Assembly: GCA_017539105.1 (NCBI GenBank)
Contig: JAFYHQ010000024.1
Location: 1 to 64,000, forward strand
Length of the DNA: 64,000 nucleotides
Source: Erysipelotrichaceae bacterium
Lineage (GTDB): Bacteria; Bacillota_I; Bacilli_A; Erysipelotrichales; Erysipelotrichaceae
Reading direction: 5' to 3'
In this document: one piece after another, positions 1 to 64,000 of the stretch
Layout: each line of letters begins with the position of its first letter
Position numbering within the stretch: the stretch's first letter is position 1
Translations under genes and position numbers: made by a program
The notes under the pieces: model-generated
What the model saw: the letters and a program-made list of their open reading frames with translations, nothing else
Told to the model about the DNA's origin: nothing
Databases searched by the model: none

Positions 1-1293
1 ACCAGGGGGCAGATCTTAAGAGGTCTTTTATTCCTTATATTCGAAGTCGTATTCATCGTCTACATGATTACGGCCGGCGGTCACTGGCTTGGCAAGCTTG
101 GCACGCTGGGCACGCAGCTTCCGGGTACGGTCTATGATCCGAAGCTGGATACCTATGTCCGTGTCGATGGCGATGATTCGTTCAAGTGCCTGCTTTATGG
201 AGTTCTGACGATCATGTTCATTCTCTGCTTCATCTATACCTGGAGAATGAATGTCAAGCAGAACAGAGATGCAGAAGAACTGCTTCGCGCCGGCAAGAAA
301 CTGAAAACGGCAAAGGATGATGTTTCCTCCTTACTGGATGATCAGTTCCACAAGACACTGCTGGCTTTACCGCTGACAGGTATCACGCTATTTACGGTGT
401 TCCCGATCCTGTTCATGATCCTGGTCGCTTTCACCAACTATGATGGCGCGCATGACGGCTATTCGAACCTGTTCACCTGGGTCGGTCTGGAGAACTTCAA
501 TACCTTGTTCAGCATGAACACAAGTTCCGGCAACATGTCTTTCGCTTTCGGCGAGATCCTGTCCTGGACGCTGATCTGGGCATTCTTCGCAACCTTCACG
601 AACTACTTCCTGGGCATGTTCGTGGCGATCATGATCAACAAGAAAGGCATCAAGTTCAAGAAACTGTGGCGTGGCATCCTGGTCCTGACCAGCGCTGTCC
701 CGCAGTTCATCTCCTTGCTGTACGTATCGAAGATGTTCGCCGCAAACGGCATGGTCAACGGCTTGCTTATCAATCAGGGACTGATCTCAGACCTGAGTCA
801 TATCATCCGTTTCTGGGAAGACAAGACGCTGGCAAGGATCATGGTCATCGTCATCAATATCTGGATCGGTATCCCGTATCTGATGCTGATCACGACCGGT
901 ATCTTGATGAACATTCCTGCCGATCTCTATGAATCGGCCAGGATCGATGGCGCCAATGCCGTTCAGCAGTTCTTCAAGATAACGCTGCCTTACATGCTGT
1001 TTGTGACCGGACCGTATCTGCTGACAAGTTTCATCGGCAATATCAACAACTTCAACGTCATCTTCCTGCTGTCAGGAGGCGGCCCGAACAACATCAAACT
1101 GTCCACGGCAGCCGGCACGGCAGGCGATACCGACTTGCTGGTCACCTGGCTGTTCAAGATCACTACCAACGAAGGAAGCAAATACTATCTGGCTTCCGTC
1201 ATCGGTATCATGATCTTCGTGGTCGTGTCGACGATAGCGCTGATCGTTTATAACGTGATCCCTTCCACAAGGAACGAGGAGGACTACTCATAA
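1..1293 (+). CDS. Maltose-type sugar ABC transporter permease (MalF-like), 5' truncated by the window edge
   Basis: Inner-membrane permease subunit of a CUT1 sugar importer. The reading frame is open from base 1, and the residues before the first ATG (position 64) already form a hydrophobic helix, so the true start lies upstream of the window. 430 codons are visible. Several membrane segments are followed near the C-terminus by the EAA loop (ESARIDGANAVQQFF), which docks onto the ATPase. A soluble stretch between the first helices resembles the periplasmic-side insertion of MalF proteins. It overlaps the next permease by one base (TAATG), and the ATPase follows, so this is a translationally coupled operon whose binding protein is probably upstream. 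The family is certain. The exact sugar (maltose or maltodextrin) is inferred. Confidence 0.88.
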   Translation, partial: TRGQILRGLLFLIFEVVFIVYMITAGGHWLGKLGTLGTQLPGTVYDPKLDTYVRVDGDDSFKCLLYGVLTIMFILCFIYTWRMNVKQNRDAEELLRAGKKLKTAKDDVSSLLDDQFHKTLLALPLTGITLFTVFPILFMILVAFTNYDGAHDGYSNLFTWVGLENFNTLFSMNTSSGNMSFAFGEILSWTLIWAFFATFTNYFLGMFVAIMINKKGIKFKKLWRGILVLTSAVPQFISLLYVSKMFAANGMVNGLLINQGLISDLSHIIRFWEDKTLARIMVIVINIWIGIPYLMLITTGILMNIPADLYESARIDGANAVQQFFKITLPYMLFVTGPYLLTSFIGNINNFNVIFLLSGGGPNNIKLSTAAGTAGDTDLLVTWLFKITTNEGSKYYLASVIGIMIFVVVSTIALIVYNVIPSTRNEEDYS

Positions 1294-2162
1294 TGAACGA
1301 AAACAAGAAACATATGGGCTTGAAAGCCAAAGAGAGACTCAGCAATACGGTCATCTATGCGATCCTGATCGTCATGAGCATCGTCTGGCTGATTCCGTTC
1401 GTCTTCCTGGTATTCGAATCATTCCGTGTCGAATCGACGTATCAGGTCGGCTATGTCATTCCGAAACAGTTCGGCTTTGACAACTACATCAACCTCTTCA
1501 CCAAGACGGATTTTCCGATCTGGTTCAAGAATACGCTGGTGATCGGCCTGTTTGTCTCGGTGATACAGACGGTCATCGTATTGTGCATGTCTTATACGCT
1601 ATCCAGGCTTCGTTTCAAAGGCCGCAAGGGCCTCATGAACATCATGCTGGTGCTGGGTTTCTTCCCGGGCTTCCTGTCTCTGGTCATCCTGTACAAGGTC
1701 CTGAGCTGGCTCAATCTGACAAGTGCCAATTCCGTTCCCGGACTGATCCTGGTCTATGTCGCAAGTTCAGGCATGGGCTACTATGTATCGAAAGGATTTT
1801 TCGATACGATCTCCCGGTCACTGGATGAAGCTGCCCGTGTCGATGGCGCTACCCGCTTCCAGGTCTTCACCAAGGTTATCATGCCTTTGTCGAAGCCGAT
1901 CGTCATCTATACGATCCTGACGGCATTCATGGGCCCGTGGGGTGATTTCATGCTGGCAAAATATGTCTCGCATGCGACGTCGGCAGGCATGAACGTGGCA
2001 GTCGGTCTGCAGACGATGATTTCCACGCCTGCTTCGCTGGCGGCGAACTATACGATGTTCTGTGCCGGCGGCGTGGTGGTCGCCATACCGATTACGATAC
2101 TGTTCATGTGTCTGCAGAAGTATTATGTTGAAGGTGTAACCGGAGGAGCGGTGAAAGGATAA
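1293..2162 (+). CDS. Maltose-type sugar ABC transporter permease (MalG-like)
   Basis: Second permease of the CUT1 importer, 289 residues, the usual MalG length. About six membrane segments are visible, with an EAA loop (DEAARVDGATRFQVF) in the second half for contact with the ATPase. The start is the ATG overlapping the stop of the upstream permease, preceded by GGAGG at about 1278-1283. It would form the heterodimeric channel with its upstream partner and import a maltose or oligosaccharide substrate delivered by a lipoprotein outside this window. Substrate is inferred from family resemblance only. Confidence 0.9.
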   Translation: MNENKKHMGLKAKERLSNTVIYAILIVMSIVWLIPFVFLVFESFRVESTYQVGYVIPKQFGFDNYINLFTKTDFPIWFKNTLVIGLFVSVIQTVIVLCMSYTLSRLRFKGRKGLMNIMLVLGFFPGFLSLVILYKVLSWLNLTSANSVPGLILVYVASSGMGYYVSKGFFDTISRSLDEAARVDGATRFQVFTKVIMPLSKPIVIYTILTAFMGPWGDFMLAKYVSHATSAGMNVAVGLQTMISTPASLAANYTMFCAGGVVVAIPITILFMCLQKYYVEGVTGGAVKG

Positions 2163-2167
2163 GTATT

Positions 2168-3283
2168 ATGGCTAGAGTAAAATTAACAGATGTAAAAAAG
2201 ATATATGACAATAATGTCGTAGCGGTCCATGATTTCAATCTGGACATCGCTGATAAAGAGTTTATCGTTTTCGTAGGTCCTTCCGGCTGTGGTAAGTCGA
2301 CGACCTTGAGAATGGTTGCCGGTTTGGAAGAGATCTCCGAAGGTACGGTCGAGATCGATGGCGTCGTCGTCAACGATCTTCAGCCGAAAGACAGGGATAT
2401 CTCCATGGTTTTCCAGAACTATGCGCTGTATCCGCATCTGACGGTTTTTGAGAATATCGCGTTCCCATTGCGACTGGTAAAGACGCCGCAGGATGAAGTC
2501 TTCCAGAAAGTTACGGAAGTTGCGGAGATCCTTGGCATCACGGAATATCTGAACCGTAAGCCGAGAGCCTTGTCCGGCGGCCAAAGACAGCGTGTCGCGA
2601 TCGGCCGTGCGATGGTTCGTAATCCGAAGGTCTTCCTGATGGATGAGCCTCTGTCCAACCTGGACGCAAAACTGCGTAACCAGATGAGAGCGGAAATCAT
2701 TCTCTTAAGAAAGAGAATCGATACCACATTCATCTATGTCACGCACGACCAGACCGAGGCTATGACCTTGGGCGATCGTATCGTCATCATGAAAGACGGC
2801 TATATCATGCAGGTAGGTACGCCGGATGAAGTCTTTGATTCTCCGGCAAACCTCTTCGTTGCGGAATTTATCGGCGCACCGAAGATGAATACCTTCAAGA
2901 CGCAGCTGATCAAGGAAAATGGCGAATACTATGTCACGCCGTTTGGCGCAAAGATCCTGGTCGATGGGCGCAAAGGCGAACTGCTGAAAGCAAAGAACGT
3001 ACAGCCTGGCGAAGTCATTCTCGGTGTCAGACCGGAGCATATGGTGGTTGCCAAAGACGGCATCGAAGCGACTGTCCTGGTCAATGAAATGATGGGCTCT
3101 GAGATCCATCTGCATGTCGTGACGAAAGACGACACGCAGCTGATCGTCAGAGTGCCGACCGTCGATCTGTCTCATGAAGAAAGAGAAAAACTGACGAATG
3201 GCCATGAACTGCATGTTTCGTTCAAAGGCAATGTCATGAATTTCTTCGATCCGGAAACGGAAAAGAACATTCTTGTCGACTGA
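2168..3283 (+). CDS. Sugar ABC transporter ATPase (MsmX/UgpC/MalK-like)
   Basis: Cytoplasmic ATPase driving a CUT1 sugar importer, 371 residues. Walker A (GPSGCGKS) lies near residues 37-44, the signature LSGGQ at 135-139 and Walker B (VFLMDE) at 155-160, followed by the H-loop (THDQTEAM). The C-terminal third is the TOBE/MalK regulatory domain (GVRPEHM). The gene is five bases after the permease pair, with AAAGGA as ribosome-binding site. In Firmicutes MsmX-type ATPases can serve several importers, so it may be shared. A terminator follows directly. No oddity seen. Confidence 0.92.
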   Translation: MARVKLTDVKKIYDNNVVAVHDFNLDIADKEFIVFVGPSGCGKSTTLRMVAGLEEISEGTVEIDGVVVNDLQPKDRDISMVFQNYALYPHLTVFENIAFPLRLVKTPQDEVFQKVTEVAEILGITEYLNRKPRALSGGQRQRVAIGRAMVRNPKVFLMDEPLSNLDAKLRNQMRAEIILLRKRIDTTFIYVTHDQTEAMTLGDRIVIMKDGYIMQVGTPDEVFDSPANLFVAEFIGAPKMNTFKTQLIKENGEYYVTPFGAKILVDGRKGELLKAKNVQPGEVILGVRPEHMVVAKDGIEATVLVNEMMGSEIHLHVVTKDDTQLIVRVPTVDLSHEEREKLTNGHELHVSFKGNVMNFFDPETEKNILVD

Positions 3284-3307
3284 ACGGTTCAGTAAATAAG
3301 ACAAATA

Positions 3308-3338
3308 GAAAACAGACTTGCGAGTCTGTTTTCTTTTC
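3308..3338 (+). terminator. Rho-independent terminator of the sugar importer operon
   Basis: An 11-bp perfect stem (3308-3318 with 3323-3333) with a TGCG loop is followed by a T-rich tail. It lies 25 bases after the ATPase stop codon. Confidence 0.85.
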
Positions 3339-3357
3339 GTGTTTACGGTTATTTGTT

Positions 3358-4746
3358 TTATTTCAGGTTTCTGGCAACTTCCGAGGTACGTTTCGCCAGT
3401 TCTTTGATCGAGATCTTCTTGAGACCTCTGACATAGGTATCCAGTTCATCGCCGATCGGTTTCTTCCAGTATTCCGGGATGCTTTCAGGACCGTTGATGA
3501 TACCGATGATCGTCATGATCTGTGCGGCATTGCAGTCGACATCCTGTCCGCAGCCTCCGCAGGCGCTGATCGTTCTGTTGAAATCGCCATTGCCGTACCA
3601 GAGCCCGATGATCTGCGCACAGGCGTTGGGATAGACATGGATCCAGTTGTAGTTCTTGTATTTTTCTTCGCAAGGCAGCCACGCGCTGTAATAATCCTCA
3701 TGGGTCTGGCACTGTTCATAGGCAAAACGGATAACGCTGCCATATTCGCTGTCGGCAGGGATCAGTTCGATGCAGTTTCTGATGATCTTGCGGATATCGT
3801 TTTCGACAAAGGCATAGGAAGCCATCATCGCATTGAAGACTTCGCCAAGGATGCCGTTACGCGCATGAGAGATACAGGCATCCATATAAGCCGCTTCTGC
3901 CGCTTTTTCGATGTTTCCGGGATACAGCTGTCCCAGAATGACACCTCGCATCTGGGCGCCGATCCATTCGTTGAACGGATTATGGAACGTTCCTGATTCC
4001 GGAGGAACAATCCCTACTTTCAGATTCTTTAAGGCAAAATCTTCGGCAGACCAACCCATCGGGATCCTGACCATCCATTCATCGGATATGTTCTTGGATG
4101 TCGTGTTCTTTCCATATTTCTCATACGCCAGAAGCAGGGCAAGTTCGTAAGTGATATCATCGTTGTACGTATTGGGCTTGCGGATATAACGATCGACTTC
4201 GCCATACTTTTTCTTGATGTTTTCACCGGTATAGCCCTCGATACAGGTACCGTAAGCTCCGCCGATGATCTGAGAGAGCCATCCCGCATAAGTCTTTTCC
4301 AAATATGTCTCATCGATTGGGACATTGAAATCTTCCGGATAATCGACGGCTTTCTTCAGTTCTTCGAATGAATCGTAGAATTTCTGTTTCCAGTACGGAT
4401 GATCTTCATCTTTTTCTGCGTTATAGACCGCTTCGAATACGGCATACATCAGTTCATGCAGACGGACGATATCGTTACGGTCGTATGCTTCATAGCCTTC
4501 CTTGATCAGATCCGTTCCGCCTTTGACGATATAGCCTCTGTTTTCGATCGCCTGAATGGATGCCAGACAGATCGATTCCGGCGCTCTGGATCCCGGAACC
4601 TGAGAATGCCAGTACATTTTAGCCATCTCATCCTGCGCAGTTTCCATGCCGGAGGAGGATTCTTCCCAGATCGTTTCGTTGTCGTCTTCTTCGTAACACG
4701 GAACGGCTTTCAGAATGTTTTCACGTTCGATTTCCCATGCTTTCAT
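3358..4746 (-). CDS. ADP-ribosylglycohydrolase-family protein with N-terminal extension
   Basis: 462 residues. The DraG-type domain begins near residue 150 (AGWLSQIIGGAYGTCIEG, the family's first helix). The first metal motif is NDDITYE near 195-201 and the second is GQDVDCNAA at 400-408, where classical members have GGDTDTNAA. These aspartates bind the two Mg ions that hydrolyse ADP-ribosyl or related N-glycosidic bonds. Residues 1-145 form an acidic helical extension with no family I recognise. The start is set by AAAGGAG eight bases upstream. It is divergent from a nucleoside importer, and nucleoside hydrolase is nearby, so a role in breaking ribosyl-base bonds of salvaged compounds is possible but inferred. 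The substrate cannot be read from sequence. Confidence 0.8.
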   Translation of the reverse strand: MKAWEIERENILKAVPCYEEDDNETIWEESSSGMETAQDEMAKMYWHSQVPGSRAPESICLASIQAIENRGYIVKGGTDLIKEGYEAYDRNDIVRLHELMYAVFEAVYNAEKDEDHPYWKQKFYDSFEELKKAVDYPEDFNVPIDETYLEKTYAGWLSQIIGGAYGTCIEGYTGENIKKKYGEVDRYIRKPNTYNDDITYELALLLAYEKYGKNTTSKNISDEWMVRIPMGWSAEDFALKNLKVGIVPPESGTFHNPFNEWIGAQMRGVILGQLYPGNIEKAAEAAYMDACISHARNGILGEVFNAMMASYAFVENDIRKIIRNCIELIPADSEYGSVIRFAYEQCQTHEDYYSAWLPCEEKYKNYNWIHVYPNACAQIIGLWYGNGDFNRTISACGGCGQDVDCNAAQIMTIIGIINGPESIPEYWKKPIGDELDTYVRGLKKISIKELAKRTSEVARNLK

Positions 4747-4772
4747 ATTATCGGACTCCTTTACTTATCTTA

Positions 4773-4778
4773 ATTTTA
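4773..4778 (-). promoter_or_regulatory. Probable -10 box for the ADP-ribosylglycohydrolase gene
   Basis: On the minus strand this reads TAAAAT, placed 27 bases before the start codon with the ribosome-binding site between them. The expected -35 region falls at the edge of the operator at 4790-4803, so both divergent genes may share that operator. No strong -35 hexamer is seen. Confidence 0.45.
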
Positions 4779-4788
4779 CACAAAGAAA

Positions 4789-4816
4789 TTGTAACCGCAT
4801 ACAGTTGTGCTAAAAT
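4789..4816 (+). promoter_or_regulatory. Promoter of the nucleoside importer operon with an overlapping cre-like operator
   Basis: TTGTAA (4789-4794), a 16-base spacer and TAAAAT (4811-4816) form a sigma-A type promoter. The -35 box overlaps TGTAACCGCATACA at 4790-4803. This matches the CcpA/LacI-type operator TGTAANCGNTTACA at all but one defined position. The galactose importer promoter at 29752 has the same layout. Repression by CcpA, encoded at 19570, is the natural inference. Confidence 0.65.
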
Positions 4817-4863
4817 AAAGTTAGGTTTTATGACCTATTCATCTATGAAATAAGGAGGAAACG

Positions 4864-5988
4864 ATGAAAAAACTTTTAACGATTTTGCTTTCGCTGCTTC
4901 TGGTCATGTCTCTTGCGGCTTGCAGCGGCAAGAAGGGTGGAGATGATACTCCGGCTGATGATCGTATCCGTCTGGTTTACATCATCAATGGTACCCTGGG
5001 CGACAAGTCGTTCTTCGATTCCGGTAAAGAAGGTCTGGACTGGATCGACAGAGACTTCGGCGACAAGGTTTATACCGAATATCGCGAACTGACATATGAA
5101 AACTCTACCTGGGAACAAAAGACTGCCGATATCGTGGCAGAAGGCTGGGATATCGTTATTGCCGGTACTTATGATATGAAAGACTACATCGGTGCTTTGG
5201 CTCTGGAATATCCTGATACGAAATTCTGGTTCTTTGATGAAGAATGGAACTTCGATGATCCGGATGGCTGGCAGTACTACAATACGCCGAACCTCTATGC
5301 GATGCTGTTCGCTCAGAACGAAGGTTCCTTCGTTGCAGGCGCTATGGCTGCCATGATGTCTTCGGAAGGCAAGGTTGCTTTCATGGGTGGCATGGACAAT
5401 ACCGTTCTGGATGACTTCTATGTCGGTTTTGCAAATGGCGCGAAATACATCAATCCGAATGCTTCGATCAACTGCTCTTGGATGAACTCATTCAATGATG
5501 TCACTGCAGGTAAGGATACTGCGACTGGCCTTTACGAGGCTGGCTATGATGTCGTATTCGCATGCGGCGGCCAGGCTGGTCTGGGCGGATTCGATGCTGT
5601 CATCGAACAGCCTGCCGGCAAGTGGATCGTTGGCGTCGATGGCGACCAGGGTTCCTATTTCGCTTCTTTAGGTACTGCAGAAGGCACAGACAAGGCTTCC
5701 AGAACCATCACTTCCATGCAGAAGAACGTCAACAACGGTTTCTATCAGGCTATGGAAAGACATCTGGCAGGCAATCTGCCTTATGGCAAGAATGAAAAGC
5801 TCGGTTTGAAGGGCGATTATGTCAGCGTTTCTATCAATGAAGTGACAGAAGCTCTGTTCACGGCAGACCAGCTGGCTCAGGTCAAACAGATCGTTGCTGA
5901 CATCATCAGCGGCGCGATCGATCCTGGCACAGCATTCGGTCAGGCTGATGGCTGGTTCTACGATACATTCGTACCATCCATGCAGTAA
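4864..5988 (+). CDS. BMP-family nucleoside-binding lipoprotein of an ABC importer
   Basis: 374 residues, extracytoplasmic, lipid-anchored. The signal peptide ends in the lipobox LAAC with Cys20, and a short charged linker follows. The mature part starts RLVYIINGTLGDKSFFDSG, matching the basic-membrane-protein (BmpA/PnrA) family that binds purine nucleosides. A strong ribosome-binding site (AAGGAGG) precedes the ATG. Codons are richer in GCT, GTT and GGT than in neighbouring genes, which suggests high expression. A stem-loop separates it from the ATPase gene. Substrate is inferred as nucleosides from the family and from the nucleoside hydrolase encoded downstream. Med-like regulators share the fold but lack the surrounding transporter genes. 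Confidence 0.9.
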   Translation: MKKLLTILLSLLLVMSLAACSGKKGGDDTPADDRIRLVYIINGTLGDKSFFDSGKEGLDWIDRDFGDKVYTEYRELTYENSTWEQKTADIVAEGWDIVIAGTYDMKDYIGALALEYPDTKFWFFDEEWNFDDPDGWQYYNTPNLYAMLFAQNEGSFVAGAMAAMMSSEGKVAFMGGMDNTVLDDFYVGFANGAKYINPNASINCSWMNSFNDVTAGKDTATGLYEAGYDVVFACGGQAGLGGFDAVIEQPAGKWIVGVDGDQGSYFASLGTAEGTDKASRTITSMQKNVNNGFYQAMERHLAGNLPYGKNEKLGLKGDYVSVSINEVTEALFTADQLAQVKQIVADIISGAIDPGTAFGQADGWFYDTFVPSMQ

Positions 5989-6031
5989 TCTGCTATAAAA
6001 CAATCAATACGCATTAGATCTTAATGATCTG

Positions 6032-6071
6032 TAAGCCTCTGATATCGTTGAGGTATCAGAGGCTTATTTTT
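6032..6071 (+). terminator. Intercistronic stem-loop (partial terminator) after the binding-protein gene
   Basis: A 13-bp perfect stem (6032-6044 with 6054-6066) with a 9-base loop is followed by TTTTT. It sits inside the operon between the lipoprotein and ATPase genes, so it probably allows only partial read-through or protects the upstream 3' end, giving more binding protein than transporter. Confidence 0.75.
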
Positions 6072-6082
6072 AAGGAGATTCA

Positions 6083-7633
6083 ATGGATAACTATCTGGTA
6101 ATGGAAAATATCACGAAAGTTTACGATAACGGTATCATGGCAAATGACCACGTAAACTTTTCAGCAAGACAGGGAGAGATCCACGCGATCTGCGGAGAAA
6201 ACGGAGCAGGGAAATCGACGCTGATGAAGATGCTGTTCGGCATTGAGCAGCCTGACCATGGTCAGATCATCATCAAGGGGAAACCGGTTCATCTGACTTC
6301 GCCTACGAAAGCCATTGAAGAAGGGATCGGCATGGTGCATCAGCACTTCATGCTGGTTCCATCGTTTACGGTTGCGGAAAATGTCATACTGGGTATCGAG
6401 CCTGTAAAGGGCATGAAATTCGATATGAATAAAGCGATCGAAATGACGGAAGAAGTCTGCAAGAAATATGGCTTCGACATCAATCCGCGTGCGCGTGTGC
6501 AGGATATTACCGTCGGCGTGAAACAGAAGGTCGAGATCGTCAAAGCGCTGGTCAAGGGCTGCGAGATCCTGATCCTGGATGAGCCTACGGCGGTCCTGAC
6601 GCCTCAGGAGACGGCGGAACTTTTCGTTCAGCTGAAACTTTTGAGGGAAACGGGACATACGATCATTTTCATTTCTCACAAACTGAATGAGGTCAAAGAA
6701 CTGTGCGACCGTGTCACGGTCATCCGCAAGGGTCGTACGGTTGGCGTATATAATGTCGCAGATGTGACGGAAGCGGATATCTCCAGAGCGATGGTCGGTG
6801 TCGATGTCGTTCTGGAAATCCCGAAAGACGAAGCGAAACCGAAGGAGAATGTTCTGGTTGTCAAGGATCTTGGCGTCTATAACGATGCCGGAAAGAAGGT
6901 CGTCAAGAATGTTTCCTTCTCGGTCAGAGAAGGGGAGATCGTCGGGATCGCGGGTGTCGAAGGAAACGGCCAGCGTGAACTGATCGATTCCATTGCGGGT
7001 CTGCATGTCTATTCGGAAGGCTCGATCAAGCTTCTGGGAGAAGAGATCCATGGCAAGAGCATCAAGGAGCTGAGGCAGTTGGGTCTTGTGCATGTCCCGG
7101 AAGATCGCATGACGCTGGGTATCGCAGGTTCGATGTCGGTCAAGGATAACATGATTGCCGATAAATTGGATGATGAAAGATATACGGGCAAGATCCTGAA
7201 TAAGCCGAAAAACATCAAGGAAGATACGGACAAATGGATCAAGGATTATCTCGTTCTGTGTAAGAATGGCGATCAGCAGGTAAACAATCTCTCCGGCGGC
7301 AACATTCAGAAGGTCGTTGTAGCAAGAGAGTTCACATCTTATAACCGTCTGCTGATCTGCGACCAGCCGACGCGTGGCATCGATGTCGGCGCTTCGCAGT
7401 TCATCCGTGAACGTCTTGTCAAGATGAGAGATGATGGCAAAGCGGTCTTGCTGATATCGGCAGACTTGGGAGAGATCCTGAATTTGTCCGATATCCTGCT
7501 TGTCATGTATGGCGGCGAGATCGTTGCCTGCTTCAAGGATGTCAAATCGATTACGGAAGAAGAACTTGGCTATTACATGTTAGGAATCAAGAAGATGTCC
7601 GAAGAAGAGATCGGAGGTGCGTTACATGCTTAA
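6083..7633 (+). CDS. Nucleoside ABC importer ATPase (NupO/YufO-type, two ABC domains)
   Basis: 516 residues with two fused ABC domains, as in BMP/ribose-type importers. In the first half Walker A is GENGAGKST at 38-46 and Walker B is ILILDEPTAVLTP. In the second half Walker A is degenerate (GVEGNGQRE), the signature is LSGGNIQK, and Walker B reads LICDQPTRGIDVGA. An asymmetric second site is normal for this family. It powers the two permeases that follow, and its end overlaps the next gene by eight bases. Function is assigned by domain layout together with the BMP lipoprotein upstream. Confidence 0.9.
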   Translation: MDNYLVMENITKVYDNGIMANDHVNFSARQGEIHAICGENGAGKSTLMKMLFGIEQPDHGQIIIKGKPVHLTSPTKAIEEGIGMVHQHFMLVPSFTVAENVILGIEPVKGMKFDMNKAIEMTEEVCKKYGFDINPRARVQDITVGVKQKVEIVKALVKGCEILILDEPTAVLTPQETAELFVQLKLLRETGHTIIFISHKLNEVKELCDRVTVIRKGRTVGVYNVADVTEADISRAMVGVDVVLEIPKDEAKPKENVLVVKDLGVYNDAGKKVVKNVSFSVREGEIVGIAGVEGNGQRELIDSIAGLHVYSEGSIKLLGEEIHGKSIKELRQLGLVHVPEDRMTLGIAGSMSVKDNMIADKLDDERYTGKILNKPKNIKEDTDKWIKDYLVLCKNGDQQVNNLSGGNIQKVVVAREFTSYNRLLICDQPTRGIDVGASQFIRERLVKMRDDGKAVLLISADLGEILNLSDILLVMYGGEIVACFKDVKSITEEELGYYMLGIKKMSEEEIGGALHA

Positions 7634-8762
7634 AGAAAAACTGGCTGCCCTCAATATCGCAAATATGAATGCCCAGCAAAAGCACTCTTTGCTTCGTATG
7701 GCAGTTTCGATTGCGATCGGTCTGGGCCTGGCGACGCTGCTGATCCTTCTGACCAGCGACAAGCCGATGGAATCTTTGCGCTATTATTTCACGGCTCCGT
7801 TGCAGAATGCCAACTATTTCAGCTACTGGATACAGAAGACGATACCGCTGATCTTTACCGGAACGGCAGTATGCATCATGTTCTCGGCGAACCAGTTCAA
7901 TCTGGGACTGGAAGGTTCCTTCCTGTTTGGCGGATTGGTCGCTGCCGTGATCAATATCTATGTGACCCCGATGAATCCTGCATTAGGAATTCCTTTGTCC
8001 CTGATCGCAGGCGCTCTGGTAGGATCTCTGATCACTTTTATTCCTGCTCTGTTAGACAGATTATTCAATGCGTCGGTCATGGTTACGTCGCTGATGATGA
8101 ACTATATCTGCCTGTGGTTCTCGACTTATCTTCTGTTCTCGCATCTGAAAGATCCGAGAAGCTCGAAGAACTCCTACAACTGGGCGGAAAAGGATCCGAT
8201 CATGGTACTGAAATTCGGCAAAGGCAACAAGCAGCTTACCGTTTATTTCTCGATCCTTGTCGCTTTGCTGGTAGTTGTTCTTGCCTGGTATTTCTTATAC
8301 CGTACGAAGACCGGCTATAAGCTGCGTACCGTAGGTGTCAACCATAATTTCGCAAGATATGTCGGCATCAATGCCGTGACGATTGCGATTGCCGTTCAGC
8401 TGATCGGCGGTGCGATCGGCGGTCTGGGCGGCGCTTGCGAGATTATGTCCAACTATATCAACTATTCCTGGGTCGATCTGACCGGATTCGGATGGGATGG
8501 CGTAACGATTGCGATTTTCGCAAAAAACAATCCGAAATATGTGCCATTGGCAGCGATCTTTATTGCTTACTTAAGAACCGGTGCCATGGTCATGTCTTAT
8601 AAAACGAATATTCAGAATGACCTGACTTCGGTCATCGAAGGCGTTGTCATCCTGTTCCTTCTGGCAGAGAAGTTCCTGTCCAGGACCTATCGTAAGATGA
8701 TCGTCAAAGAGACCGAGGAAAACAGAAGACTGGAAGCGGAAATGCAGAAGGAGGTCGATTAG
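7626..8762 (+). CDS. Nucleoside ABC importer permease 1 (NupP/YufP-type)
   Basis: About 378 residues and around nine to ten membrane segments, of the branched-chain/ribose permease superfamily. I place the start at the ATG at 7626 because GGAGG lies at 7613-7617 at proper spacing. The GTG at 7617 would overlap that site. The sequence NLGLEGSFLFGG in the first third and the GGAIGGLGGACEIM region in the second half are typical of BMP-linked permeases. It overlaps the ATPase gene by eight bases and is followed after one base by its partner permease. Confidence 0.88.
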   Translation: MLKEKLAALNIANMNAQQKHSLLRMAVSIAIGLGLATLLILLTSDKPMESLRYYFTAPLQNANYFSYWIQKTIPLIFTGTAVCIMFSANQFNLGLEGSFLFGGLVAAVINIYVTPMNPALGIPLSLIAGALVGSLITFIPALLDRLFNASVMVTSLMMNYICLWFSTYLLFSHLKDPRSSKNSYNWAEKDPIMVLKFGKGNKQLTVYFSILVALLVVVLAWYFLYRTKTGYKLRTVGVNHNFARYVGINAVTIAIAVQLIGGAIGGLGGACEIMSNYINYSWVDLTGFGWDGVTIAIFAKNNPKYVPLAAIFIAYLRTGAMVMSYKTNIQNDLTSVIEGVVILFLLAEKFLSRTYRKMIVKETEENRRLEAEMQKEVD

Positions 8763-8763
8763 T

Positions 8764-9747
8764 ATGATTGATTCGTTCGTACAGATACTGACAAATCCGA
8801 ATTTCTATGCGAATGTCGTAGCGGTGACTCCTCCGATCCTGCTGGCTGCTTTGGGTTGCGCGATTGCGGAAAAATCCAACTCGACCAATATGGGAATGGA
8901 AGGCATCATGCTGATCTCATCCCTGACCGGCGTGCTTGCTTCCTACTATATCGGACACAATAATCCTTGGCTGGAACTGATCGTTGCGATTGCCGTTGGC
9001 GGACTGTTAGGCTATCTTGTTGCCTTCTTTGCACTGAAACTCAGAGTCGATATCATTCTGGTCGGCATTGCCATGAACCTTCTGGGTTCCGGCGGTACCG
9101 CGTTCTTCATGTATGTATTTACAGGCGACAGAAGCTCGACCAACTCTCTGCAGACCGGCACTTTGCCGCAGATCAATATTCCATTCCTGCAAGATATTCC
9201 TGTCCTGGGACGGATTCTGTCCGGACAGAACATCCTGACTTATGTTTCGTATATCATGATCATCGTTCTGTCTTATCTTGTCTTTAAGACAAAACTGGGC
9301 TTAAGAATCAGAGCCGTCGGAGAAAATGCGAATGCCGCGGAATCGGTAGGTATTTCTTCCGTCAGGATCAAGACGATCGCTTTGATCATTTCAGGAATGC
9401 TCGGCGGCATGGCAGGTGCGTTCATGTCTTCTGCCTATGTTTCCTACTTTGCGAGAGATATCACGGCAGGACGCGGCTTTATCGGTCTGGCTGCCTGTTC
9501 CATGGGCGGCGCGAATCCGGTGCCTACCGCTCTGACTTCGATCCTCTTCGGTTTCTTCTATGCGCTGTCTAACTTTGCGCGTAATACGGGTATTTCCGAT
9601 AACCTGATCAAGATGTGGCCATATCTGGCTACGATCGTCGGCGTCGTCATCTACTCGATCAAGAAGACCAATGACGAGAAGAAGAGACTGGCGGGCGAAG
9701 CAGACGAAATCATAAAGAAGGAACACAGACATTCCGAGTTGCATTAG
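8764..9747 (+). CDS. Nucleoside ABC importer permease 2 (NupQ/YufQ-type)
   Basis: 327 residues, mostly hydrophobic, with about eight to nine membrane helices. Motifs NMGMEGIMLISS and RAVGENANAAESVGI are those of the second permease in BMP-type importers. It starts one base after the stop of permease 1, with GGAGGT as ribosome-binding site. It would pair with permease 1 to form the channel. A terminator follows, so the hydrolase downstream depends on read-through or on its own promoter. Confidence 0.88.
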   Translation: MIDSFVQILTNPNFYANVVAVTPPILLAALGCAIAEKSNSTNMGMEGIMLISSLTGVLASYYIGHNNPWLELIVAIAVGGLLGYLVAFFALKLRVDIILVGIAMNLLGSGGTAFFMYVFTGDRSSTNSLQTGTLPQINIPFLQDIPVLGRILSGQNILTYVSYIMIIVLSYLVFKTKLGLRIRAVGENANAAESVGISSVRIKTIALIISGMLGGMAGAFMSSAYVSYFARDITAGRGFIGLAACSMGGANPVPTALTSILFGFFYALSNFARNTGISDNLIKMWPYLATIVGVVIYSIKKTNDEKKRLAGEADEIIKKEHRHSELH

Positions 9748-9753
9748 TTTATC

Positions 9754-9777
9754 AGGCGGTCTTTGGACCGCCTTTTA
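9754..9777 (+). terminator. Terminator after the nucleoside importer permeases
   Basis: An 8-bp GC-rich stem (9754-9761 with 9766-9773) and a TTTG loop are followed by a short T tract. The next gene starts 20 bases later without a clear promoter, so some read-through is likely. Confidence 0.75.
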
Positions 9778-9796
9778 TAAAAACAGGAGAAGAATC

Positions 9797-10780
9797 ATGC
9801 GAAAAATAATCATTGATACAGATACCGGTTCCGATGACGCAGTAGCGATCATGATGTGTCTGAGAGAACCGTCGGTTGAGATCCTTGCGCTGACGACGGT
9901 AAGCGGAAATGTACCGGTGGAACAGGCGACACTGAACTGTCTGATGTCGGCGGAGATCGCGGTTGGCGTTGACAGGATGCCTCCCGTCTATGTCGGAGCG
10001 GATCGTCCTTTGATGAGGGATCGGGTCCATGCGCGCAATGTCCATGGCGACGATGGAATGTCGGACTGCGGTCTGATTCATCCGACGGCCAAACCGGTCG
10101 AAGGGATCCATGCCTGCGACGCGATCATCGATCTTGTCAGAAAGTATCCGGATGAAATCGAAATCGCTGTCATCGGTCCTGTAACCAATCTGGCTCTGGC
10201 GATGATGAAAGAGCCGGAAGTGATGAAACATCTCAAATGCATCTGGACCATGGGCACGACCGGATTCGGCAGAGGAAATACCACGCCGGTGAGTGAATTC
10301 AATGTCTATGCGGATCCCGAAGCATACAGGGTCATGATGGATTTCGGCGTCCACGTCTATGTGGGCGGCTATGACTTGTGCACAAGCGAAGCAGCCTGGT
10401 TCGATGAGGATACGGAACGATTGCTGAAATCAGGTACGAAAGCAGCGGAATATGCGGTATTATGTAACGAAAAGCTGGCGCAGTTCTGTCTGGCGATCGG
10501 CGGTCAGAGACGGATCGATCTTCCGGATGCGGTATCGTTATCGCCGATGCTGTGGAAGGATGTGATCGTCGCTTCGAGCGAATGCGTTTCTCATGTCTGT
10601 ACGGAACATAACGAGACTTACGGACAGGTCATTTTCTATGACGGAAGGATGCTGGCAGGTATGGGACCCGGTTTCGAGAATGGCTACTATGGCAAGAAGG
10701 AACCGAACTGCACCGTCATCTATGAAGTCGATAATGAACTGTATAAGCACCGGCTTGAGGAGCTTCTGGCCAGAGAGTAG
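9797..10780 (+). CDS. Inosine-uridine-type nucleoside hydrolase
   Basis: 327 residues, the normal length. The N-terminal calcium-binding motif DTDTGSDDAVAIM (residues 7-19) is diagnostic of nucleoside hydrolases, which cleave ribonucleosides to base and ribose. The later EFNVYADPEA segment matches the family's second ligand-binding loop. A cytoplasmic protein with no signal peptide. It directly follows the nucleoside importer, so import and cleavage of nucleosides form one salvage route. Purine or pyrimidine preference cannot be read off. The ribosome-binding site is AGGAG. Confidence 0.92.
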   Translation: MRKIIIDTDTGSDDAVAIMMCLREPSVEILALTTVSGNVPVEQATLNCLMSAEIAVGVDRMPPVYVGADRPLMRDRVHARNVHGDDGMSDCGLIHPTAKPVEGIHACDAIIDLVRKYPDEIEIAVIGPVTNLALAMMKEPEVMKHLKCIWTMGTTGFGRGNTTPVSEFNVYADPEAYRVMMDFGVHVYVGGYDLCTSEAAWFDEDTERLLKSGTKAAEYAVLCNEKLAQFCLAIGGQRRIDLPDAVSLSPMLWKDVIVASSECVSHVCTEHNETYGQVIFYDGRMLAGMGPGFENGYYGKKEPNCTVIYEVDNELYKHRLEELLARE

Positions 10781-10791
10781 AATGTCATATC

Positions 10792-10815
10792 AAAAGCGGG
10801 GGAAACCTCGCTTTT
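10792..10815 (+). terminator. Terminator after the nucleoside hydrolase gene
   Basis: A 10-bp stem with one G-T pair (10792-10801 with 10806-10815) closes a GAAA loop. The right arm ends in TTTT. It separates nucleoside salvage from the nadK operon. Confidence 0.65.
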
Positions 10816-10868
10816 CGATTCTCAGTTATATTGCGTTGCATGTGCTTTTGTGGTTGAATGAAAGTGGT

Positions 10869-11678
10869 ATGAAACTGTTTTTCTATCCGAATACGACCGA
10901 AGATCGTTATCTGCCGAAAATCAAGAGTGCCATCCATCAGCTGGAAGACAAAGGATGGGATTGCTCTTTGGGCCAGGCAGATTCTTTAAAGATCTATGGA
11001 GACGATTCTTATGCCCGTTTTACGATAGAAACGAGCGATATGATCGTCTCATTAGGGGGAGATGGAACGTTGCTTAGAGCGGCCCAGAATGCCGTAGAAT
11101 GCGATCTGCCATTGCTGGGAATCAATTGCGGACGTTATGGCAATCTCTGCGCCTACCGTTTGAATGAACTGGACTCTTTCGATCCCGCTTGCCTGATTGA
11201 AAACAAGACGACGCTTCTGGAAACAGCCATCAATGGCAAGACTTATCTTTCTGTCAATGATATCGTCATCGGAAAAGACTTTTTTGGCGGAACGATCGAT
11301 CTGCAGGTATCTTTCAAAGAAGAAACCGCATATCGTTTTATCGGCGACGGACTGATCATTTCTACGCCTGTCGGTTCCACAGGATATAACCGTTCCGCTC
11401 ATGGCAAAGTGCTTGCCTATGACGATGATCACTATGTCGTGACCGCGATCTGTCCGCACAATATTGATATCGATTCAACGGTATTGAAAGCAGAAGTAGC
11501 GACTTCGGTTGCGTTGATGAATAAGAAATATAGCGCTTCCATCTATATTGACGGAAGCTATATCGGACCATTCGAATCATTGAAGATCCAATGCAGCAAG
11601 CATCACCTGAGACTATTAAGAAGACAGGAATCATGCGATTCACAGCAATATGAACGGACAGGAGAGAAACATGTATAA
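10869..11678 (+). CDS. nadK: NAD kinase
   Basis: 269 residues. It phosphorylates NAD to NADP in the cytoplasm. The catalytic GGDGT motif lies at residues 63-67, and the downstream GSTGYNRSAHG is a variant of the usual GSTAYNKS ATP/NAD-binding segment. The frame is open further upstream, but those residues are unrelated to NAD kinase and overlap the hydrolase gene. The ATG at 10869 (MKLFFYPN) gives the family's normal N-terminus. The ribosome-binding site is weak. It overlaps nfnA by eight bases, so NADP synthesis is coupled to a transhydrogenase. Confidence 0.92.
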   Translation: MKLFFYPNTTEDRYLPKIKSAIHQLEDKGWDCSLGQADSLKIYGDDSYARFTIETSDMIVSLGGDGTLLRAAQNAVECDLPLLGINCGRYGNLCAYRLNELDSFDPACLIENKTTLLETAINGKTYLSVNDIVIGKDFFGGTIDLQVSFKEETAYRFIGDGLIISTPVGSTGYNRSAHGKVLAYDDDHYVVTAICPHNIDIDSTVLKAEVATSVALMNKKYSASIYIDGSYIGPFESLKIQCSKHHLRLLRRQESCDSQQYERTGEKHV

Positions 11679-12522
11679 GATCATTAGCAAGAAAGAACTG
11701 AATGCTTCTGTCACCCAGATGGAAATCGAAGCTCCCTTGGTTGCAAAAAAAGCCAAAGCGGGTCAGTTTATCATCTTGCGTGTCGATGAAGAAGGAGAGC
11801 GCATTCCTTTGACGGTAGCCGGAACGGATCCGGAAAAGGGAACGGTTAAGATCATTTTCCAGATCGTCGGAGCGACGACCGCAAGGCTGAATCATAAAAA
11901 AGAAGGCGATTTCCTGCAGGATTTTGTCGGTCCTTTGGGAGAGGCCACAAAAACGGAAGGAATCAGGAAAGTCTGCATCATCGGAGGCGGCGTGGGTTGT
12001 GCGATCGCCATGCCTGTGGCAGAAGCGTTTCATCGTCTGCAGGCGGACGTGACCGGAATCATCGGTTTCCGCAATAAAGAGATCGTGATCCTGGAAGAAG
12101 AGTTCAGCCGCTGCTGCAGCCGCCTATATGTCATGACCGATGATGGAAGCCATGGAAAGGCAGGTAATGTCACGATTCCTCTGAAAGAACTGCTGGAAGC
12201 AGAAGAATGTTTCGACGAGATCATTGCGATCGGTCCGCTGATCATGATGAAATTTGTCGTGGAAACGGCACGTCCTTATGATATCCCGGTAACGGTATCG
12301 ATGAATCCGATCATGATCGATGGCACCGGCATGTGCGGGTGCTGCAGGCTGACGCTGGTAAAAGAAGGGGAACGCGTCACGAAATTTGCCTGCGTGGATG
12401 GTCCTGATTTCAATGGCTATGAAGTCGATTTCGATGAAGCGATGTCCCGGAACCGCATGTACAATGATTTTGAACGTCATGCGTATGAAGAAACCTGCAA
12501 TCTGTTCAAGGAGGCTCGATAA
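11671..12522 (+). CDS. nfnA: NADH-dependent ferredoxin:NADP oxidoreductase subunit A (NfnA-like)
   Basis: 283 residues. FAD- and NAD-binding subunit with a ferredoxin-reductase fold. KAGQFIILRVDEEGERIPL is the flavin motif and IIGGGVGCAIAMPV the nucleotide-binding glycine loop. The C-terminal GTGMCGCCRL plus FACVDG supplies the [2Fe-2S] ligands. With NfnB it carries out flavin-based electron bifurcation between NADH, ferredoxin and NADP. The start at 11671 is chosen because AGGAG precedes it, and the ATG at 11650 has none. The same fold occurs in PyrK and sulfide dehydrogenase SudB, but pairing with the glutamate-synthase-like subunit fits Nfn. Confidence 0.85.
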   Translation: MYKIISKKELNASVTQMEIEAPLVAKKAKAGQFIILRVDEEGERIPLTVAGTDPEKGTVKIIFQIVGATTARLNHKKEGDFLQDFVGPLGEATKTEGIRKVCIIGGGVGCAIAMPVAEAFHRLQADVTGIIGFRNKEIVILEEEFSRCCSRLYVMTDDGSHGKAGNVTIPLKELLEAEECFDEIIAIGPLIMMKFVVETARPYDIPVTVSMNPIMIDGTGMCGCCRLTLVKEGERVTKFACVDGPDFNGYEVDFDEAMSRNRMYNDFERHAYEETCNLFKEAR

Positions 12523-13931
12523 TGGCGATCATTCCTAAGAAACATGTCATGCCGGTACAGGAACCGGAACTGCGGGCTCATAATTTTCAAGAAGTCGCAT
12601 TGGGCTACAGCGCTCAGATCGCGATCGAAGAAGCGAATCGCTGCCTGCATTGCGCAAATCAGCCATGCGTGAGCGGCTGTCCTGTGAATATCCATATTCC
12701 TGACTTTATCGAAAAGGTCAAAGAAGGAGATTTTGAAGAAGCTTATGCGATCATCAGCAAGAGTTCTTCTTTGCCTGCCGTCTGCGGCAGAGTCTGTCCG
12801 CAAGAAAAACAATGCGAATCGAAATGTACGCTTGGCATCCGTTTTGAACCGGTAGGGATCGGCTATCTGGAGCGTTTCGTTGCGGATCATCATAACAATG
12901 AATCTTTTTCCGATCCTGTTCCTGTTGAAACAAACGGTCACAAAGTGGCGATCATCGGTTCAGGTCCTTCCGGACTGACTTGTGCGGGAGATCTGGCAAA
13001 AAAAGGCTATGAAGTCACGGTCTTCGAAGCCTTGCATAAAGCGGGAGGCGTTCTGGTCTATGGCATTCCGGAATTCCGTCTGCCGAAAAAGATCGTCGAA
13101 AAAGAAGTCGATACGTTAAAAAAACTTGGCGCAAAGATACAGACAGATGTCGTTATCGGAAAGACATTGACGGTGGATGAACTGTTTGAAACAGGATACG
13201 AAGCAGTTTATATCGGATCGGGAGCAGGATTGCCTAATTTCATGAAGATTCCCGGAGAAGCCTTGAAAGGCGTGTATTCCGCCAATGAATTCCTCACCAG
13301 AACGAATCTGATGAAAGCATATGAAACGGATACGATGACACCGATCATGAAGGGCGGGAAAGTCGCGGTCGTCGGTGCAGGGAATGTGGCGATGGATGCG
13401 GCCCGTACGGCTTTACGGCTGGGCGCTGAGAAAGTGTATGTCGTCTATCGCCGTTCCATGGAAGAGCTGACAGCTCGTAAAGAGGAAGTCGAACATGCCA
13501 AGGAAGAAGGAATCGAATTCAGACTGCTGAATAATCCGATTGAGATCCTTGGTTATCACAACCTGGAAGATCCAAGAGATCCAAAAAACGGCTTCGTAAA
13601 AGGAATGCGGTGCATACGCATGGAACTGGGAGAACCGGATGCTTCGGGCAGAAGAAAGCCTGTTCCGATCGAAGGCTCCGAATTCGTGATCGATGTGGAT
13701 ACGGTGATCATGGCGATCGGCACTTCTCCGAATCCTCTGATCAAGAACACGACCGAAGGACTCGAAGTCAACAGCAAGGGCGGTATCATTATCGACGAGA
13801 ACGCCATGACGTCGCGTCAGGCAGTCTATGCCGGCGGAGACGCCGTAACCGGTTCCGCAACGGTCATCAGTGCGATGGGCGCAGGAAAAAAGGCAGCTGC
13901 TGCAATCGACGCTTATCTGAAACAGCTATAG
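12522..13931 (+). CDS. nfnB: NADPH-binding subunit NfnB (glutamate-synthase small-subunit-like)
   Basis: 469 residues. Two cysteine clusters for [4Fe-4S] centres are visible: Cys41, 44, 49, 53 and Cys88, 92, 98, 102. They are followed by an FAD-binding loop (IIGSGPSGLTCAGDL) and an NADPH-binding loop (VVGAGNVAMDAAR). Together with NfnA this is the bifurcating transhydrogenase. Called alone it would be annotated as NADPH-dependent glutamate synthase beta chain or GltA, but no glutamate synthase large subunit is present. The ATG overlaps the nfnA stop by one base (TAATG), with AAGGAGG upstream. Confidence 0.87.
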   Translation: MAIIPKKHVMPVQEPELRAHNFQEVALGYSAQIAIEEANRCLHCANQPCVSGCPVNIHIPDFIEKVKEGDFEEAYAIISKSSSLPAVCGRVCPQEKQCESKCTLGIRFEPVGIGYLERFVADHHNNESFSDPVPVETNGHKVAIIGSGPSGLTCAGDLAKKGYEVTVFEALHKAGGVLVYGIPEFRLPKKIVEKEVDTLKKLGAKIQTDVVIGKTLTVDELFETGYEAVYIGSGAGLPNFMKIPGEALKGVYSANEFLTRTNLMKAYETDTMTPIMKGGKVAVVGAGNVAMDAARTALRLGAEKVYVVYRRSMEELTARKEEVEHAKEEGIEFRLLNNPIEILGYHNLEDPRDPKNGFVKGMRCIRMELGEPDASGRRKPVPIEGSEFVIDVDTVIMAIGTSPNPLIKNTTEGLEVNSKGGIIIDENAMTSRQAVYAGGDAVTGSATVISAMGAGKKAAAAIDAYLKQL

Positions 13932-13937
13932 AAAATG

Positions 13938-13971
13938 ATCCTTGATCTGAAAATGATTAAGGATTTTTTTA
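13938..13971 (+). terminator. Terminator of the nadK-nfnAB operon
   Basis: A 10-bp stem with one G-T pair (13938-13947 with 13955-13964) and a 7-base loop is followed by a run of seven T. Confidence 0.85.
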
Positions 13972-14003
13972 TTTTCAAGTGAATAATGATTAGGAGGTAC
14001 AAA

Positions 14004-14699
14004 ATGATAAAGAAGATCCTGATCATTTTTTCAATCGTGCTGCTTTTATCTTTCAGCTTGTTTCTGTCGGTAAAGACTTATCTGGAATACCGCCAGGATT
14101 ATGTCGATGTCTGTGTGGCTTCGCATCAGATCAGCCAACGGACGCAGCTTTCCGATAAGGATATCGAAATCATCCGTTTGCCGAAACAGATATTGAATGA
14201 AGATGTTCTCAATGATCCTGAAATGATCAAGGGAAACTACGTAAAACTGTCTTATAGCATTCCGAAGGGTTCTTTGTTTTATAAGACGGCCTTGGAGAGC
14301 GATATCAGGGATCTGGCAAACACGTTGCTGATGAAGGGACAGGTCAATTACGATCTGTATACGGCAGAGGTCAAGATCAACAGCGGCAGTATCGCTACGG
14401 ATATGTATGTGGACCTGTATCTGACCGTTACCAGGAATGACAAGCCGATCAGCGATCTTTTGATCCGAGACTGCAGGATCACGGGTCTCTATGACAGCAA
14501 TGACAGGCAGATACTGAATTACGATCTCGATTCGAAAGTGCAGATCATTTCGCTGGCGATCGATGAAGATGAAGTCAGTATCATCAATAAAGCATTGAAA
14601 GTAGGAGAATTGTCTGTCATCGTCAGCAACAAGGCTTACCAGAATGCCGTCTACAGCACGTTAAATCGCGATTCCGCGGTATTAGAATATCTCGAGTGA
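14004..14699 (+). CDS. Membrane-anchored SAF-domain protein (CpaB/RcpC-like)
   Basis: 231 residues. One N-terminal transmembrane helix (about residues 5-25) precedes an SAF-type domain (VCVASHQISQRTQLSDKDIEIIRLP), the fold used by CpaB/RcpC pilus assembly proteins. The start at 14004 is supported by AGGAGG at 13992-13997. No pilin, TadA ATPase or secretin gene lies nearby, so a Flp-pilus role is not supported by context. The second half (SNKAYQNAVYSTLN) is unremarkable. The function in this organism is unknown. It is probably outside the membrane, facing the wall. Confidence 0.6.
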   Translation: MIKKILIIFSIVLLLSFSLFLSVKTYLEYRQDYVDVCVASHQISQRTQLSDKDIEIIRLPKQILNEDVLNDPEMIKGNYVKLSYSIPKGSLFYKTALESDIRDLANTLLMKGQVNYDLYTAEVKINSGSIATDMYVDLYLTVTRNDKPISDLLIRDCRITGLYDSNDRQILNYDLDSKVQIISLAIDEDEVSIINKALKVGELSVIVSNKAYQNAVYSTLNRDSAVLEYLE

Positions 14700-14702
14700 T
14701 GT

Positions 14703-14708
14703 TATGAT
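14703..14708 (+). promoter_or_regulatory. -10 box placed for a leaderless vanZ-like mRNA
   Basis: TATGAT ends six bases before the ATG at 14715, and no proper Shine-Dalgarno lies between. Transcription would start at or next to the start codon. The -35 region is weak, so this is weaker than the case at 40996. Confidence 0.5.
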
Positions 14709-14714
14709 TAGGTT

Positions 14715-15155
14715 ATGAAAAAAGCGATAAAAGCCGGATTGCTGCTGCTGTGGATGGGACTGATCTTTTATCTGTCTGCCCAGCCCGCGGCCGAATCGTC
14801 CGCCACTTCAGGTTCCACAGCCTTGCTGCTGTATCGCATTTATCGTTTGTTGGGACTGCATGGCGCAAGCGAAGCTGATTTTATGGACACCTATATGCGG
14901 CTGATTCGCAAATCGGCGCATCTGATTGAATTCATGATCCTGGGCATTCTCGTTTCCATCAATATCCGTGAATACAAGACTAAGCACGTTGTATTATGGT
15001 CTTTGCTTCTATCCGGCATCTATGCCATTTCCGATGAACTGCATCAGCTCTTTGTAACGAATCGGAGCTGTGAGATAACGGATATGCTGATCGACTGCGC
15101 GGGCGCTTTTCTTGGGGTCTTTCTTTGTCATATGATTCATGAATGGAAAAAATAA
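14715..15155 (+). CDS. VanZ-family membrane protein
   Basis: 146 residues with about four membrane helices. The family signatures are in order: FYLSAQ near the N-terminus, RKSAHLIEFMILGIL in the middle, SDELHQLFVTNRSCEITDMLIDCAGAFLG toward the end. VanZ homologues affect susceptibility to glycopeptides and lipoglycopeptides, but the biochemical function is not settled. Stand-alone copies without a van cluster are common in Firmicutes. Its end overlaps the next small gene by 13 bases. Confidence 0.85.
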   Translation: MKKAIKAGLLLLWMGLIFYLSAQPAAESSATSGSTALLLYRIYRLLGLHGASEADFMDTYMRLIRKSAHLIEFMILGILVSINIREYKTKHVVLWSLLLSGIYAISDELHQLFVTNRSCEITDMLIDCAGAFLGVFLCHMIHEWKK

Positions 15156-15478
15156 TCATCATTCTGCTGTTGCTTAGCGCTTGTGAGAAACACAGGACGA
15201 TGGCATGCGAACATTGGGAGAAGCAGAAACAGATCTATCTGGATATCGAAGCGGATTACGATCAGATCGATTCGATCCTCGTGAATGAAGTTTTCGTGAT
15301 CCCATATCATCTTTTGGCGAATGAGAACAGCATGGAAGATCTCAGGAACCAGCTGGATGATACCTATCATTTCGAAGAGAATAAGCTGATCCACAGCTAT
15401 TACTACGAGTTTGATGGCGTTTACAGTCTGTCGGCGACTGTGGATTATCTGAGGGACAAGAATTATGTCTGCCGATGA
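15143..15478 (+). CDS. Small putative lipoprotein of unknown function
   Basis: 111 residues. A very short hydrophobic signal (MEKIIIILLLLSAC) ends in a lipobox-like LSAC with Cys14. The mature part is acidic, rich in Tyr and Asp, and begins EKHRTMACEHW. I do not recognise a family. It overlaps vanZ by 13 bases and radC by 14, so translation is probably coupled. No clear Shine-Dalgarno precedes the ATG. It is a real gene by compact packing and a plausible signal, but the lipoprotein call rests on the short signal alone. Confidence 0.55.
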   Translation: MEKIIIILLLLSACEKHRTMACEHWEKQKQIYLDIEADYDQIDSILVNEVFVIPYHLLANENSMEDLRNQLDDTYHFEENKLIHSYYYEFDGVYSLSATVDYLRDKNYVCR

Positions 15479-16130
15479 ACTGATGCCCCGCGAGAAGGCG
15501 CTGAACTATGGAATCGCTTCTTTGGATAATAACGAGCTTCTGGCGCTGATCATCAAATCGGGCTATAAGGGACAGTCGGTCATGGAACTGACGCAGGATA
15601 TTCTGGACATGGCAAACGGTTTTGATAATCTTCTGAGTCTGACATACGAAGAACTGACCTCCATCAAGGGGATCAAACAGGCCAAGGCGCTGGAGCTTTT
15701 GGCGATTCTGGAGATCTATAAAAGGCTAAGCAATGTTGAGAAGATCAGCGAACCGTCTCTGGATCATCCCAAAAAGGTAGTGGAATGGCTGCGTTTTACG
15801 TTGGGATATGCGGATACGGAAGAATTCTTTGCAGTCTTCTTGGATGGCAAAGGAACGATCATCCGTTCCGAGATCCTGTACAAGGGCAACCGGCATTCCG
15901 CCAATATCGCCGTGGATGAAGTGATCCGGAAAGCATTGCTGCATAAAGCGTCCTATCTTCTGGTCGCGCATAATCATCCCAGCGGCAACATCAGTCCTTC
16001 GCAAGCCGATATCGATCTGACCGCCAAACTATCGGATGCCTGTAAGATGATGGGAATCCCATTGCTGGATCACATCATTGTCGGAAAAACCGACTATTTC
16101 AGTTTTAAGAACCACGATATGATAAAATGA
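15465..16130 (+). CDS. radC: RadC-family JAB/MPN domain protein
   Basis: 221 residues, the usual RadC length. An N-terminal helix-hairpin-helix part (TYEELTSIKGIKQAKALELLAI) is followed by the JAB1/MPN domain with the metal motif HNHPSGNISPSQADID (His-x-His and downstream Asp). Despite the name, a direct DNA-repair role for RadC is doubtful in other bacteria, and the metal site suggests hydrolase activity. The ATG lies inside the preceding small gene, with GAGGGA as ribosome-binding site. In many Firmicutes radC sits near mreB and cell-shape genes. Here it sits among envelope lipoproteins. Confidence 0.9.
   Translation: MSADELMPREKALNYGIASLDNNELLALIIKSGYKGQSVMELTQDILDMANGFDNLLSLTYEELTSIKGIKQAKALELLAILEIYKRLSNVEKISEPSLDHPKKVVEWLRFTLGYADTEEFFAVFLDGKGTIIRSEILYKGNRHSANIAVDEVIRKALLHKASYLLVAHNHPSGNISPSQADIDLTAKLSDACKMMGIPLLDHIIVGKTDYFSFKNHDMIK
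16123..16128 (+). promoter_or_regulatory. -10 box placed for a leaderless lipoprotein mRNA
   Basis: TAAAAT inside the last codons of radC ends six bases before the ATG at 16135, with no Shine-Dalgarno in the gap. A leaderless transcript is predicted. Read-through from radC is also possible. Confidence 0.45.
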
Positions 16131-16134
16131 ATCT

Positions 16135-16800
16135 ATGAAAAGATTCCTTCTTGCGCTGATCTGTCTGATCCTGTGTTCCTGTATGAACGTTACGGATCTT
16201 CAACAGTCTCTGACGGATGCTTTTGAGCTGGAAAGAGACGATTCCGCGGTACGTCGGAACAACTACACGAACTATGCGGATTATTACCTTCCCAGCGATA
16301 TGCAGGAATACGACTGCAATGAGATCTCTCATGTTTTCGTGTTCAACCGTTCAAAGATCATCATGGATATCAATATCGCCGGAATCATCAACGCGAAGTA
16401 CTATAGCAATGTGCGTATTTCCGATGAAGGCTTTTTCGATAAAGACAAGATCTGTTTCCAGAGAGACAGCAGTTTTCTGAAAACGGATGAAACCGAATAT
16501 CCCTATATCTGCAATGTCTATGAATATGAAGATGACTACCTTCTGTATTTCGTATGCGAGGATGCCATATTCTATGCTTTCACCAGCAAAGAGGATCTCT
16601 CAGCGCTTTGTTCGAGGATACTTCTGATCGCGAAGAGCCTGAATGTGAACCATACGGACATCGTCGCTGATTTCTCGTTCAAAGACGTCATCGACTATCA
16701 GAAGAAGCAGGTGAATCTGTTTGAAACAATCATGCCGGTCAATGGAAATATCAACGATTTCCTGATCGATCCCGTCGACAATAATAATGAAGGCGAATAA
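16135..16800 (+). CDS. Putative lipoprotein of unknown function
   Basis: 221 residues. The signal peptide MKRFLLALICLILCSC ends with a lipobox (LCSC, Cys16), so the protein is probably anchored on the outer face of the membrane. The mature part has many Tyr, Asp and Asn residues, a mixed alpha/beta look, and no motif I know. It starts four bases after radC. The next gene is an acidic cytoplasmic protein and then murC, so a wall- or envelope-related role is a contextual guess only. Confidence 0.65.
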   Translation: MKRFLLALICLILCSCMNVTDLQQSLTDAFELERDDSAVRRNNYTNYADYYLPSDMQEYDCNEISHVFVFNRSKIIMDINIAGIINAKYYSNVRISDEGFFDKDKICFQRDSSFLKTDETEYPYICNVYEYEDDYLLYFVCEDAIFYAFTSKEDLSALCSRILLIAKSLNVNHTDIVADFSFKDVIDYQKKQVNLFETIMPVNGNINDFLIDPVDNNNEGE

Positions 16801-16835
16801 AATATGTTGTACAATGTCTTTGTAGGAGCACGTAT

Positions 16836-17393
16836 ATGATCAGCGGTATTAAACAGAAATTTATCGATATTTTGTTTGAAAGAGATCCCGATCAGCCGCA
16901 GGAGCAGCCGGTTGTCGATATCACGACGGAACCTGAAGAGGTTGTCAGAAACTTCGATGCGAAGGATGTTTTGTATAAGACCAAGAGTTCCGCTTTCATC
17001 AATCTCGAAGAAACGATCGAAGAAGTACAGAAAGAGGACGATACCCCAAGGGATTATCAGTTTTCTCAGCAGATCTCTCCGATGTTTGGCGTGGTAAGGA
17101 ACGAAAACGATACGAACCGGGTCGTTGTGCAAAAGCAGGAAAAGGATGAAACGATGGTAAACAAACCGGATGATTCCCATCTGGATATCGTTACTTCGCC
17201 ATTCTTCGGATACGGACAGAATTACGTGATCAGACAGCAGGAAGATAGGATCAAAGAAGACGGCTATTCTTACGATCAGGATGACCCCTATATGCAGGGT
17301 CTTTATGAACATCCCGATATTCCATATGATGAGAACGAAGAACCGGTCGATGAAGAGATGAATCTGTTTGACGATTACGAGGACAGGCGATGA
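16836..17393 (+). CDS. Acidic, probably disordered protein with two S-P-x-F-G motifs
   Basis: 185 residues, strongly acidic and poor in hydrophobic residues outside short patches. A short N-terminal amphipathic stretch (MISGIKQKFIDILFER) could bind a membrane or partner. Two similar motifs, ISPMFG at 80-85 and TSPFFG at 120-125, are separated by a charged linker and look like short linear interaction motifs. There is no transmembrane helix. The start follows AGGAG at 16824-16828. The end overlaps murC by four bases (ATGA), so the two are translationally coupled and may act together in wall synthesis or division. I do not recognise the family. Confidence 0.7.
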   Translation: MISGIKQKFIDILFERDPDQPQEQPVVDITTEPEEVVRNFDAKDVLYKTKSSAFINLEETIEEVQKEDDTPRDYQFSQQISPMFGVVRNENDTNRVVVQKQEKDETMVNKPDDSHLDIVTSPFFGYGQNYVIRQQEDRIKEDGYSYDQDDPYMQGLYEHPDIPYDENEEPVDEEMNLFDDYEDRR

Positions 17394-18691
17394 AGTATTA
17401 TTTTATCGGCATCAAAGGTACAGGCATGGCTGCTTTGGCAGTCATGTTGCATGAATTGGGGAATGAAGTCTGCGGTTCCGATCTGCAGAATCATTTCTTT
17501 ACGGAAGATGAACTTCGTGAAAGAGGAATTCCTATTTTTTCTTTCGATCCGGACAATATTACGGAAGAATATGATACCGTGATCATCGGCAATGCTTTCC
17601 TGGAAGATTTTCCGGAAGTCATCAAAGCCCGTGCGACCTGCAAGTGTTTCCGTTACCATGAATTCCTTGGTGAATTCATGAAAGACTATCAGACGGTCGC
17701 TATCTGCGGTTCCCATGGCAAGACCACGACGACGACTCTGTGTAAGACGATGCTTTCGGGTTTCAGGAAAACCGCTTATCTGATTGGAGACGGGGAAGGC
17801 TTTGTCGAAAAGGATAGCGAATACCTCTGTGTCGAAGCGGATGAATTCCGCAGGCATTTTGCCTGTTACCATCCGGAATATGCGATCATTACGAACATCG
17901 AGATCGATCATGTCGATTATTTCAAGGATGAGACCGATTATTTCAATGCCTATCAGGAGTTCGTGGATAACGTGAAGAAGACCGTATTTTATTACGGAGA
18001 TGATGAATGGTGCAGGAAACTGGTTTTTCCGGTCGATTCTTACAGCTTCGGTCTGACCGATAACAATGATTATTATCCGAAGGATCTTCAGATCCACGGC
18101 GATCATACTTCATTCGATCTGTATTACCGGGATTCTTTCTTGTATCGCTATGATGTTCCTCTGGTAGGGGACCATGTGATCATCGATGTCTTGGGTGTCA
18201 TCGCTTTGGGCGACAGGATGGGCTTTGCGCATGAAAAGATACAGGAGAATCTGAATTCGTACATCGGCCCGAAACGCAGATACGTGATCGAACGCTATGG
18301 AGACACGGTATTCGTGGATGATTATGCTCATCATCCGACGGAAGTAAAGGTGACCATCGAAGCTTCCAGGAAGCGGTTCCCTGATAAGAAGATCATCGCC
18401 ATCTTCAAGCCGCACCGCGCTTCCCGCGTGCTATATTTTGCTGAAGATTTTAAAAACGCACTGCAACTTGCGGATGAAGTCTATCTGATCGATTTTACTT
18501 CGATCGACGATAAGCAGGATGGAACGGATATCGATATCAGCTATCTGGAGAAAATGATTCCGGACAGCCACATTCTCAGCGAAGACGAAGATGGAGCGAA
18601 ACTGCTGACGCAATACAAAGGCGAATGTCTGGTCTTCATGTCCAGCAAAGACATTTACAATATCGCTCAACTGGTCAAGAAATACTTATAA
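17390..18691 (+). CDS. murC: UDP-N-acetylmuramate--L-alanine ligase
   Basis: 433 residues. Adds L-Ala to UDP-MurNAc, the first peptide-stem step of peptidoglycan synthesis, in the cytoplasm. The N-terminal nucleotide-binding loop is GIKGTGMAALA, the ATP-binding P-loop is GSHGKTTTT near residues 107-115, and the Mur ligase central and C-terminal parts include NIEIDHVDYF and DDYAHHPTEV. The gene is not in the mraZ-mraY cluster of this window (43943-48789), which is the usual neighbourhood for mur ligases in many bacteria. It overlaps the upstream acidic-protein gene by four bases. Confidence 0.95.
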   Translation: MKYYFIGIKGTGMAALAVMLHELGNEVCGSDLQNHFFTEDELRERGIPIFSFDPDNITEEYDTVIIGNAFLEDFPEVIKARATCKCFRYHEFLGEFMKDYQTVAICGSHGKTTTTTLCKTMLSGFRKTAYLIGDGEGFVEKDSEYLCVEADEFRRHFACYHPEYAIITNIEIDHVDYFKDETDYFNAYQEFVDNVKKTVFYYGDDEWCRKLVFPVDSYSFGLTDNNDYYPKDLQIHGDHTSFDLYYRDSFLYRYDVPLVGDHVIIDVLGVIALGDRMGFAHEKIQENLNSYIGPKRRYVIERYGDTVFVDDYAHHPTEVKVTIEASRKRFPDKKIIAIFKPHRASRVLYFAEDFKNALQLADEVYLIDFTSIDDKQDGTDIDISYLEKMIPDSHILSEDEDGAKLLTQYKGECLVFMSSKDIYNIAQLVKKYL

Positions 18692-18695
18692 ACAT

Positions 18696-18744
18696 TGTAA
18701 AGGCATACATAATTATTGAAAATATTTTCATTTTCAACTAAAAT
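18696..18744 (+). promoter_or_regulatory. Promoter of the ccpA operon with an upstream degenerate cre-like element
   Basis: TTGAAA (18716-18721), a 17-base spacer and TAAAAT (18739-18744) form a good sigma-A promoter. Upstream, 18696-18709 reads TGTAAAGGCATACA, close to the operator at 4790 but with GG instead of the central CG, so its function is uncertain. An 8-bp inverted repeat (18716-18723 with 18730-18737) overlaps the -35 box. Confidence 0.6.
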
Positions 18745-18764
18745 GATGATGTGAGGTGATAATT

Positions 18765-19157
18765 ATGGATACTTTTATTTTGGCTTTTAGAAACTTATGT
18801 AACGATCTTATGCCTATATTAGGCGCAGCGTGCCTGGTTTGTCTGATCATTCTGCTGATCAAACTGATCAAAGTGATCAGCAGTGTCGATGCTACGGTCT
18901 TGAAGACGCATGGAACCATCGAACTGGTGGATCGTTCGATCGAAAAGGTACAGGCTCCATTGGATACGGTAGCGAAAGTATCGACGACCGTCGATAAAGC
19001 GCATGACGCTACGGTAACTGCTGTCAAGGATGCAACCGAATATATCACGAAAAACGCTGAAGAGATCAAGGACAAAGTGATCTCGTTCATCAGCGATGGA
19101 TCAGAAAAGGTCGATGAACTGAAAGAGCCGAGTCCGGACGATCTGATCGGAGGCTGA
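18765..19157 (+). CDS. Small membrane-anchored helical protein (DUF948-like)
   Basis: 130 residues. One N-terminal transmembrane segment (LMPILGAACLVCLIILLIKLI) is followed by a long amphipathic helix rich in Val, Thr and Lys (TVAKVSTTVDKAHDATVTAVKDATEYITKNAEEIKDK-type repeats). This resembles DUF948/YtxG-type general stress proteins, but the match is only by shape. The ATG at 18765 follows GAGGTGA; a GTG at 18756 lies within that site and is rejected. It is the first gene of a four-gene run ending in ccpA and tyrS. Function unknown. Confidence 0.6.
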   Translation: MDTFILAFRNLCNDLMPILGAACLVCLIILLIKLIKVISSVDATVLKTHGTIELVDRSIEKVQAPLDTVAKVSTTVDKAHDATVTAVKDATEYITKNAEEIKDKVISFISDGSEKVDELKEPSPDDLIGG

Positions 19158-19159
19158 CA

Positions 19160-19573
19160 GTGGATTATTCAGAGATGAAAGAACGGGTCGATGAGCTTAA
19201 GAAAGCTCTTTATGCGATGATTGCCAAGATCTCGGGTATCGCATCCGATGGCAATGCGGAAATCGAATCCGTAAAACAGAAAGCAGTCGAAATATTAAGC
19301 GATGTACTGGTCAGGGTCGACAGCCAGGATCTCTTACGTGTCGATCCGGATAGTTTTGATAAGGAATTGGATAAAGTCAGCCAGAAGGCGGTCGAACTGT
19401 ATCAGAGTGTACAGGGAAGGATCAATGCGATCAAAGGGATCGCTCCTGTAAAGGAGGAACCTCATCAGCAGGCAGTCGTTCCAGACGCAATGAATGAGAC
19501 CGTTCAGGATGAGATCTCCGCAAAAGCGGCAGCTGTCATCTTAAGCTGGCTGAAGAAAGAGGAAACGCTATGA
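19160..19573 (+). CDS. Hypothetical helical protein encoded upstream of ccpA
   Basis: 137 residues, almost entirely helical and charged, with no membrane segment. I choose the GTG at 19160 because GGAGG lies at 19149-19153. The stop of the previous gene is only three bases away. The pattern of heptad-like hydrophobics (VDELKKALYAMIAKISGIA) suggests a coiled coil that may pair with the preceding membrane protein. It overlaps ccpA by four bases (ATGA). I do not recognise a family. Confidence 0.6.
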   Translation: MDYSEMKERVDELKKALYAMIAKISGIASDGNAEIESVKQKAVEILSDVLVRVDSQDLLRVDPDSFDKELDKVSQKAVELYQSVQGRINAIKGIAPVKEEPHQQAVVPDAMNETVQDEISAKAAAVILSWLKKEETL

Positions 19574-20562
19574 AGAAAGTAACGATCTATGAAGTCGCAA
19601 AAGAAGCAAACGTTTCGCTGGCGACGGTATCAAGAGTCATCAACGGATCGTCCGTTGTCAAGCAAGATACGAAAAACAGGGTAGAAGAAGCCATTCAGAA
19701 GCTCGGCTATCGTCCGAATGCGATCGCTCAGGGACTGGCTCTTTCCAAGACGACGACGGTGGGTCTGATCATTCCCGCCACTTCGATTTCTTTTTCCGGC
19801 AGAATGATCAATGGCTTGTGCGATGTCGCCAAGATCTATGATTATTCCGTCTATCTGCATACCATTACGCAAGGCGTTACCGATATCAAAGAAATCATCG
19901 ATGATGTGATCAAAGACAGAGTCGATGGCGTCATCATTTATGCCGACAAGGATCTGGATGAATCCACCAAACTGCTGGAAGAATACAATATCCCGATGGT
20001 CGTCATGGGAAACAAGATTTCTTCCGACAGCATCTGTTCCGTGTATTTCGATTATCGCAACGCGATCTGCGAATTGTGCGACAACTATTTGAATAAAGGG
20101 ATCGATGATATCGCTGTATTGCAGGATCATCGCAACGATGTCGTATCGGAATCCATCTATAATGGAGCGAAAGACGCCTATGCGAAACACAACAAGGAAT
20201 ATAAAGGCTATATCAACGTTTCCAAGGATAACAGATCCACTTACAAGTTCCTGAAATCCTATTTCAAGACCCATAGGCATCAGGTGTTTATCGCTAACCG
20301 CGACTCACAGGCTTTGGCTGCATTGAATGCGGCAACCGGCAACGGGATCGCGATTCCTGAAGATATGGAACTGGTGTGCATGAACGAAAGCAAGTATACG
20401 TCTTCGATCCGGCCGGAGATCAGCGCCTTCAATGTGCCGTATTATGATCTCGGAGCCATTTCCATGCGTCTGATGACAAAGATGCTGAAAGAAGAAGAAG
20501 TCGAAGAAAAAGAAAAATGCATCGAGATACTGTTCTCGCCAAAGAGTACGACAAAGGAGTAG
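19570..20562 (+). CDS. ccpA: LacI-family regulator, probable catabolite control protein A
   Basis: 330 residues. The N-terminal helix-turn-helix (VTIYEVAKEANVSLATVSRV) and hinge helix (YRPNAIAQGLALSKTTTVGLIIP) closely follow CcpA. A periplasmic-binding-protein-like core and the conserved YDLGAISMRLMTKML ending complete it. CcpA with Ser-phosphorylated HPr binds cre sites to repress carbon-uptake genes. Two matching sites occur in this window, at 4790 and 29753, both on importer promoters. The gene is not next to a sugar operon, which favours a global rather than local regulator. It starts inside the previous gene and is followed by tyrS three bases after its stop. Confidence 0.85.
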   Translation: MKKVTIYEVAKEANVSLATVSRVINGSSVVKQDTKNRVEEAIQKLGYRPNAIAQGLALSKTTTVGLIIPATSISFSGRMINGLCDVAKIYDYSVYLHTITQGVTDIKEIIDDVIKDRVDGVIIYADKDLDESTKLLEEYNIPMVVMGNKISSDSICSVYFDYRNAICELCDNYLNKGIDDIAVLQDHRNDVVSESIYNGAKDAYAKHNKEYKGYINVSKDNRSTYKFLKSYFKTHRHQVFIANRDSQALAALNAATGNGIAIPEDMELVCMNESKYTSSIRPEISAFNVPYYDLGAISMRLMTKMLKEEEVEEKEKCIEILFSPKSTTKE

Positions 20563-20564
20563 CT

Positions 20565-21791
20565 ATGCAGATATATGACGAACTGGTATGGAGAGGCCTG
20601 ATCAAGGATGAATCTTCTCCGGAATTGAAGGACCTTCTGAATAAAGGGGGAATGACATTTTATATCGGTACCGATCCTACAGGCGATTCGATGCATATCG
20701 GACATTTCTCCTCTTTCCTGATTTCCAAGCGATTAAAGAATGCGGGACATAATCCGATCCTGCTGGTAGGCGGGGGAACCGGTCTGATCGGCGATCCGAA
20801 ACCGGAAGCCGAGCGCCCGATGATCACGGTCGAAGAAGTACAGCACAATTATGAATGTCTGAAGAAACAGGCGGAGGATATCTTCGGTTTCGAGGTCGTA
20901 AACAATTATGACTGGCTGAAGGATTTCAGCTATATCGACTGGCTGAGAGATGTAGGTAAGTACTTCAATATCGGCTATATGCTGAATAAGGATATCGTAC
21001 GGAGAAGACTGGATGAAGGCATCACATATACCGAATTTTCGTATATGACGATGCAGGCATATGATTTCTTGCATCTCTATCAGACACGCAACGTAACGCT
21101 ACAGGTCGCGGGACAGGATCAGTGGGGCAATATCACTGCCGGTATCGAACTGATCCGTAAGAAGCTCGGGAAAGAGGTCTATGGCTTTACGATGCCTCTG
21201 TTGACGAAAGCAGACGGACAGAAATTCGGCAAGACCAATGGCAAAGCCATCTGGCTGGATATCAATAAGACTTCCGCCTATGAGATGTATCAGTTCTTTA
21301 TCAACTCCGAAGATGACAAGGTCATCGATTACCTGAAGTTCCTTACTTTCTTATCCAAAGAAGAAATCGAGGCGCTGGAAGTGCTTCATCGCGAACATCC
21401 GGAACAGCGTGCCGCGCACAAAGCCCTGGCCAGGGAAGTCATCACGTTCCTGCATGGCGAAGCTGCGTATGAATCGGCTGTCAGGATCGCGGAAACCTTC
21501 TTTAAAGGCAATCTGAAAGATCTGAGCTATGAAGAACTGAAACAGGGTACCGCCGATCTGGAGAAACACATCATTCCAGACAAAGCTCCTTTGATCAATA
21601 CCCTGGTAGCGATCGGCGCATGCCATTCCAATCGGGAAGCGCGTGAACTGATCAGCGGTTCTTCGATCAGCGTGAACGGAGAAAAGGTCACGGATCTGGA
21701 TTATGCTTTGAACAAGGAAGACGCCTTCAACAATGAGCTTACGATCATCAAGAAGGGCAAAAAATACTATTATGCGATCAATTTTGAATAA
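20565..21791 (+). CDS. tyrS: Tyrosyl-tRNA synthetase
   Basis: 408 residues, bacterial TyrRS. The class I signature HIGH is at residues 44-47 and the second signature KFGKT at 220-224. A C-terminal S4 RNA-binding domain (SNREARELISGSSISVNGEKV) binds the tRNA arm. The start at 20565 follows AAAGGAG; longer frames upstream overlap ccpA and are rejected. No T-box leader precedes it, because it is co-transcribed with ccpA, which is unusual for Firmicute tyrS. Confidence 0.95.
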   Translation: MQIYDELVWRGLIKDESSPELKDLLNKGGMTFYIGTDPTGDSMHIGHFSSFLISKRLKNAGHNPILLVGGGTGLIGDPKPEAERPMITVEEVQHNYECLKKQAEDIFGFEVVNNYDWLKDFSYIDWLRDVGKYFNIGYMLNKDIVRRRLDEGITYTEFSYMTMQAYDFLHLYQTRNVTLQVAGQDQWGNITAGIELIRKKLGKEVYGFTMPLLTKADGQKFGKTNGKAIWLDINKTSAYEMYQFFINSEDDKVIDYLKFLTFLSKEEIEALEVLHREHPEQRAAHKALAREVITFLHGEAAYESAVRIAETFFKGNLKDLSYEELKQGTADLEKHIIPDKAPLINTLVAIGACHSNREARELISGSSISVNGEKVTDLDYALNKEDAFNNELTIIKKGKKYYYAINFE

Positions 21792-22275
21792 AATCATTGT
21801 CATCCTTTGCATTTTCTCTTTATGGGGATGCAGTCTTATCCCAAGCAAAGCCCCGGATGCGGATGACCGTTATTTCTATCTTATCGATATGCTCAACGAA
21901 CATGAGACGTTTTCAGAGACTTCGCGCTATTTCGCGATTGAAGTGGAAATGGCGAAAATCGATAACGGTTACCGTTACTACATCATCATCGATGATCCGC
22001 AGCTTGCCATGTACGATATCGAACTGATCGCCATCGAAAAAGATGTCGACTACAGCGAGAATATGGCAGCGAATATCGGTGTCTTTGAGGATACGCAATA
22101 CAACATGATTCCGAATCAGTCCAATGTGGAAGACGGCTATGTCAAGGGGCTGATCGCTTCAGGCATTTCCAGGAATCCAGAAACGACACTTTATGTTTTC
22201 GTGCAGTTCAAGAATGCAGACTATTCTGTCGTACATAATGAATATCTGGTCTTGCCTTGCCGTTACGAGGGATGA
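21772..22275 (+). CDS. Small putative lipoprotein of unknown function
   Basis: 167 residues. The signal peptide ends in the lipobox SLWGC with Cys20. The mature domain is acidic and mixed alpha/beta, with no motif I recognise. It overlaps the end of tyrS by 20 bases and has only a weak, distant purine-rich ribosome-binding site, so translation is probably coupled to tyrS. A TTG at 21784 is a possible alternative start that would still leave a usable signal peptide. The lipid-II-flippase-like gene follows after three bases. Confidence 0.6.
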   Translation: MRSILNKIIVILCIFSLWGCSLIPSKAPDADDRYFYLIDMLNEHETFSETSRYFAIEVEMAKIDNGYRYYIIIDDPQLAMYDIELIAIEKDVDYSENMAANIGVFEDTQYNMIPNQSNVEDGYVKGLIASGISRNPETTLYVFVQFKNADYSVVHNEYLVLPCRYEG

Positions 22276-22278
22276 GGA

Positions 22279-23922
22279 ATGAATAAAGAGAAGATGAAAC
22301 AATCGCTGCTGATGGGAGCTCTTGCGAGCTCTTTTGGCATTTTTGTTTCGAAACTGCTGGGATTGCTGTATTATTCTCCGTTATCCGCCATTGCCGGCGA
22401 ATCCAATATGGCATTCTATTCGTTTACGTATACCTACTATGATCTCTTGCTTCAGGTATCGCAGGCAGGGATCCCGTTTGCGATCGCTTCCCTGGTCGCA
22501 AAATATATCGCAAAAGACGACTATAAGACCGTACTGCTTGTTAAGAAGGCCGGAACCTCCATCATCATGGGACTGACTGTCGCGGTGGCACTGGCGTTCG
22601 TGCTGATCGCAGAACCTTTGGCCAGACAGACATTAGGCGTCTATGCACCTGCGGAAGATATCCGCAATCTCAAGATTTTATTCAATATCCTGACACTTGC
22701 CATCGTCATCGTACCGTTGCTTAGTTCCTTTCGAGGCTATATCCAGGGATTGAAACGTCTGGATATCTATGCTTCCAGCCAGGTCCTGGAACAGTTCGTA
22801 AGAGTGTTCTGCATCATTGCGATCGGATATCTCTTTGTGGTAGTCATGCGTTTCGATAGCATCTGGGCGATTTTCATCGCAGTCGCGGCAGCTTCTTTCG
22901 GCGCTTTGATTGCCTATCTGTTCACCGTTTTCATGTCCAGAGAAGACGAGAAACACGTCGAAGATCTTGCCAAAGCACAGAATTACGATTCCGGAATCAT
23001 TGAAAAAGAGATCGTCAAAGAGATCCTGGCATTAGGCATCCCATATCTGATCATTTCTTTCCTGGGATCGGCAGGACCTCTTGTCAATACGTCGTTCTTT
23101 CTGAAATACATCACCAAAGTCCATGGCATGGAAGTCTATGAACAGTCCAAGCTGGCATTCGGCATCTTGCAGGCCAATATCGCCAAGATCGCCAACATTC
23201 CATCCGTGATCGCCATCGGCTTTGGTTCCGGAATGGTTCCATATCTTGCGGAATCTCTGGAGAAGAAAGACCATGACAAAATCAGCAGACAGATCAATCA
23301 GATCCTCGACACCAGCATGTTTATTCTGATACCGATGATCGTGATCTTCATCTTCTTTGCGAAAGATATCTATTACATCATGTACGGCGACAACAATCTC
23401 GAACTGGGAACGCAGCTGTTCATGGTAAGCAATATCCAGATCTTCTTAGGAACGGTCGCGCCGATCTTCTCGGCGATCATGATGTCGCTGAAACAGAGAA
23501 AAGAAGCCATCATCACCCTGATCATCAGTTTCCTCATCAAGTTTGTGACATTTTTCCCGATGGTACGTTATTTCCATACTTACGGCATGATCTATTCTTC
23601 CGGATTCTATTATCTGGTGCAGATCGTGATGTATTATTATTTCTTGCATAAACATTTCCATCTGAATATCGGCAGTTCGATCAGGACATTACTGCTGATT
23701 ATGCTTGCATCCCTGATCATGGTCATTCCTGCTTTTGCTTTGCATGCGATCGTTCCGTTTGAAAAACTCAATCGTCTGACCGATATCGCATTGATGGGCG
23801 GATTGGGAATCATCATGCTGCTGATCTATTATGGCATCAGCGTACATTTCCATCTGCCGCAGCAGATCTTTGAAACGGAAGATGTTTCGATCAAAGGTTT
23901 ACTGTCCCGCTTCCGTCGATAG
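22279..23922 (+). CDS. MurJ/SpoVB-type polysaccharide (lipid II) flippase
   Basis: 547 residues with about 14 membrane helices, of the MOP exporter superfamily (SpoVB/YtgP/MurJ branch). The N-terminal sequence SFGIFVSKLLGLLYYSPL and the loop GYIQGLKRLDIYASSQVLEQFVR are typical of Firmicute YtgP/SpoVB proteins, which flip lipid-linked wall precursors across the membrane. As no sporulation gene is seen here, a housekeeping lipid II flippase is more likely than SpoVB. GAGG precedes the ATG. The last 24 bases overlap the 3' end of ispH on the other strand. Confidence 0.82.
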   Translation: MNKEKMKQSLLMGALASSFGIFVSKLLGLLYYSPLSAIAGESNMAFYSFTYTYYDLLLQVSQAGIPFAIASLVAKYIAKDDYKTVLLVKKAGTSIIMGLTVAVALAFVLIAEPLARQTLGVYAPAEDIRNLKILFNILTLAIVIVPLLSSFRGYIQGLKRLDIYASSQVLEQFVRVFCIIAIGYLFVVVMRFDSIWAIFIAVAAASFGALIAYLFTVFMSREDEKHVEDLAKAQNYDSGIIEKEIVKEILALGIPYLIISFLGSAGPLVNTSFFLKYITKVHGMEVYEQSKLAFGILQANIAKIANIPSVIAIGFGSGMVPYLAESLEKKDHDKISRQINQILDTSMFILIPMIVIFIFFAKDIYYIMYGDNNLELGTQLFMVSNIQIFLGTVAPIFSAIMMSLKQRKEAIITLIISFLIKFVTFFPMVRYFHTYGMIYSSGFYYLVQIVMYYYFLHKHFHLNIGSSIRTLLLIMLASLIMVIPAFALHAIVPFEKLNRLTDIALMGGLGIIMLLIYYGISVHFHLPQQIFETEDVSIKGLLSRFRR

Positions 23923-24768
23923 ATGATCGATGACCTGACGGATCAGTTCCGGAGGCGTCGATGCTCCGGCGGTCACATAGATATTCTCGACGTCCTGTAG
24001 ATCGGACTTATCGATATCTTCGTAAGTCTGGATCAGCAGGACTTTTTTAATGCCGTGTTTTAAGCCGATTTCTTTCAGCATATTCGTATTGTTGGATCTC
24101 AGGTCTCCGACCACATACAGAAGATCACAATCTTTCAGTTCATAGATCGCTTTCTGACGGGAAGAAGTCGCGTTGCATACTTCCGGCTGGATGAAGATGG
24201 AAGGGTATTTCTCTTGCAGATAAGCGATGATATCGGAAAGTTCCAGATAAGACATCGTCGTCTGGTTGGTGAAAAAGAGCTTATGATTCAGGATATCCAA
24301 AGCATCGATATCTTCTTTGCAGCTGATCAGATGGATACGATCGGATATGGACAGCACGGCCTCCGCTTCCGGATGACCTTTCTTGCCGAAATAGATCACT
24401 TCATAGCCGTCATCGAGACGTTCTTTGATCAGATTCTGTGTTTTCAATACATCGACGCAGGTCGCATCCACATAACGCAATCCTTTGGCCGTCACTTTCT
24501 CTTTGATCGCATCCGAAATGCCATGCGCGGTAAAAATGATGACGCCTTCATCGATATCGTCAAGAAGCTCTTCCTTGCTTTTATGTTCATCATAAAGCGT
24601 AATGATCCCCTCGTTTTCAAGTTCCTTGCTGACATGACTGTTATGCACCAGCATGCCTAATATGTAAACCGGCTCTTCGGGATATTCTTTCCTGGTTTTC
24701 TTGGCGATGTTGATCGCGTTGACTACGCCTTTGCAATAGCCGCTGGGAATCACTTTCTGAATCTTCAT
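23899..24768 (-). CDS. ispH: 4-hydroxy-3-methylbut-2-enyl diphosphate reductase
   Basis: 289 residues. Last enzyme of the MEP isoprenoid pathway, reducing HMBPP to IPP and DMAPP with a [4Fe-4S] centre. The three cluster cysteines are visible: GYCKGV near residue 12, YVDATCVDV mid-protein, and PEVCNATSSRQ in the last third. The frame stays open far upstream on this strand, but residues before MKIQKVIPSGYC are shadow sequence of the helicase gene. A TATAAT box six bases before this ATG supports it. The 3' end overlaps the flippase gene tail to tail. Confidence 0.93.
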   Translation of the reverse strand: MKIQKVIPSGYCKGVVNAINIAKKTRKEYPEEPVYILGMLVHNSHVSKELENEGIITLYDEHKSKEELLDDIDEGVIIFTAHGISDAIKEKVTAKGLRYVDATCVDVLKTQNLIKERLDDGYEVIYFGKKGHPEAEAVLSISDRIHLISCKEDIDALDILNHKLFFTNQTTMSYLELSDIIAYLQEKYPSIFIQPEVCNATSSRQKAIYELKDCDLLYVVGDLRSNNTNMLKEIGLKHGIKKVLLIQTYEDIDKSDLQDVENIYVTAGASTPPELIRQVIDHLSTEAGQ

Positions 24769-24774
24769 AGTCTC

Positions 24775-24794
24775 ATTATACAATATGTTAGAAT
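24775..24794. promoter_or_regulatory. Back-to-back -10 boxes for ispH (-) and the DEAD-box helicase (+)
   Basis: On the minus strand TATAAT (24775-24780) ends six bases before the ispH ATG. On the plus strand TAGAAT (24789-24794) ends seven bases before the helicase ATG at 24802. The two boxes are eight bases apart, so the polymerases would compete, and neither gene has a Shine-Dalgarno. The -35 regions are weak. Confidence 0.5.
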
Positions 24795-24801
24795 AGTAGT
24801 G

Positions 24802-26130
24802 ATGAACACGGAACTCAAACAGGAGACACAGAAGTTTCTGGAACTCAACGGTTTCACGGAACTTACTGCCGTCCAGCAGGAAGTACTGAAAACAAGCAAT
24901 CGCAACCGCGATCTTATCGTATTGTCCAAGACCGGTACAGGGAAGACCCATGCCTATCTGATTCCGATCATGGAAATGATCAATCCTGTTTCGGACAAGA
25001 CGCAGGCCGTGATTTCCGTTCCTACCAGGGAACTGGCTTACCAGGTCTATCAGAACGCTTTGGTGATGAAAGAAGTCTACGAGGATCTGCGTATCGTTCT
25101 GCTGACGGGAGGAACAGATAAAAACAGAAGCATTTCCAAACTGGAGAAAGCGCCGCATATCATCATCGGTACCCCGGGCAGGATCAAAGATATTTTCGTG
25201 TCCAATCTGATCCGGGTCGATACCGTGCAGATGTTTATCATCGATGAGGCAGATATGACCATGGAATTCGGTTTCCTGGAAGATATCGATATCGTCTATT
25301 CCCATATGACCAAGAATCCGCGGACGCTCTGTTTCTCGGCGACGTTCCCGGAAGAACTGAACAAGTTCACGAAGAAGTATCTCGAGAATCCGAAGATGAT
25401 CAAAGTAAGTGACGCGAAACGGGATCCCAGGATCCATCATGTCCTTATCAACTGCAAGCACAAGGAATACAAACAAGCCTTATACGATATCCTGGCAGGT
25501 TTCAAGCCATATGTCTGTCTCATATTCGCCAATACCAAGGAAGAAGCAAACGATACTTACGAGTATCTCAATGAAAGAGACATCAAAGCCCTGCTGATCC
25601 ATGGGGGACTGGATTCAAGAAGCCGTCAGAAGGCGCTGAAAGATCTTCAGACCAGGAAATACAGCTATGTCATCGCTTCGGATGTCGCATCCCGAGGCAT
25701 CGATATCGAAGAAGTATCGCATGTGGTATCCATGGGACTTCCTTCCCAGTTGCAGTTCTACCTGCATCGTGCGGGCCGTACGGGACGAAACGGCAAGGAT
25801 GGGACCTGTTACCTGCTGTACAAAGAAAGCGATCTGGAAGCGATCAGAAAGCTTCACAGCAAGGGGATCAATTTCACTGCCAAAGAATTCAAGAACGGAA
25901 AATGGAAAGAAGCAAACAATCCTACGGTAAAGAAAAAAGTAAAATCCAATATCGATGAAAAAGAAATCGTAAAGAAACTCCATCGCAAGAACGAGAAAGT
26001 AAAACCAAACTATAAGAAAAAGAAAAACCAGGAAGTCGAACGGATCAAACGGCAGAAGAGAAGAGAATTCATTCAGAATAAGATCAAAGAAGAAAGAGTC
26101 GAAAGATATAAGAAGGAAGCCAAGAAATGA
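24802..26130 (+). CDS. DEAD-box ATP-dependent RNA helicase (CshB-like)
   Basis: 442 residues. Motifs in order: Q-motif region (TELTAVQQEVL), motif I SKTGTGKT, Ia PTRELAYQ, Ib TPGRIKD, motif II DEAD, motif III SAT, motif V SDVASRGIDIEEV and motif VI HRAGRTGRNG. A Lys-rich tail of about 70 residues follows, suited to RNA or ribosome binding as in cold-shock helicases CshA/CshB. I prefer the ATG at 24802 over the adjoining GTG at 24799. No Shine-Dalgarno is present. The rimO gene overlaps its stop by four bases. Confidence 0.92.
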   Translation: MNTELKQETQKFLELNGFTELTAVQQEVLKTSNRNRDLIVLSKTGTGKTHAYLIPIMEMINPVSDKTQAVISVPTRELAYQVYQNALVMKEVYEDLRIVLLTGGTDKNRSISKLEKAPHIIIGTPGRIKDIFVSNLIRVDTVQMFIIDEADMTMEFGFLEDIDIVYSHMTKNPRTLCFSATFPEELNKFTKKYLENPKMIKVSDAKRDPRIHHVLINCKHKEYKQALYDILAGFKPYVCLIFANTKEEANDTYEYLNERDIKALLIHGGLDSRSRQKALKDLQTRKYSYVIASDVASRGIDIEEVSHVVSMGLPSQLQFYLHRAGRTGRNGKDGTCYLLYKESDLEAIRKLHSKGINFTAKEFKNGKWKEANNPTVKKKVKSNIDEKEIVKKLHRKNEKVKPNYKKKKNQEVERIKRQKRREFIQNKIKEERVERYKKEAKK

Positions 26131-27419
26131 AAGTAGGCTTTGTATCGCTGGGATGTGCCAAGAATCTTGTGGATAGCGAACATATCATCGCTTTGTTTGA
26201 TGATCCGTTTTTCGAGTACGAATATGATCTGAAAAAGTGCGATGCGATCGTCATCAATACCTGCGGATTTATCTTGAGCGCCAAAGAGGAAGCGATCGAC
26301 ACGATCTTGGAGATCGCCGAATACAAGAAACAGAATTTGAAGAAACTGATCGTGACCGGCTGTTTCGTGCAGCGTTACTACGAAGAGTGCCTGGAAGAAT
26401 TCCCGGAAGTCGATCTGTTCGTGCGTCTGGATCAGTATGACCGTCTGGGAGAGATCTTATCCGGACTGTTTGATCATAAATTTGTCCGAAACTATGGAAC
26501 CAATCGCAAGCTTGCGAACAACAGCCATACCGCATATCTCAAGATCAGCGACGGCTGCTACCATTACTGCGCGTTCTGTGCGATCCCTCTGATCCGGGGG
26601 AAGTATCATTCCTATCCGATGGAAGAAGTGCTGGAAGAAGCCCGCTTCTTGGAACAGCAGGGCGTCAAGGAACTCAATATCGTCGCCCAGGATACGACGT
26701 GCTATGGAATCGATCTGTATCATGAATACAGGCTGAAAGATCTTTTGCGTGAACTGAATCAGATGGATTTCAGATGGATCCGTATCCTTTACATGTATCC
26801 GGATGAGATCGATAAACAGCTGCTGCAAGCCATGAAAGAGTGCAACAAGGTCCTGCCTTATTTCGATATTCCGATCCAGTATGGCAACGACAGGATCCTG
26901 GAACTGATGAACCGCAAAGGAGATGTTGCGCTGATAAAAGAAAAGATCGGCATGATCCGCGACTGTTTCCGTGATCCGGTCATCCGTACGACCCTGATCG
27001 TCGGTTTTCCGAAAGAAGATGCCGTGACATTCAATGATACGATGAAACTGGTCGAAGAACTGCAGTTTGATTCTTTAGGCGCATTCACTTTTTCTCCGGA
27101 AGAAGATACGAAAGCCTACGAGATGAAAGACCAGATCGAGGAAAGCGTGAAACAGGCCAGATATGACCTGCTGATGCAGAAGCAGCAGAAGATCGCCATG
27201 AAAAAGAATCAGTCCCGGGTCGGAAAGGTTTACGATGCCTTGATCGAACGCTATGAATCGCTGTTCGACCGCTATGTCGCAAGAACCTACATGTCCGCTC
27301 CGGATGGGATCGATGGCGTAGTCTACATCCGCAGCGATGAAGAACTGAAAATCGGAGAGATCTATAAAGTCAAAATCACAGGCTATGATCATTACGATCT
27401 GACTGCGATTATAAAATAA
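26127..27419 (+). CDS. rimO: Ribosomal protein S12 methylthiotransferase
   Basis: 430 residues, radical-SAM methylthiotransferase. It begins KVGFVSLGCAKNLVDSE, the RimO hallmark in the UPF0004 domain. The radical-SAM cluster motif is GCYHYCAFCAIPLIRGKYHS, followed by the TRAM domain at the C-terminus (KVYDALIERY onward). It would methylthiolate an Asp of S12. The related tRNA enzyme MiaB is encoded separately at 57844, which makes the RimO assignment secure. It overlaps the helicase gene by four bases and uses AAGGAAG upstream. Confidence 0.93.
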   Translation: MKVGFVSLGCAKNLVDSEHIIALFDDPFFEYEYDLKKCDAIVINTCGFILSAKEEAIDTILEIAEYKKQNLKKLIVTGCFVQRYYEECLEEFPEVDLFVRLDQYDRLGEILSGLFDHKFVRNYGTNRKLANNSHTAYLKISDGCYHYCAFCAIPLIRGKYHSYPMEEVLEEARFLEQQGVKELNIVAQDTTCYGIDLYHEYRLKDLLRELNQMDFRWIRILYMYPDEIDKQLLQAMKECNKVLPYFDIPIQYGNDRILELMNRKGDVALIKEKIGMIRDCFRDPVIRTTLIVGFPKEDAVTFNDTMKLVEELQFDSLGAFTFSPEEDTKAYEMKDQIEESVKQARYDLLMQKQQKIAMKKNQSRVGKVYDALIERYESLFDRYVARTYMSAPDGIDGVVYIRSDEELKIGEIYKVKITGYDHYDLTAIIK

Positions 27420-27420
27420 T

Positions 27421-27429
27421 TGCTATAAT
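27421..27429 (+). promoter_or_regulatory. Extended -10 promoter for the ROK kinase-galK operon
   Basis: TGC followed by TATAAT (27424-27429) is an extended -10 element just after the rimO stop. The gene start at 27453 has an AGGAAGG ribosome-binding site in between. No good -35 box is seen, which fits an extended -10 promoter. Confidence 0.55.
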
Positions 27430-27452
27430 TTAGAAAAAGGAAGGTGGTCATA

Positions 27453-28358
27453 ATGAGTAGTTATATCGGTATCGATTTAGGCGGAACCAATGTCAGAGTC
27501 GCGAAAGTCGATGATGAGGGGCATATTCTGCAGGACGTCATCGAACCATCGCATGGTCTGGAAGGCCCTGAGAAGATCGAAGAAAACATTCTGGAGATGC
27601 TCCGTCGTTTCGATCTGTCGGATGTCCTTTCGATCGGTCTGGCGATTCCCGGTCCGGTAGACGGACAGAAGAATGTCATCACATTGGCAACGAATATCCC
27701 GGGTTGCGAAGGATATCCGTTTGCCGATAACATGCAGCGTGAGCTGGGGATTCCCGTATTTCTGGACAACGATGCGAATGCCGCGGGTCTGGCGGAGTGT
27801 CTTTTAGGTTCAGGTAAAGGATATCCTGTAGTCTATTATCTGACGCATTCGACAGGAATCGGCGGCGCTTTGGTGATCGAGGGCAAGGTCATTTCCGGTC
27901 ATAAGGGTTATGCGGGCGAGATCGCGAATGTCATCGTCGATCCGGAAGCAAAGCAGTATTCCCACTACAAGCATCTGAATCAGGGTGCAGTCGAAGCGGT
28001 CGCATCCGGCTTTGCTTTAGGATTGAAAGGCAAGGAACTGATCGGAGACATCGCGGATACAGCTCGTAAGGTATTTATTCTGGCAGGAGAAGGGGATGAG
28101 AAAGCGAAAGCGATCATCGATAAGATGGCAAAAGATTTTGCTACCTGCTTATCTGCGATTGCAGCGATCTGCGCGCCTGACTGTTTCGTGATCGGCGGCG
28201 GCTGCTCGAATTCCTCCGTCATGTATTTCGAACAGGTACGCAACTATTACCGTTCCATGGTTCATCCGACGATGGCAGAAGTTCCTATCCTTAAGGCAAG
28301 TCTTTCCGAACCCGGTGTCTTAGGCGCTGCCATGATAGGAAAATCACACTTAAGCTGA
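27453..28358 (+). CDS. ROK-family sugar kinase lacking the zinc motif
   Basis: 301 residues. N-terminal phosphate loop IGIDLGGTNVRVAKV, a catalytic-loop region with FLDNDANAAGLAECL, and STGIGGALVIEG are clear ROK/glucokinase signatures. In most ROK proteins GYAGEIGH is followed by a cysteine-rich C-x-C-G-x-x-G-C-x-E zinc site. Here the region reads KHLNQGAVEAVASG with no cysteines, so the zinc is lost. It phosphorylates a hexose, most likely glucose or N-acetylmannosamine-like sugars; the substrate is undetermined. It precedes galK and the galactose importer, so hexose use is likely. I choose ATG 27453 over GTG 27444, which lies inside the ribosome-binding site. Confidence 0.85.
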   Translation: MSSYIGIDLGGTNVRVAKVDDEGHILQDVIEPSHGLEGPEKIEENILEMLRRFDLSDVLSIGLAIPGPVDGQKNVITLATNIPGCEGYPFADNMQRELGIPVFLDNDANAAGLAECLLGSGKGYPVVYYLTHSTGIGGALVIEGKVISGHKGYAGEIANVIVDPEAKQYSHYKHLNQGAVEAVASGFALGLKGKELIGDIADTARKVFILAGEGDEKAKAIIDKMAKDFATCLSAIAAICAPDCFVIGGGCSNSSVMYFEQVRNYYRSMVHPTMAEVPILKASLSEPGVLGAAMIGKSHLS

Positions 28359-28360
28359 AC

Positions 28361-29638
28361 ATGAAATATCAGGAATTAAAGGAATATCTCTTATCGTCTG
28401 ATTTCGATCAGATTCTAAGAAATGTCATCTGCTGCGATGACATCGGAAAAGAGAAAGAAAGATATCTGACGCTTCTTGAAGAAGCGTTCCACAGTTACGG
28501 AGACGGAGACTATCATTTCATTTCTTCTCCGGGAAGAAGCGAGATCGGCGGGAATCATACCGACCATCAGCATGGGCATGTCCTGGCTGCGGCATTGAAT
28601 ATCGATAATCTCGCCGTCGTGAAAGCGAATGATGATCAGATCGTGCGTTATTACGACAAAGCATTCACTCCGATCGAAGTCGATCTGAAGGATCTTTCCA
28701 TTCATGAAGAAGAAAAGAACACTTCTTATGCCTTGATCAGAGGTATCGCCGCAAAGCTCGAAGAAGAGGGATACAAAACGGGAGGATTCTATGCGATCTG
28801 CGATTCGCATGTCCTGATCGGTTCGGGAATCTCTTCTTCCGCCTGTTTCGAAGTGATGGTCGCGGAAATCTTCAGCGCGTTATACAACGATGACTCAGTC
28901 ACTCCGGTGCAAAGAGCCATCTATGGTCAGTATGCGGAAAATGTCTATTTCGGCAAGCCTTCCGGTCTGATGGATCAGACAGCGATTTCGGTCGGCGGTT
29001 TCGTGGCGATCGATTTCAAGGATTCTGCCCATCCTGTCATTGAGAATCATGATTTCTCATTCTCCGATTACGGCTATGAACTGATTCTCGTGAACACGAA
29101 AGGCGATCACGCCGACCTGTCCGACGAATATGCCGCGATCACCAGAGAAATCAAGGATGTCGCACATGAACTGGGCGTGGAATATCTGGCGGATTCCGAT
29201 CTGGAAACGTTGCTGAAGAATCTTCCTTCGATCAGAGAAAAGCTCAAGAACGACAGGGGACTCTTGCGTTCCATTCATTTCTATAACGAAGATGAAAGGG
29301 CAGTGAAACAGAAAGAAGCCGTGAAGGAAAAGGATATCGACAGACTGCTTTCCTTGATGAAAGAATCCGCACGTTCTTCTTATGAATACCTGCAGAATAT
29401 CAATGTATCATCCCGCCCGTGGAGCCAGTCATTAGGCTTAGCTCTGGCATTGGTGGATACCGTTCTGCAAGGCGAGGGGGCATGCCGCGTCCATGGCGGT
29501 GGTTTCGAAGGAACCATACAGATCGTCTGTCCGAAAGATAAAGTTAGGAAACTGAAAGAAACCATGAACAGCGTGTTCGGCGATGACTCTGTCATGGAAC
29601 TCAAAGTCAGACCTTCCGGCACAAAACTTATCATATAA
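28361..29638 (+). CDS. galK: Galactokinase
   Basis: 425 residues, GHMP kinase. The substrate motif GRSEIGGNHTDHQHG corresponds to the galactokinase signature GR-x-N-x-I-G-E-H-T-D-Y, and the ATP loop GSGISSSACFEV to the GLSSSA motif. The C-terminal motif RVHGGGFEGTIQ is also present. It makes galactose 1-phosphate for the Leloir pathway. No galT or galE lies in the window. No clear ribosome-binding site is seen; it starts two bases after the ROK gene, so coupling is likely. The galactose importer follows after a terminator. Confidence 0.93.
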   Translation: MKYQELKEYLLSSDFDQILRNVICCDDIGKEKERYLTLLEEAFHSYGDGDYHFISSPGRSEIGGNHTDHQHGHVLAAALNIDNLAVVKANDDQIVRYYDKAFTPIEVDLKDLSIHEEEKNTSYALIRGIAAKLEEEGYKTGGFYAICDSHVLIGSGISSSACFEVMVAEIFSALYNDDSVTPVQRAIYGQYAENVYFGKPSGLMDQTAISVGGFVAIDFKDSAHPVIENHDFSFSDYGYELILVNTKGDHADLSDEYAAITREIKDVAHELGVEYLADSDLETLLKNLPSIREKLKNDRGLLRSIHFYNEDERAVKQKEAVKEKDIDRLLSLMKESARSSYEYLQNINVSSRPWSQSLGLALALVDTVLQGEGACRVHGGGFEGTIQIVCPKDKVRKLKETMNSVFGDDSVMELKVRPSGTKLII

Positions 29639-29644
29639 AACGAT

Positions 29645-29667
29645 CCCCGGAACGATCCGGGGTTTTT
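29645..29667 (+). terminator. Terminator of the ROK-galK operon
   Basis: A 6-bp all-GC stem (29645-29650 with 29657-29662) closes an AACGAT loop, then TTTTT. Confidence 0.8.
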
Positions 29668-29751
29668 ATATGAACGATATGCTTCAAATATTGATAAAAC
29701 CAATGGTTCGATTAGCCGAATCAAATGTGAAAGATTTGTGAAACGATAAGG

Positions 29752-29779
29752 TTGTAATCGGTTACATTTATATTATAAT
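29752..29779 (+). promoter_or_regulatory. Galactose importer promoter with an overlapping cre operator
   Basis: TTGTAA (29752-29757), a 16-base spacer and TATAAT (29774-29779). The operator TGTAATCGGTTACA at 29753-29766 overlaps the -35 box and matches the CcpA cre consensus at all defined positions. A small stem (AGGAC/GTCCT) lies in the leader before a GGGAGG ribosome-binding site. Confidence 0.75.
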
Positions 29780-29811
29780 AATAGAAGGACGAAAGTCCTG
29801 GGAGGAAACAA

Positions 29812-30816
29812 ATGAAAAAGCTTTTAAGTGTTTTACTGGCTGTTCTTATGGTTTTCGCTCTTGTCGGCTGCGGCAATAAAGGTGGCGGCGAAGGCGGCGG
29901 CGAAGAAGCTAAGACAGTCAAAATCGGTGTTGCTATCTATCAGTTTGATGATAACTTCATGACTCTTTATCGTCAGAATATCCAGAAGTATTTCGATGAC
30001 CTGAACGCTCAGGGCGGTACTCAGTACGAAATCACCATCGTCGATGGCAAGAATGACGTTGCTGAACAGACTGAACAGGTCAATACGTTTATTTCTCAGG
30101 GTGTCGATGCAATGATCGTCAACCTGGTTCAGACTTCTTCTCCTGCTCTTGCAAATGCTGTTGAAGAGTCTGGCATTCCTACTGTTTTCATCAACAGAGA
30201 GATCGCTGACTACAACTATGGTCCTAAGACTTGCTATGTCGGTGCTGATGCAAGAGACTCAGGTACTTACCAGGGCCAGATCATTTTCGATGCTCCGGAT
30301 CATGGCGACCTGAATGGCGATGGCGTTGTCAAATACATCATGATCATGGGTGACCCGGAGAACTCAGACGCTCAGAACAGAACTGAATACTCTATCAAGT
30401 ATCTGGAAGACAATGGTGTCAAAGTTGAATGCTTATACCAGGAAACCGGTATGTGGGCTCAGGACAAAGGCCAGGAACTGACTGCCAATGCTCTGAACGC
30501 TTTCGGTGATGAAATCGAAGTTGTATTCTGCAACAACGATGGTATGGCTTTAGGTGCTGCTCAGGCGATCAACGCTGCAGGCAGAACAGTTGGTACTGAC
30601 ATTTATCTGGTCGGTGTCGACGCTCTAGTAGAATGCTGTGAAATGGTTAAGGCTGGCACGATGACCGGTACCGTTCTGAACGATGACCAGGGTCAGGCAA
30701 AAGCTGCTTGCGAATCAGTTCTTAAGCTCTTAGCTGGTGAAGAAATCACCAACAAGGTCAACTATGTTCCTTACGTCATGGTTACGAAGGAAAACGCTGA
30801 CCAGTATATCAAATAA
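29812..30816 (+). CDS. mglB: Galactose/glucose-binding lipoprotein (MglB-like)
   Basis: 334 residues. The signal peptide ends in the lipobox LVGC, Cys20, and a Gly/Glu-rich linker (GGGEGGGEE) follows. The mature domain has the CUT2 fold: KIGVAIYQFDDNFMTLYRQ, INREIADY, GVDALVECCEMV. These match galactose/glucose-binding proteins. Codon use is shifted toward GCT, GTT and GGT relative to neighbours, indicating high expression. A strong ribosome-binding site (GGGAGG) precedes it. Substrate galactose is supported by the adjacent galK; glucose or methyl-galactoside are also possible. A strong stem-loop follows the stop codon. Confidence 0.9.
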   Translation: MKKLLSVLLAVLMVFALVGCGNKGGGEGGGEEAKTVKIGVAIYQFDDNFMTLYRQNIQKYFDDLNAQGGTQYEITIVDGKNDVAEQTEQVNTFISQGVDAMIVNLVQTSSPALANAVEESGIPTVFINREIADYNYGPKTCYVGADARDSGTYQGQIIFDAPDHGDLNGDGVVKYIMIMGDPENSDAQNRTEYSIKYLEDNGVKVECLYQETGMWAQDKGQELTANALNAFGDEIEVVFCNNDGMALGAAQAINAAGRTVGTDIYLVGVDALVECCEMVKAGTMTGTVLNDDQGQAKAACESVLKLLAGEEITNKVNYVPYVMVTKENADQYIK

Positions 30817-30833
30817 TTCTATCTGATTGATTC

Positions 30834-30868
30834 AAAGAAGAGTTACATGTCATGTGTAACTCTTCTTT
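30834..30868 (+). terminator. Intercistronic stem-loop between mglB and mglA
   Basis: A perfect 14-bp stem (30834-30847 with 30855-30868) with a 7-base loop and only a weak T tract follows mglB. It probably stabilises the mglB end or causes partial termination, so that the binding protein exceeds the ATPase. The same arrangement follows the BMP lipoprotein gene. Confidence 0.7.
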
Positions 30869-30889
30869 ATATTTGTATGGGGGAATAAT

Positions 30890-32401
30890 ATGTCAGAATA
30901 CATTCTGGAAATGAAAGAAATATGTAAATCCTTCCCTGGCGTTAAAGCTCTGGATCATGTTTCTTTTCAGTTGAAACCCGGACATGTTCATTCGCTGATG
31001 GGTGAAAACGGAGCAGGGAAATCGACGCTGATGAAGTGTCTTTTCGGTATCTATAAGAAAGATTCCGGACTGATCATTTACAACGGCGAAGAAGTCAATA
31101 TCACCGACCCATTCGATGCGCTGAACAGAGGAATCGCGATGGTTCATCAGGAACTTATGCCGATCCGTGAACGTTCCATTGCGGAAAACATCTATTGCGG
31201 AAGATATCCGGTCCACAAATATGGTCCCGTATCGGTCATCGACCACAAAAAGATGAACGAAGATACACAGGCTTTATTGGATGATCTCGGTCTTGATTTC
31301 AATGCGACCGAAAAACTGGGTACTTTGACCGCATCGCAGATGCAGCTGGTCGAAATCGCAAAAGCGGTCAGCGCAGATGCGAAAATTATCATTTTGGATG
31401 AGCCTACTTCATCACTGACCTTAAGAGAAGTGGACAAGCTTTTTGAAATCATCAAGAGGCTGACTGCGAAGGGCTGTGGTGTTATTTATATTTCTCACAA
31501 GATGGATGAGATCCTGCAGATCTCCGATGAAGTCACGATCATGCGTGACGGTCAGTACATCGGTACCTGGCCTGCCAGCGAACTGACGACGGATTTCATC
31601 ATTGCCAAAGAAGTCGGCAGAGAATTGAAGGACCTGTATCCGCCTAAAGTCAATACACCGGGTGAGACGATCTTTGAAGTGAAAGACTTCGATTCCATCA
31701 TCGAAGGATCGTTCAAGGATTGTTCGTTCTCAGTAAGAAAAGGCGAGATCTTCGGAGTTGCCGGTCTGGTCGGAGCGCAAAGGACGGAACTGATGGAAGC
31801 GATCTACGGCATGCGCGGCATCACTTCGGGAACGGTGTTCTATAACGGCCAGACACTGAAAATCAAAAAACCGGAAGATGCAATCAAGAACGGTATCGCA
31901 CTGATTACGGAAGACCGTCGAGGCAACGGCATCTTCGGAGTCCTGTCCGTCAGCGATAACGTCGCGGTTGCATCTTTGGATGATTATCTGCAGTATCGCA
32001 TCATGTTGAATCACAAGAAGATCAATGAGGTCGTCAACAAGTCGATCAACGAACTGTCGATCAAGACGCCAAGCACCAAAACGCAGATCAAGAACCTTTC
32101 CGGCGGCAACCAGCAGAAAGTCATCATCTCGCGCTGGCTGGCCAAGGAACCGGAAGTGTTGATTATGGATGAACCGACCAGAGGTATCGACGTCGGTGCC
32201 AAGTACGAGATCTATTCGATCATCGGCAATCTGGCCAAGGAAGGAAAAACGATCATTGTCGTATCATCAGAAATGCCTGAACTGATCGGTATCTGCGACA
32301 GGATCATGGTTATGTGCGAAGGCAGGATTACGGGAATTGTGGAAGGCGAGGACATGAATCAGGAAAAGATCATGGAACTGTCAACTCCATTCATGAATTA
32401 A
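30890..32401 (+). CDS. mglA: Galactose importer ATPase (MglA-like)
   Basis: 503 residues with two ABC domains. The first has Walker A GENGAGKST and Walker B IIILDEPTSSLT. The second has a degenerate P-loop (GLVGAQRTE), signature LSGGNQQK and Walker B VLIMDEPTRGIDVGA. This is the CUT2 layout of MglA, RbsA and AraG. It would power import through MglC. A GGGG-type ribosome-binding site lies before the ATG. Assignment to galactose rests on mglB and galK. Confidence 0.9.
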   Translation: MSEYILEMKEICKSFPGVKALDHVSFQLKPGHVHSLMGENGAGKSTLMKCLFGIYKKDSGLIIYNGEEVNITDPFDALNRGIAMVHQELMPIRERSIAENIYCGRYPVHKYGPVSVIDHKKMNEDTQALLDDLGLDFNATEKLGTLTASQMQLVEIAKAVSADAKIIILDEPTSSLTLREVDKLFEIIKRLTAKGCGVIYISHKMDEILQISDEVTIMRDGQYIGTWPASELTTDFIIAKEVGRELKDLYPPKVNTPGETIFEVKDFDSIIEGSFKDCSFSVRKGEIFGVAGLVGAQRTELMEAIYGMRGITSGTVFYNGQTLKIKKPEDAIKNGIALITEDRRGNGIFGVLSVSDNVAVASLDDYLQYRIMLNHKKINEVVNKSINELSIKTPSTKTQIKNLSGGNQQKVIISRWLAKEPEVLIMDEPTRGIDVGAKYEIYSIIGNLAKEGKTIIVVSSEMPELIGICDRIMVMCEGRITGIVEGEDMNQEKIMELSTPFMN

Positions 32402-32413
32402 AGGAGAATGAAT

Positions 32414-33433
32414 ATGTCTGAAAAAGTTGAAAAGAAAGAAAAGAATAAACTCGATATCGTTCAGTTCTTGGTCAGCAACGCTCTGATCATCCTGATCATT
32501 TCATCCGCTATTTTTGTCGGCTTGCAGAATCCTCGTTTCTTCTCGATGGCGAACATCAAGAACCTGTTGGCGAATACATCGGTACGAATGGTAATCGCTC
32601 TTGGTATTTCTGGTGTTCTGATCATGAGAAACAATGACCTATCCGCAGGACGTCAGGTCGGTCTTGCCGGATGTATCTGTGCAACGCTGTTACAGAGAAT
32701 GGATTATGCCGGCAAGGTCTATCCGAATATGGAACCTATGAATATGTGGCTTGTATGTATCCTGGTCATGATCGGGTTCGCTGTGACGATCGGTCTGATC
32801 AACGGTCTGGTCGTATCGAAACTGCATGTTCCGGCATTTATCGGAACCTATGGCATGCAGACGATCGTTTACGGTATCGCTCTGATCTATACCGGAGCAC
32901 AGCCGATCGGCGGTCTGATTCCTGAATACACCGACTGGGCTGCCGGTTCCTTCATGGGCATACAGCTGATTCCGAATCTGGCCATCGTTACGCTGATCGT
33001 CATGGTCTTCATGTGGTTCCTTTACAACCATACGCCATATGGCAAGAAAATGTACGCAATCGGCGGAAACCCGGATGCTGCGGAGGTATCCGGTATCAAT
33101 ACGACCAGAATGACGATTGCTTCCTATATGATCGCAGCCGCATTGTTTGCATTGGCAGGCTTCATGCTTGGCGCGAAAGCCGGAGGCACTTCTTCCAACC
33201 TGGCAAACGGCTATGAGCTGTTCGCGATTGCCGGATGTACGATCGGCGGCGTTTCCGTCAATGGCGGTACCGGTAAGGTTTCCGGAATCCTCATGGGTGT
33301 TCTCGTCTTCGAGATCCTGAAGATCGAGATGACCTTTTTAGGCATCGATACGGCCTGGACTTATATCGTGCAGGGTATCGTCATCGTTGTCGCTATCGCG
33401 CTGGATATCCGTAAATATATCGCCAAGAAATAA
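32414..33433 (+). CDS. mglC: Galactose importer permease (MglC-like)
   Basis: 339 residues and about eight to ten membrane helices. A charged N-terminal tail (EKVEKKEKNK) precedes the membrane part, and RMVIALGISGVLIMRNNDLSAGRQVG plus IGGNPDAAEVSGIN are CUT2 permease signatures. I choose ATG 32414, seven bases after AAGGAG, over ATG 32408, which would be too close. The last gene of the mgl operon, followed by a terminator shared with the convergent gene. Confidence 0.9.
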   Translation: MSEKVEKKEKNKLDIVQFLVSNALIILIISSAIFVGLQNPRFFSMANIKNLLANTSVRMVIALGISGVLIMRNNDLSAGRQVGLAGCICATLLQRMDYAGKVYPNMEPMNMWLVCILVMIGFAVTIGLINGLVVSKLHVPAFIGTYGMQTIVYGIALIYTGAQPIGGLIPEYTDWAAGSFMGIQLIPNLAIVTLIVMVFMWFLYNHTPYGKKMYAIGGNPDAAEVSGINTTRMTIASYMIAAALFALAGFMLGAKAGGTSSNLANGYELFAIAGCTIGGVSVNGGTGKVSGILMGVLVFEILKIEMTFLGIDTAWTYIVQGIVIVVAIALDIRKYIAKK

Positions 33434-33457
33434 TCATTACAAAAAGTTGTAAAAAAT

Positions 33458-33484
33458 AATAGCCATTCTTTATGAATGGCTATT
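33458..33484. terminator. Terminator between mglC and the convergent zinc-ribbon gene
   Basis: An 11-bp stem (33458-33468 with 33474-33484) with a TTTAT loop has A-rich sequence on the left and T-rich on the right, so it can act in both directions. Confidence 0.8.
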
Positions 33485-33487
33485 TTG

Positions 33488-34012
33488 TTATGATCGTTTT
33501 TCGTTTCTGATCTGCAGGAAGAACTTCAGGAATGTCAGGATGACACAGACCGGTATGGCAATGCCGAAGAACAGTTTGCTTTCTGCCAGCGTAAGATAGG
33601 AAATCGTGACCGCAAAGAACAGCATGAATTGCCAGCTGATGTTCTTCTGTATTGCCAGGCTGTCTTCTTCAAAGACTTTGTTTTTCACTTCGCTTTTGAA
33701 ATATGCATGATTATAGATTCCTGCCGATAGGCATTTTGAGCCGAAATAAGCGGCAATGATCGAAATCAGCAAGATCATGCCCGTCATCCAGGTAATACCC
33801 CATTTCTGAAACAGAAAGGCTGTCATATAGCTTAAAGCGGCATAGGCAGCTTCACTGACTCCAAAAAACAAAAGGATATCCGCTTCCGAGAGATAACGTT
33901 TCTGTTCATGATGGCAATGCGGACAGACGATCCGTCCGACATGATAGTTTTCGATGTTTCTGTTGCATTCATCCGTGATATCCTGATGACATTTTTCACA
34001 GTATATTTTCAT
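33488..34012 (-). CDS. Zinc-ribbon membrane protein of unknown function
   Basis: 174 residues. The N-terminus MKIYCEKCHQDITDE with downstream CPHCH forms a C-x2-C...C-x2-C zinc ribbon. About four membrane helices follow, in two pairs separated by a charged loop (KSEVKNKVFEEDS). I choose this ATG because a TATAAT box ends seven bases before it; residues of the longer frame upstream look random. I do not recognise a named family. Such zinc-ribbon membrane proteins are often annotated as unknown. Confidence 0.65.
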   Translation of the reverse strand: MKIYCEKCHQDITDECNRNIENYHVGRIVCPHCHHEQKRYLSEADILLFFGVSEAAYAALSYMTAFLFQKWGITWMTGMILLISIIAAYFGSKCLSAGIYNHAYFKSEVKNKVFEEDSLAIQKNISWQFMLFFAVTISYLTLAESKLFFGIAIPVCVILTFLKFFLQIRNEKRS

Positions 34013-34019
34013 ATCTCTA

Positions 34020-34025
34020 ATTATA
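34020..34025 (-). promoter_or_regulatory. -10 box placed for a leaderless zinc-ribbon protein mRNA
   Basis: On the minus strand TATAAT ends seven bases before the ATG at 34012, with no Shine-Dalgarno between. Confidence 0.55.
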
Positions 34026-34102
34026 GGAAGCGGAACCGAAATGTTCAAACGATGCAGCAGCATTTTGTTGATAGTTTATGAACATAGGAAGTCAAAATAC
34101 GA

Positions 34103-34108
34103 TATAAT
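34103..34108 (+). promoter_or_regulatory. -10 box before the DUF2779 gene
   Basis: TATAAT lies 17 bases before the ATG at 34125, giving a leader of only about ten bases that still contains part of GGAG (34115-34118). No strong -35 box. Confidence 0.5.
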
Positions 34109-34124
34109 GAAAGTGGAGATAGAT

Positions 34125-35573
34125 ATGTATCATATCAGCGACCTCAAAAAATTCCTGCGCTGTGAATTGCTTTACTATTACAGTAAAGATGAGAAGAAAG
34201 TATTCAAACCTTATCTCAGGACAGATGAAAATCTCATTGATCTTCTGAAAAGATACTTCAACATCGAGGATTGCTTTTGTGGTATACGCAACGATGAGAA
34301 TGATGCATTCCTGAATGCCTATGATCATTATGAATGGTTCATCCATCCCCGTTTCGTGGATGGGGAACTGCGTATCAATATCCCTCTGGTACACAAATGC
34401 TATGATGCACTTGATCTGTATTTCGTATATTATGGAACGCATATCAAGGAGCCGGATCTTCTTACCTATCGCATCTCGGTAAGAGTATTGGAAAAACTGA
34501 ATCAGCGTATCGGCAATATTTATCTGATCACTTTGAATGAAGACTATGTGAACCGAGGCACGATCGAAGCGGAAAAACTCTTTGTCTGTACGGATACTTA
34601 CAAAGAGAAAAAACTGATCGATCTGGTGAATGAACATCCTTATCCCTACGAAGATGTGATAAGAAAGATGCAGGAGTATGATTATGAACAGGCTCCGGTA
34701 AAGAAAAACCGTTTCTGTAAACAGAATGGGATCTGTGATTATTATGAAAAATGTTTTACCGGGGAAGAGATCAATGCGGCAGACAGCATCCTCACCCTGG
34801 TTTCCAGCCAGTACAAGAACGAAATGTACGATGAAGGCATCCTGTATCTGAAAGATATCGATGTGAACCGTCTGGAAGGAAACAAAGTCCAGTATTCTCA
34901 GGTCCAGGCATCCCGCAACGGAGGGCTGTTTGTGGATAAGATGGGACTGAAATATTGGCTGGAGAAGCTGGACCGGCGGCCGATCTCGTTCATTGATTTC
35001 GAATGGGACCGCTATCTTGTTCCGCCTTATGTGAATATGCATCCCCTGGATGTGGTATGCTTCGAATTCGCTTTGTACTATATCGATTCCGACAATCATA
35101 TGCATCATCATACCTTTGTCGGTACGGAAGACTGTCGGAAAGAGTTTATTGAAGAACTGCTGAACTATCTTCCGAATGAAGGTCCTGTATTGGGATATAA
35201 CGCCTATGGCGCAGAATGCCTGCGTCTTCAGGAACTGTCGGAAATGTTTCCGGAATATCGTAAACGGCTGGATGCGATCAATGAACGTTTCATTGATCTG
35301 GCAGAGCCTTTCACCGAAGGACTGGTCTACGATATCCGGATGCAAGGAAACTATTCTTTAAAGAAACTTGTCGCGATCTGTTCCGATTATTCCTATGACG
35401 ATCTGGATATCGATGATGGAATGGAAGCGGTATACAAGTGGAGAGAACTGCTTTCGGAAAACCAGAGTGAAAAGGAACAGACCATTCAGAACCTGGAAGA
35501 ATACTGTTCCCTGGATGCCTATGGACTGTTTCTGGTATATAGATGGCTGATTAAACTCGCTTTAGAGTCTTAA
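34125..35573 (+). CDS. DUF2779-family protein (probable nuclease-like)
   Basis: 482 residues. N-terminal YHISDLKKFLRCELLYYY resembles the entry motif of Cas4/RecB-like nucleases. The middle has CKQNGICDYYEKCF, a cysteine cluster that could bind Fe-S or zinc. The second half starts SFIDFEWDRYLVPPY and contains VLGYNAYGAECLRL and SLDAYGLFLVYRW, similar to the DEDD exonuclease fold with Asp-x-Glu and later acidic residues. This two-part layout matches DUF2779 proteins, whose substrate is not established as far as I know. The start at 34125 follows GGAG. It is followed by hpf after 21 bases. Confidence 0.65.
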   Translation: MYHISDLKKFLRCELLYYYSKDEKKVFKPYLRTDENLIDLLKRYFNIEDCFCGIRNDENDAFLNAYDHYEWFIHPRFVDGELRINIPLVHKCYDALDLYFVYYGTHIKEPDLLTYRISVRVLEKLNQRIGNIYLITLNEDYVNRGTIEAEKLFVCTDTYKEKKLIDLVNEHPYPYEDVIRKMQEYDYEQAPVKKNRFCKQNGICDYYEKCFTGEEINAADSILTLVSSQYKNEMYDEGILYLKDIDVNRLEGNKVQYSQVQASRNGGLFVDKMGLKYWLEKLDRRPISFIDFEWDRYLVPPYVNMHPLDVVCFEFALYYIDSDNHMHHHTFVGTEDCRKEFIEELLNYLPNEGPVLGYNAYGAECLRLQELSEMFPEYRKRLDAINERFIDLAEPFTEGLVYDIRMQGNYSLKKLVAICSDYSYDDLDIDDGMEAVYKWRELLSENQSEKEQTIQNLEEYCSLDAYGLFLVYRWLIKLALES

Positions 35574-35594
35574 TAATAGAGGAGGTAAAGACTT

Positions 35595-36116
35595 ATGAAA
35601 TTTACGGTTTATGGTGAGAATGTCACGATCAATGAGAAGATGCAGGCTCAGATCGAAGAAAGGCTTTCCGGACTGAACAAGTATGTCGTGATCGACGAAG
35701 ACCAGTTCGCGAAAGTATCGGTCAAAGTCTATGGAGATTCACTCAAAGTAGAAGTAAATGTTCCGAGCAAGATCGGCTTGCTCAGGTCGGAAGTCGTACA
35801 TGACGATTTTACAACCGCCATGGATCTGGCGATCGATAAACTGGAGGATCAGATCAGAAGGCAGAAGGGCAGATTGTCCAGAAGGCATAAGGAATCCTTG
35901 GCGGAAAGCTTCTATGAAGAAAATGAAGAACCGGATGAGATCCCGGTCAGAACGAAGACGTTGTATGTCGAAGATATGGAACTGGATGAAGCGATCGTGC
36001 AGATGGAAATGTTATCGCATTCGTTCTTTATCTTCAGGGATAATGACAGTGAAAAGGTCGCTGTCGTATACAAGCGCAATGACGGAGGTTATGGATTGAT
36101 CGAAGTCAGCGAATAA
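35595..36116 (+). CDS. hpf: Long-form ribosome hibernation promoting factor
   Basis: 173 residues, the long HPF form. The N-terminal beta-alpha domain (KFTVYGENVTINEKMQAQIEERLSGL) binds the 30S decoding region. A charged linker precedes the C-terminal dimerisation domain (VRTKTLYVEDMELDEAIVQMEMLSHSFFIFRD), which joins two ribosomes into a 100S particle in stationary phase. A strong GAGGAGG precedes the ATG. No dedicated promoter was evident; it may be read from the DUF2779 promoter. Confidence 0.93.
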   Translation: MKFTVYGENVTINEKMQAQIEERLSGLNKYVVIDEDQFAKVSVKVYGDSLKVEVNVPSKIGLLRSEVVHDDFTTAMDLAIDKLEDQIRRQKGRLSRRHKESLAESFYEENEEPDEIPVRTKTLYVEDMELDEAIVQMEMLSHSFFIFRDNDSEKVAVVYKRNDGGYGLIEVSE

Positions 36117-36151
36117 AAATAACAAACATAGATTTATCAGAGAAATAATCG

Positions 36152-36173
36152 CCTCATATCTTATCTGATGAGG
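36152..36173 (+). promoter_or_regulatory. Hairpin that covers the ribosome-binding site of the next gene
   Basis: CCTCAT (36152-36157) pairs with ATGAGG (36168-36173), which includes the GAGG ribosome-binding site five bases before the ATG at 36179. Translation could be restrained when the stem is formed. Short stem, so modest confidence. Confidence 0.4.
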
Positions 36174-36178
36174 TAAAA

Positions 36179-36490
36179 ATGAAAAAAATTACGAAAGAAC
36201 AGTTCACGATCCAGTTGTTGTCTCAGAATTATCTGGAAAGCAAAAGAAGATTAAGAGAATATGATGAGAAGCTTGTCTACTATAACAGTGACAGGATCAA
36301 GGCTTACAGGCGCATCGTTACGCATATCGAAGATATCGCAATGCTACTGCCGGAGAAACAACGGATCATCATTGAAAATGAAGTCCTTCTAGGCAAAACG
36401 GGAGCCTGGTATCTGGAGTATTTCTCCGCTCCTTCCTACTATCGCCATCGCGAGAATGCCTACAAGAATTTCCTGAAAAGCTTGGAGTAA
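36179..36490 (+). CDS. MG284/MPN403-like small DNA-binding protein
   Basis: 103 residues, basic and helical. The second half (LLPEKQRIIIENEVLLGKTGAWYLEYFSAPSYYRHR) looks like a sigma region 4 or ArpU-type helix-turn-helix and is like the MG284/MPN403 proteins of mollicutes and Erysipelotrichia. It may act as a small transcription factor, but no target can be seen. GAGG precedes the ATG, partly inside a hairpin. Its stop is 36 bases before ptsI. Confidence 0.55.
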   Translation: MKKITKEQFTIQLLSQNYLESKRRLREYDEKLVYYNSDRIKAYRRIVTHIEDIAMLLPEKQRIIIENEVLLGKTGAWYLEYFSAPSYYRHRENAYKNFLKSLE

Positions 36491-36525
36491 ATAGGGTATA
36501 ATTAGAACAAAGAGAGGTATTTATC

Positions 36526-38226
36526 ATGTTGAAAGGAATTGCCACTTCCAGTGGTATTGCGATCGGCAAAGTCTATAAACTGGAACAGCCGACAATCGTA
36601 GTGAATGAAGGACAGACGGATAGTGCGGTAGAACTGCAGAAATTTGAAGATGCGCTGCAGAAAACCATCGCGGATATCGAACAGATCAAAGAAAGAGCCA
36701 GCGCTACTTTGAAACCGGAAGAACTGGCGATCTTCGATGCCCATCTGATGATGGCACAGGATCCGGAGTATAAGGATCAGATCATTGGCATGATCAAGGA
36801 TGGCAACAGTGCCGATAATGCGACCAAACAGGTTTCGGATATGATGATCGGTATGTTTGAGGCGATGGATGATGCTTATTTCAAAGAAAGAGCTGCCGAC
36901 ATCAAGGATGTCTCGTTCCGTCTCTTATGCAATATCCTGGGCCTGACGATTCCTGATCTGACAGCCATCGATGAGGAAGTCGTGATCGTTGCGGAAGAAA
37001 TGACTCCTTCCGACACGGCACAGCTGAACAAGAAGTATGCGTTAGGCTTTGTTACCGAGATCGGCGGAAAGACATCGCATGCGGCAATCATGGCAGTCGC
37101 TTTAGGCATTCCGGCCGTTGTCGGCTGCACCGGTGTCATGGCAAACTGCAAGCATGGCGATACGATCATTCTGGATGCATCCGAGGGTATCGTCATCGTG
37201 AATCCGAATGAGGAAGAACTCAAGGAATATAAAGTAAAACGCGATCAGTTCCTGGCGGAAAAAGAAGCTTTGAAAGTACTGATGGATCAGCCTTCGATCA
37301 CAAAGGATGGCCATCAGGTTGAACTGGTTGCCAATATCGGTTCACCGAAAGATATGGAAAACGTTGTATCCAATGGAGCCGAAGGCGTGGGATTGTATCG
37401 TACGGAATTCCTGTATATGGAATCCACCGATGACTTCCCGGATGAAGAAGCGCAGTTTGAAGCATACAAGGTCGTTCTTGAAAAAGCCAAAGGCCAGAGA
37501 GTCGTTGTCCGTACCCTGGATATCGGCGGAGACAAGAAGCTTCCATACTTCGAGTTCGAAGCGGAAATGAACCCATTCCTGGGTTACCGTGCAATCAGAC
37601 TCTGTCTTGACCGCAAGGATATCTTCAAGACGCAGGTCAGGGCATTGTTAAGGGCTTCCGTTTATGGCAAACTCGCAATCATGTTCCCGATGATCGCCAC
37701 GATCGATGAATTCCTCAATGGCAAGAATTTCGTTCAGGAAACGAAAGAAGAACTGCTGAAAGAAGGCGTTGCAGTATCCGATGATATCGAGATCGGTATG
37801 ATGGTCGAAATTCCGGCTACCGCGATTCTGGCTGATGAATTCGCGAAACACGCCGATTTCTTCTCGATCGGTACCAACGACCTGATTCAGTATTCCATGG
37901 CTGCCGACCGTATGTCGGAGAAAGTCGCATATCTGTATCAGCCTCTGAATCCATCCATCCTGCGTCTGGTCAAACTGACGATCGATGGTGCGCATTCGCA
38001 AGGCAAATGGTGCGGTATGTGCGGCGAAATGGCAGGAGATCCGCAGGCTGCTCCGGTCCTTCTCGGACTTGGACTGGATGAATTCTCCATGTCTGCATCA
38101 AGAATACTTCCTACCCGTAAGATCGTGACATCTCTTGATTACAAGCAGATGAAAGAGATGGCGGAAAAGGCACTGAAGTGCCAGACGGAAGCGGAAGTCA
38201 AAGAACTGATAAATGGCTTGCTCTAA
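36526..38226 (+). CDS. ptsI: PTS enzyme I (phosphoenolpyruvate-protein phosphotransferase)
   Basis: 566 residues. Transfers phosphate from PEP to HPr. The phosphorylated His185 sits in GGKTSHAAIM. The PEP-binding half has RTEFLYM, TLDIGGDKKLPYF, FLGYRAIRLCL, SIGTNDLIQYSMAADR and the catalytic-cysteine region CGMCGEMAGD. No ptsH lies next to it, unlike the usual ptsHI pair. It has its own TATAAT box near 36500 and a ribosome-binding site (GAGAGG). HPr made elsewhere would also serve CcpA. Confidence 0.95.
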   Translation: MLKGIATSSGIAIGKVYKLEQPTIVVNEGQTDSAVELQKFEDALQKTIADIEQIKERASATLKPEELAIFDAHLMMAQDPEYKDQIIGMIKDGNSADNATKQVSDMMIGMFEAMDDAYFKERAADIKDVSFRLLCNILGLTIPDLTAIDEEVVIVAEEMTPSDTAQLNKKYALGFVTEIGGKTSHAAIMAVALGIPAVVGCTGVMANCKHGDTIILDASEGIVIVNPNEEELKEYKVKRDQFLAEKEALKVLMDQPSITKDGHQVELVANIGSPKDMENVVSNGAEGVGLYRTEFLYMESTDDFPDEEAQFEAYKVVLEKAKGQRVVVRTLDIGGDKKLPYFEFEAEMNPFLGYRAIRLCLDRKDIFKTQVRALLRASVYGKLAIMFPMIATIDEFLNGKNFVQETKEELLKEGVAVSDDIEIGMMVEIPATAILADEFAKHADFFSIGTNDLIQYSMAADRMSEKVAYLYQPLNPSILRLVKLTIDGAHSQGKWCGMCGEMAGDPQAAPVLLGLGLDEFSMSASRILPTRKIVTSLDYKQMKEMAEKALKCQTEAEVKELINGLL

Positions 38227-38235
38227 AGAAAACCG

Positions 38236-38262
38236 AAGGGATGCATCTGCATCCCTTTTTTT
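38236..38262 (+). terminator. Terminator of ptsI
   Basis: A 9-bp stem (38236-38244 with 38249-38257) with an ATCT loop is followed by a run of T. Confidence 0.85.
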
Positions 38263-38328
38263 GTAGAAAAATGAGAATTATCGTATTACAATAATAAAGT
38301 AGATTTATTGAATTAGAGAGGTGAATTT

Positions 38329-39048
38329 ATGGGAAGAGCACATGAAGTTAGAGCTGCAGCAATGGCGAAAACAGCTGCTATGAAATCAAAAGTCTATTCG
38401 CGTTATGGCAAAGAAATTTATATCGCTGCCAAGTCAGGTGTTCCCGACCCGGAAATGAACCTGTCCTTGCGTTCCAAAATCAAGGAAGCAAAAGCAAATC
38501 AGGTACCTGCAGATGTCATCAAGAGAGCGATTGAAAAAGCGAAGGGCAGCGGGGGCGAATCTTATGATTCCCTGAGATATGAAGGCTTCGGACCGGGAAA
38601 CGCAACGATCATTATCGATTGCCTGACGGACAATTCCAACCGTACGGTCGCTGCCATGAACCAGTGCTTCAACAAAGCGCACTGCAAGATGGGTGTCAAA
38701 GGTTCTGTTTCTTTCACTTATGACAACCTTGGCGTTTTATCCTTCAAGTATGAAGATGAAGACACGATGCTGGATACGCTGATCAATGCGGATGTCGATG
38801 TCAATGACCTCGAAGTAGAAGATGGCGAGATGACCGTCTATGTCGCTCCGACAGATCTGCATAAGGCACAGGAAGCGATCGATGAATTGATTCCGGACTG
38901 CGAGTATTCCGTCTGCGCGATCAAGATGCTTCCGCAGGAGTATGTCACTTTGGAAGACGAACATGACAAGGAAATGTGGAACAGACTGCTGAATCTTCTG
39001 GATGAAGTCGATGATGTCCAGGAAGTCTACCACAATGTACAGTTATAA
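38329..39048 (+). CDS. YebC/PmpR-family protein
   Basis: 239 residues, the standard length. Begins MGRAHEVRAAAMAKTAAMKSKVYSRYGKEI, matching the YebC/TACO1 family start (GHS/AHE...K..K). The middle region ANQVPADVIKRAIEKAKG and YEGFGPGNATIIIDCLTDN are diagnostic. Members were described as transcription regulators; recent work places some on the ribosome at proline stretches. The ribosome-binding site is GAGAGGTG. The gene stands alone between two terminators. Confidence 0.92.
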   Translation: MGRAHEVRAAAMAKTAAMKSKVYSRYGKEIYIAAKSGVPDPEMNLSLRSKIKEAKANQVPADVIKRAIEKAKGSGGESYDSLRYEGFGPGNATIIIDCLTDNSNRTVAAMNQCFNKAHCKMGVKGSVSFTYDNLGVLSFKYEDEDTMLDTLINADVDVNDLEVEDGEMTVYVAPTDLHKAQEAIDELIPDCEYSVCAIKMLPQEYVTLEDEHDKEMWNRLLNLLDEVDDVQEVYHNVQL

Positions 39049-39061
39049 AAAATGAAAATGA

Positions 39062-39088
39062 AAAGACCCGGATCTGATCCGGGTCTTT
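39062..39088. terminator. Bidirectional terminator between yebC and tmcAL
   Basis: A perfect 12-bp GC-rich stem (39062-39073 with 39077-39088) with a CTG loop, A-rich on the left and T-rich on the right. It overlaps the stop codon of the convergent gene. Confidence 0.85.
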
Positions 39089-40178
39089 ATTTCTGTATGA
39101 TCGGTCCTTTCAGTTCCTGTTTCAGATAAGCAGCAGGATCTTTCAGCAGACTTGCATAGATCAGTGATGTCTTCCATTCGATTTCTTTATAACCGGAAGG
39201 AATGTTTTTGAACTGCGTCACGATAGGAAGTTCTTCTTTGCATTCGTGCAGGACTTCTCTTCCTTTCTGATTGAAGCCCAACACTCGGATATAATTCAGT
39301 TCCGGCAGGACTGCGACTTCTTTTTTTGTTATGTGATTCATGATCTGCAGACAGGTACGCTGCAGGCGGGAACGCGTATAGCGGCGAGAGATCGAAGCAT
39401 TCATAAAGTCTTCGTAGTCATCGTATTCCAAAGCATTTTCTCTCAGCATGTTTTCAATGCCTTCATCGACCAGAAAGATTTCTCTCAGTTCCTCGCTGTT
39501 CATCGTAAACAGCAGTTTGCGAAGATAAGGGTATAGATCATCGATAAAGACCGATTCATGGATCGGATAAGGAACATATTGCGAAACATCTATTCCTTCA
39601 TGGATGGCTTTGCGTATCGCGGTAGCGGAAGAGATAAGATCCAGTTCTTTGGAAAGATAATCGCTGGTACGCTGAATGCTGACAGGGGAGATTTGCGTAT
39701 TTTTTATGGCTTTGAGATATGTCACCGCCAGCAGATCATTTGGATACAAAGAAGCGCTTAAAAGTCCGTAGGCTTTCGGATAGGATAATCCTTCATGCAT
39801 CAGTTCTTTCAGCTTTGTGACATCGATTTCCAGATCGGCATATTTCTTTAATTCATCGATATTGTTGGTTTCTGAACCAAAGACGAGATGATCGATTTTG
39901 AAACGATCCAGCAGTTCGACTGCTTTCGTGCCGAAAACGTTCGCATTCTGTGTCGCATAGATATAGGGTAGTTCAATCACAAGATCGACCCCGTTTTCCA
40001 GCGCAGCCTTCGTTTTATCAAACTTGTTGATGACTGAAAGATCACCTCGCAGATTATAGTTTCCGGTACAGACCGCAATCAAAACATCCGGCTCCGTGAG
40101 CTTCCTGGCCTGATTCAGATGATAGAGATGACCGTTATGAAACGGATTGTATTCGACGATGATCCCAGACTTTTTCAT
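39087..40178 (-). CDS. tmcAL: tRNA(Met) cytidine acetate ligase (TmcAL)
   Basis: 363 residues. The N-terminus MKKSGIIVEYNPFHNGHLYHL carries the nucleotidyltransferase motif GIIVEYNPFHNGH, which is diagnostic for the YlbM/TmcAL family (formerly DUF795). It activates acetate with ATP to acetylate the wobble cytidine of elongator tRNA(Met). Motif TSATAIRKAI mid-protein is also conserved. I choose the internal ATG at 40178: a TATAAT box ends six bases before it, and the five extra codons of the longer frame include that box. No Shine-Dalgarno is seen. Confidence 0.9.
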   Translation of the reverse strand: MKKSGIIVEYNPFHNGHLYHLNQARKLTEPDVLIAVCTGNYNLRGDLSVINKFDKTKAALENGVDLVIELPYIYATQNANVFGTKAVELLDRFKIDHLVFGSETNNIDELKKYADLEIDVTKLKELMHEGLSYPKAYGLLSASLYPNDLLAVTYLKAIKNTQISPVSIQRTSDYLSKELDLISSATAIRKAIHEGIDVSQYVPYPIHESVFIDDLYPYLRKLLFTMNSEELREIFLVDEGIENMLRENALEYDDYEDFMNASISRRYTRSRLQRTCLQIMNHITKKEVAVLPELNYIRVLGFNQKGREVLHECKEELPIVTQFKNIPSGYKEIEWKTSLIYASLLKDPAAYLKQELKGPIIQK

Positions 40179-40184
40179 AGTACC

Positions 40185-40190
40185 ATTATA
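40185..40190 (-). promoter_or_regulatory. -10 box placed for a leaderless tmcAL mRNA
   Basis: TATAAT on the minus strand ends six bases before the ATG. The six bases between them (GGTACT) contain no ribosome-binding site. Confidence 0.6.
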
Positions 40191-40225
40191 CACGCATAAA
40201 GAAATGAATGTCGTTCATGAAGGCA

Positions 40226-40252
40226 AAGAAAAAGCGGATCTTGCGATCCGCT
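40226..40252 (-). terminator. Terminator of the conserved hypothetical gene at 40266
   Basis: An 8-bp stem (40233-40240 with 40245-40252) with a TTGC loop. On the minus strand a T-rich run follows. Confidence 0.75.
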
Positions 40253-40265
40253 GTAATAATGAATA

Positions 40266-40904
40266 CTATGCTTGTTTTTTCTTATTCGCAGAAAGCATTT
40301 TCCGGATCTCATCATTGAGTTCCTTGAATACGCCTTTGGCATATGTCTCATCCAGCAGCTCAACGATCTTTTTGATCTGCTTGTCTTCGAGATTGTGATT
40401 CCCGGTGATATTACGGATCTTATTGGCAACGACATAGTTGCGTACTTTGGCTGCCGTCGTTCCTTCTTCGATCATCTTCTTGACAACGGAAGAACTCTTT
40501 GCGAAACGGATGAAATCCTTATTGATCAGATCATAGGAAAGCTTGCCGTTCTTATCGGAATAGAGATCGATGATCTTCTGATAATCAGCTGAATCTATGA
40601 TCACTTCTTCGGGCTCTTTCACCTTCTTATCTTTGACCATTTCTTTCGTAACTTTCGTGCCTTTTCCCCGTTTGTAAGTCAGGCCGTTGGTCAGTGCGAT
40701 CGCTTCTTCGAACGCTTCTTCCGGGTAGTATTTCAGGTTGGTGTTTCCGGAAATGATCGGTTTACCGGATGTACGGGAAATGGAAGCAATTCCAGGCTGT
40801 TCATAGTCTGCTCTTTGGATCGTGATGCTTGGTCCGGCTGCTGTCTTGATACGAAAAGCCATAGCCGGAATCGTCTTCAGTTTGACTGATTTCGTTCTTA
40901 ACAT
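40266..40904 (-). CDS. Hypothetical basic protein
   Basis: 212 residues, Lys-rich. The N-terminal half has an extended, beta-like region (MAFRIKTAAGPSITIQRADYEQPGIASISRTSGKPIISGNTNLKYY). The C-terminal half is helical (DYQKIIDLYSDKNGKLSYDLINKDFIRFAKSSSVVKKMIEEG). No membrane segment or signal. AAGGAG precedes the ATG, with TATAAT further upstream, so it is expressed on its own. I do not recognise the family. A nucleic-acid-binding role would fit the charge but is only a guess. Confidence 0.6.
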   Translation of the reverse strand: MLRTKSVKLKTIPAMAFRIKTAAGPSITIQRADYEQPGIASISRTSGKPIISGNTNLKYYPEEAFEEAIALTNGLTYKRGKGTKVTKEMVKDKKVKEPEEVIIDSADYQKIIDLYSDKNGKLSYDLINKDFIRFAKSSSVVKKMIEEGTTAAKVRNYVVANKIRNITGNHNLEDKQIKKIVELLDETYAKGVFKELNDEIRKMLSANKKKQA

Positions 40905-40929
40905 ATGATTGAATCTCCTTATTATCTAA

Positions 40930-40935
40930 ATTATA
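40930..40935 (-). promoter_or_regulatory. -10 box of the hypothetical gene at 40266
   Basis: TATAAT on the minus strand, 25 bases before the ATG, with AAGGAG between. This gene has a normal leader, unlike tmcAL and yceD beside it. Confidence 0.5.
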
Positions 40936-40995
40936 TCATTACAGTCTTATCCTTATCCAGCCTGCATTTGACAATAAAATGTATGTCTTGCCAAC

Positions 40996-41024
40996 TTAAC
41001 AAGCCTTGCATAATTTCCTATAAT
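40996..41024 (+). promoter_or_regulatory. Strong sigma-A promoter giving a leaderless yceD-rpmF mRNA
   Basis: TTAACA (40996-41001), a 17-base spacer and TATAAT (41019-41024). The -10 box ends six bases before the ATG at 41031, so the first transcribed base should be at or next to the A of ATG. There is no Shine-Dalgarno. This is one of the best supported leaderless starts in the window. Confidence 0.7.
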
Positions 41025-41030
41025 TGAAGT

Positions 41031-41525
41031 ATGAAAATATATCTGAACGATCTCAGAAGGATCAGCAGCCGCAGGGATTATCCTGTCAGGATCGAAACGA
41101 TGGAAATCGGGGATAATATCTATCTTCGCAGACTGGACAACGTCGAAGGAGTCATTTCGTTCTATTACGATTCTGAGAACGATCTGCATATCAGCTATGA
41201 TCTGAAAGGCAAGATGATCTGTCCGTGCGCCATTACTCTGGAAGATGTCGAAGTGCCTTTTGAACTGCAGGATGACGAAAATGTCGTCTTCGATGAAAAT
41301 GAAGAAGGTTTTTACATAAAAGATTCCCTTGAAGTTGAAAATATGGTATATTATATAGTGCTTCCCGAAGTGCCTATTAAAGTTGTCAAAAACGAAAAAA
41401 TAGAGTATCCTAGAGGGGATGGTTGGGTTTTTGTGACCGAAGAGGATCTTGAAACATCCAGAAAAGATGAGATCGATCCAAGGCTGCAGAAGCTTTCAGA
41501 ATATAGATTTGAGGAGGACGATTAG
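41031..41525 (+). CDS. yceD: YceD/DUF177-family protein
   Basis: 164 residues. The conserved DUF177 core is visible: [26 protein letters not shown] with two cysteines, then a strongly acidic stretch ([14 protein letters not shown]) and a C-terminal [10 protein letters not shown]. This family is nearly always encoded next to rpmF, as here. YceD is linked to 23S rRNA or L32 assembly, but its biochemistry is not settled. The gene starts from a leaderless promoter, and rpmF begins three bases after its stop. Confidence 0.88.
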
Positions 41526-41527
41526 AA

Positions 41528-41677
41528 ATGGCTGTTCAACAGAGAAGAAATTCCAAGACGCGCAAAGCGAAGAGAAGAACGCATTATAAATTGATGACGC
41601 CTACGATGGTGAAATGTCCGTCTTGCGGCGAATACAAGTTATCTCATCGCGTTTGTCCGAATTGTGGCGCAAAATAA
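41528..41677 (+). CDS. rpmF: Ribosomal protein L32
   Basis: 49 residues: begins [20 protein letters not shown] and ends with the zinc ribbon [20 protein letters not shown] (four cysteines). This is the zinc-binding form of L32 of the large ribosomal subunit. GAGGAGG lies just upstream in the yceD end, so it is translated from the same mRNA by an ordinary ribosome-binding site. It is followed by a terminator. Confidence 0.95.
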
Positions 41678-41697
41678 GAAGTGTAAACTTCTTTTTT
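41676..41697 (+). terminator. Terminator of yceD-rpmF
   Basis: A 7-bp stem (41676-41682 with 41687-41693) with a GTAA loop runs straight into a T tract. Confidence 0.75.
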
Positions 41698-41707
41698 GTT
41701 TTGTTAG

Positions 41708-41732
41708 AAAAAATGCACTGATAAGTGCATTT
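41708..41732 (-). terminator. Terminator of the P-loop kinase gene
   Basis: A 9-bp stem (41711-41719 with 41724-41732) with a GATA loop. On the minus strand it is followed by a T run. Confidence 0.75.
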
Positions 41733-42288
41733 ATTCATTTATGAGATATTTCTTGAGATCGATATCCTGTATCATCTCTTTGATGTTCTTTCCCGTTGTG
41801 TCATATAGGTGGCCCTTGTTTTCAGGCATATTATCCAGTTTGTTTTTCAGAAACAGTGATCGTTCGATCATATCGGTATCGCCACGCTTGAGGATGCGCT
41901 CTGTCAGTTCATTTTCATCGGCAGTCAGAACGATATAGAAGAACTGCGCGTCATGTTTCTTTGCGAGTTCTCTGACACGGGGAAGTTCATCTTCGATCAC
42001 ATAATCGATCAGGACATCCAGACCCTGTTCCAGCGCGCGATCGGCGGTAGACAGAATGCAATCCCAGTTGAAACGGATGATGTTTTCCCATAAAAGCGGA
42101 TCCGAAGCCTGTCCGTCTGTGAAGAAATCGCTTTTGTCTTCCGGCTCGACAAAACCCTGGTGAAAATCATCGCCATGGATCACATAGACAGTCTTCCCAT
42201 ACTGATTCACCAGAGATCTGGCACAGGCATCCGTAAATACTGTCTTGCCTGAACCGCAGGCTCCGGATACAAAAATGATTCTAGGCAT
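41731..42288 (-). CDS. P-loop kinase of unknown substrate
   Basis: 185 residues, one AAA/shikimate-kinase-like P-loop NTPase domain. Walker A is GACGSGKT at residues 9-16, right after RIIFVS. HGDDFHQGF follows, then DVLIDYVI as a likely Walker B strand and RGDTDMIERSLFLKNKL as a lid region. The size fits small-molecule or nucleotide kinases, including chloramphenicol phosphotransferase-like and zeta-like proteins. No antitoxin gene is adjacent, so a toxin role is not supported. GGAG precedes the ATG. Substrate unknown. Confidence 0.7.
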   Translation of the reverse strand: MPRIIFVSGACGSGKTVFTDACARSLVNQYGKTVYVIHGDDFHQGFVEPEDKSDFFTDGQASDPLLWENIIRFNWDCILSTADRALEQGLDVLIDYVIEDELPRVRELAKKHDAQFFYIVLTADENELTERILKRGDTDMIERSLFLKNKLDNMPENKGHLYDTTGKNIKEMIQDIDLKKYLINE

Positions 42289-42372
42289 ACAGGATCTCCT
42301 TTCGATTAACTAATAACACATCGCTTCCATTTTCGCAATGATAGGGTATCTGCTTCCTTGTTTTTCCTCCGT

Positions 42373-42402
42373 TTGACAACGCTTGTTTCAATTATTTACA
42401 AT
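42373..42402 (+). promoter_or_regulatory. Strong promoter for the orphan 462-residue gene, leaderless
   Basis: A consensus TTGACA (42373-42378), an 18-base spacer and TACAAT (42397-42402). The -10 ends seven bases before the ATG at 42410, and there is no ribosome-binding site. It rules out the in-frame ATGs at 42383 and 42401, which overlap the promoter. Confidence 0.7.
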
Positions 42403-42409
42403 GATTTCG

Positions 42410-43798
42410 ATGTTCAGACTTACAATTACCAATCCTTCCGATTCTACTTCATTCATCGACTATGGTCGTCATTTTATGGTGTTCGGAGAGATCATTCATG
42501 ACGAAGAACTTCCAGAAGATGCCGTTCTTTCCGTATACCTGTTTGACAGCGAAGGCAATACCGCCCGTCATGTGAAACAGATACGCAAAAACGACGAAAA
42601 CGTCTTCCTGGATCTGCCGGGAATGACTTTTTATCCGAAAGGCATGGATGATGATCGGAAGCAACTGCTGAAATTCGGCTTTCCGGAACTGCAGGTGAAA
42701 GATCTGAAACATCCTGAAGAATCCTTAAGAGACGCAACGATCAAAGCGTACTATAACGATACGCAATACAAAGCGCTCATCGTCAGCGCAAGCGATATGG
42801 AACATGGCGCTTTTCTGGATGATGGCATGCATTATCATGATGAAAACGGGAATCCTTATGACGTTTTACCGGAAGGGGAATATACGATCAGTGTTGAACT
42901 GAAGCAGAATGACCATCTTCTGGCAACAGCGAGCAGGCCGATCCGTATCTCCATCAAAGAAAAAGCGATCATCTGCCGTTTCAATCCGCTGGCTCATAAA
43001 CAGGCCATGGTGGAATTCTCCCGCCGGAAAGGGCTGGATATCACGACAGATACTTTGCCTGGTTATCTGGAACCGTACCTTGGCACATGGCTATATCACA
43101 TGGGATACCTGAAAATGTTCCGGGCAAACGATGTCGCATTCTATCAGAAAGCCGATGTGACGTTCTTTATCTATCTTTTTGATCCGGACAGCACTTCTTA
43201 TAAAACCGAACTTCCTTATCTGCGTACCCATCGCGATATCGAAGATCCAGAACATTTTACTTATTATCACTATGATATCGGCGAAGCAAAACTGCAGAAA
43301 TGTGAACGCAAAGGAAAAGCCATCCGTTTTCACGAAGATGAATTCCTCTATACCTGCAGAATCGACGTCGTCAGGAAAGAATGTCAGGAGAATGTATTCT
43401 ATCTCGATGAAAGTCAGGTCATCCGCAGCATCACCGATCTGAATGATGCGACTGTAAATTTCGGCGATACGATCGCCATCATGAATGTCGTAAGACCCGG
43501 GAATATCTCAAAGGAGTATCTGATCCTAAATGAAGACAATACCTACTCTATAGAGAATGAAATAGATACATTGCACTATGAATTCGTACTGGAAGATCAG
43601 AAGATCGAGACGGAACGGAAGCTGATGATGAAACGGATCAGCGATTATCCGCTGGCAGAGAGTGTTTTTGAAGCATACAATATCTTTTCGATCACTGAAG
43701 AAATGCGCAACAAAGATATCGCCATATCCATCAGCGCATATGACAGATCAGGGAACCGATGCAAAGGAAACAGCCGTTTTATTCTGAAAGTCAGATGA
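42410..43798 (+). CDS. Large hypothetical protein, no family recognised
   Basis: 462 residues, acidic and soluble, no signal peptide or membrane segment. It appears mostly beta-structured: an opening strand FRLTITNPSDSTSFIDYGRHFMVFGEI, and a segment YTISVELKQNDHLLATASRPIRISIKEK that looks like an immunoglobulin-like domain edge. A central part has CRFNPLAHKQAMVEFSRRKGLDITTDTLPGYLEPYLGTWLYHMGYLKMF, possibly an alpha-helical core. The end, VNFGDTIAIMNVVRPG and DIAISISAYDRSGNRCKG, is again beta-rich. It is a lone gene with a consensus promoter and its own terminator. The start at 42410 is set by the promoter. Function unknown. Confidence 0.65.
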   Translation: MFRLTITNPSDSTSFIDYGRHFMVFGEIIHDEELPEDAVLSVYLFDSEGNTARHVKQIRKNDENVFLDLPGMTFYPKGMDDDRKQLLKFGFPELQVKDLKHPEESLRDATIKAYYNDTQYKALIVSASDMEHGAFLDDGMHYHDENGNPYDVLPEGEYTISVELKQNDHLLATASRPIRISIKEKAIICRFNPLAHKQAMVEFSRRKGLDITTDTLPGYLEPYLGTWLYHMGYLKMFRANDVAFYQKADVTFFIYLFDPDSTSYKTELPYLRTHRDIEDPEHFTYYHYDIGEAKLQKCERKGKAIRFHEDEFLYTCRIDVVRKECQENVFYLDESQVIRSITDLNDATVNFGDTIAIMNVVRPGNISKEYLILNEDNTYSIENEIDTLHYEFVLEDQKIETERKLMMKRISDYPLAESVFEAYNIFSITEEMRNKDIAISISAYDRSGNRCKGNSRFILKVR

Positions 43799-43837
43799 TC
43801 GACTGTAATTCCTGTCCCAATCATATATTTATCTGGC

Positions 43838-43863
43838 AAAGCAGCAAAAAAGCTGCTTTTTTT
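43838..43863 (+). terminator. Terminator of the orphan gene
   Basis: An 8-bp stem (43838-43845 with 43852-43859) with a six-A loop, then T. Confidence 0.85.
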
Positions 43864-43898
43864 GTGCATATTATCTTTACTTTTATGATTCCATTTGC

Positions 43899-43940
43899 CA
43901 TAATAGTGGTAGAAAGTGGTCTAAAGTGGGGGAAAGTGGG
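43899..43940 (+). promoter_or_regulatory. mraZ promoter with four MraZ boxes at 10-base spacing
   Basis: A CATAAT -10 box (43899-43904), with a TTTACT -35 candidate 17 bases upstream, is followed by AAAGTGG at 43913, 43923 and 43933 and a degenerate copy (ATAGTGG) at 43903. MraZ is known to bind GTGGG-type tandem repeats before its own gene, so this is its autorepression site. The last box ends three bases before the ATG. Confidence 0.8.
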
Positions 43941-43942
43941 AC

Positions 43943-44380
43943 ATGTTCATCGGCCAATACACTCACAATCTCGATGCCAAGGGAAGGATCATCATTCCCA
44001 GCAAGTTCCGTGAAGAGCTTCATGCGACTTTCATATTGACATTGGGATTGGATGACTGTCTGACGATCTATTCCCTGGAACAATGGGAAAAGCTCTTCAA
44101 AGAGATCAACAAGCTTCCTACCACGAAAAGCGCAGTCAGACAGTATGTCAGAACGCTGACCAGTACCGCGACCGAATGCAGTCTGGATAATCAGGGGCGT
44201 ATCCCGATCCCGTCATTTCTGGCAAAAACGGTGAATATCACCAAAGAATGTGTCATCATCGGTGCCAACGATCATATCGAGATCTGGGATAAGCAGACTT
44301 GGGAGAACTACTACAGTATTGCTTCCGGAAACTATGAGGAAGTTGCTGAAAACCTCAGCGACTTGCTGAACAATGACTAA
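43943..44380 (+). CDS. mraZ: Transcriptional regulator MraZ
   Basis: 145 residues. Two SpoVT-AbrB-like repeats: MFIGQYTHNLDAKGRIIIPSKFREEL, then CSLDNQGRIPIPSFLAKTVNI. The DxxGR signature is visible in both. MraZ forms ring-shaped oligomers that repress the division cluster by binding tandem repeats, which are visible directly upstream. It overlaps rsmH by eight bases. Confidence 0.95.
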   Translation: MFIGQYTHNLDAKGRIIIPSKFREELHATFILTLGLDDCLTIYSLEQWEKLFKEINKLPTTKSAVRQYVRTLTSTATECSLDNQGRIPIPSFLAKTVNITKECVIIGANDHIEIWDKQTWENYYSIASGNYEEVAENLSDLLNND

Positions 44381-45287
44381 GCATCTGCCGGTGATGCCGG
44401 AAGAGGTGATCGATCTTCTGGATATCAGGAAAGATGGGATATATGTCGATGGCACGCTCGGAAGAGGGGGCCATGCGAAACTGATCTTAGAAAAACTGGA
44501 GAATGGGAAACTGTATTGTTTCGATCTCGATGAAGAAGCGATACGGGAATCGAAAGAACTCTTGTCCGACTATGACAATGTCGTATACATTCACGACAAT
44601 TTCAAAAACATGGATCAGTACGTGAGTGAAGTCGATGGGATCCTGCTGGATCTGGGAGTATCTTCGCCGCAGTTCGATGAAGGAGATAGGGGTTTCTCTT
44701 ACCGTTACGACGCTCCGTTGGATATGCGAATGGATCAGGAAGCGGAACTTACAGCCTATGATGTCGTAAACACATACGAAAGGGACGAACTGGTCCGTGT
44801 ATTGAGAGAATACGGAGAAGAGCGAAATGCCGCTAGAATCGCAGATAAGATCCTGGAGAACCGACCGATCGAAACGACACTGCAGCTGGTCGATGTGATC
44901 AAAAGCGCATTACCGGCCAAAGTCCTGTCCAAAAAAGGACATCCCGCAAAGCAGAGCTTCCAGGCGATCCGTATCGAAGTGAATCACGAACTGGATAGCC
45001 TGAAGAGTTTCCTGGAAATGTTCGACCACATTTTGAAGGAAGACGGAAGGGTAGTGATCATTACCTTCCATTCCCTGGAAGACAAGCTGGTCAAATACCG
45101 TTTTAAAGAGTTAAGCACGGTCGAAGACGACAAACGCATCGCCTTGCGGCCGGAAGAGATAAAAGAGCCTGATTATGTATTGCTGAATCATGGCAAGAAA
45201 GCCAGTGAAGCGGAACTGGAAACGAATAACCGTGCGAAAAGTGCAATCGTAAGAGGCATAAGGAGAACACATGGGAAGAATCGTTAA
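44373..45287 (+). CDS. rsmH: 16S rRNA m4C1402 methyltransferase
   Basis: 304 residues. HLPVMPEEVIDLLDIRKDGIYVDGTLGRGGHA contains the SAM-binding motif of RsmH/MraW. LLDLGVSSPQFDEGDRGFSYRYDAPLDMRMD and ITFHSLEDKLVKYRF are further hallmarks. It N4-methylates C1402 in the ribosomal decoding centre. It starts inside the mraZ end and overlaps ftsL by 17 bases, so the cluster is translationally coupled. Confidence 0.96.
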   Translation: MTKHLPVMPEEVIDLLDIRKDGIYVDGTLGRGGHAKLILEKLENGKLYCFDLDEEAIRESKELLSDYDNVVYIHDNFKNMDQYVSEVDGILLDLGVSSPQFDEGDRGFSYRYDAPLDMRMDQEAELTAYDVVNTYERDELVRVLREYGEERNAARIADKILENRPIETTLQLVDVIKSALPAKVLSKKGHPAKQSFQAIRIEVNHELDSLKSFLEMFDHILKEDGRVVIITFHSLEDKLVKYRFKELSTVEDDKRIALRPEEIKEPDYVLLNHGKKASEAELETNNRAKSAIVRGIRRTHGKNR

Positions 45288-45576
45288 AAGCAGAAAAAAG
45301 AAAAGAAGAATCAATTTCCTGCATGTAGCGGAAGCTCTTTTCACTGTGTCTCTGATCCTTTGGCTGGCGACAAGCCTCCTGGTCAATACGATGAATACCT
45401 CGCTGGCTATGAAAATCCAGGCGATGCAGGAAGAAGTCGACGCATTGAAACTGGAAAACCAGTCTCTTCGTTATGACATCAACACGTTACAAAACAAAGA
45501 AAGGATCTACGCTTTGGCACAAGAAGCAGATCTTTATCAGGATTCCGATAATATCATCGCAGTGACAGGTGGCTGA
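45271..45576 (+). CDS. ftsL: Cell division protein FtsL-like
   Basis: 101 residues: a basic cytoplasmic tail (GRIVKSRKKKRRI), one membrane helix (LHVAEALFTVSLILWLATSLLV) and a coiled-coil ectodomain (QEEVDALKLENQSLRYDI). This is the FtsL plan, although sequence conservation is low in the family, so position between rsmH and the class B PBP gene is the main support. AAGGAG precedes the ATG. It overlaps the PBP gene by one base. Confidence 0.85.
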   Translation: MGRIVKSRKKKRRINFLHVAEALFTVSLILWLATSLLVNTMNTSLAMKIQAMQEEVDALKLENQSLRYDINTLQNKERIYALAQEADLYQDSDNIIAVTGG

Positions 45577-47801
45577 TGAAACGCTGCAATCGCCTTTTGG
45601 GATTCCTATATTTTTTAATGTTTCTTTGTATTACGGTAATCATCGTAAATGTTTTTTTAGTTACGATCTTCAAGGTCCATGTCCGTTCGATGACTTCATT
45701 GGATGACTATGTCAGCTCGGTATCGAATGTCGATGAAAAGATCTTTGCCTCAAGAGGGAACATCTATGATGCCAATGGCACGATCGTGGCACAGGATGTG
45801 CAGACTTACGATATCATTTGCTACCTGGATCCGGATCGACTTTCAGCCGATGATGAGATCGCCTATGTCGATGATCCTTTGTATACCGCAAAAATGCTGT
45901 CACCGATCCTGGAAATGCCGGAAACGGATATCTATGAGATCCTCACCAGCAACACTGATTTATATCAGACCGAACTGGGTGCCAATGGGCGCAATCTCAG
46001 CGAGGAACAGCGTAACGAGATCCTTGCCATCGAAGATCTTCATGGCATCGGTTTCCGTAACTCTTACAAGCGTTATTATCCCTATGGAGAAACATTTGCT
46101 CCGCAGATGGTAGGATTTGCCCGTTCTGATGATAACGGACATCTGGTAGGAAATCTCGGGATCGAAGCATATCTGAATGATGAACTTTCAGGCACGGATG
46201 GCTATCATTCCTATCAGCGGGATAAGCATGGCTATATCCTGCCGGGAATGTATGATGAAACCATAGCCGCCATCGATGGCTTCGATGTCTATCTGACACT
46301 GGATATCGCTATTCAGGAAGCGCTGAATACCTGCCTGAATACGACCATGGAATCCAAGAATGCCAGCAGGGCATGGGGCTCGGTCGTCGAGATCAAGACA
46401 GGCAAGATCCTGGCTTGGGGTCAGACGCCTTCCTATGATCCGAACAATCTTTCTGCCGATGACGTACAAGTCAATTACGGATCGCAGCTTGCTTATGAAC
46501 CGGGTTCTGTCATGAAAGCGGTCATTTATTCGGCCGCCATGGATCTGGGTGTCTACGATGGCGATGCTTTGTTTGATTCCTCGCCATACTGCTATCTCGA
46601 TGATACCAGCAGGACTTATTCCGCTAACCGGTTGGGATGCATCTATAACGTTTCCAACCGTGAATGGGGAAGGATCCCTCTGGACTATGGACTGATCTAC
46701 TCCAGCAACGTTGCAACCGCGACGTTGCTGTCGCAATATGTGGGACTGGAAAACTATGAAGAATACCTTCATCGTTTCCATCTCTATGAGACCGTCAATT
46801 CGGACGGAATCGATGAAGTCTCCGGCTATACGAACTATGGTCTGTCTCCGGTCGATGACATCACCGCAACCTATGGCCAGGGTTCTTCTCTGACGATGCT
46901 GCAGATCATGCAGACTTATACGGCCATTTTTGGCAACGGAGAAATGCTGAAGCCATATTTCATCGAAAAGATCGTAGACCCCAACAGCAATATGACCGTT
47001 TATCAGGGAAAAAGAAACGTCGTAGATACCCCCATCAGCAAGGATACGGCCGATCAGATGCACGATCTTCTTCGCAGAGTCGTTTCCGATCCCGAAGGGC
47101 CCAGCAGGCACTATGCCGCAAAGACCGTCAATGTCATGGGCAAGACAGGCACTTCAGAAATCCCGTTGGATGGCGGTTACGATGAATCCATCAATATCAT
47201 TTCCTGTGTCCTTGGTTTTCCCTATGAAGATCCGGAATACATGATCTATTTCGCCTATGTTTCCCCTGAAACCGTCTATTATAATTATGATATCAAGCCG
47301 ATTCCCGATCTGATCGATCGCATCGCTTTGCTTGAAAACATCGTAATTCAGGATGACGCCAATAGCGAAAAGTATGTATTCCGATACGATATGTTCAATC
47401 TTCACTCCAAAACAATTACGGAAGCCCAGCAGATCCTGAACAGCTGCGATCTGGAAGCCATCATCATCGGCGATGGAACCAAGATCGTCGATCAGTATCC
47501 GTCTGCGGGATCGGATATCTATACGAAACAGAAAGTGTTCCTTCTGACCGATGGAAAAAATATCGGATTGCCTGATTTCATGGGGTGGACCCGAAAGGAT
47601 ATCATCAATTATGCCAATATGGCAGGAATCGATATCACGATAGAAGGATCTGGTACAGCGTACGAACAGTCGCAATCGCCCGGAACCATTATGGAAAACG
47701 GAAACAGCGTCATCATAAAGCTTCGCGATTATGCGATCGAAGAAGAAGAACCGATCGAAGAAACCGAAGATGAAGAACTTGACAATGATGATGATTATTA
47801 G
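45576..47801 (+). CDS. Class B penicillin-binding protein with PASTA domains (FtsI/PBP2x-like)
   Basis: 741 residues. One N-terminal membrane anchor, then the pedestal domain, then the transpeptidase: active-site Ser311 in SVMK (311-314), SSN at 376-378 and KTG at 523-525. Two C-terminal PASTA repeats (KTITEAQQILNSCDLEAI and GLPDFMGWTRKDIINYANMAGIDI) precede a strongly acidic tail. PASTA domains are typical of division PBPs in Gram-positives. It cross-links septal peptidoglycan. Its place in the mraZ cluster makes it the FtsI equivalent. The spoVD alternative is unlikely without sporulation genes. Confidence 0.92.
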   Translation: MKRCNRLLGFLYFLMFLCITVIIVNVFLVTIFKVHVRSMTSLDDYVSSVSNVDEKIFASRGNIYDANGTIVAQDVQTYDIICYLDPDRLSADDEIAYVDDPLYTAKMLSPILEMPETDIYEILTSNTDLYQTELGANGRNLSEEQRNEILAIEDLHGIGFRNSYKRYYPYGETFAPQMVGFARSDDNGHLVGNLGIEAYLNDELSGTDGYHSYQRDKHGYILPGMYDETIAAIDGFDVYLTLDIAIQEALNTCLNTTMESKNASRAWGSVVEIKTGKILAWGQTPSYDPNNLSADDVQVNYGSQLAYEPGSVMKAVIYSAAMDLGVYDGDALFDSSPYCYLDDTSRTYSANRLGCIYNVSNREWGRIPLDYGLIYSSNVATATLLSQYVGLENYEEYLHRFHLYETVNSDGIDEVSGYTNYGLSPVDDITATYGQGSSLTMLQIMQTYTAIFGNGEMLKPYFIEKIVDPNSNMTVYQGKRNVVDTPISKDTADQMHDLLRRVVSDPEGPSRHYAAKTVNVMGKTGTSEIPLDGGYDESINIISCVLGFPYEDPEYMIYFAYVSPETVYYNYDIKPIPDLIDRIALLENIVIQDDANSEKYVFRYDMFNLHSKTITEAQQILNSCDLEAIIIGDGTKIVDQYPSAGSDIYTKQKVFLLTDGKNIGLPDFMGWTRKDIINYANMAGIDITIEGSGTAYEQSQSPGTIMENGNSVIIKLRDYAIEEEEPIEETEDEELDNDDDY

Positions 47802-47809
47802 GGTATGAT
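47779..47809 (+). promoter_or_regulatory. Possible internal promoter for mraY
   Basis: TTGACA (47779-47784) and TATGAT (47804-47809) are 19 bases apart, wider than ideal. The -10 ends eight bases before the mraY ATG and no clear ribosome-binding site exists. It overlaps the acidic tail codons of the PBP gene. Weak. Confidence 0.3.
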
Positions 47810-47817
47810 ATTAGGGT

Positions 47818-48789
47818 ATGGAAAACGATATTCTGTTTCTGATCGGATTTGTTGCGGCACTGATTCTGATGCTTGTCGGCATGCCTTTGTTTATTCGTTT
47901 CTTAAAGAAAAGAGAGATCAATCAGGTCACTTCGGAATATGCGTTAGTTGAATTCAAGAATAAAGAAAAAACGCCGATCATGGGAGGACTCTTGTTTGTG
48001 GTCATTCCTGTGATCGTTTTCTTTTGCATCGATCGTATGGCTTTTACAGATAAGAAAGCTTTGTTTATCGCTTTATCTTATCTTTTGTATTGTTCCGTAG
48101 GCTTTATCGATGACGCTTTGGTGATCCGCTCGCATACCAACGACGGACTGTCACCATGGACCAGGCTGGGAATGGAACTGCTGTATACCTCGTTACTATT
48201 CTATTTCTTCAAAGATATCCTGCCTTTGCAGGTCACGATTCCTTTCCTTCACATCCATATCGTTTTGCCTTGGTTCATTTATCTTCCATTCATGATCCTT
48301 CTGTATATGGCAGAAGCAAACGCAGTCAATTTTACCGATGGAATGGACGGCTTATGCGCAGGAGTGTCCTTTATCGCGCTGCTTCCTGTCGTGATCTTCT
48401 CCTTGCATGAGGACTGGCACATCGCTTTGCTGCTGGTATGCATTCTGGCGGGTCTTTTAGGCTATCTGCGCTTCAATTTCCATCCTGCCAGGATTTTCAT
48501 GGGCGACAGCGGATCGCTTGCTCTGGGAGCTCTATTTGCTTCGACAGGACTCTTATTCGACAAGTGTTTCGCACTGTTCTTCATCGGCGGCGTCTTTGTC
48601 ATCGAGATGTTCTGCGTCGTCCTTCAGCAAGTCAGCGTCCGTCTGTTCCATAAACGCATCTTCTCCTATACGCCGATCCATTACGCGTTCGTCCTGAAAG
48701 GTTTCAGAGAATCCAATATCGTCCTGAATTTCTATCTGCTGGCGATGATACTGTCCCTGATCGGATTGTTTATCGGACTTCACACATGA
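47818..48789 (+). CDS. mraY: Phospho-N-acetylmuramoyl-pentapeptide transferase
   Basis: 323 residues with about ten membrane helices. Motifs: TPIMGGLLFV, NFTDGMDGLCAG (catalytic Asp region) and RIFMGDSGSLALGA. It transfers phospho-MurNAc-pentapeptide to undecaprenyl phosphate to make lipid I. It is the last division-cluster gene here: recJ follows with a four-base overlap instead of murD and ftsW. No proper ribosome-binding site is seen before the ATG. Confidence 0.95.
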   Translation: MENDILFLIGFVAALILMLVGMPLFIRFLKKREINQVTSEYALVEFKNKEKTPIMGGLLFVVIPVIVFFCIDRMAFTDKKALFIALSYLLYCSVGFIDDALVIRSHTNDGLSPWTRLGMELLYTSLLFYFFKDILPLQVTIPFLHIHIVLPWFIYLPFMILLYMAEANAVNFTDGMDGLCAGVSFIALLPVVIFSLHEDWHIALLLVCILAGLLGYLRFNFHPARIFMGDSGSLALGALFASTGLLFDKCFALFFIGGVFVIEMFCVVLQQVSVRLFHKRIFSYTPIHYAFVLKGFRESNIVLNFYLLAMILSLIGLFIGLHT

Positions 48790-50342
48790 AGTATCGTTTT
48801 CTTGAAGATGATCGAAGCTTGAAAGAAAGGATATGCCAGCTCAACGGAATCGATCCCACAGAGCTGGAGATATCCGCTTTTTTGAATATGCAAGAGATTC
48901 CTGAAGTTGTCGCATTCAAAGAAACGATACTGGACAATAGAGAGAAGCGATATCTGATCGTAGGGGATTATGACTGCGACGGGATCTGTGCGACCGTCAT
49001 TATAAAGAGATTGCTGGATCGTCTGAATATCTTGAACAACTATATCATTCCATCCCGTTCCAGGCAGGGTTACGGTCTGAACGAAGAAATCGTGAACAAT
49101 GCCCATGAATATCATTTCGATATCATCCTGTGCGTCGACAACGGCGTGACAGCTTATGAACCCATAAAACTGGCAAAAGAACATGGCATACAGGTCTTTG
49201 TGATCGATCACCATGAATACAGCGAACTGCCTGATTTTGAAGCACTCCTGCATCCGAATCTGCTTCCCGAAGCATATCATGATATGTGCGCAGCAGGATT
49301 GTGCGCATTGCTTTCGGATCATTTCGATTACGATGAGCTTTCCGCAGTCTACGGCGGCTTGGCGACGATCGCCGATATGGTTCCCGTTCTTCGATACAAT
49401 CGTTATCTGATTAAAAGGATGTACGATATCCTGAAGACAGAAGACATCCTGCCGATCCGTTATCTTCTCAATGATGCCGAACTGGATTATGAATCGCTTT
49501 CTTATACTGTCATTCCTAAGATCAATGCGATCTCCCGTCTGGAAGAACTGATGAATGTCAATCATATGGTCCGTTATCTTCTGGAGAACGATCCTTCCTG
49601 CAGACAGTATCTGGGATATATTGAGAAGATCAACCGGATCCGCAAGGAAGATACCAGGCTGATGTATGATTCTGTCAAAGCAAGCATCCGTGATGAGGAT
49701 TCTTTTCTATTGATCCGATCGGATACGTTCAAGGAAGGCTTGTGCGGGCTTCTGGCCAACCGGCTGATGAATGAATATCATAAACCGGTCGTGATCCTAA
49801 GCGAAAAAGAAGGGGAACTGAAAGGTTCCGGAAGAAGTCCTGCAGGTTTTGATCTCTACACGTATTTAAAGGTCTTTTCTGAGCTTTTTCATACCTTCGG
49901 CGGACATGAACAAGCCGTCGGTTTATCGCTTTCTACGGACGATTATGAGCGTCTCAAGGAAGACATCCGCAACAATCCCTGTGTCATACCGGAAAAGATG
50001 CAGGATGTCCTGCTGATCGATTCGGATAAGATCGATCCTGGACTACTGTCCCAGCTCGAAGCGTTGCAGCCATATGGCACTTCTTTCAAGGAACCCTTAT
50101 TCGCTATGCGAAACGTTTCCTATGCCAGCCGCTTCCTGGTAGCCCGCAAGTATCCCAAGTTCGTGATCAGCAGACAGCTGGAAGCCATTTCCTTCGATCC
50201 ATCTGATGCCAACAAGCCATTCGATACGATGATCGGCAGGATCAAGCGCGACCGGTATCATAAAAACCGCATCTCTTTCGTAATTGAAGAATTACTCCAG
50301 TTCTACTATAATTTAGATATATCAAAAGAGGTGACCTTATGA
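48786..50342 (+). CDS. recJ: Single-stranded-DNA exonuclease RecJ-like
   Basis: 518 residues, shorter than most Firmicute RecJ. DHH phosphoesterase motifs are complete: [24 protein letters not shown] and [10 protein letters not shown], then the DHHA1 motif [12 protein letters not shown] and [13 protein letters not shown] short OB-like ending is present, while the long C-terminal extension of Bacillus RecJ is absent. It degrades single-stranded DNA 5' to 3' in repair. Followed by apt and relA, the conserved Firmicute order. Overlaps mraY and apt by four bases each. Confidence 0.9.
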
Positions 50343-50851
50343 ACTTGAAAGACTATATCGCATCGATTCCTGATTTCCCAAGCGAGGGTATATTATTCAG
50401 AGATATCACGCCATTGATGGCTGACGGAGACGCTTTCAAAGAAGCCTGCGACCAGCTGATCGAATTCGCTGAAAAAGTAGGCGCTGAAGTCGTTGCCGGA
50501 CCGGAATCAAGAGGATTCATTTTCGGTTGCCCTGTATCCTATGCCTTGAATATCGGTTTCGTGCCATTCAGGAAACCGGGGAAACTGCCAAGGAAAACCG
50601 TTGCCTATTCCTATGCGTTGGAATACGGAACCAATGAGCTCCATATGCATGCGGATGCGATAAAGTCGGGACAGAAAGTCCTGATCATCGATGATCTGCT
50701 TGCGACCGGAGGTACGGTCGAAGCCGCGATCCATCTGGTCGAAGAACTGGGTGGGGAAGTCGTTGGCTGCGCGTTCCTGATCGAACTTGAGGATCTCAAA
50801 GGAAGGGAACGCCTCAAGGACTATGAGGTCTTCACTTTACTGAAGTACTAA
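50339..50851 (+). CDS. apt: Adenine phosphoribosyltransferase
   Basis: 170 residues. The PRPP-binding motif [13 protein letters not shown] is visible near residues 118-130, and [15 protein letters not shown] and [10 protein letters not shown] are conserved in Apt. Converts adenine plus PRPP to AMP. It can recover the adenine released by the nucleoside hydrolase at 9797. The start is set by AAAAGAGGTG. It overlaps recJ by four bases. Confidence 0.95.
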
Positions 50852-50876
50852 AAAATCGAAGCACTGCTTCGGTTTT
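50852..50876 (+). terminator. Terminator-like stem after apt
   Basis: An 11-bp stem with one G-T pair (50852-50862 with 50866-50876) closes an ACT loop. The right arm ends in TTTT. Eight bases later relA starts without a clear ribosome-binding site, so relA may be read through. Confidence 0.6.
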
Positions 50877-50884
50877 CAATTATT

Positions 50885-53053
50885 ATGGTAGAACTGATCG
50901 ACTCGAAAAAAGAACTTTACGATGAGATCCATAAGTATATCAGCGATCCTGATTCTTTGGCTCTGATCGATAAAGCCTATGATTTTGCGTATGAAAAGCA
51001 CAAGGACCAAAAACGCAAATCCGGACAGCCTTACTTTGTGCATATTTTGAATGTGGGCTATGAGCTGGCAAAACTCAGAGTCGATCCGAAAACGATCTGC
51101 GCGGGACTCCTTCATGATGTGATCGAAGACTGCGATGTCAAGGAAGATGAATTCAAGGAACTGTTCGGCGATGAGATCTATGAAATGGTTGATGCGGTCA
51201 CCAAGATCTCTACCTTGAAATTTACGGATGAAAAAGAATATCAGGCAGTCAATCATCGCAAGATCCTGATCGCGATGGCCAAGGATGTAAGAGTGATCCT
51301 GGTCAAGCTGGTAGACCGTCTGCACAATATGCGTACCTTGGAGTATCTGGCTCCGGAGAAACAGAAACGGATCGCCAGAGAGACGCTGGATGTCTATGCG
51401 CCGATCGCACACCGTTTAGGTATCGCCGAGATCAAGAACGAGCTGGAAGATCTTTCGTTCTATTATCTTGATAATGAAAAGTATCATGAGATCGCCAGAC
51501 TGGTCGAATCCAAGAAGAGCGAACGCGATCAGCAGATCGATATCATGATGGAAGATATTTCCATCGTTCTGAAGATGCATAATATTCCATTCAGGATCTT
51601 CGGAAGATCCAAGCATCTGTATTCCATCAACAAGAAAATGATCACCAAAAACAAGCGTTTCGATGAGATCCTTGATCTTTTGGCGATCCGTATCGTAACG
51701 GAAACGGAACTGAACTGTTACGAGATCTTAGGCTATATCCATGCGGTGTACCGCCCGATTCCGGGACGCCTGAAGGACTATATCGCCATGCCTAAGATGA
51801 ACATGTATCAGTCGCTGCATACCACGATCGTGGGTCCGGATGGACGGATCTACGAGGTGCAGATCCGAACAGAAGCCATGGATGAGGTGGCGGAACGAGG
51901 CGTTGCCGCGCACTGGTCCTATAAGGAAGGAAAACAGCGATCGCAGAAAGAGATCCTGAACGAGCTGCGTTGGCTGAAAGCGTTCGAAGATACTTCGGAA
52001 ACGGATGCCAAAGACTATATGAATGATATCACGCACGATATCTTCAATGCGAATATCTACTGTCTGACCCCGAGAGGAAGAGTCATCGACCTGGCGCAGG
52101 GTGCGACTCCGATCGATTTCGCTTACCGTATCCATACCGAAGTCGGAAACCAGACGGTAGGAGCTCTGGTCAATGGCGTCATGGTTCCGTTGAATACGCC
52201 ATTAAAGACAGGCGATGTCGTCGAACTCAAAACCAATAAGAATTCGACCCCATCCGAGGACTGGCTCAAGATCGTCAAAACCAATCATGCCCGTAACAAG
52301 ATCAAGGCTTATTTCCTGAAGAAGGAAACGGAAGATCGGGAAGCCCTGATCAAGGAAGGCGAAAGCTTGCTGAAGGAAGAATTCAAGAAGCATGATCTTC
52401 TGGAAGAATATCCCGACAACAAGAAGATGGATAAGATCGCGACATCCATGGGTTACTCTTCTGCCCACGATCTGTTCTTTGCGATCGGCTGCCACTCTAT
52501 GATGCCGATCAACATCGTTGAGAGAGTCGCGAAGGCAGGCAAACGAGAAGTCGATCTGGAAACGATCGAAAAGATCACGAAACGGAATTCTGAAAAGACC
52601 CGGGCGATCAGCCATACGGGTATCGTTGTCAAAGGGATCAGTTCGATGAAACTTTCTTTGTCTCCGTGCTGTTCCCCGGTCTATGGGGATGAGATCATCG
52701 GCTTTGTATCGAAGGGTCAGGGGATCAAAGTCCATCGCAAGGATTGTCCGAATATCCAGGGTCTGAAACGTTTTATCGATGTCTACTGGGATCCTGAGAA
52801 ACCGGATCTGAAATATGAGACTTCGATCAAGATCTTCTCCAAAGACCGCTCTTATCTGCTTACCGATCTGGTCACGGTCGTTGCGCAATACAAAGCAAAT
52901 CTGACTGCGGTCAACAGTGTTGCGAATACGGAAGATCTTACTGCTACCACAAGCCTTTCTTTTACGGTCAGCGATCTGGAACAGCTGGAAGTCATCATGG
53001 CGAATCTGCGTAAAGTGGAGAGCGTGATATCGGTTGAAAGAGCCATTAAATGA
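50885..53053 (+). CDS. relA: Bifunctional (p)ppGpp synthetase/hydrolase
   Basis: 722 residues, the long Rel form. HD hydrolase domain (AGLLHDVIEDCD), synthetase domain (RLKDYIAMPKMNMYQSLHTTIVGPDGRIYEVQIRT), TGS domain (YCLTPRGRVIDLAQGATPIDFAY), zinc-finger-like region with CCS/HRKDCP and a C-terminal ACT domain (TDLVTVVAQYKANLTAV). Makes and degrades (p)ppGpp on stalled ribosomes. In Gram-positives one such protein usually does both jobs. A T-box operon for aminoacyl-tRNA synthetases follows, fitting amino-acid sensing. Confidence 0.95.
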   Translation: MVELIDSKKELYDEIHKYISDPDSLALIDKAYDFAYEKHKDQKRKSGQPYFVHILNVGYELAKLRVDPKTICAGLLHDVIEDCDVKEDEFKELFGDEIYEMVDAVTKISTLKFTDEKEYQAVNHRKILIAMAKDVRVILVKLVDRLHNMRTLEYLAPEKQKRIARETLDVYAPIAHRLGIAEIKNELEDLSFYYLDNEKYHEIARLVESKKSERDQQIDIMMEDISIVLKMHNIPFRIFGRSKHLYSINKKMITKNKRFDEILDLLAIRIVTETELNCYEILGYIHAVYRPIPGRLKDYIAMPKMNMYQSLHTTIVGPDGRIYEVQIRTEAMDEVAERGVAAHWSYKEGKQRSQKEILNELRWLKAFEDTSETDAKDYMNDITHDIFNANIYCLTPRGRVIDLAQGATPIDFAYRIHTEVGNQTVGALVNGVMVPLNTPLKTGDVVELKTNKNSTPSEDWLKIVKTNHARNKIKAYFLKKETEDREALIKEGESLLKEEFKKHDLLEEYPDNKKMDKIATSMGYSSAHDLFFAIGCHSMMPINIVERVAKAGKREVDLETIEKITKRNSEKTRAISHTGIVVKGISSMKLSLSPCCSPVYGDEIIGFVSKGQGIKVHRKDCPNIQGLKRFIDVYWDPEKPDLKYETSIKIFSKDRSYLLTDLVTVVAQYKANLTAVNSVANTEDLTATTSLSFTVSDLEQLEVIMANLRKVESVISVERAIK

Positions 53054-53062
53054 TGATAAGAT
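53034..53062 (+). promoter_or_regulatory. Promoter of the T-box operon
   Basis: TTGAAA (53034-53039), a 17-base spacer and TAAGAT (53057-53062), lying across the relA stop codon. Transcription should start near 53069, giving a leader of about 200 bases. Confidence 0.7.
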
Positions 53063-53068
53063 TGTTAT

Positions 53069-53255
53069 GTCGATAAACAAAAGAATTCTATCCTGTTCAT
53101 CTTAGCGAGAAGGGTCTGGTGCAAGCCTTCATGAGCGGATATAAGGGACACTTGTTTGACACCTTAGGGCGTAGGATCTGCGTTAAAGATCTCAAGGGCA
53201 CATTTATGTGAACTAAGGTGGTACCGCGTGATCAACGTCCTTAGAGGACGTTTTT
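53069..53255 (+). ncRNA. T-box riboswitch leader upstream of the peptidase-hisS-aspS operon
   Basis: The T-box sequence AAGGTGGTACCGCG lies at 53215-53228. Antiterminator arms CTAAGG (53213-53218) and CCTTAG (53239-53244) are perfectly complementary. The competing terminator stem (53234-53241 with 53245-53252) runs into five T. The Stem I apex is the hairpin GAAGG...CCTTC around 53108-53130, and AGCGAG precedes it. GACAC occurs at 53147-53151 and 53158-53162. The second is followed by CTTAG, the usual spacing after a specifier. GAC (Asp) and overlapping CAC (His) both fit, and HisRS and AspRS are encoded downstream. Confidence 0.9.
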
Positions 53256-53276
53256 ATTTCATTTGGGAGGTTTCTT

Positions 53277-54524
53277 ATGTACAACAGTTTCGATCTTATT
53301 GAAAAGCTCTATTTCGTCCGTACTTCGGGTTCGAAAGAAGAGCTGAAAGCGGCGAAAATCATTCAGAAGGAATGCGCAAAATTCAATGTCAAAGCAAAAC
53401 TGGAATCGTTTCCGGTCGATGCCTTTGAAGTAGAAAAATATCAGCTACATTTCATGGAACCAGATATGGATGTACCGTTTGTCGCGGTAGGCATGTCCGG
53501 TTCGACCCCTGACAAGGGCGTGGAAGGGGAACTGGTCTATGTCACTTCCCCGGAAGATGCTATGATCAGCGATCTCAAGGACAAGATCTGCCTGATAGCC
53601 AATAAGATGGTCGATAACAAGACTTACAAGATCCTCGCACAGAAGAAACCAGCCGCTCTGATCCTTTGTACCGGCGATGTCTATCTGGATGAGAAAGATG
53701 TCGATCTGGACCCATACAAGTACCGCAAACGCCATCAGGATCTGGCCTATATTCCTGCCGTATGCATCCGGATGAAAGATGCCGAGAAACTGGTCGAACA
53801 TCTTCCAAAGAAAGCCCATGTCACTTTGAAACAGAAACAGTTCAAGACTGATTCCCATAACGTGGTAGCGGAGATCAAAGGTACTGATAAAGCAGATGAA
53901 ATCATCGTCTATACGGCACACTATGATTCTGTCAGTTATTCCAAGGGAGCCTATGACAATGCAACCGGCAGCGCCTGCATCCTGGAGATGCTGGGATACT
54001 ACAGCGAACACAAACCGAAGAGAACGGTCAGATTCGTCTGGTGCGGTTCGGAGGAAGAAGGACTGCTGGGGTCCAGAGCCTATGTCGAGAAACACAAGAA
54101 ACAGCTGGATAAGATCGTGCTGAATATCAATGTGGATATGCTTGGAGTGACATTAGGCAAAGATATCGCCTGCGTCAGTGCCAATGAAGACCTCGTACAT
54201 TACCTGCAGTATCTGTCAAAGATGGAAGGATTCCCGATGGAAGTCAGGCAGGGCGTCTATTCCAGTGATTCCACTCCGTTTGCGGATGCGGGAGTCCCTG
54301 CCTTGTCTTTTGCCAGACTGCCTGCGAAAGGCGGCGCAGTGATCCATTCCCGCAAGGATGTCATGGATCATCTGTCTGCCGACAACTACTATAAATCATG
54401 TGGATTCATCGAGACATTCTCCGATCATATGATCGGTTCCGTCTGTTTCCCTGTTCCAAGAGAAATACCGGATAAAGTCAAAGAAGATCTCGATTACTAC
54501 AATCTCAGAAAGGAGCGCAAATAA
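53277..54524 (+). CDS. M28-family metallopeptidase with PA-type insert
   Basis: 415 residues, no signal peptide, so probably cytoplasmic. Zinc ligands of M28 are visible: TAHYDSV (His), GAYDNATGS (Asp), CGSEEEGLLGSRAY (Glu-Glu), NVDMLG (Asp) and the C-terminal VIHSRKD (His). A protease-associated domain precedes them. Aminopeptidase or carboxypeptidase activity is expected, releasing free amino acids. It is the first gene behind a T-box that senses uncharged tRNA, so it may supply amino acids during starvation. The ribosome-binding site is GGGAGG. It is two bases from hisS. Confidence 0.82.
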   Translation: MYNSFDLIEKLYFVRTSGSKEELKAAKIIQKECAKFNVKAKLESFPVDAFEVEKYQLHFMEPDMDVPFVAVGMSGSTPDKGVEGELVYVTSPEDAMISDLKDKICLIANKMVDNKTYKILAQKKPAALILCTGDVYLDEKDVDLDPYKYRKRHQDLAYIPAVCIRMKDAEKLVEHLPKKAHVTLKQKQFKTDSHNVVAEIKGTDKADEIIVYTAHYDSVSYSKGAYDNATGSACILEMLGYYSEHKPKRTVRFVWCGSEEEGLLGSRAYVEKHKKQLDKIVLNINVDMLGVTLGKDIACVSANEDLVHYLQYLSKMEGFPMEVRQGVYSSDSTPFADAGVPALSFARLPAKGGAVIHSRKDVMDHLSADNYYKSCGFIETFSDHMIGSVCFPVPREIPDKVKEDLDYYNLRKERK

Positions 54525-54525
54525 T

Positions 54526-55797
54526 ATGCCTTATCAGACAGTAAAAGGAACTTATGACCTGCTTCCGGAAAAGATGAAACGTTTCAATGAACTGGAAACT
54601 CTGTTCCGTTCTTTTCTGGAAATCTATGGCTACAGTGAGATAAAAACACCTGTTTTCGAATATACAGGCGTATTCAAGAAAGAGAACGATACCTCGGATA
54701 TGGTCACCAAGGAGATGTATACGTTCTCCGTCAATGAGAAAGATTCATTGACTTTAAGACCGGAAGGAACGCCTGGAGTCATCCGTCTGATCATTGAAAA
54801 CAAGCTCTACGGAAGCATGGAACTGCCGATCAAGATGGCTTACATCGAAGAAATGTTCCGTCATGAAAGACCGCAAAAGGGCAGACAGCGTCAGTTTACC
54901 CAGATGGGCATCGAATGTATCGGCGACAAGGATCCTCTGATCGACGCGGAAGTCATCGCTTTGGGTTATTTCTATATCAAGACGATCGGTCTTGAAGGTG
55001 TCAAGGTGCTGATCAATTCTTTAGGCGATACCGAATCCAGACTGAACTATAAGAAAGAACTGATCGACTATTTCACGCCATACAAGGATCAGTTATGCAC
55101 TGACTGTCAGAGCCGTCTGCTGAAGAACCCGTTAAGGATCCTCGACTGCAAGATCGATCATGAGAATCCTGTGGTTCAGAATGCTCCGAAAATGAAGCTG
55201 AACGAGGTTTCCGAAGAATACTTCAATCAGGTGAAACACTATCTGGATATTCTGGGAATCCCTTATGAGATCGATGACAAGCTGGTACGGGGCCTGGATT
55301 ATTATACCGATACGGTATTCGAAGTCGTGTCGACGAATGAAGAATCCGGATCGCAGGCAACCATCTTTGGCGGAGGAAGATACGATGATCTGGTCAAAGA
55401 GATGGGTGGGCCTCAGCTGAGCGGCATCGGATTTGCGATCGGATTGGAACGGCTGCTTATTTTAGCGGAAGCGGAAGGCATTTTCCTGGAATCCGAGCCT
55501 TATCTGGATGCCTATGTGATCAATCTGTATGAAAATAACGATCAGGCAATGAAAGTCGCAGCGATGCTCAGAGAAGAAGGCTTCATTACGGAAATGGACT
55601 ACTATCACCGTTCCCTGAAAGCCCAGTTCAAGTCCAGCGATCGCAAGAAGGCAAGATTCGTGATCATCATCGGAGAAGACGAAGTGAAAAATGAGACTGT
55701 GACTTTGAAAGATACTTTGACCAAGGCACAGGAAGAAGTGCCGGTAAAAGAGCTGTGCGAAAGAATGGATCAGCTGCTGGAGGATTATTATGAATAG
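54526..55797 (+). CDS. hisS: Histidyl-tRNA synthetase
   Basis: 423 residues, class II synthetase. Motif 2 is HERPQKGRQRQFTQMGIECIG, the histidine motif LVRGLDYYTDTVFE is present, and motif 3 is GIGFAIGLERL. Charges tRNA-His. It follows the T-box and peptidase gene and overlaps aspS by eight bases, the standard Firmicute hisS-aspS pair. Confidence 0.96.
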   Translation: MPYQTVKGTYDLLPEKMKRFNELETLFRSFLEIYGYSEIKTPVFEYTGVFKKENDTSDMVTKEMYTFSVNEKDSLTLRPEGTPGVIRLIIENKLYGSMELPIKMAYIEEMFRHERPQKGRQRQFTQMGIECIGDKDPLIDAEVIALGYFYIKTIGLEGVKVLINSLGDTESRLNYKKELIDYFTPYKDQLCTDCQSRLLKNPLRILDCKIDHENPVVQNAPKMKLNEVSEEYFNQVKHYLDILGIPYEIDDKLVRGLDYYTDTVFEVVSTNEESGSQATIFGGGRYDDLVKEMGGPQLSGIGFAIGLERLLILAEAEGIFLESEPYLDAYVINLYENNDQAMKVAAMLREEGFITEMDYYHRSLKAQFKSSDRKKARFVIIIGEDEVKNETVTLKDTLTKAQEEVPVKELCERMDQLLEDYYE

Positions 55798-57535
55798 AGA
55801 TCATACCTGTGGAGAATTAAGAAAATCAGATGCCGGAAAGCATGTCAAGCTTGCCGGGTGGGTCGCCAAGAGAAGGAATCTCGGTTCCATCGTTTTCATT
55901 GATTTAAGAGACCGTTACGGAATCACTCAGATCACGTTCGATGAGGAACACAATGAACTGGTCAGGGATGTCCGGAATGAATATGTCATTGAAGTCGAAG
56001 GAATGGTTTCCGTAAAAGAAACGCCGAATCCGAAACTGGAAACAGGCGAGGTCGAAGTATTGGCAGAAACATGCAAGATCTTATCTGCGGCCAAGACGAC
56101 GCCGATGATCATTGCGGATGAAACCGATGCTTTGGAAGATCTGCGTCTGAAATACCGCTATCTCGATATCCGAAGGAATCCGATCAAGGAAAAACTGCTG
56201 TATCGCGACAAGATCACGACGATCGTAAGACGTGTCCTGCATGAGGATGATTTTGTGGAAGTGGAAACACCGATCCTGTCGAAATCCACACCGGAAGGCG
56301 CCAGAGACTATCTGGTTCCTTCGAGACTATACAATGGACGTTTCTATGCTTTGCCGCAGTCTCCGCAGCAGTACAAGCAGCTGCTGATGATCGGCGGAAT
56401 GGACCGCTACTTCCAGATTGCGAGATGTTTCCGTGATGAAGACCTGAGAGCAGACCGACAGCCGGAATTCACGCAGATCGATATCGAAATGTCTTTTGCC
56501 GAAGAAGAAGATATCTTTGCGGTCGTCGAAAAGATCATGAAGACTTTGTTCAAGGAACTTAAAGGAATCGAGGATCTCGCATTCCCTAGAATCAGATATG
56601 TCGATGCGATGGATCAATATGGTTCCGATAAACCGGATATCCGTTTCGAAAATGAAATGATGGACATCAGTTCATTATTCAAGAATACGGAATTTGTCGC
56701 TTTTATGAACTGCCTGGAACAGAACGGCGTCATCAAGTCTCTGGTATTCAAGGATGCTGCCTCGCATCTTTCCAGAAAGCGTTTTGATGAACTCAATGAA
56801 TTCGTCAAAATCTATAAAGCCAAAGGACTGGCATATCTCAAGAGGGAAAACGATTCATTCTCCGGTTCTGTAAACAACGCCTTATCGGAAGAAGAGAAGG
56901 AAACGTTAAGAAAAGAACTGAATCTGGAAAACGGAGATGTATTGCTGATGATCGCCGATCAGAAAGCAATCGCGAATGTCGCGTTAGGCGCTTTGCGAAA
57001 GAAACTGGGACAGGACCTCGGTTTGATCGATGAAAACAAGTATTCGTTCGCCTGGATAACCGAATTCCCGATGTATGAATATTCCGAAACAGAAAACCGT
57101 TGGGTCAGCGCCCATCATCCGTTTACTGCGCCAAGAGATGAAGACATGGACAAACTGGTTACTGATCAGGCAAACTGTTATTCAAGAGCCTATGACCTTG
57201 TATTGAATGGCTATGAACTCTTATCCGGATCGGTACGTATCCATGATTCCGAGATGCAGGCGAAAGTATTCGACGCCTTAGGCCTTACAAAAGAAGAGAT
57301 CAGAAACAAATTCGGTTTCTTTATCGAAGCATTCGATTATGGAACTCCGCCACATTTAGGCGTAGGCATCGGTCTGGAACGTCTGACCATGATCATGACC
57401 GGAACCGACAACATCAAGGATGTCGTCGCTTTCCCGAAGACTGCGTCGGCGTACTGCCTGATGTCGGATGCTCCAAATACGGTCGATGATATTCAGCTTA
57501 AAGAACTGGGTATCGACATCATTGAAAAGGAATAA
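55790..57535 (+). CDS. aspS: Aspartyl-tRNA synthetase
   Basis: 581 residues, bacterial AspRS with anticodon OB-fold (KLAGWVAKRRNLGSIVFIDLRDRYG), class II motif 2 (QIARCFRDEDLRADRQPEFTQIDIEMSF), the bacterial GAD insertion and motif 3 (GVGIGLERLTMIMTGTDNIKDVVAFPK). Charges tRNA-Asp; the discriminating or non-discriminating type cannot be judged from this alone. Co-transcribed with hisS behind the T-box. Confidence 0.96.
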   Translation: MNRDHTCGELRKSDAGKHVKLAGWVAKRRNLGSIVFIDLRDRYGITQITFDEEHNELVRDVRNEYVIEVEGMVSVKETPNPKLETGEVEVLAETCKILSAAKTTPMIIADETDALEDLRLKYRYLDIRRNPIKEKLLYRDKITTIVRRVLHEDDFVEVETPILSKSTPEGARDYLVPSRLYNGRFYALPQSPQQYKQLLMIGGMDRYFQIARCFRDEDLRADRQPEFTQIDIEMSFAEEEDIFAVVEKIMKTLFKELKGIEDLAFPRIRYVDAMDQYGSDKPDIRFENEMMDISSLFKNTEFVAFMNCLEQNGVIKSLVFKDAASHLSRKRFDELNEFVKIYKAKGLAYLKRENDSFSGSVNNALSEEEKETLRKELNLENGDVLLMIADQKAIANVALGALRKKLGQDLGLIDENKYSFAWITEFPMYEYSETENRWVSAHHPFTAPRDEDMDKLVTDQANCYSRAYDLVLNGYELLSGSVRIHDSEMQAKVFDALGLTKEEIRNKFGFFIEAFDYGTPPHLGVGIGLERLTMIMTGTDNIKDVVAFPKTASAYCLMSDAPNTVDDIQLKELGIDIIEKE

Positions 57536-57568
57536 CGATTAGTCTTTACTAACTGATAAAAAGTCATT

Positions 57569-57574
57569 TATAAT
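57569..57574 (+). promoter_or_regulatory. -10 box of the ferredoxin gene
   Basis: TATAAT with a TTTACT-like -35 about 18 bases upstream (57545-57550). A strong AAGGAGG follows at 57587-57593, so this gene has a normal leader. Confidence 0.55.
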
Positions 57575-57601
57575 GTTTTTAGTATCAAGGAGGTTTATCT
57601 T

Positions 57602-57775
57602 ATGCCCGTAAAAGTTGATCGTGATGTTTGCATCGGCTGTGGTGCATGTACAGGCGTTTGCCCGACGGAATCCTTAAGTCTGGATGACGAAGGCAAGAGC
57701 GTATGCAACGAAGAGACCTGTGTCGATTGTGGTGCTTGCGTTGCGACTTGCCCGGTCGAAGCTTTATCTCAATAA
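57602..57775 (+). CDS. 2[4Fe-4S] ferredoxin
   Basis: 57 residues. Two complete cluster motifs, CIGCGACTGVCPTE and CVDCGACVATCPVE, each C-x2-C-x2-C-x3-C-P, are the clostridial ferredoxin plan. A low-potential electron carrier that could serve NfnAB, IspH and the radical-SAM enzymes MiaB and RimO encoded in this window. Strong ribosome-binding site, own promoter, own terminator: an independently expressed gene. Confidence 0.95.
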   Translation: MPVKVDRDVCIGCGACTGVCPTESLSLDDEGKSVCNEETCVDCGACVATCPVEALSQ

Positions 57776-57797
57776 ACCAAGTCTGACTTGGTTTTTT
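57775..57797 (+). terminator. Terminator of the ferredoxin gene
   Basis: An 8-bp stem (57775-57782 with 57786-57793) with a CTG loop, then T. Confidence 0.85.
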
Positions 57798-57831
57798 ATT
57801 TACTGGTTCATATAATTCTGCTGTTTTACAG

Positions 57832-57837
57832 TATAAT
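57832..57837 (+). promoter_or_regulatory. -10 box placed for a leaderless miaB mRNA
   Basis: TATAAT ends six bases before the ATG at 57844. The gap (TTAGTT) holds no ribosome-binding site. The -35 region is poor. Confidence 0.55.
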
Positions 57838-57843
57838 TTAGTT

Positions 57844-59271
57844 ATGGCTAAAGATTATCTTTTACCTGATCTGAATGATGCCCGCAAAAGAGACAAAGAA
57901 CTTTCCCAGAAAGTGCATTTTTCTTTTGATTCCGAATATGAAGGAATGGGGAAAGGATTATATTATTACATCATCACGCATGGTTGTCAGGCGAATCAGC
58001 GCGATTCCGAGACGATGGCAGGAATACTGGATGCATTAGGCTATGCTGCTACGGAAGATGAAAAGAAGGCCGATGTGATCCTCATCAATACCTGTGCGGT
58101 ACGTCAGGGAGCGGAAGAGAAAGTCTTTGGCGAGATTGGCGCTTTGAAACGTCTGAAAACCAGCAACCCGGATCTAATCATCGGGATCGGCGGCTGCATG
58201 TGCCAGGAAGAAGAGACGGTCAGGACATTGTTAGATAAATATCATCAGGTCGATATCATCTTCGGTACCCACAACATCAGTTCCTTGCCGAAGATGCTGC
58301 ATGACGTTTACACGACCAGACAGCGTAAAGTCGAAGTCTTCTCCAAGATGGGCGATATCGTGGAAGATATGCCTGTGACCCGTTTCATGTCTCATAAAGC
58401 CTGGGTCAACATCATGTATGGCTGCGACAAGTTCTGTACCTATTGCATCGTTCCGTATACCAGAGGAAAGGAAAGATCAAGATACAAGGAAGACATCCTT
58501 CTTGAAGTGAACCAGCTGATCGATCAGGGATACAAAGAGATCTGTCTTCTGGGACAGAATGTGAATGCCTATGGCAAGGATCTTTCCAATGATTACGGCT
58601 TTGCGGATCTTCTGAATGACGTATCGGCAACAGGGATCGAGCGGATCCGTTTCATGACTTCCCATCCCTGGGATTTCAACGACAGGATGATCGAAGCCAT
58701 CAGAAACAACAGGAACATCATGCCTTATATCCATCTGCCGATCCAGTCCGGTTCCAGCAAGATCCTGAAAAAGATGAACCGCCGCTACAGCAAAGATGAT
58801 TATTTTGCTTTATTTGATAAACTGAAGCAGGAACTGCCCGGCTATGCATTTACGACCGATATCATCGTAGGATTCCCTGATGAAACCGATGAGGATTTCA
58901 AGGATACCCTTGATGCGGTGGATCACTGTCAGTATGACAATGCCTATACGTTTATCTATTCAAAAAGAAAAGGCACGCCTGCCGCGGAATTTCCGGATGC
59001 CACTCCGATGGAAGTCAAGGAAGCAAGGCTTCAGGAACTCAATAAGAAAGTCGCTTACTATGCCAACATGAACAATCAGAAGTTTGCCGATCAGATCGTC
59101 GAAGTCCTGGTCGATGGCATCAGCAAGCGCAACTCAAATACATATTCCGGATATACGCCTGAAAACAAACTGGTTAATTTTACCGGAACCGATATCCGGA
59201 CCGGTCAGATCGTGAAAGTCAAGATCACGGAGGTCCTTTCGTTCTCTTTGAACGGTATCGCCGTGAAATGA
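57844..59271 (+). CDS. miaB: tRNA-2-methylthio-N6-dimethylallyladenosine synthase
   Basis: 475 residues. UPF0004 domain (ITHGCQANQRDSETMAGILDALGY), the radical-SAM motif GCDKFCTYCIVPYTRGKERSR (three cysteines) and a C-terminal TRAM domain. Adds methylthio groups to i6A37 of tRNAs. An N-terminal extension of about 40 residues is common in Firmicute MiaB. RimO is encoded at 26127, so the window holds both family members. The start is supported by a -10 box at leaderless distance. Confidence 0.94.
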   Translation: MAKDYLLPDLNDARKRDKELSQKVHFSFDSEYEGMGKGLYYYIITHGCQANQRDSETMAGILDALGYAATEDEKKADVILINTCAVRQGAEEKVFGEIGALKRLKTSNPDLIIGIGGCMCQEEETVRTLLDKYHQVDIIFGTHNISSLPKMLHDVYTTRQRKVEVFSKMGDIVEDMPVTRFMSHKAWVNIMYGCDKFCTYCIVPYTRGKERSRYKEDILLEVNQLIDQGYKEICLLGQNVNAYGKDLSNDYGFADLLNDVSATGIERIRFMTSHPWDFNDRMIEAIRNNRNIMPYIHLPIQSGSSKILKKMNRRYSKDDYFALFDKLKQELPGYAFTTDIIVGFPDETDEDFKDTLDAVDHCQYDNAYTFIYSKRKGTPAAEFPDATPMEVKEARLQELNKKVAYYANMNNQKFADQIVEVLVDGISKRNSNTYSGYTPENKLVNFTGTDIRTGQIVKVKITEVLSFSLNGIAVK

Positions 59272-59302
59272 TATGAGGTGCGAAATGAGAAATTGATTTC
59301 CG

Positions 59303-59330
59303 GAAACTTATAGATCGCTGAATAGGTTTC
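59303..59330 (+). promoter_or_regulatory. Leader hairpin before the ABC-F gene
   Basis: A 9-bp stem with one G-T pair (59303-59311 with 59322-59330) and a 10-base loop lies between miaB and the ABC-F gene. A tiny frame (ATG AGA AAT TGA at 59285-59296, GAGGTG just upstream) precedes it. There is no T tract, so it is not a simple terminator. It could be a leader-peptide attenuator, but this is speculative. Confidence 0.35.
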
Positions 59331-59365
59331 AATGACTCTGAAGCGAAGAAGGAGATCAGTTTACT

Positions 59366-60889
59366 ATGCTTAAAATAAATAACCTTACAATCACCACTCA
59401 TAAAGGAAGGATCCTGCTTAAAGATTTTTCTTTTGTGCTGAATGACAGAGATAAGATCGCTTTGATCGGCGAAGAAGGAAACGGAAAATCTACGATCCTG
59501 AAAGTACTGGCAGGCGTGGATGTTTCGGATTATGTATCTTATACAGGAAACATTCTTGCGGATGGGAAGATTGCTTATCTTCCGCAGACGATCCCTCAAG
59601 AAGACCTGGATAGGAATACGGTGGAGTATATTTCTTCCGAGATGGATTACAGCCATCTGTATAGCTTGTTGAATCGTTTCCATGTCGATGACAGTCTGTT
59701 TGATGACAGGATCATCAGAACGCTTTCCGGAGGAGAAAAGGTACGTTTATCCATCTTGAAACTGCTCTATGAAGATCCGGATATCATCCTGATGGATGAA
59801 CCGACGAACGATCTGGACCTGCCAACCTTGCTCTGGCTGGAAGATTTCATTAACGAACTGAAAAAGCCGCTGATTTTCGTATCCCATGACGAAGTGCTGC
59901 TCGAAGCGTGCGCAAACGGGATCCTGCATCTGGAACAGCTGAAACGAAAAACGGAAAGCGTCATCACTTATTCAGGAAACGGTTACCGCGATTATGTAGA
60001 AAGAAGAACCGCCCTGATCGATCGCACGAATATGATCGCAAGAAAAGAGAAGGCGCAATACAATAAACAGCTGGAGAAATGGCGCCAGATCTATCAGAAA
60101 GTCGATCACAAGCAGAAAACGGCGAGCCGTCAGGACCCTCATGGCGCCGCACTTCTGAAAAAGAAGATGCATAGCGTAATATCGCAAAGCAAACAGCTGG
60201 AAGTAAAGAAAGAAAACCTGACAAAGAAATACGAACCGGAAGAAGCGATCAATATCTTTTATCCTGATGTAAGAATGGATCCTCATAAAGTCATTCTGGA
60301 TCTGTATATCGCTGAACTGAAAAATGAAAACAGGATACTTTCGAGAAATATCGATCTGCAGGTTTACGGTCAGGATAAGATCTGTATCATAGGAAATAAC
60401 GGATGCGGAAAGTCCACGCTGATGAAAGAGATTTATTCGCTTCTCAAAGACCGTCAGGATATCCGTTTGGGCTATATCCCTCAGAATTATTCCGAAGTCA
60501 TTGATCTTTCTCTTACGCCTGTGCAGTATCTCTGGAATGGGGAAGATGCGCATCGAAGAAGCATGATCCAGTCTTATCTTGGTGCCTTGAAATTTACCGC
60601 GGAAGAAATGGAACATCAGATTTCCGATCTCTCGGAAGGCCAGAAATGCAAGATCCTGATCATCAAAACCATTCTTGATGAATGCGATGTCTTGCTGCTG
60701 GATGAACCGACACGTAATCTTTCCGCTTTATCCAATCCCGTTTTCCGTTCGATCCTGAAGGATTTTAACGGCTGTATCATTGCCGTTTCCCATGACAGGA
60801 AATTCATCGATGAAGTCGCGGAAACCGTCTATGAGATGAATGAAAACGGTTTAAGAGAACTCCAGGAGTCGATTGTCAAAGAAGCATAA
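59366..60889 (+). CDS. ABC-F family ATPase
   Basis: 507 residues, two ABC domains, no membrane segments. Domain 1 has Walker A GEEGNGKST, signature LSGGEK and ILMDEPTNDLD. A basic linker with KAQYNKQLEKWRQIYQKVDHKQKT follows. Domain 2 has GNNGCGKST, a signature-like LSEGQK and LLLDEPTRNLSALSNPVFR, where ordinary ABC-F proteins have DEPTNHLD. ABC-F proteins act in the ribosomal E site, either as translation factors or as ribosome protectors against antibiotics. Which applies here cannot be read off. The ribosome-binding site is GAAGGAG. Confidence 0.85.
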   Translation: MLKINNLTITTHKGRILLKDFSFVLNDRDKIALIGEEGNGKSTILKVLAGVDVSDYVSYTGNILADGKIAYLPQTIPQEDLDRNTVEYISSEMDYSHLYSLLNRFHVDDSLFDDRIIRTLSGGEKVRLSILKLLYEDPDIILMDEPTNDLDLPTLLWLEDFINELKKPLIFVSHDEVLLEACANGILHLEQLKRKTESVITYSGNGYRDYVERRTALIDRTNMIARKEKAQYNKQLEKWRQIYQKVDHKQKTASRQDPHGAALLKKKMHSVISQSKQLEVKKENLTKKYEPEEAINIFYPDVRMDPHKVILDLYIAELKNENRILSRNIDLQVYGQDKICIIGNNGCGKSTLMKEIYSLLKDRQDIRLGYIPQNYSEVIDLSLTPVQYLWNGEDAHRRSMIQSYLGALKFTAEEMEHQISDLSEGQKCKILIIKTILDECDVLLLDEPTRNLSALSNPVFRSILKDFNGCIIAVSHDRKFIDEVAETVYEMNENGLRELQESIVKEA

Positions 60890-60901
60890 ATATCTTATAA
60901 T
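60873..60901 (+). promoter_or_regulatory. Promoter of the RNase J-like gene
   Basis: TTGTCA (60873-60878), a 17-base spacer and TATAAT (60896-60901), partly inside the end of the ABC-F gene. A GGAGG ribosome-binding site follows. Confidence 0.65.
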
Positions 60902-60930
60902 CTTATATAGTGTTTGGAGGAATATAATAC

Positions 60931-62619
60931 GTGCAAAAAATACGTTTAATGGCACTTGGCGGTCTTGACGAAGATGGCAAGAATATGTACCTGGTGGAAA
61001 TTGATGGTGACATTTTCGTTGTCGACGCCGGCTTGAAATATCCCAGTGAGACGGAACAGTTGGGGATCGAATACATCATCCCGGATTTCACTTATCTGAT
61101 CGAACATCAGGATCGGGTAAAAGGCGTTTTCATCTCCCACGGACATGACGATGTCATGTATGCGCTGGGTCATCTTCTGACCCAGATCGATGTTCCGGTC
61201 TATGCCACGGCATTGACGGCGAAACTGTTGGAAATCGAATTCCGTAAACATAAGCTCAACAACAAGTTCATTCATGTGATCAAGCGGAACGATACCATCA
61301 AGATCGGCAGTCATGTGATCCATACGTTCCCGGTAATGCAGTCGATCGCCGATGGCGTCGGTTTTGCGTTCGAGACAGATTCCGGCATGATCGTTTATGC
61401 TTCGGAATTCATCTTCGACTATGATTTCCTGAATAAAGCGTTCTCGATGGATGTGAATGCGCTATCGGAGATGGGCAAGAATCAGGTACTGCTGTTGATG
61501 AGCGAGTCCAAAGGATCTTCAAGAGCGGGATACACGGCGCCAAAGCACAGGATCAGCGATCATGTGGAACATTATTTCGAGGAGAATGAGAAACGGATCA
61601 TCATTACGCTATACAGGCAGAATCTCTTCCGTATCATGGAAGTGCTGGAACTTGCTGCAAGATACAACAAGAAAGTCTATTTCTATGATCCGGAACATAT
61701 CCGGCTCCTGAATACGGTCGATGAACTGGGCTACTACAAGCTTCCTAAGAATATTATCGTAGATCGCAATGATTTCAATAACGATATGAAAGACATCGTC
61801 TGCGTCGTTTCCGGTTCCGGGAATGAAGTATTCAAGCTGATGCATAATATCGCGATCGGCGAGGACCGGCAGATCGAATTAAGGGAAGACGATATCGTAA
61901 TCATCGCGTCTCCAGTCGTTCCGGGTACGGAAAAGGATGCGACGGCGATGGAGAATGACTTGTATAAAGCGGACGTCAAGATCGTTAAGCTGAACGCGAA
62001 AGAGATCCTGTCCATGCACGCATCGACAGAGGATCTTAAGATGATGCTGTATCTGATACGACCGAAGTATTATCTGCCGATCATCGGAGAGTATTCGCAT
62101 CTGATAAACAATGCGGATATTGCCGTACAGATGGGATATACGCCGGATAAGATCATTATCCTGGATAACGGACAGTTCGCTTCGTTTGAAAACGGCAGGC
62201 TTGCTTCGACCAGCGAACAGATCGATCTGGAGGATACGGCGATCGATGCTTCGGATATGCGCGATGTTTCAGGCATGGTGCTAAAGGATAGAGAAAAATT
62301 GTCGACGGATGGGGCGATCATCTGCGGCGTCGTTCTGGATTACAATACGAAGAAAGTCATTGGCGGTCCGGATGTGCAATCCCGCGGTGTCATTTATCTC
62401 AAGGATGCGGATTACATCCTGAATGAAATCGGAAAACTGCTGATCTCGACGATCGAACGAAACGTCGAAGAAAATACCTACGACAATATGCAGGTAAGAG
62501 CGGAAGCGCGTGAAGCGATTTCGCGTTACGTGCTGAAAGTAACCGGCAAGACGCCGATGATCCAACCGGCGATCGTTGAAATCAATCTGGGAGAAGAAAG
62601 TGGCAAAAAAGACAGCTAA
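60931..62619 (+). CDS. RNase J-type protein with lost catalytic residues (RNase J2-like)
   Basis: 562 residues with the metallo-beta-lactamase, beta-CASP and C-terminal domains of RNase J. The metal motif H-x-H-x-D-H reads HGHDDV at residues 70-75, so the last His is Val. The next His-containing motif (NHSIPD in active enzymes) reads MQSIAD, with Gln137. The expected G-D-F reads SEF, and the C-terminal HGEY motif is IIGEY, with Ile385. Several metal ligands are therefore missing, as in RNase J2 of other Firmicutes, which works as a partner of RNase J1. The GTG start at 60931 follows GGAGG. Nuclease activity of its own is unlikely. Confidence 0.82.
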   Translation: MQKIRLMALGGLDEDGKNMYLVEIDGDIFVVDAGLKYPSETEQLGIEYIIPDFTYLIEHQDRVKGVFISHGHDDVMYALGHLLTQIDVPVYATALTAKLLEIEFRKHKLNNKFIHVIKRNDTIKIGSHVIHTFPVMQSIADGVGFAFETDSGMIVYASEFIFDYDFLNKAFSMDVNALSEMGKNQVLLLMSESKGSSRAGYTAPKHRISDHVEHYFEENEKRIIITLYRQNLFRIMEVLELAARYNKKVYFYDPEHIRLLNTVDELGYYKLPKNIIVDRNDFNNDMKDIVCVVSGSGNEVFKLMHNIAIGEDRQIELREDDIVIIASPVVPGTEKDATAMENDLYKADVKIVKLNAKEILSMHASTEDLKMMLYLIRPKYYLPIIGEYSHLINNADIAVQMGYTPDKIIILDNGQFASFENGRLASTSEQIDLEDTAIDASDMRDVSGMVLKDREKLSTDGAIICGVVLDYNTKKVIGGPDVQSRGVIYLKDADYILNEIGKLLISTIERNVEENTYDNMQVRAEAREAISRYVLKVTGKTPMIQPAIVEINLGEESGKKDS

Positions 62620-64000
62620 AAAAAAGAAAACAGCTTCAGCAAGAGATAACAAGCAAGTCTGGATGATTACTTGTCTTTTTCTGATCGCTCTTATCATTTT
62701 TGCGACTGCGAAAATGGGAACGGCAGGTCTGATCCTGCATAATCTCTTTGTCTGGACTTTGGGTTCTTTGTATGTGATCGGGATCCTTACCGCTTTCTTT
62801 TATGGCATCTATCGGATCTTCTTTCCGGGTAAAGAGGATCAGATACCGAAGAATCGGGTCATCGGCCTGATCGTTCTGAATGTGTTTTTTGTGCTTCTGG
62901 GGGCATATATCGCGGATGAAACAAGAAATGTCAGCGAGTGGGTTTCTTATTGTCAGACTTATGCAAAGGTGCTGAATAAGGATGTTTTCCATTTTACAGG
63001 AGGCTTGCTGGGGAATCTGCTGTACAGCCTGCTGGTGATGCTGATATCCCGTCCGGGTTCTTTGATCATTCTGATTCTTACGGGAATCGCTTCTTTGATC
63101 CTGCTGATTCCTTTGAATGCCGTTAAAAGCGTGTTTCAGGCATCTTCCCAGTCGTTTACGCAATTGAAGACAAAGGGAGCGCAACTGGATGAAAAACGCC
63201 GTCAGTACCAGGAAAAAGCCCGTGAAGAGCGTTTGCAGAAGAAACAGGCCGAAGAGGAAAGAAAACAAGCGGAACTGGAAAAGCAGAAACAGCAGGAAGC
63301 GGTACGGCTGGCAGAGGAAAGAAGAAAACGTCTCGAAGAAGAGAAACAGCGTATCATCGGAAAGTCTCATTATTTCATTAATCTGACTGAGGAAGAGATC
63401 AACGGCAAAAAGAAACAGGAAGAGATCTTCTCGGATGATGACAATTACGAGTATTACGAAGAGATTCGGATCAATGATGATTTCGCCAAAAAGGAAGAAA
63501 AGAAAACAGAACCATCCACAGTAAAAGTACAGCCATACAAGAAACGCAACAACGTCTATCATCTTCCGCGTCCTTATGAAGAATTCCTGGATCCGGTCGT
63601 ATCCACATCTTCGAACACCAACAAGACTTCCGCTTCGATCAAAGGGGAAAAAGTAATTGAAATCTTACACAACTTCGGCATCGAAGCAGAGCTTGTGAAT
63701 ACCTATATCGGACCATCCGTGACAAAATTCGAAATCAAACCGGACAGTTCGGTCAAGATCAATCGGATCATGAATATTTCCGACAACATCAAGATGGAAC
63801 TGGCGGCCAAAGATATCCGTATCGAAGCGCCGATCCCGGGAAGAAGCGCTGTAGGCATCGAGATCCCGAATGTCGAACCGATTCCGGTGCGGATGATCGA
63901 TCTGATGAAACATTTTCCAACTTACCGCAAGAGCGAACCGCTGCAGTTTGCTTTGGGCAAAGACCTGATGGGCAAAGAAGTCTATTGCGACCTGGCAAGG
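62600..64000 (+). CDS. ftsK: FtsK/SpoIIIE-type DNA translocase, 3' truncated by the window edge
   Basis: 467 codons are visible and the frame is open at base 64000. A Lys-rich start (MAKKTAKKKKTA), about four membrane helices, then a long charged coiled coil (QEKAREERLQKKQAEEERKQAE region, residues ~195-260) and the start of the translocase alpha domain (GEKVIEILHNFGIEAELVNTYIGPSVTKFEIKP; IEAPIPGRSAVGIEIPN). The Walker A motif is beyond the window. The GTG start lies in the end of the RNase J gene with GGGAGAAG before it. It moves chromosome ends through the division septum. Confidence 0.9.
   Translation, partial: MAKKTAKKKKTASARDNKQVWMITCLFLIALIIFATAKMGTAGLILHNLFVWTLGSLYVIGILTAFFYGIYRIFFPGKEDQIPKNRVIGLIVLNVFFVLLGAYIADETRNVSEWVSYCQTYAKVLNKDVFHFTGGLLGNLLYSLLVMLISRPGSLIILILTGIASLILLIPLNAVKSVFQASSQSFTQLKTKGAQLDEKRRQYQEKAREERLQKKQAEEERKQAELEKQKQQEAVRLAEERRKRLEEEKQRIIGKSHYFINLTEEEINGKKKQEEIFSDDDNYEYYEEIRINDDFAKKEEKKTEPSTVKVQPYKKRNNVYHLPRPYEEFLDPVVSTSSNTNKTSASIKGEKVIEILHNFGIEAELVNTYIGPSVTKFEIKPDSSVKINRIMNISDNIKMELAAKDIRIEAPIPGRSAVGIEIPNVEPIPVRMIDLMKHFPTYRKSEPLQFALGKDLMGKEVYCDLAR

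Follow-up and report, generated by a model that had tools for sequence, protein, structure and literature searches.

The leader RNA in front of the M28 peptidase, hisS and aspS genes is a T-box of an ordinary, already known type and, judging from its sequence and that of its relatives, it is probably specific for tRNA-Asp (we put this at about 85%). Its specifier loop contains GACAC, in which an Asp codon (GAC) overlaps a His codon (CAC), and an earlier note on this DNA had proposed that the leader might sense both tRNAs. The GAC half of that proposal stands, as this codon is in register at 53147-53149. The CAC half is not supported: in relatives it overlaps a helix, it has been lost repeatedly, the same overlap occurs before ileS, and the base that meets the tRNA acceptor end does not suit tRNA-His.

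Structure of the leader

In the window (the whole stretch of 64,000 nucleotides that was analysed), the leader is placed between relA and M28-hisS-aspS, with the RelA/SpoT gene ending at 53053. The T-box covariance model RF00230 matches 53064-53245 on the + strand over its full length (1-219; 66.6 bits, E=1.6e-14), which bears out the earlier identification of a T-box here. The Rfam gathering cut-off for RF00230 is 93, so a default scan of the window at the gathering threshold came back empty; the genome has 15 T-boxes, 10 of which likewise fall below the cut-off. Besides the covariance match, the leader has a Stem I with specifier and distal loops, a UGGN bulge and a terminator, and the in-register specifier GAC agrees with the downstream gene aspS. 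The features are as follows.

53034-53062, +: promoter-like TTGAAA-17-TAAGAT in the 3' end of relA, from a consensus scan
53064-53252, +: T-box leader RNA, from the RF00230 match (66.6 bits), with Stem I backed by 30 aligned genus leaders
53068-53080, +: 5' strand of basal Stem I (UGUC, bulge GAU, AAACAA; kink-turn-like), pairing with 53152-53161
53104-53125, +: distal part of Stem I, AGCGAG ... GGUGCAAG, with the GAAGG/CCUUC stem, from the Rfam alignment (fifth helix, 94% paired)
53142-53151, +: 3' side of the specifier loop, UAAGGGACAC, from fold and alignment; C53151 is the +2 base, paired in relatives
53147-53149, +: specifier codon GAC (Asp), kept in 109 of 110 hisS leaders, matching the register seen in 10 further synthetase T-boxes of this genome
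53149-53151, +: overlapping CAC (His), judged incidental; absent in 14 of 110 leaders, and equally seen as an overlap before ileS (28 of 29 leaders)
53158-53162, +: second GACAC; the GACA at 53158-53161 and the UGUC at 53068-53071 form the lowest pairs of Stem I
53219-53222, +: UGGU in the T-box bulge, the partner of the tRNA acceptor end, with U as its N base, read from the sequence
53234-53252, +: intrinsic terminator AACGUCCU-UAG-AGGACGUU, then UUUAUU as a U-rich tail

The promoter-like site would put the start of the leader near 53069. The consensus scan alone gave a count not above chance; TTGAAA with a TAAAAT/TAGAAT-like hexamer is also found at the same place in genus relatives.

The minimum-energy fold of the leader is no better than that of shuffled sequences (z -0.75), so we assessed its structure by covariation. 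Across 30 genus leaders, Stem I has 26 pairs in 5 helices and is formed in 83.6% of cells; both sides have changed in 20 of the 26 pairs, and none of 500 shuffles was as good. At the base, UGUC, the bulged GAU and AAACAA pair with UUGUUUGACA, forming helices that are paired at 90% and 93% with compensatory changes present. Above the specifier loop, 53089-53100 pairs with 53131-53141, followed by GAAGG/CCUUC. When the partner strand is slid by one base, pairing falls to 42-53%.

Register of the specifier

GACAC does occur twice in the leader, as the earlier note had observed, at 53147-53151 and 53158-53162, but only the first copy lies in the specifier loop. The second was rejected as a specifier: it belongs to the basal helix of Stem I, as its 3' strand, an assignment made because the Stem I pairing covaries and sliding the partner weakens it. 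At its position, relatives mostly have GAUG or GAUA.

How, then, is the first copy read? The genome has 10 further T-boxes before synthetase genes in which the codon is followed by one unpaired purine and then by the lower helix, and the codon in this register matches the downstream synthetase: trpS UGG, lysS AAA, alaS GCU, ileS AUC, serS UCC, metG AUG, valS GUU, pheS UUC, leuS CUC and thrS ACC (the genes were identified by the N-termini they encode, and the codons were read by eye in the alignments). By this rule, the codon of the window leader is GAC. An alignment of specifier loops gives the same answer, with GAC in the loop register and the last C of CAC in the closing G-C pair in 23 of 23 order-level relatives. 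These relatives, leaders of a sister family in the order, all have GGGACA as the 3' side of the loop with the next C paired to G, and the adjacent lower-helix pairs covary (AAG/CUU with GGG/CCC). At the order level, CAC thus runs into the lower helix.

In the genus of the window, C53151 lies opposite A instead of G, and the register is therefore placed by homology; from the alignments, we take this to be the least firm point of the Asp assignment. Even with no G partner for it, 24 of the 32 genus leaders keep this C. The sister-family hisS-aspS T-boxes (L106-L128) are also unusual in their own right, with a specifier loop of AUUAA/GGGACA that does not have the usual AGUA/GAA motif.

Conservation of the Asp and His codons

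It is tempting to see in GACAC two working codons: GAC would bind tRNA-Asp, and a two-base shift of the loop would let CAC bind tRNA-His, such that a shortage of either induces the operon. The retained C of the genus leaders fits this idea, as does the finding that 95 of the 110 leaders carry GACAC or GACAU, and there is a demonstrated case of a two-codon T-box with a different tRNA pair (Saad 2013, cited in PMC7778990). However, several lines of evidence lead us to consider it unlikely, including the need in relatives to open a covarying base pair before CAC could be read.

The first of these is the record of natural variants. Among 110 hisS leaders drawn from the genus, family, order and class, the specifier is spelled GACAC in 94 and GACAA in 10, with GACAG, GACAU, GACGU, GACCC, GACGC and GGCAC found once each. 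A class-level leader (L162/L351) reads GUGGCAC where relatives have GUGACAC, the Asp codon being gone and CAC retained, through either a sequencing error or a real switch. Across the set, GAC is kept in 109 leaders, whereas a His codon (CAC or CAU) is present in 96 and lost in 14. On the HisRS tree, the His-codon state changed at least 13 times and GAC once, so the two codons are not both conserved; all the while hisS-aspS stayed, and aspS still follows hisS in genus members that do not have CAC. In one leader (L058), a one-base insertion yields GACAG; the His codon is lost, yet the C before UUCCUU is kept, suggesting that this C belongs to the helix side.

Other T-boxes served as a control. 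AUCAC is equally fixed before ileS, occurring in 28 of the 29 ileS leaders read in this order; in hand-read sets, UUCAC is found in 6 of 10 UUC leaders, and CUC leaders have G at +1 (all of these readings were made by eye from printed sequences). A conserved NNCAC is therefore normal and uninformative about histidine, and the overlap in GACAC does not go beyond the general T-box pattern. We judge its CAC to be incidental, a by-product of how a T-box is built: a specifier ending in C, an unpaired purine (usually A) and the C that starts the helix.

The acceptor end and the tRNA discriminator

The N base of UGGN is U in 73 and C in 34 of 107 hisS leaders, and never G or A. In the sister family, it is U in 23 of 23, which makes only a wobble with G73. 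Both tRNA-Asp genes of the window genome end in GCCA, and its tRNA-His ends in CCCA; an N that is U or C and never G therefore fits G73 of tRNA-Asp, not C73 of tRNA-His. The T-box database TBDB accepts a U-G wobble at the discriminator, and it exempts His from the discriminator criterion, as the His discriminator can pair within the tRNA (PMC7778990). Because of this exemption, the N base counts as weak evidence: a bulge able to pair with both tRNAs was not found (N is U or C in 107/107), and the match to tRNA-Asp is support rather than proof. We also looked for clear-cut His T-boxes, defined as GAA-CAC-R-C plus a T-box, across 395 genomes of the class, and none matched.

The tRNA genes of this genome include two dense arrays of 7 and 11 genes (L046, G000:C6:13400-14500, and L053, G000:C17:7400-8800), one of which holds a second tRNA-Asp, with an atypical-looking T arm. 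These arrays may belong to phages.

A leader that reads histidine only, with CAC as the sole specifier and GAC incidental, is far less probable still. Its attractions are that hisS is the synthetase closest to the leader in nearly all relatives, that the hisS-aspS leader of S. aureus goes under the name of a histidine T-box in one paper (PMC7927825), and that one leader reads GGCAC. We rejected it on the better conservation of GAC (109/110 vs 96/110 for CAC/CAU), on the register and on the N base. Least credible of all is a decayed, constitutive leader that no longer responds to tRNA, rejected in spite of the score under the Rfam cut-off and the shuffle-like folding energy, as the T-box sequence, specifier and terminator are conserved across the genus, with covariation, and most T-boxes in this genome also score under the cut-off.

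Proposed regulation

As a tRNA-Asp T-box, the leader would act as a transcription-attenuating riboswitch whose specifier loop offers GAC to the GUC anticodon of tRNA-Asp. The NCCA end of uncharged tRNA-Asp would pair with UGGU (with a G73-U wobble) and hold the antiterminator, allowing transcription to enter M28-hisS-aspS; with charged tRNA-Asp, the terminator at 53234-53252 would form. HisRS would thus be co-regulated with AspRS by aspartate status. Should aspartate status be the only signal to which HisRS responds, then the enzyme is controlled via its operon membership and not by its own tRNA. In leaders that keep GACAC, a two-base loop shift, eased in the genus of the window by the missing G partner of C53151, could conceivably make uncharged tRNA-His a weaker second inducer, or one that acts only under some conditions, though we doubt that it does.

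The operon and its first gene

The three genes named in the earlier note are all present downstream of the leader.

53277-54524, +: M28 family metallopeptidase (PF04389, Peptidase_M28, 2e-40)
54526-55797, +: hisS, histidyl-tRNA synthetase (TIGR00442, 9e-141)
55790-57535, +: aspS, aspartyl-tRNA synthetase (NF001750, 9e-247)

The operon is nearly gapless, as M28 abuts hisS and hisS overlaps aspS. The M28 protein carries the metal-ligand motifs AHYD, DNATG, EEEG, NVDM and IHSRKD, and no signal peptide was seen in a reading of its sequence. The earlier suggestion that this peptidase links tRNA charging to the release of amino acids is speculation, and no special tie of M28 to Asp or His can be claimed. 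M28 lies between the leader and hisS in only 3 of ~34 genus members (the window genome, G007 and G032); in most, hisS follows the leader immediately. A search of genome contigs using the M28 protein found one relative, an uncultured Erysipelotrichaceae genome (isolate RUG14174), and no T-box was found in the 1.5 kb upstream of more distant M28 homologs elsewhere in the genus.

Other lineages of the class (L145, L132, L148, L152) have a GNAT acetyltransferase gene in the equivalent slot between T-box and hisS; PF13302 was found in both GNAT genes tested (L145 and L132). With M28 in some lineages and GNAT in others, genes have entered this slot more than once.

The region before hisS also varies in other ways. 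In one family (L131, L135, L136, L140), hisS has no T-box but a short leader ∼110 bases upstream, in which a hairpin (for example TAGTCAAG...CTTGACTA) and a U-rich run immediately precede the ribosome-binding site; this leader has no Rfam match and is possibly another attenuator. Three further upstream regions (L149, L160, L166) have a strong hairpin (ATCGTCCT...AGGACGAT) and a U run directly before hisS, and aspS was not found behind hisS in their genomes. This hairpin could be an attenuator or the terminator of the upstream gene.

Comparison with known systems

According to a 2017 paper (PMC5313534), hisS-aspS T-boxes characteristically carry GACAC in their specifier loop, and this sequence has been suggested to interact mainly with tRNA-Asp (Gutierrez-Preciado 2009, as cited in PMC5313534). 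The hisS-aspS T-boxes of bacilli and lactobacilli, as cited there, share the operon core, GACAC and the Asp-versus-His question with our leader. Unlike those leaders, ours has M28 between it and hisS, and the usual GAA motif is absent from its specifier loop (GGGACA in order-level relatives). TBDB lists alternative frames and cites the two-codon T-box of Saad et al. 2013 (PMC7778990), with which our leader shares overlapping codons that might both be readable within a single specifier loop. As cited there, that case rests on experiment and concerns another tRNA pair, whereas in our leader the second codon is out of register, and among relatives it varies. The ileS T-box, with its AUC specifier, has the same NNC-A-C after the same loop and so a built-in CAC overlap, but its codon and gene are those of Ile, and no His gene is involved.

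Any specifier ending in C and followed by A and C mimics an overlapping His codon, and recognizing this settles a recurrent misreading. Sequence letters alone are not enough to claim a dual Asp/His, Ile/His or Phe/His T-box, and natural variants such as GACAA, GACAG and GACGU make the published Asp-versus-His question testable. The dual-codon idea is thus already published and has been judged likewise; what is new is the natural-variant test and the ileS control, and what is particular to this locus is the M28 gene between the leader and hisS.
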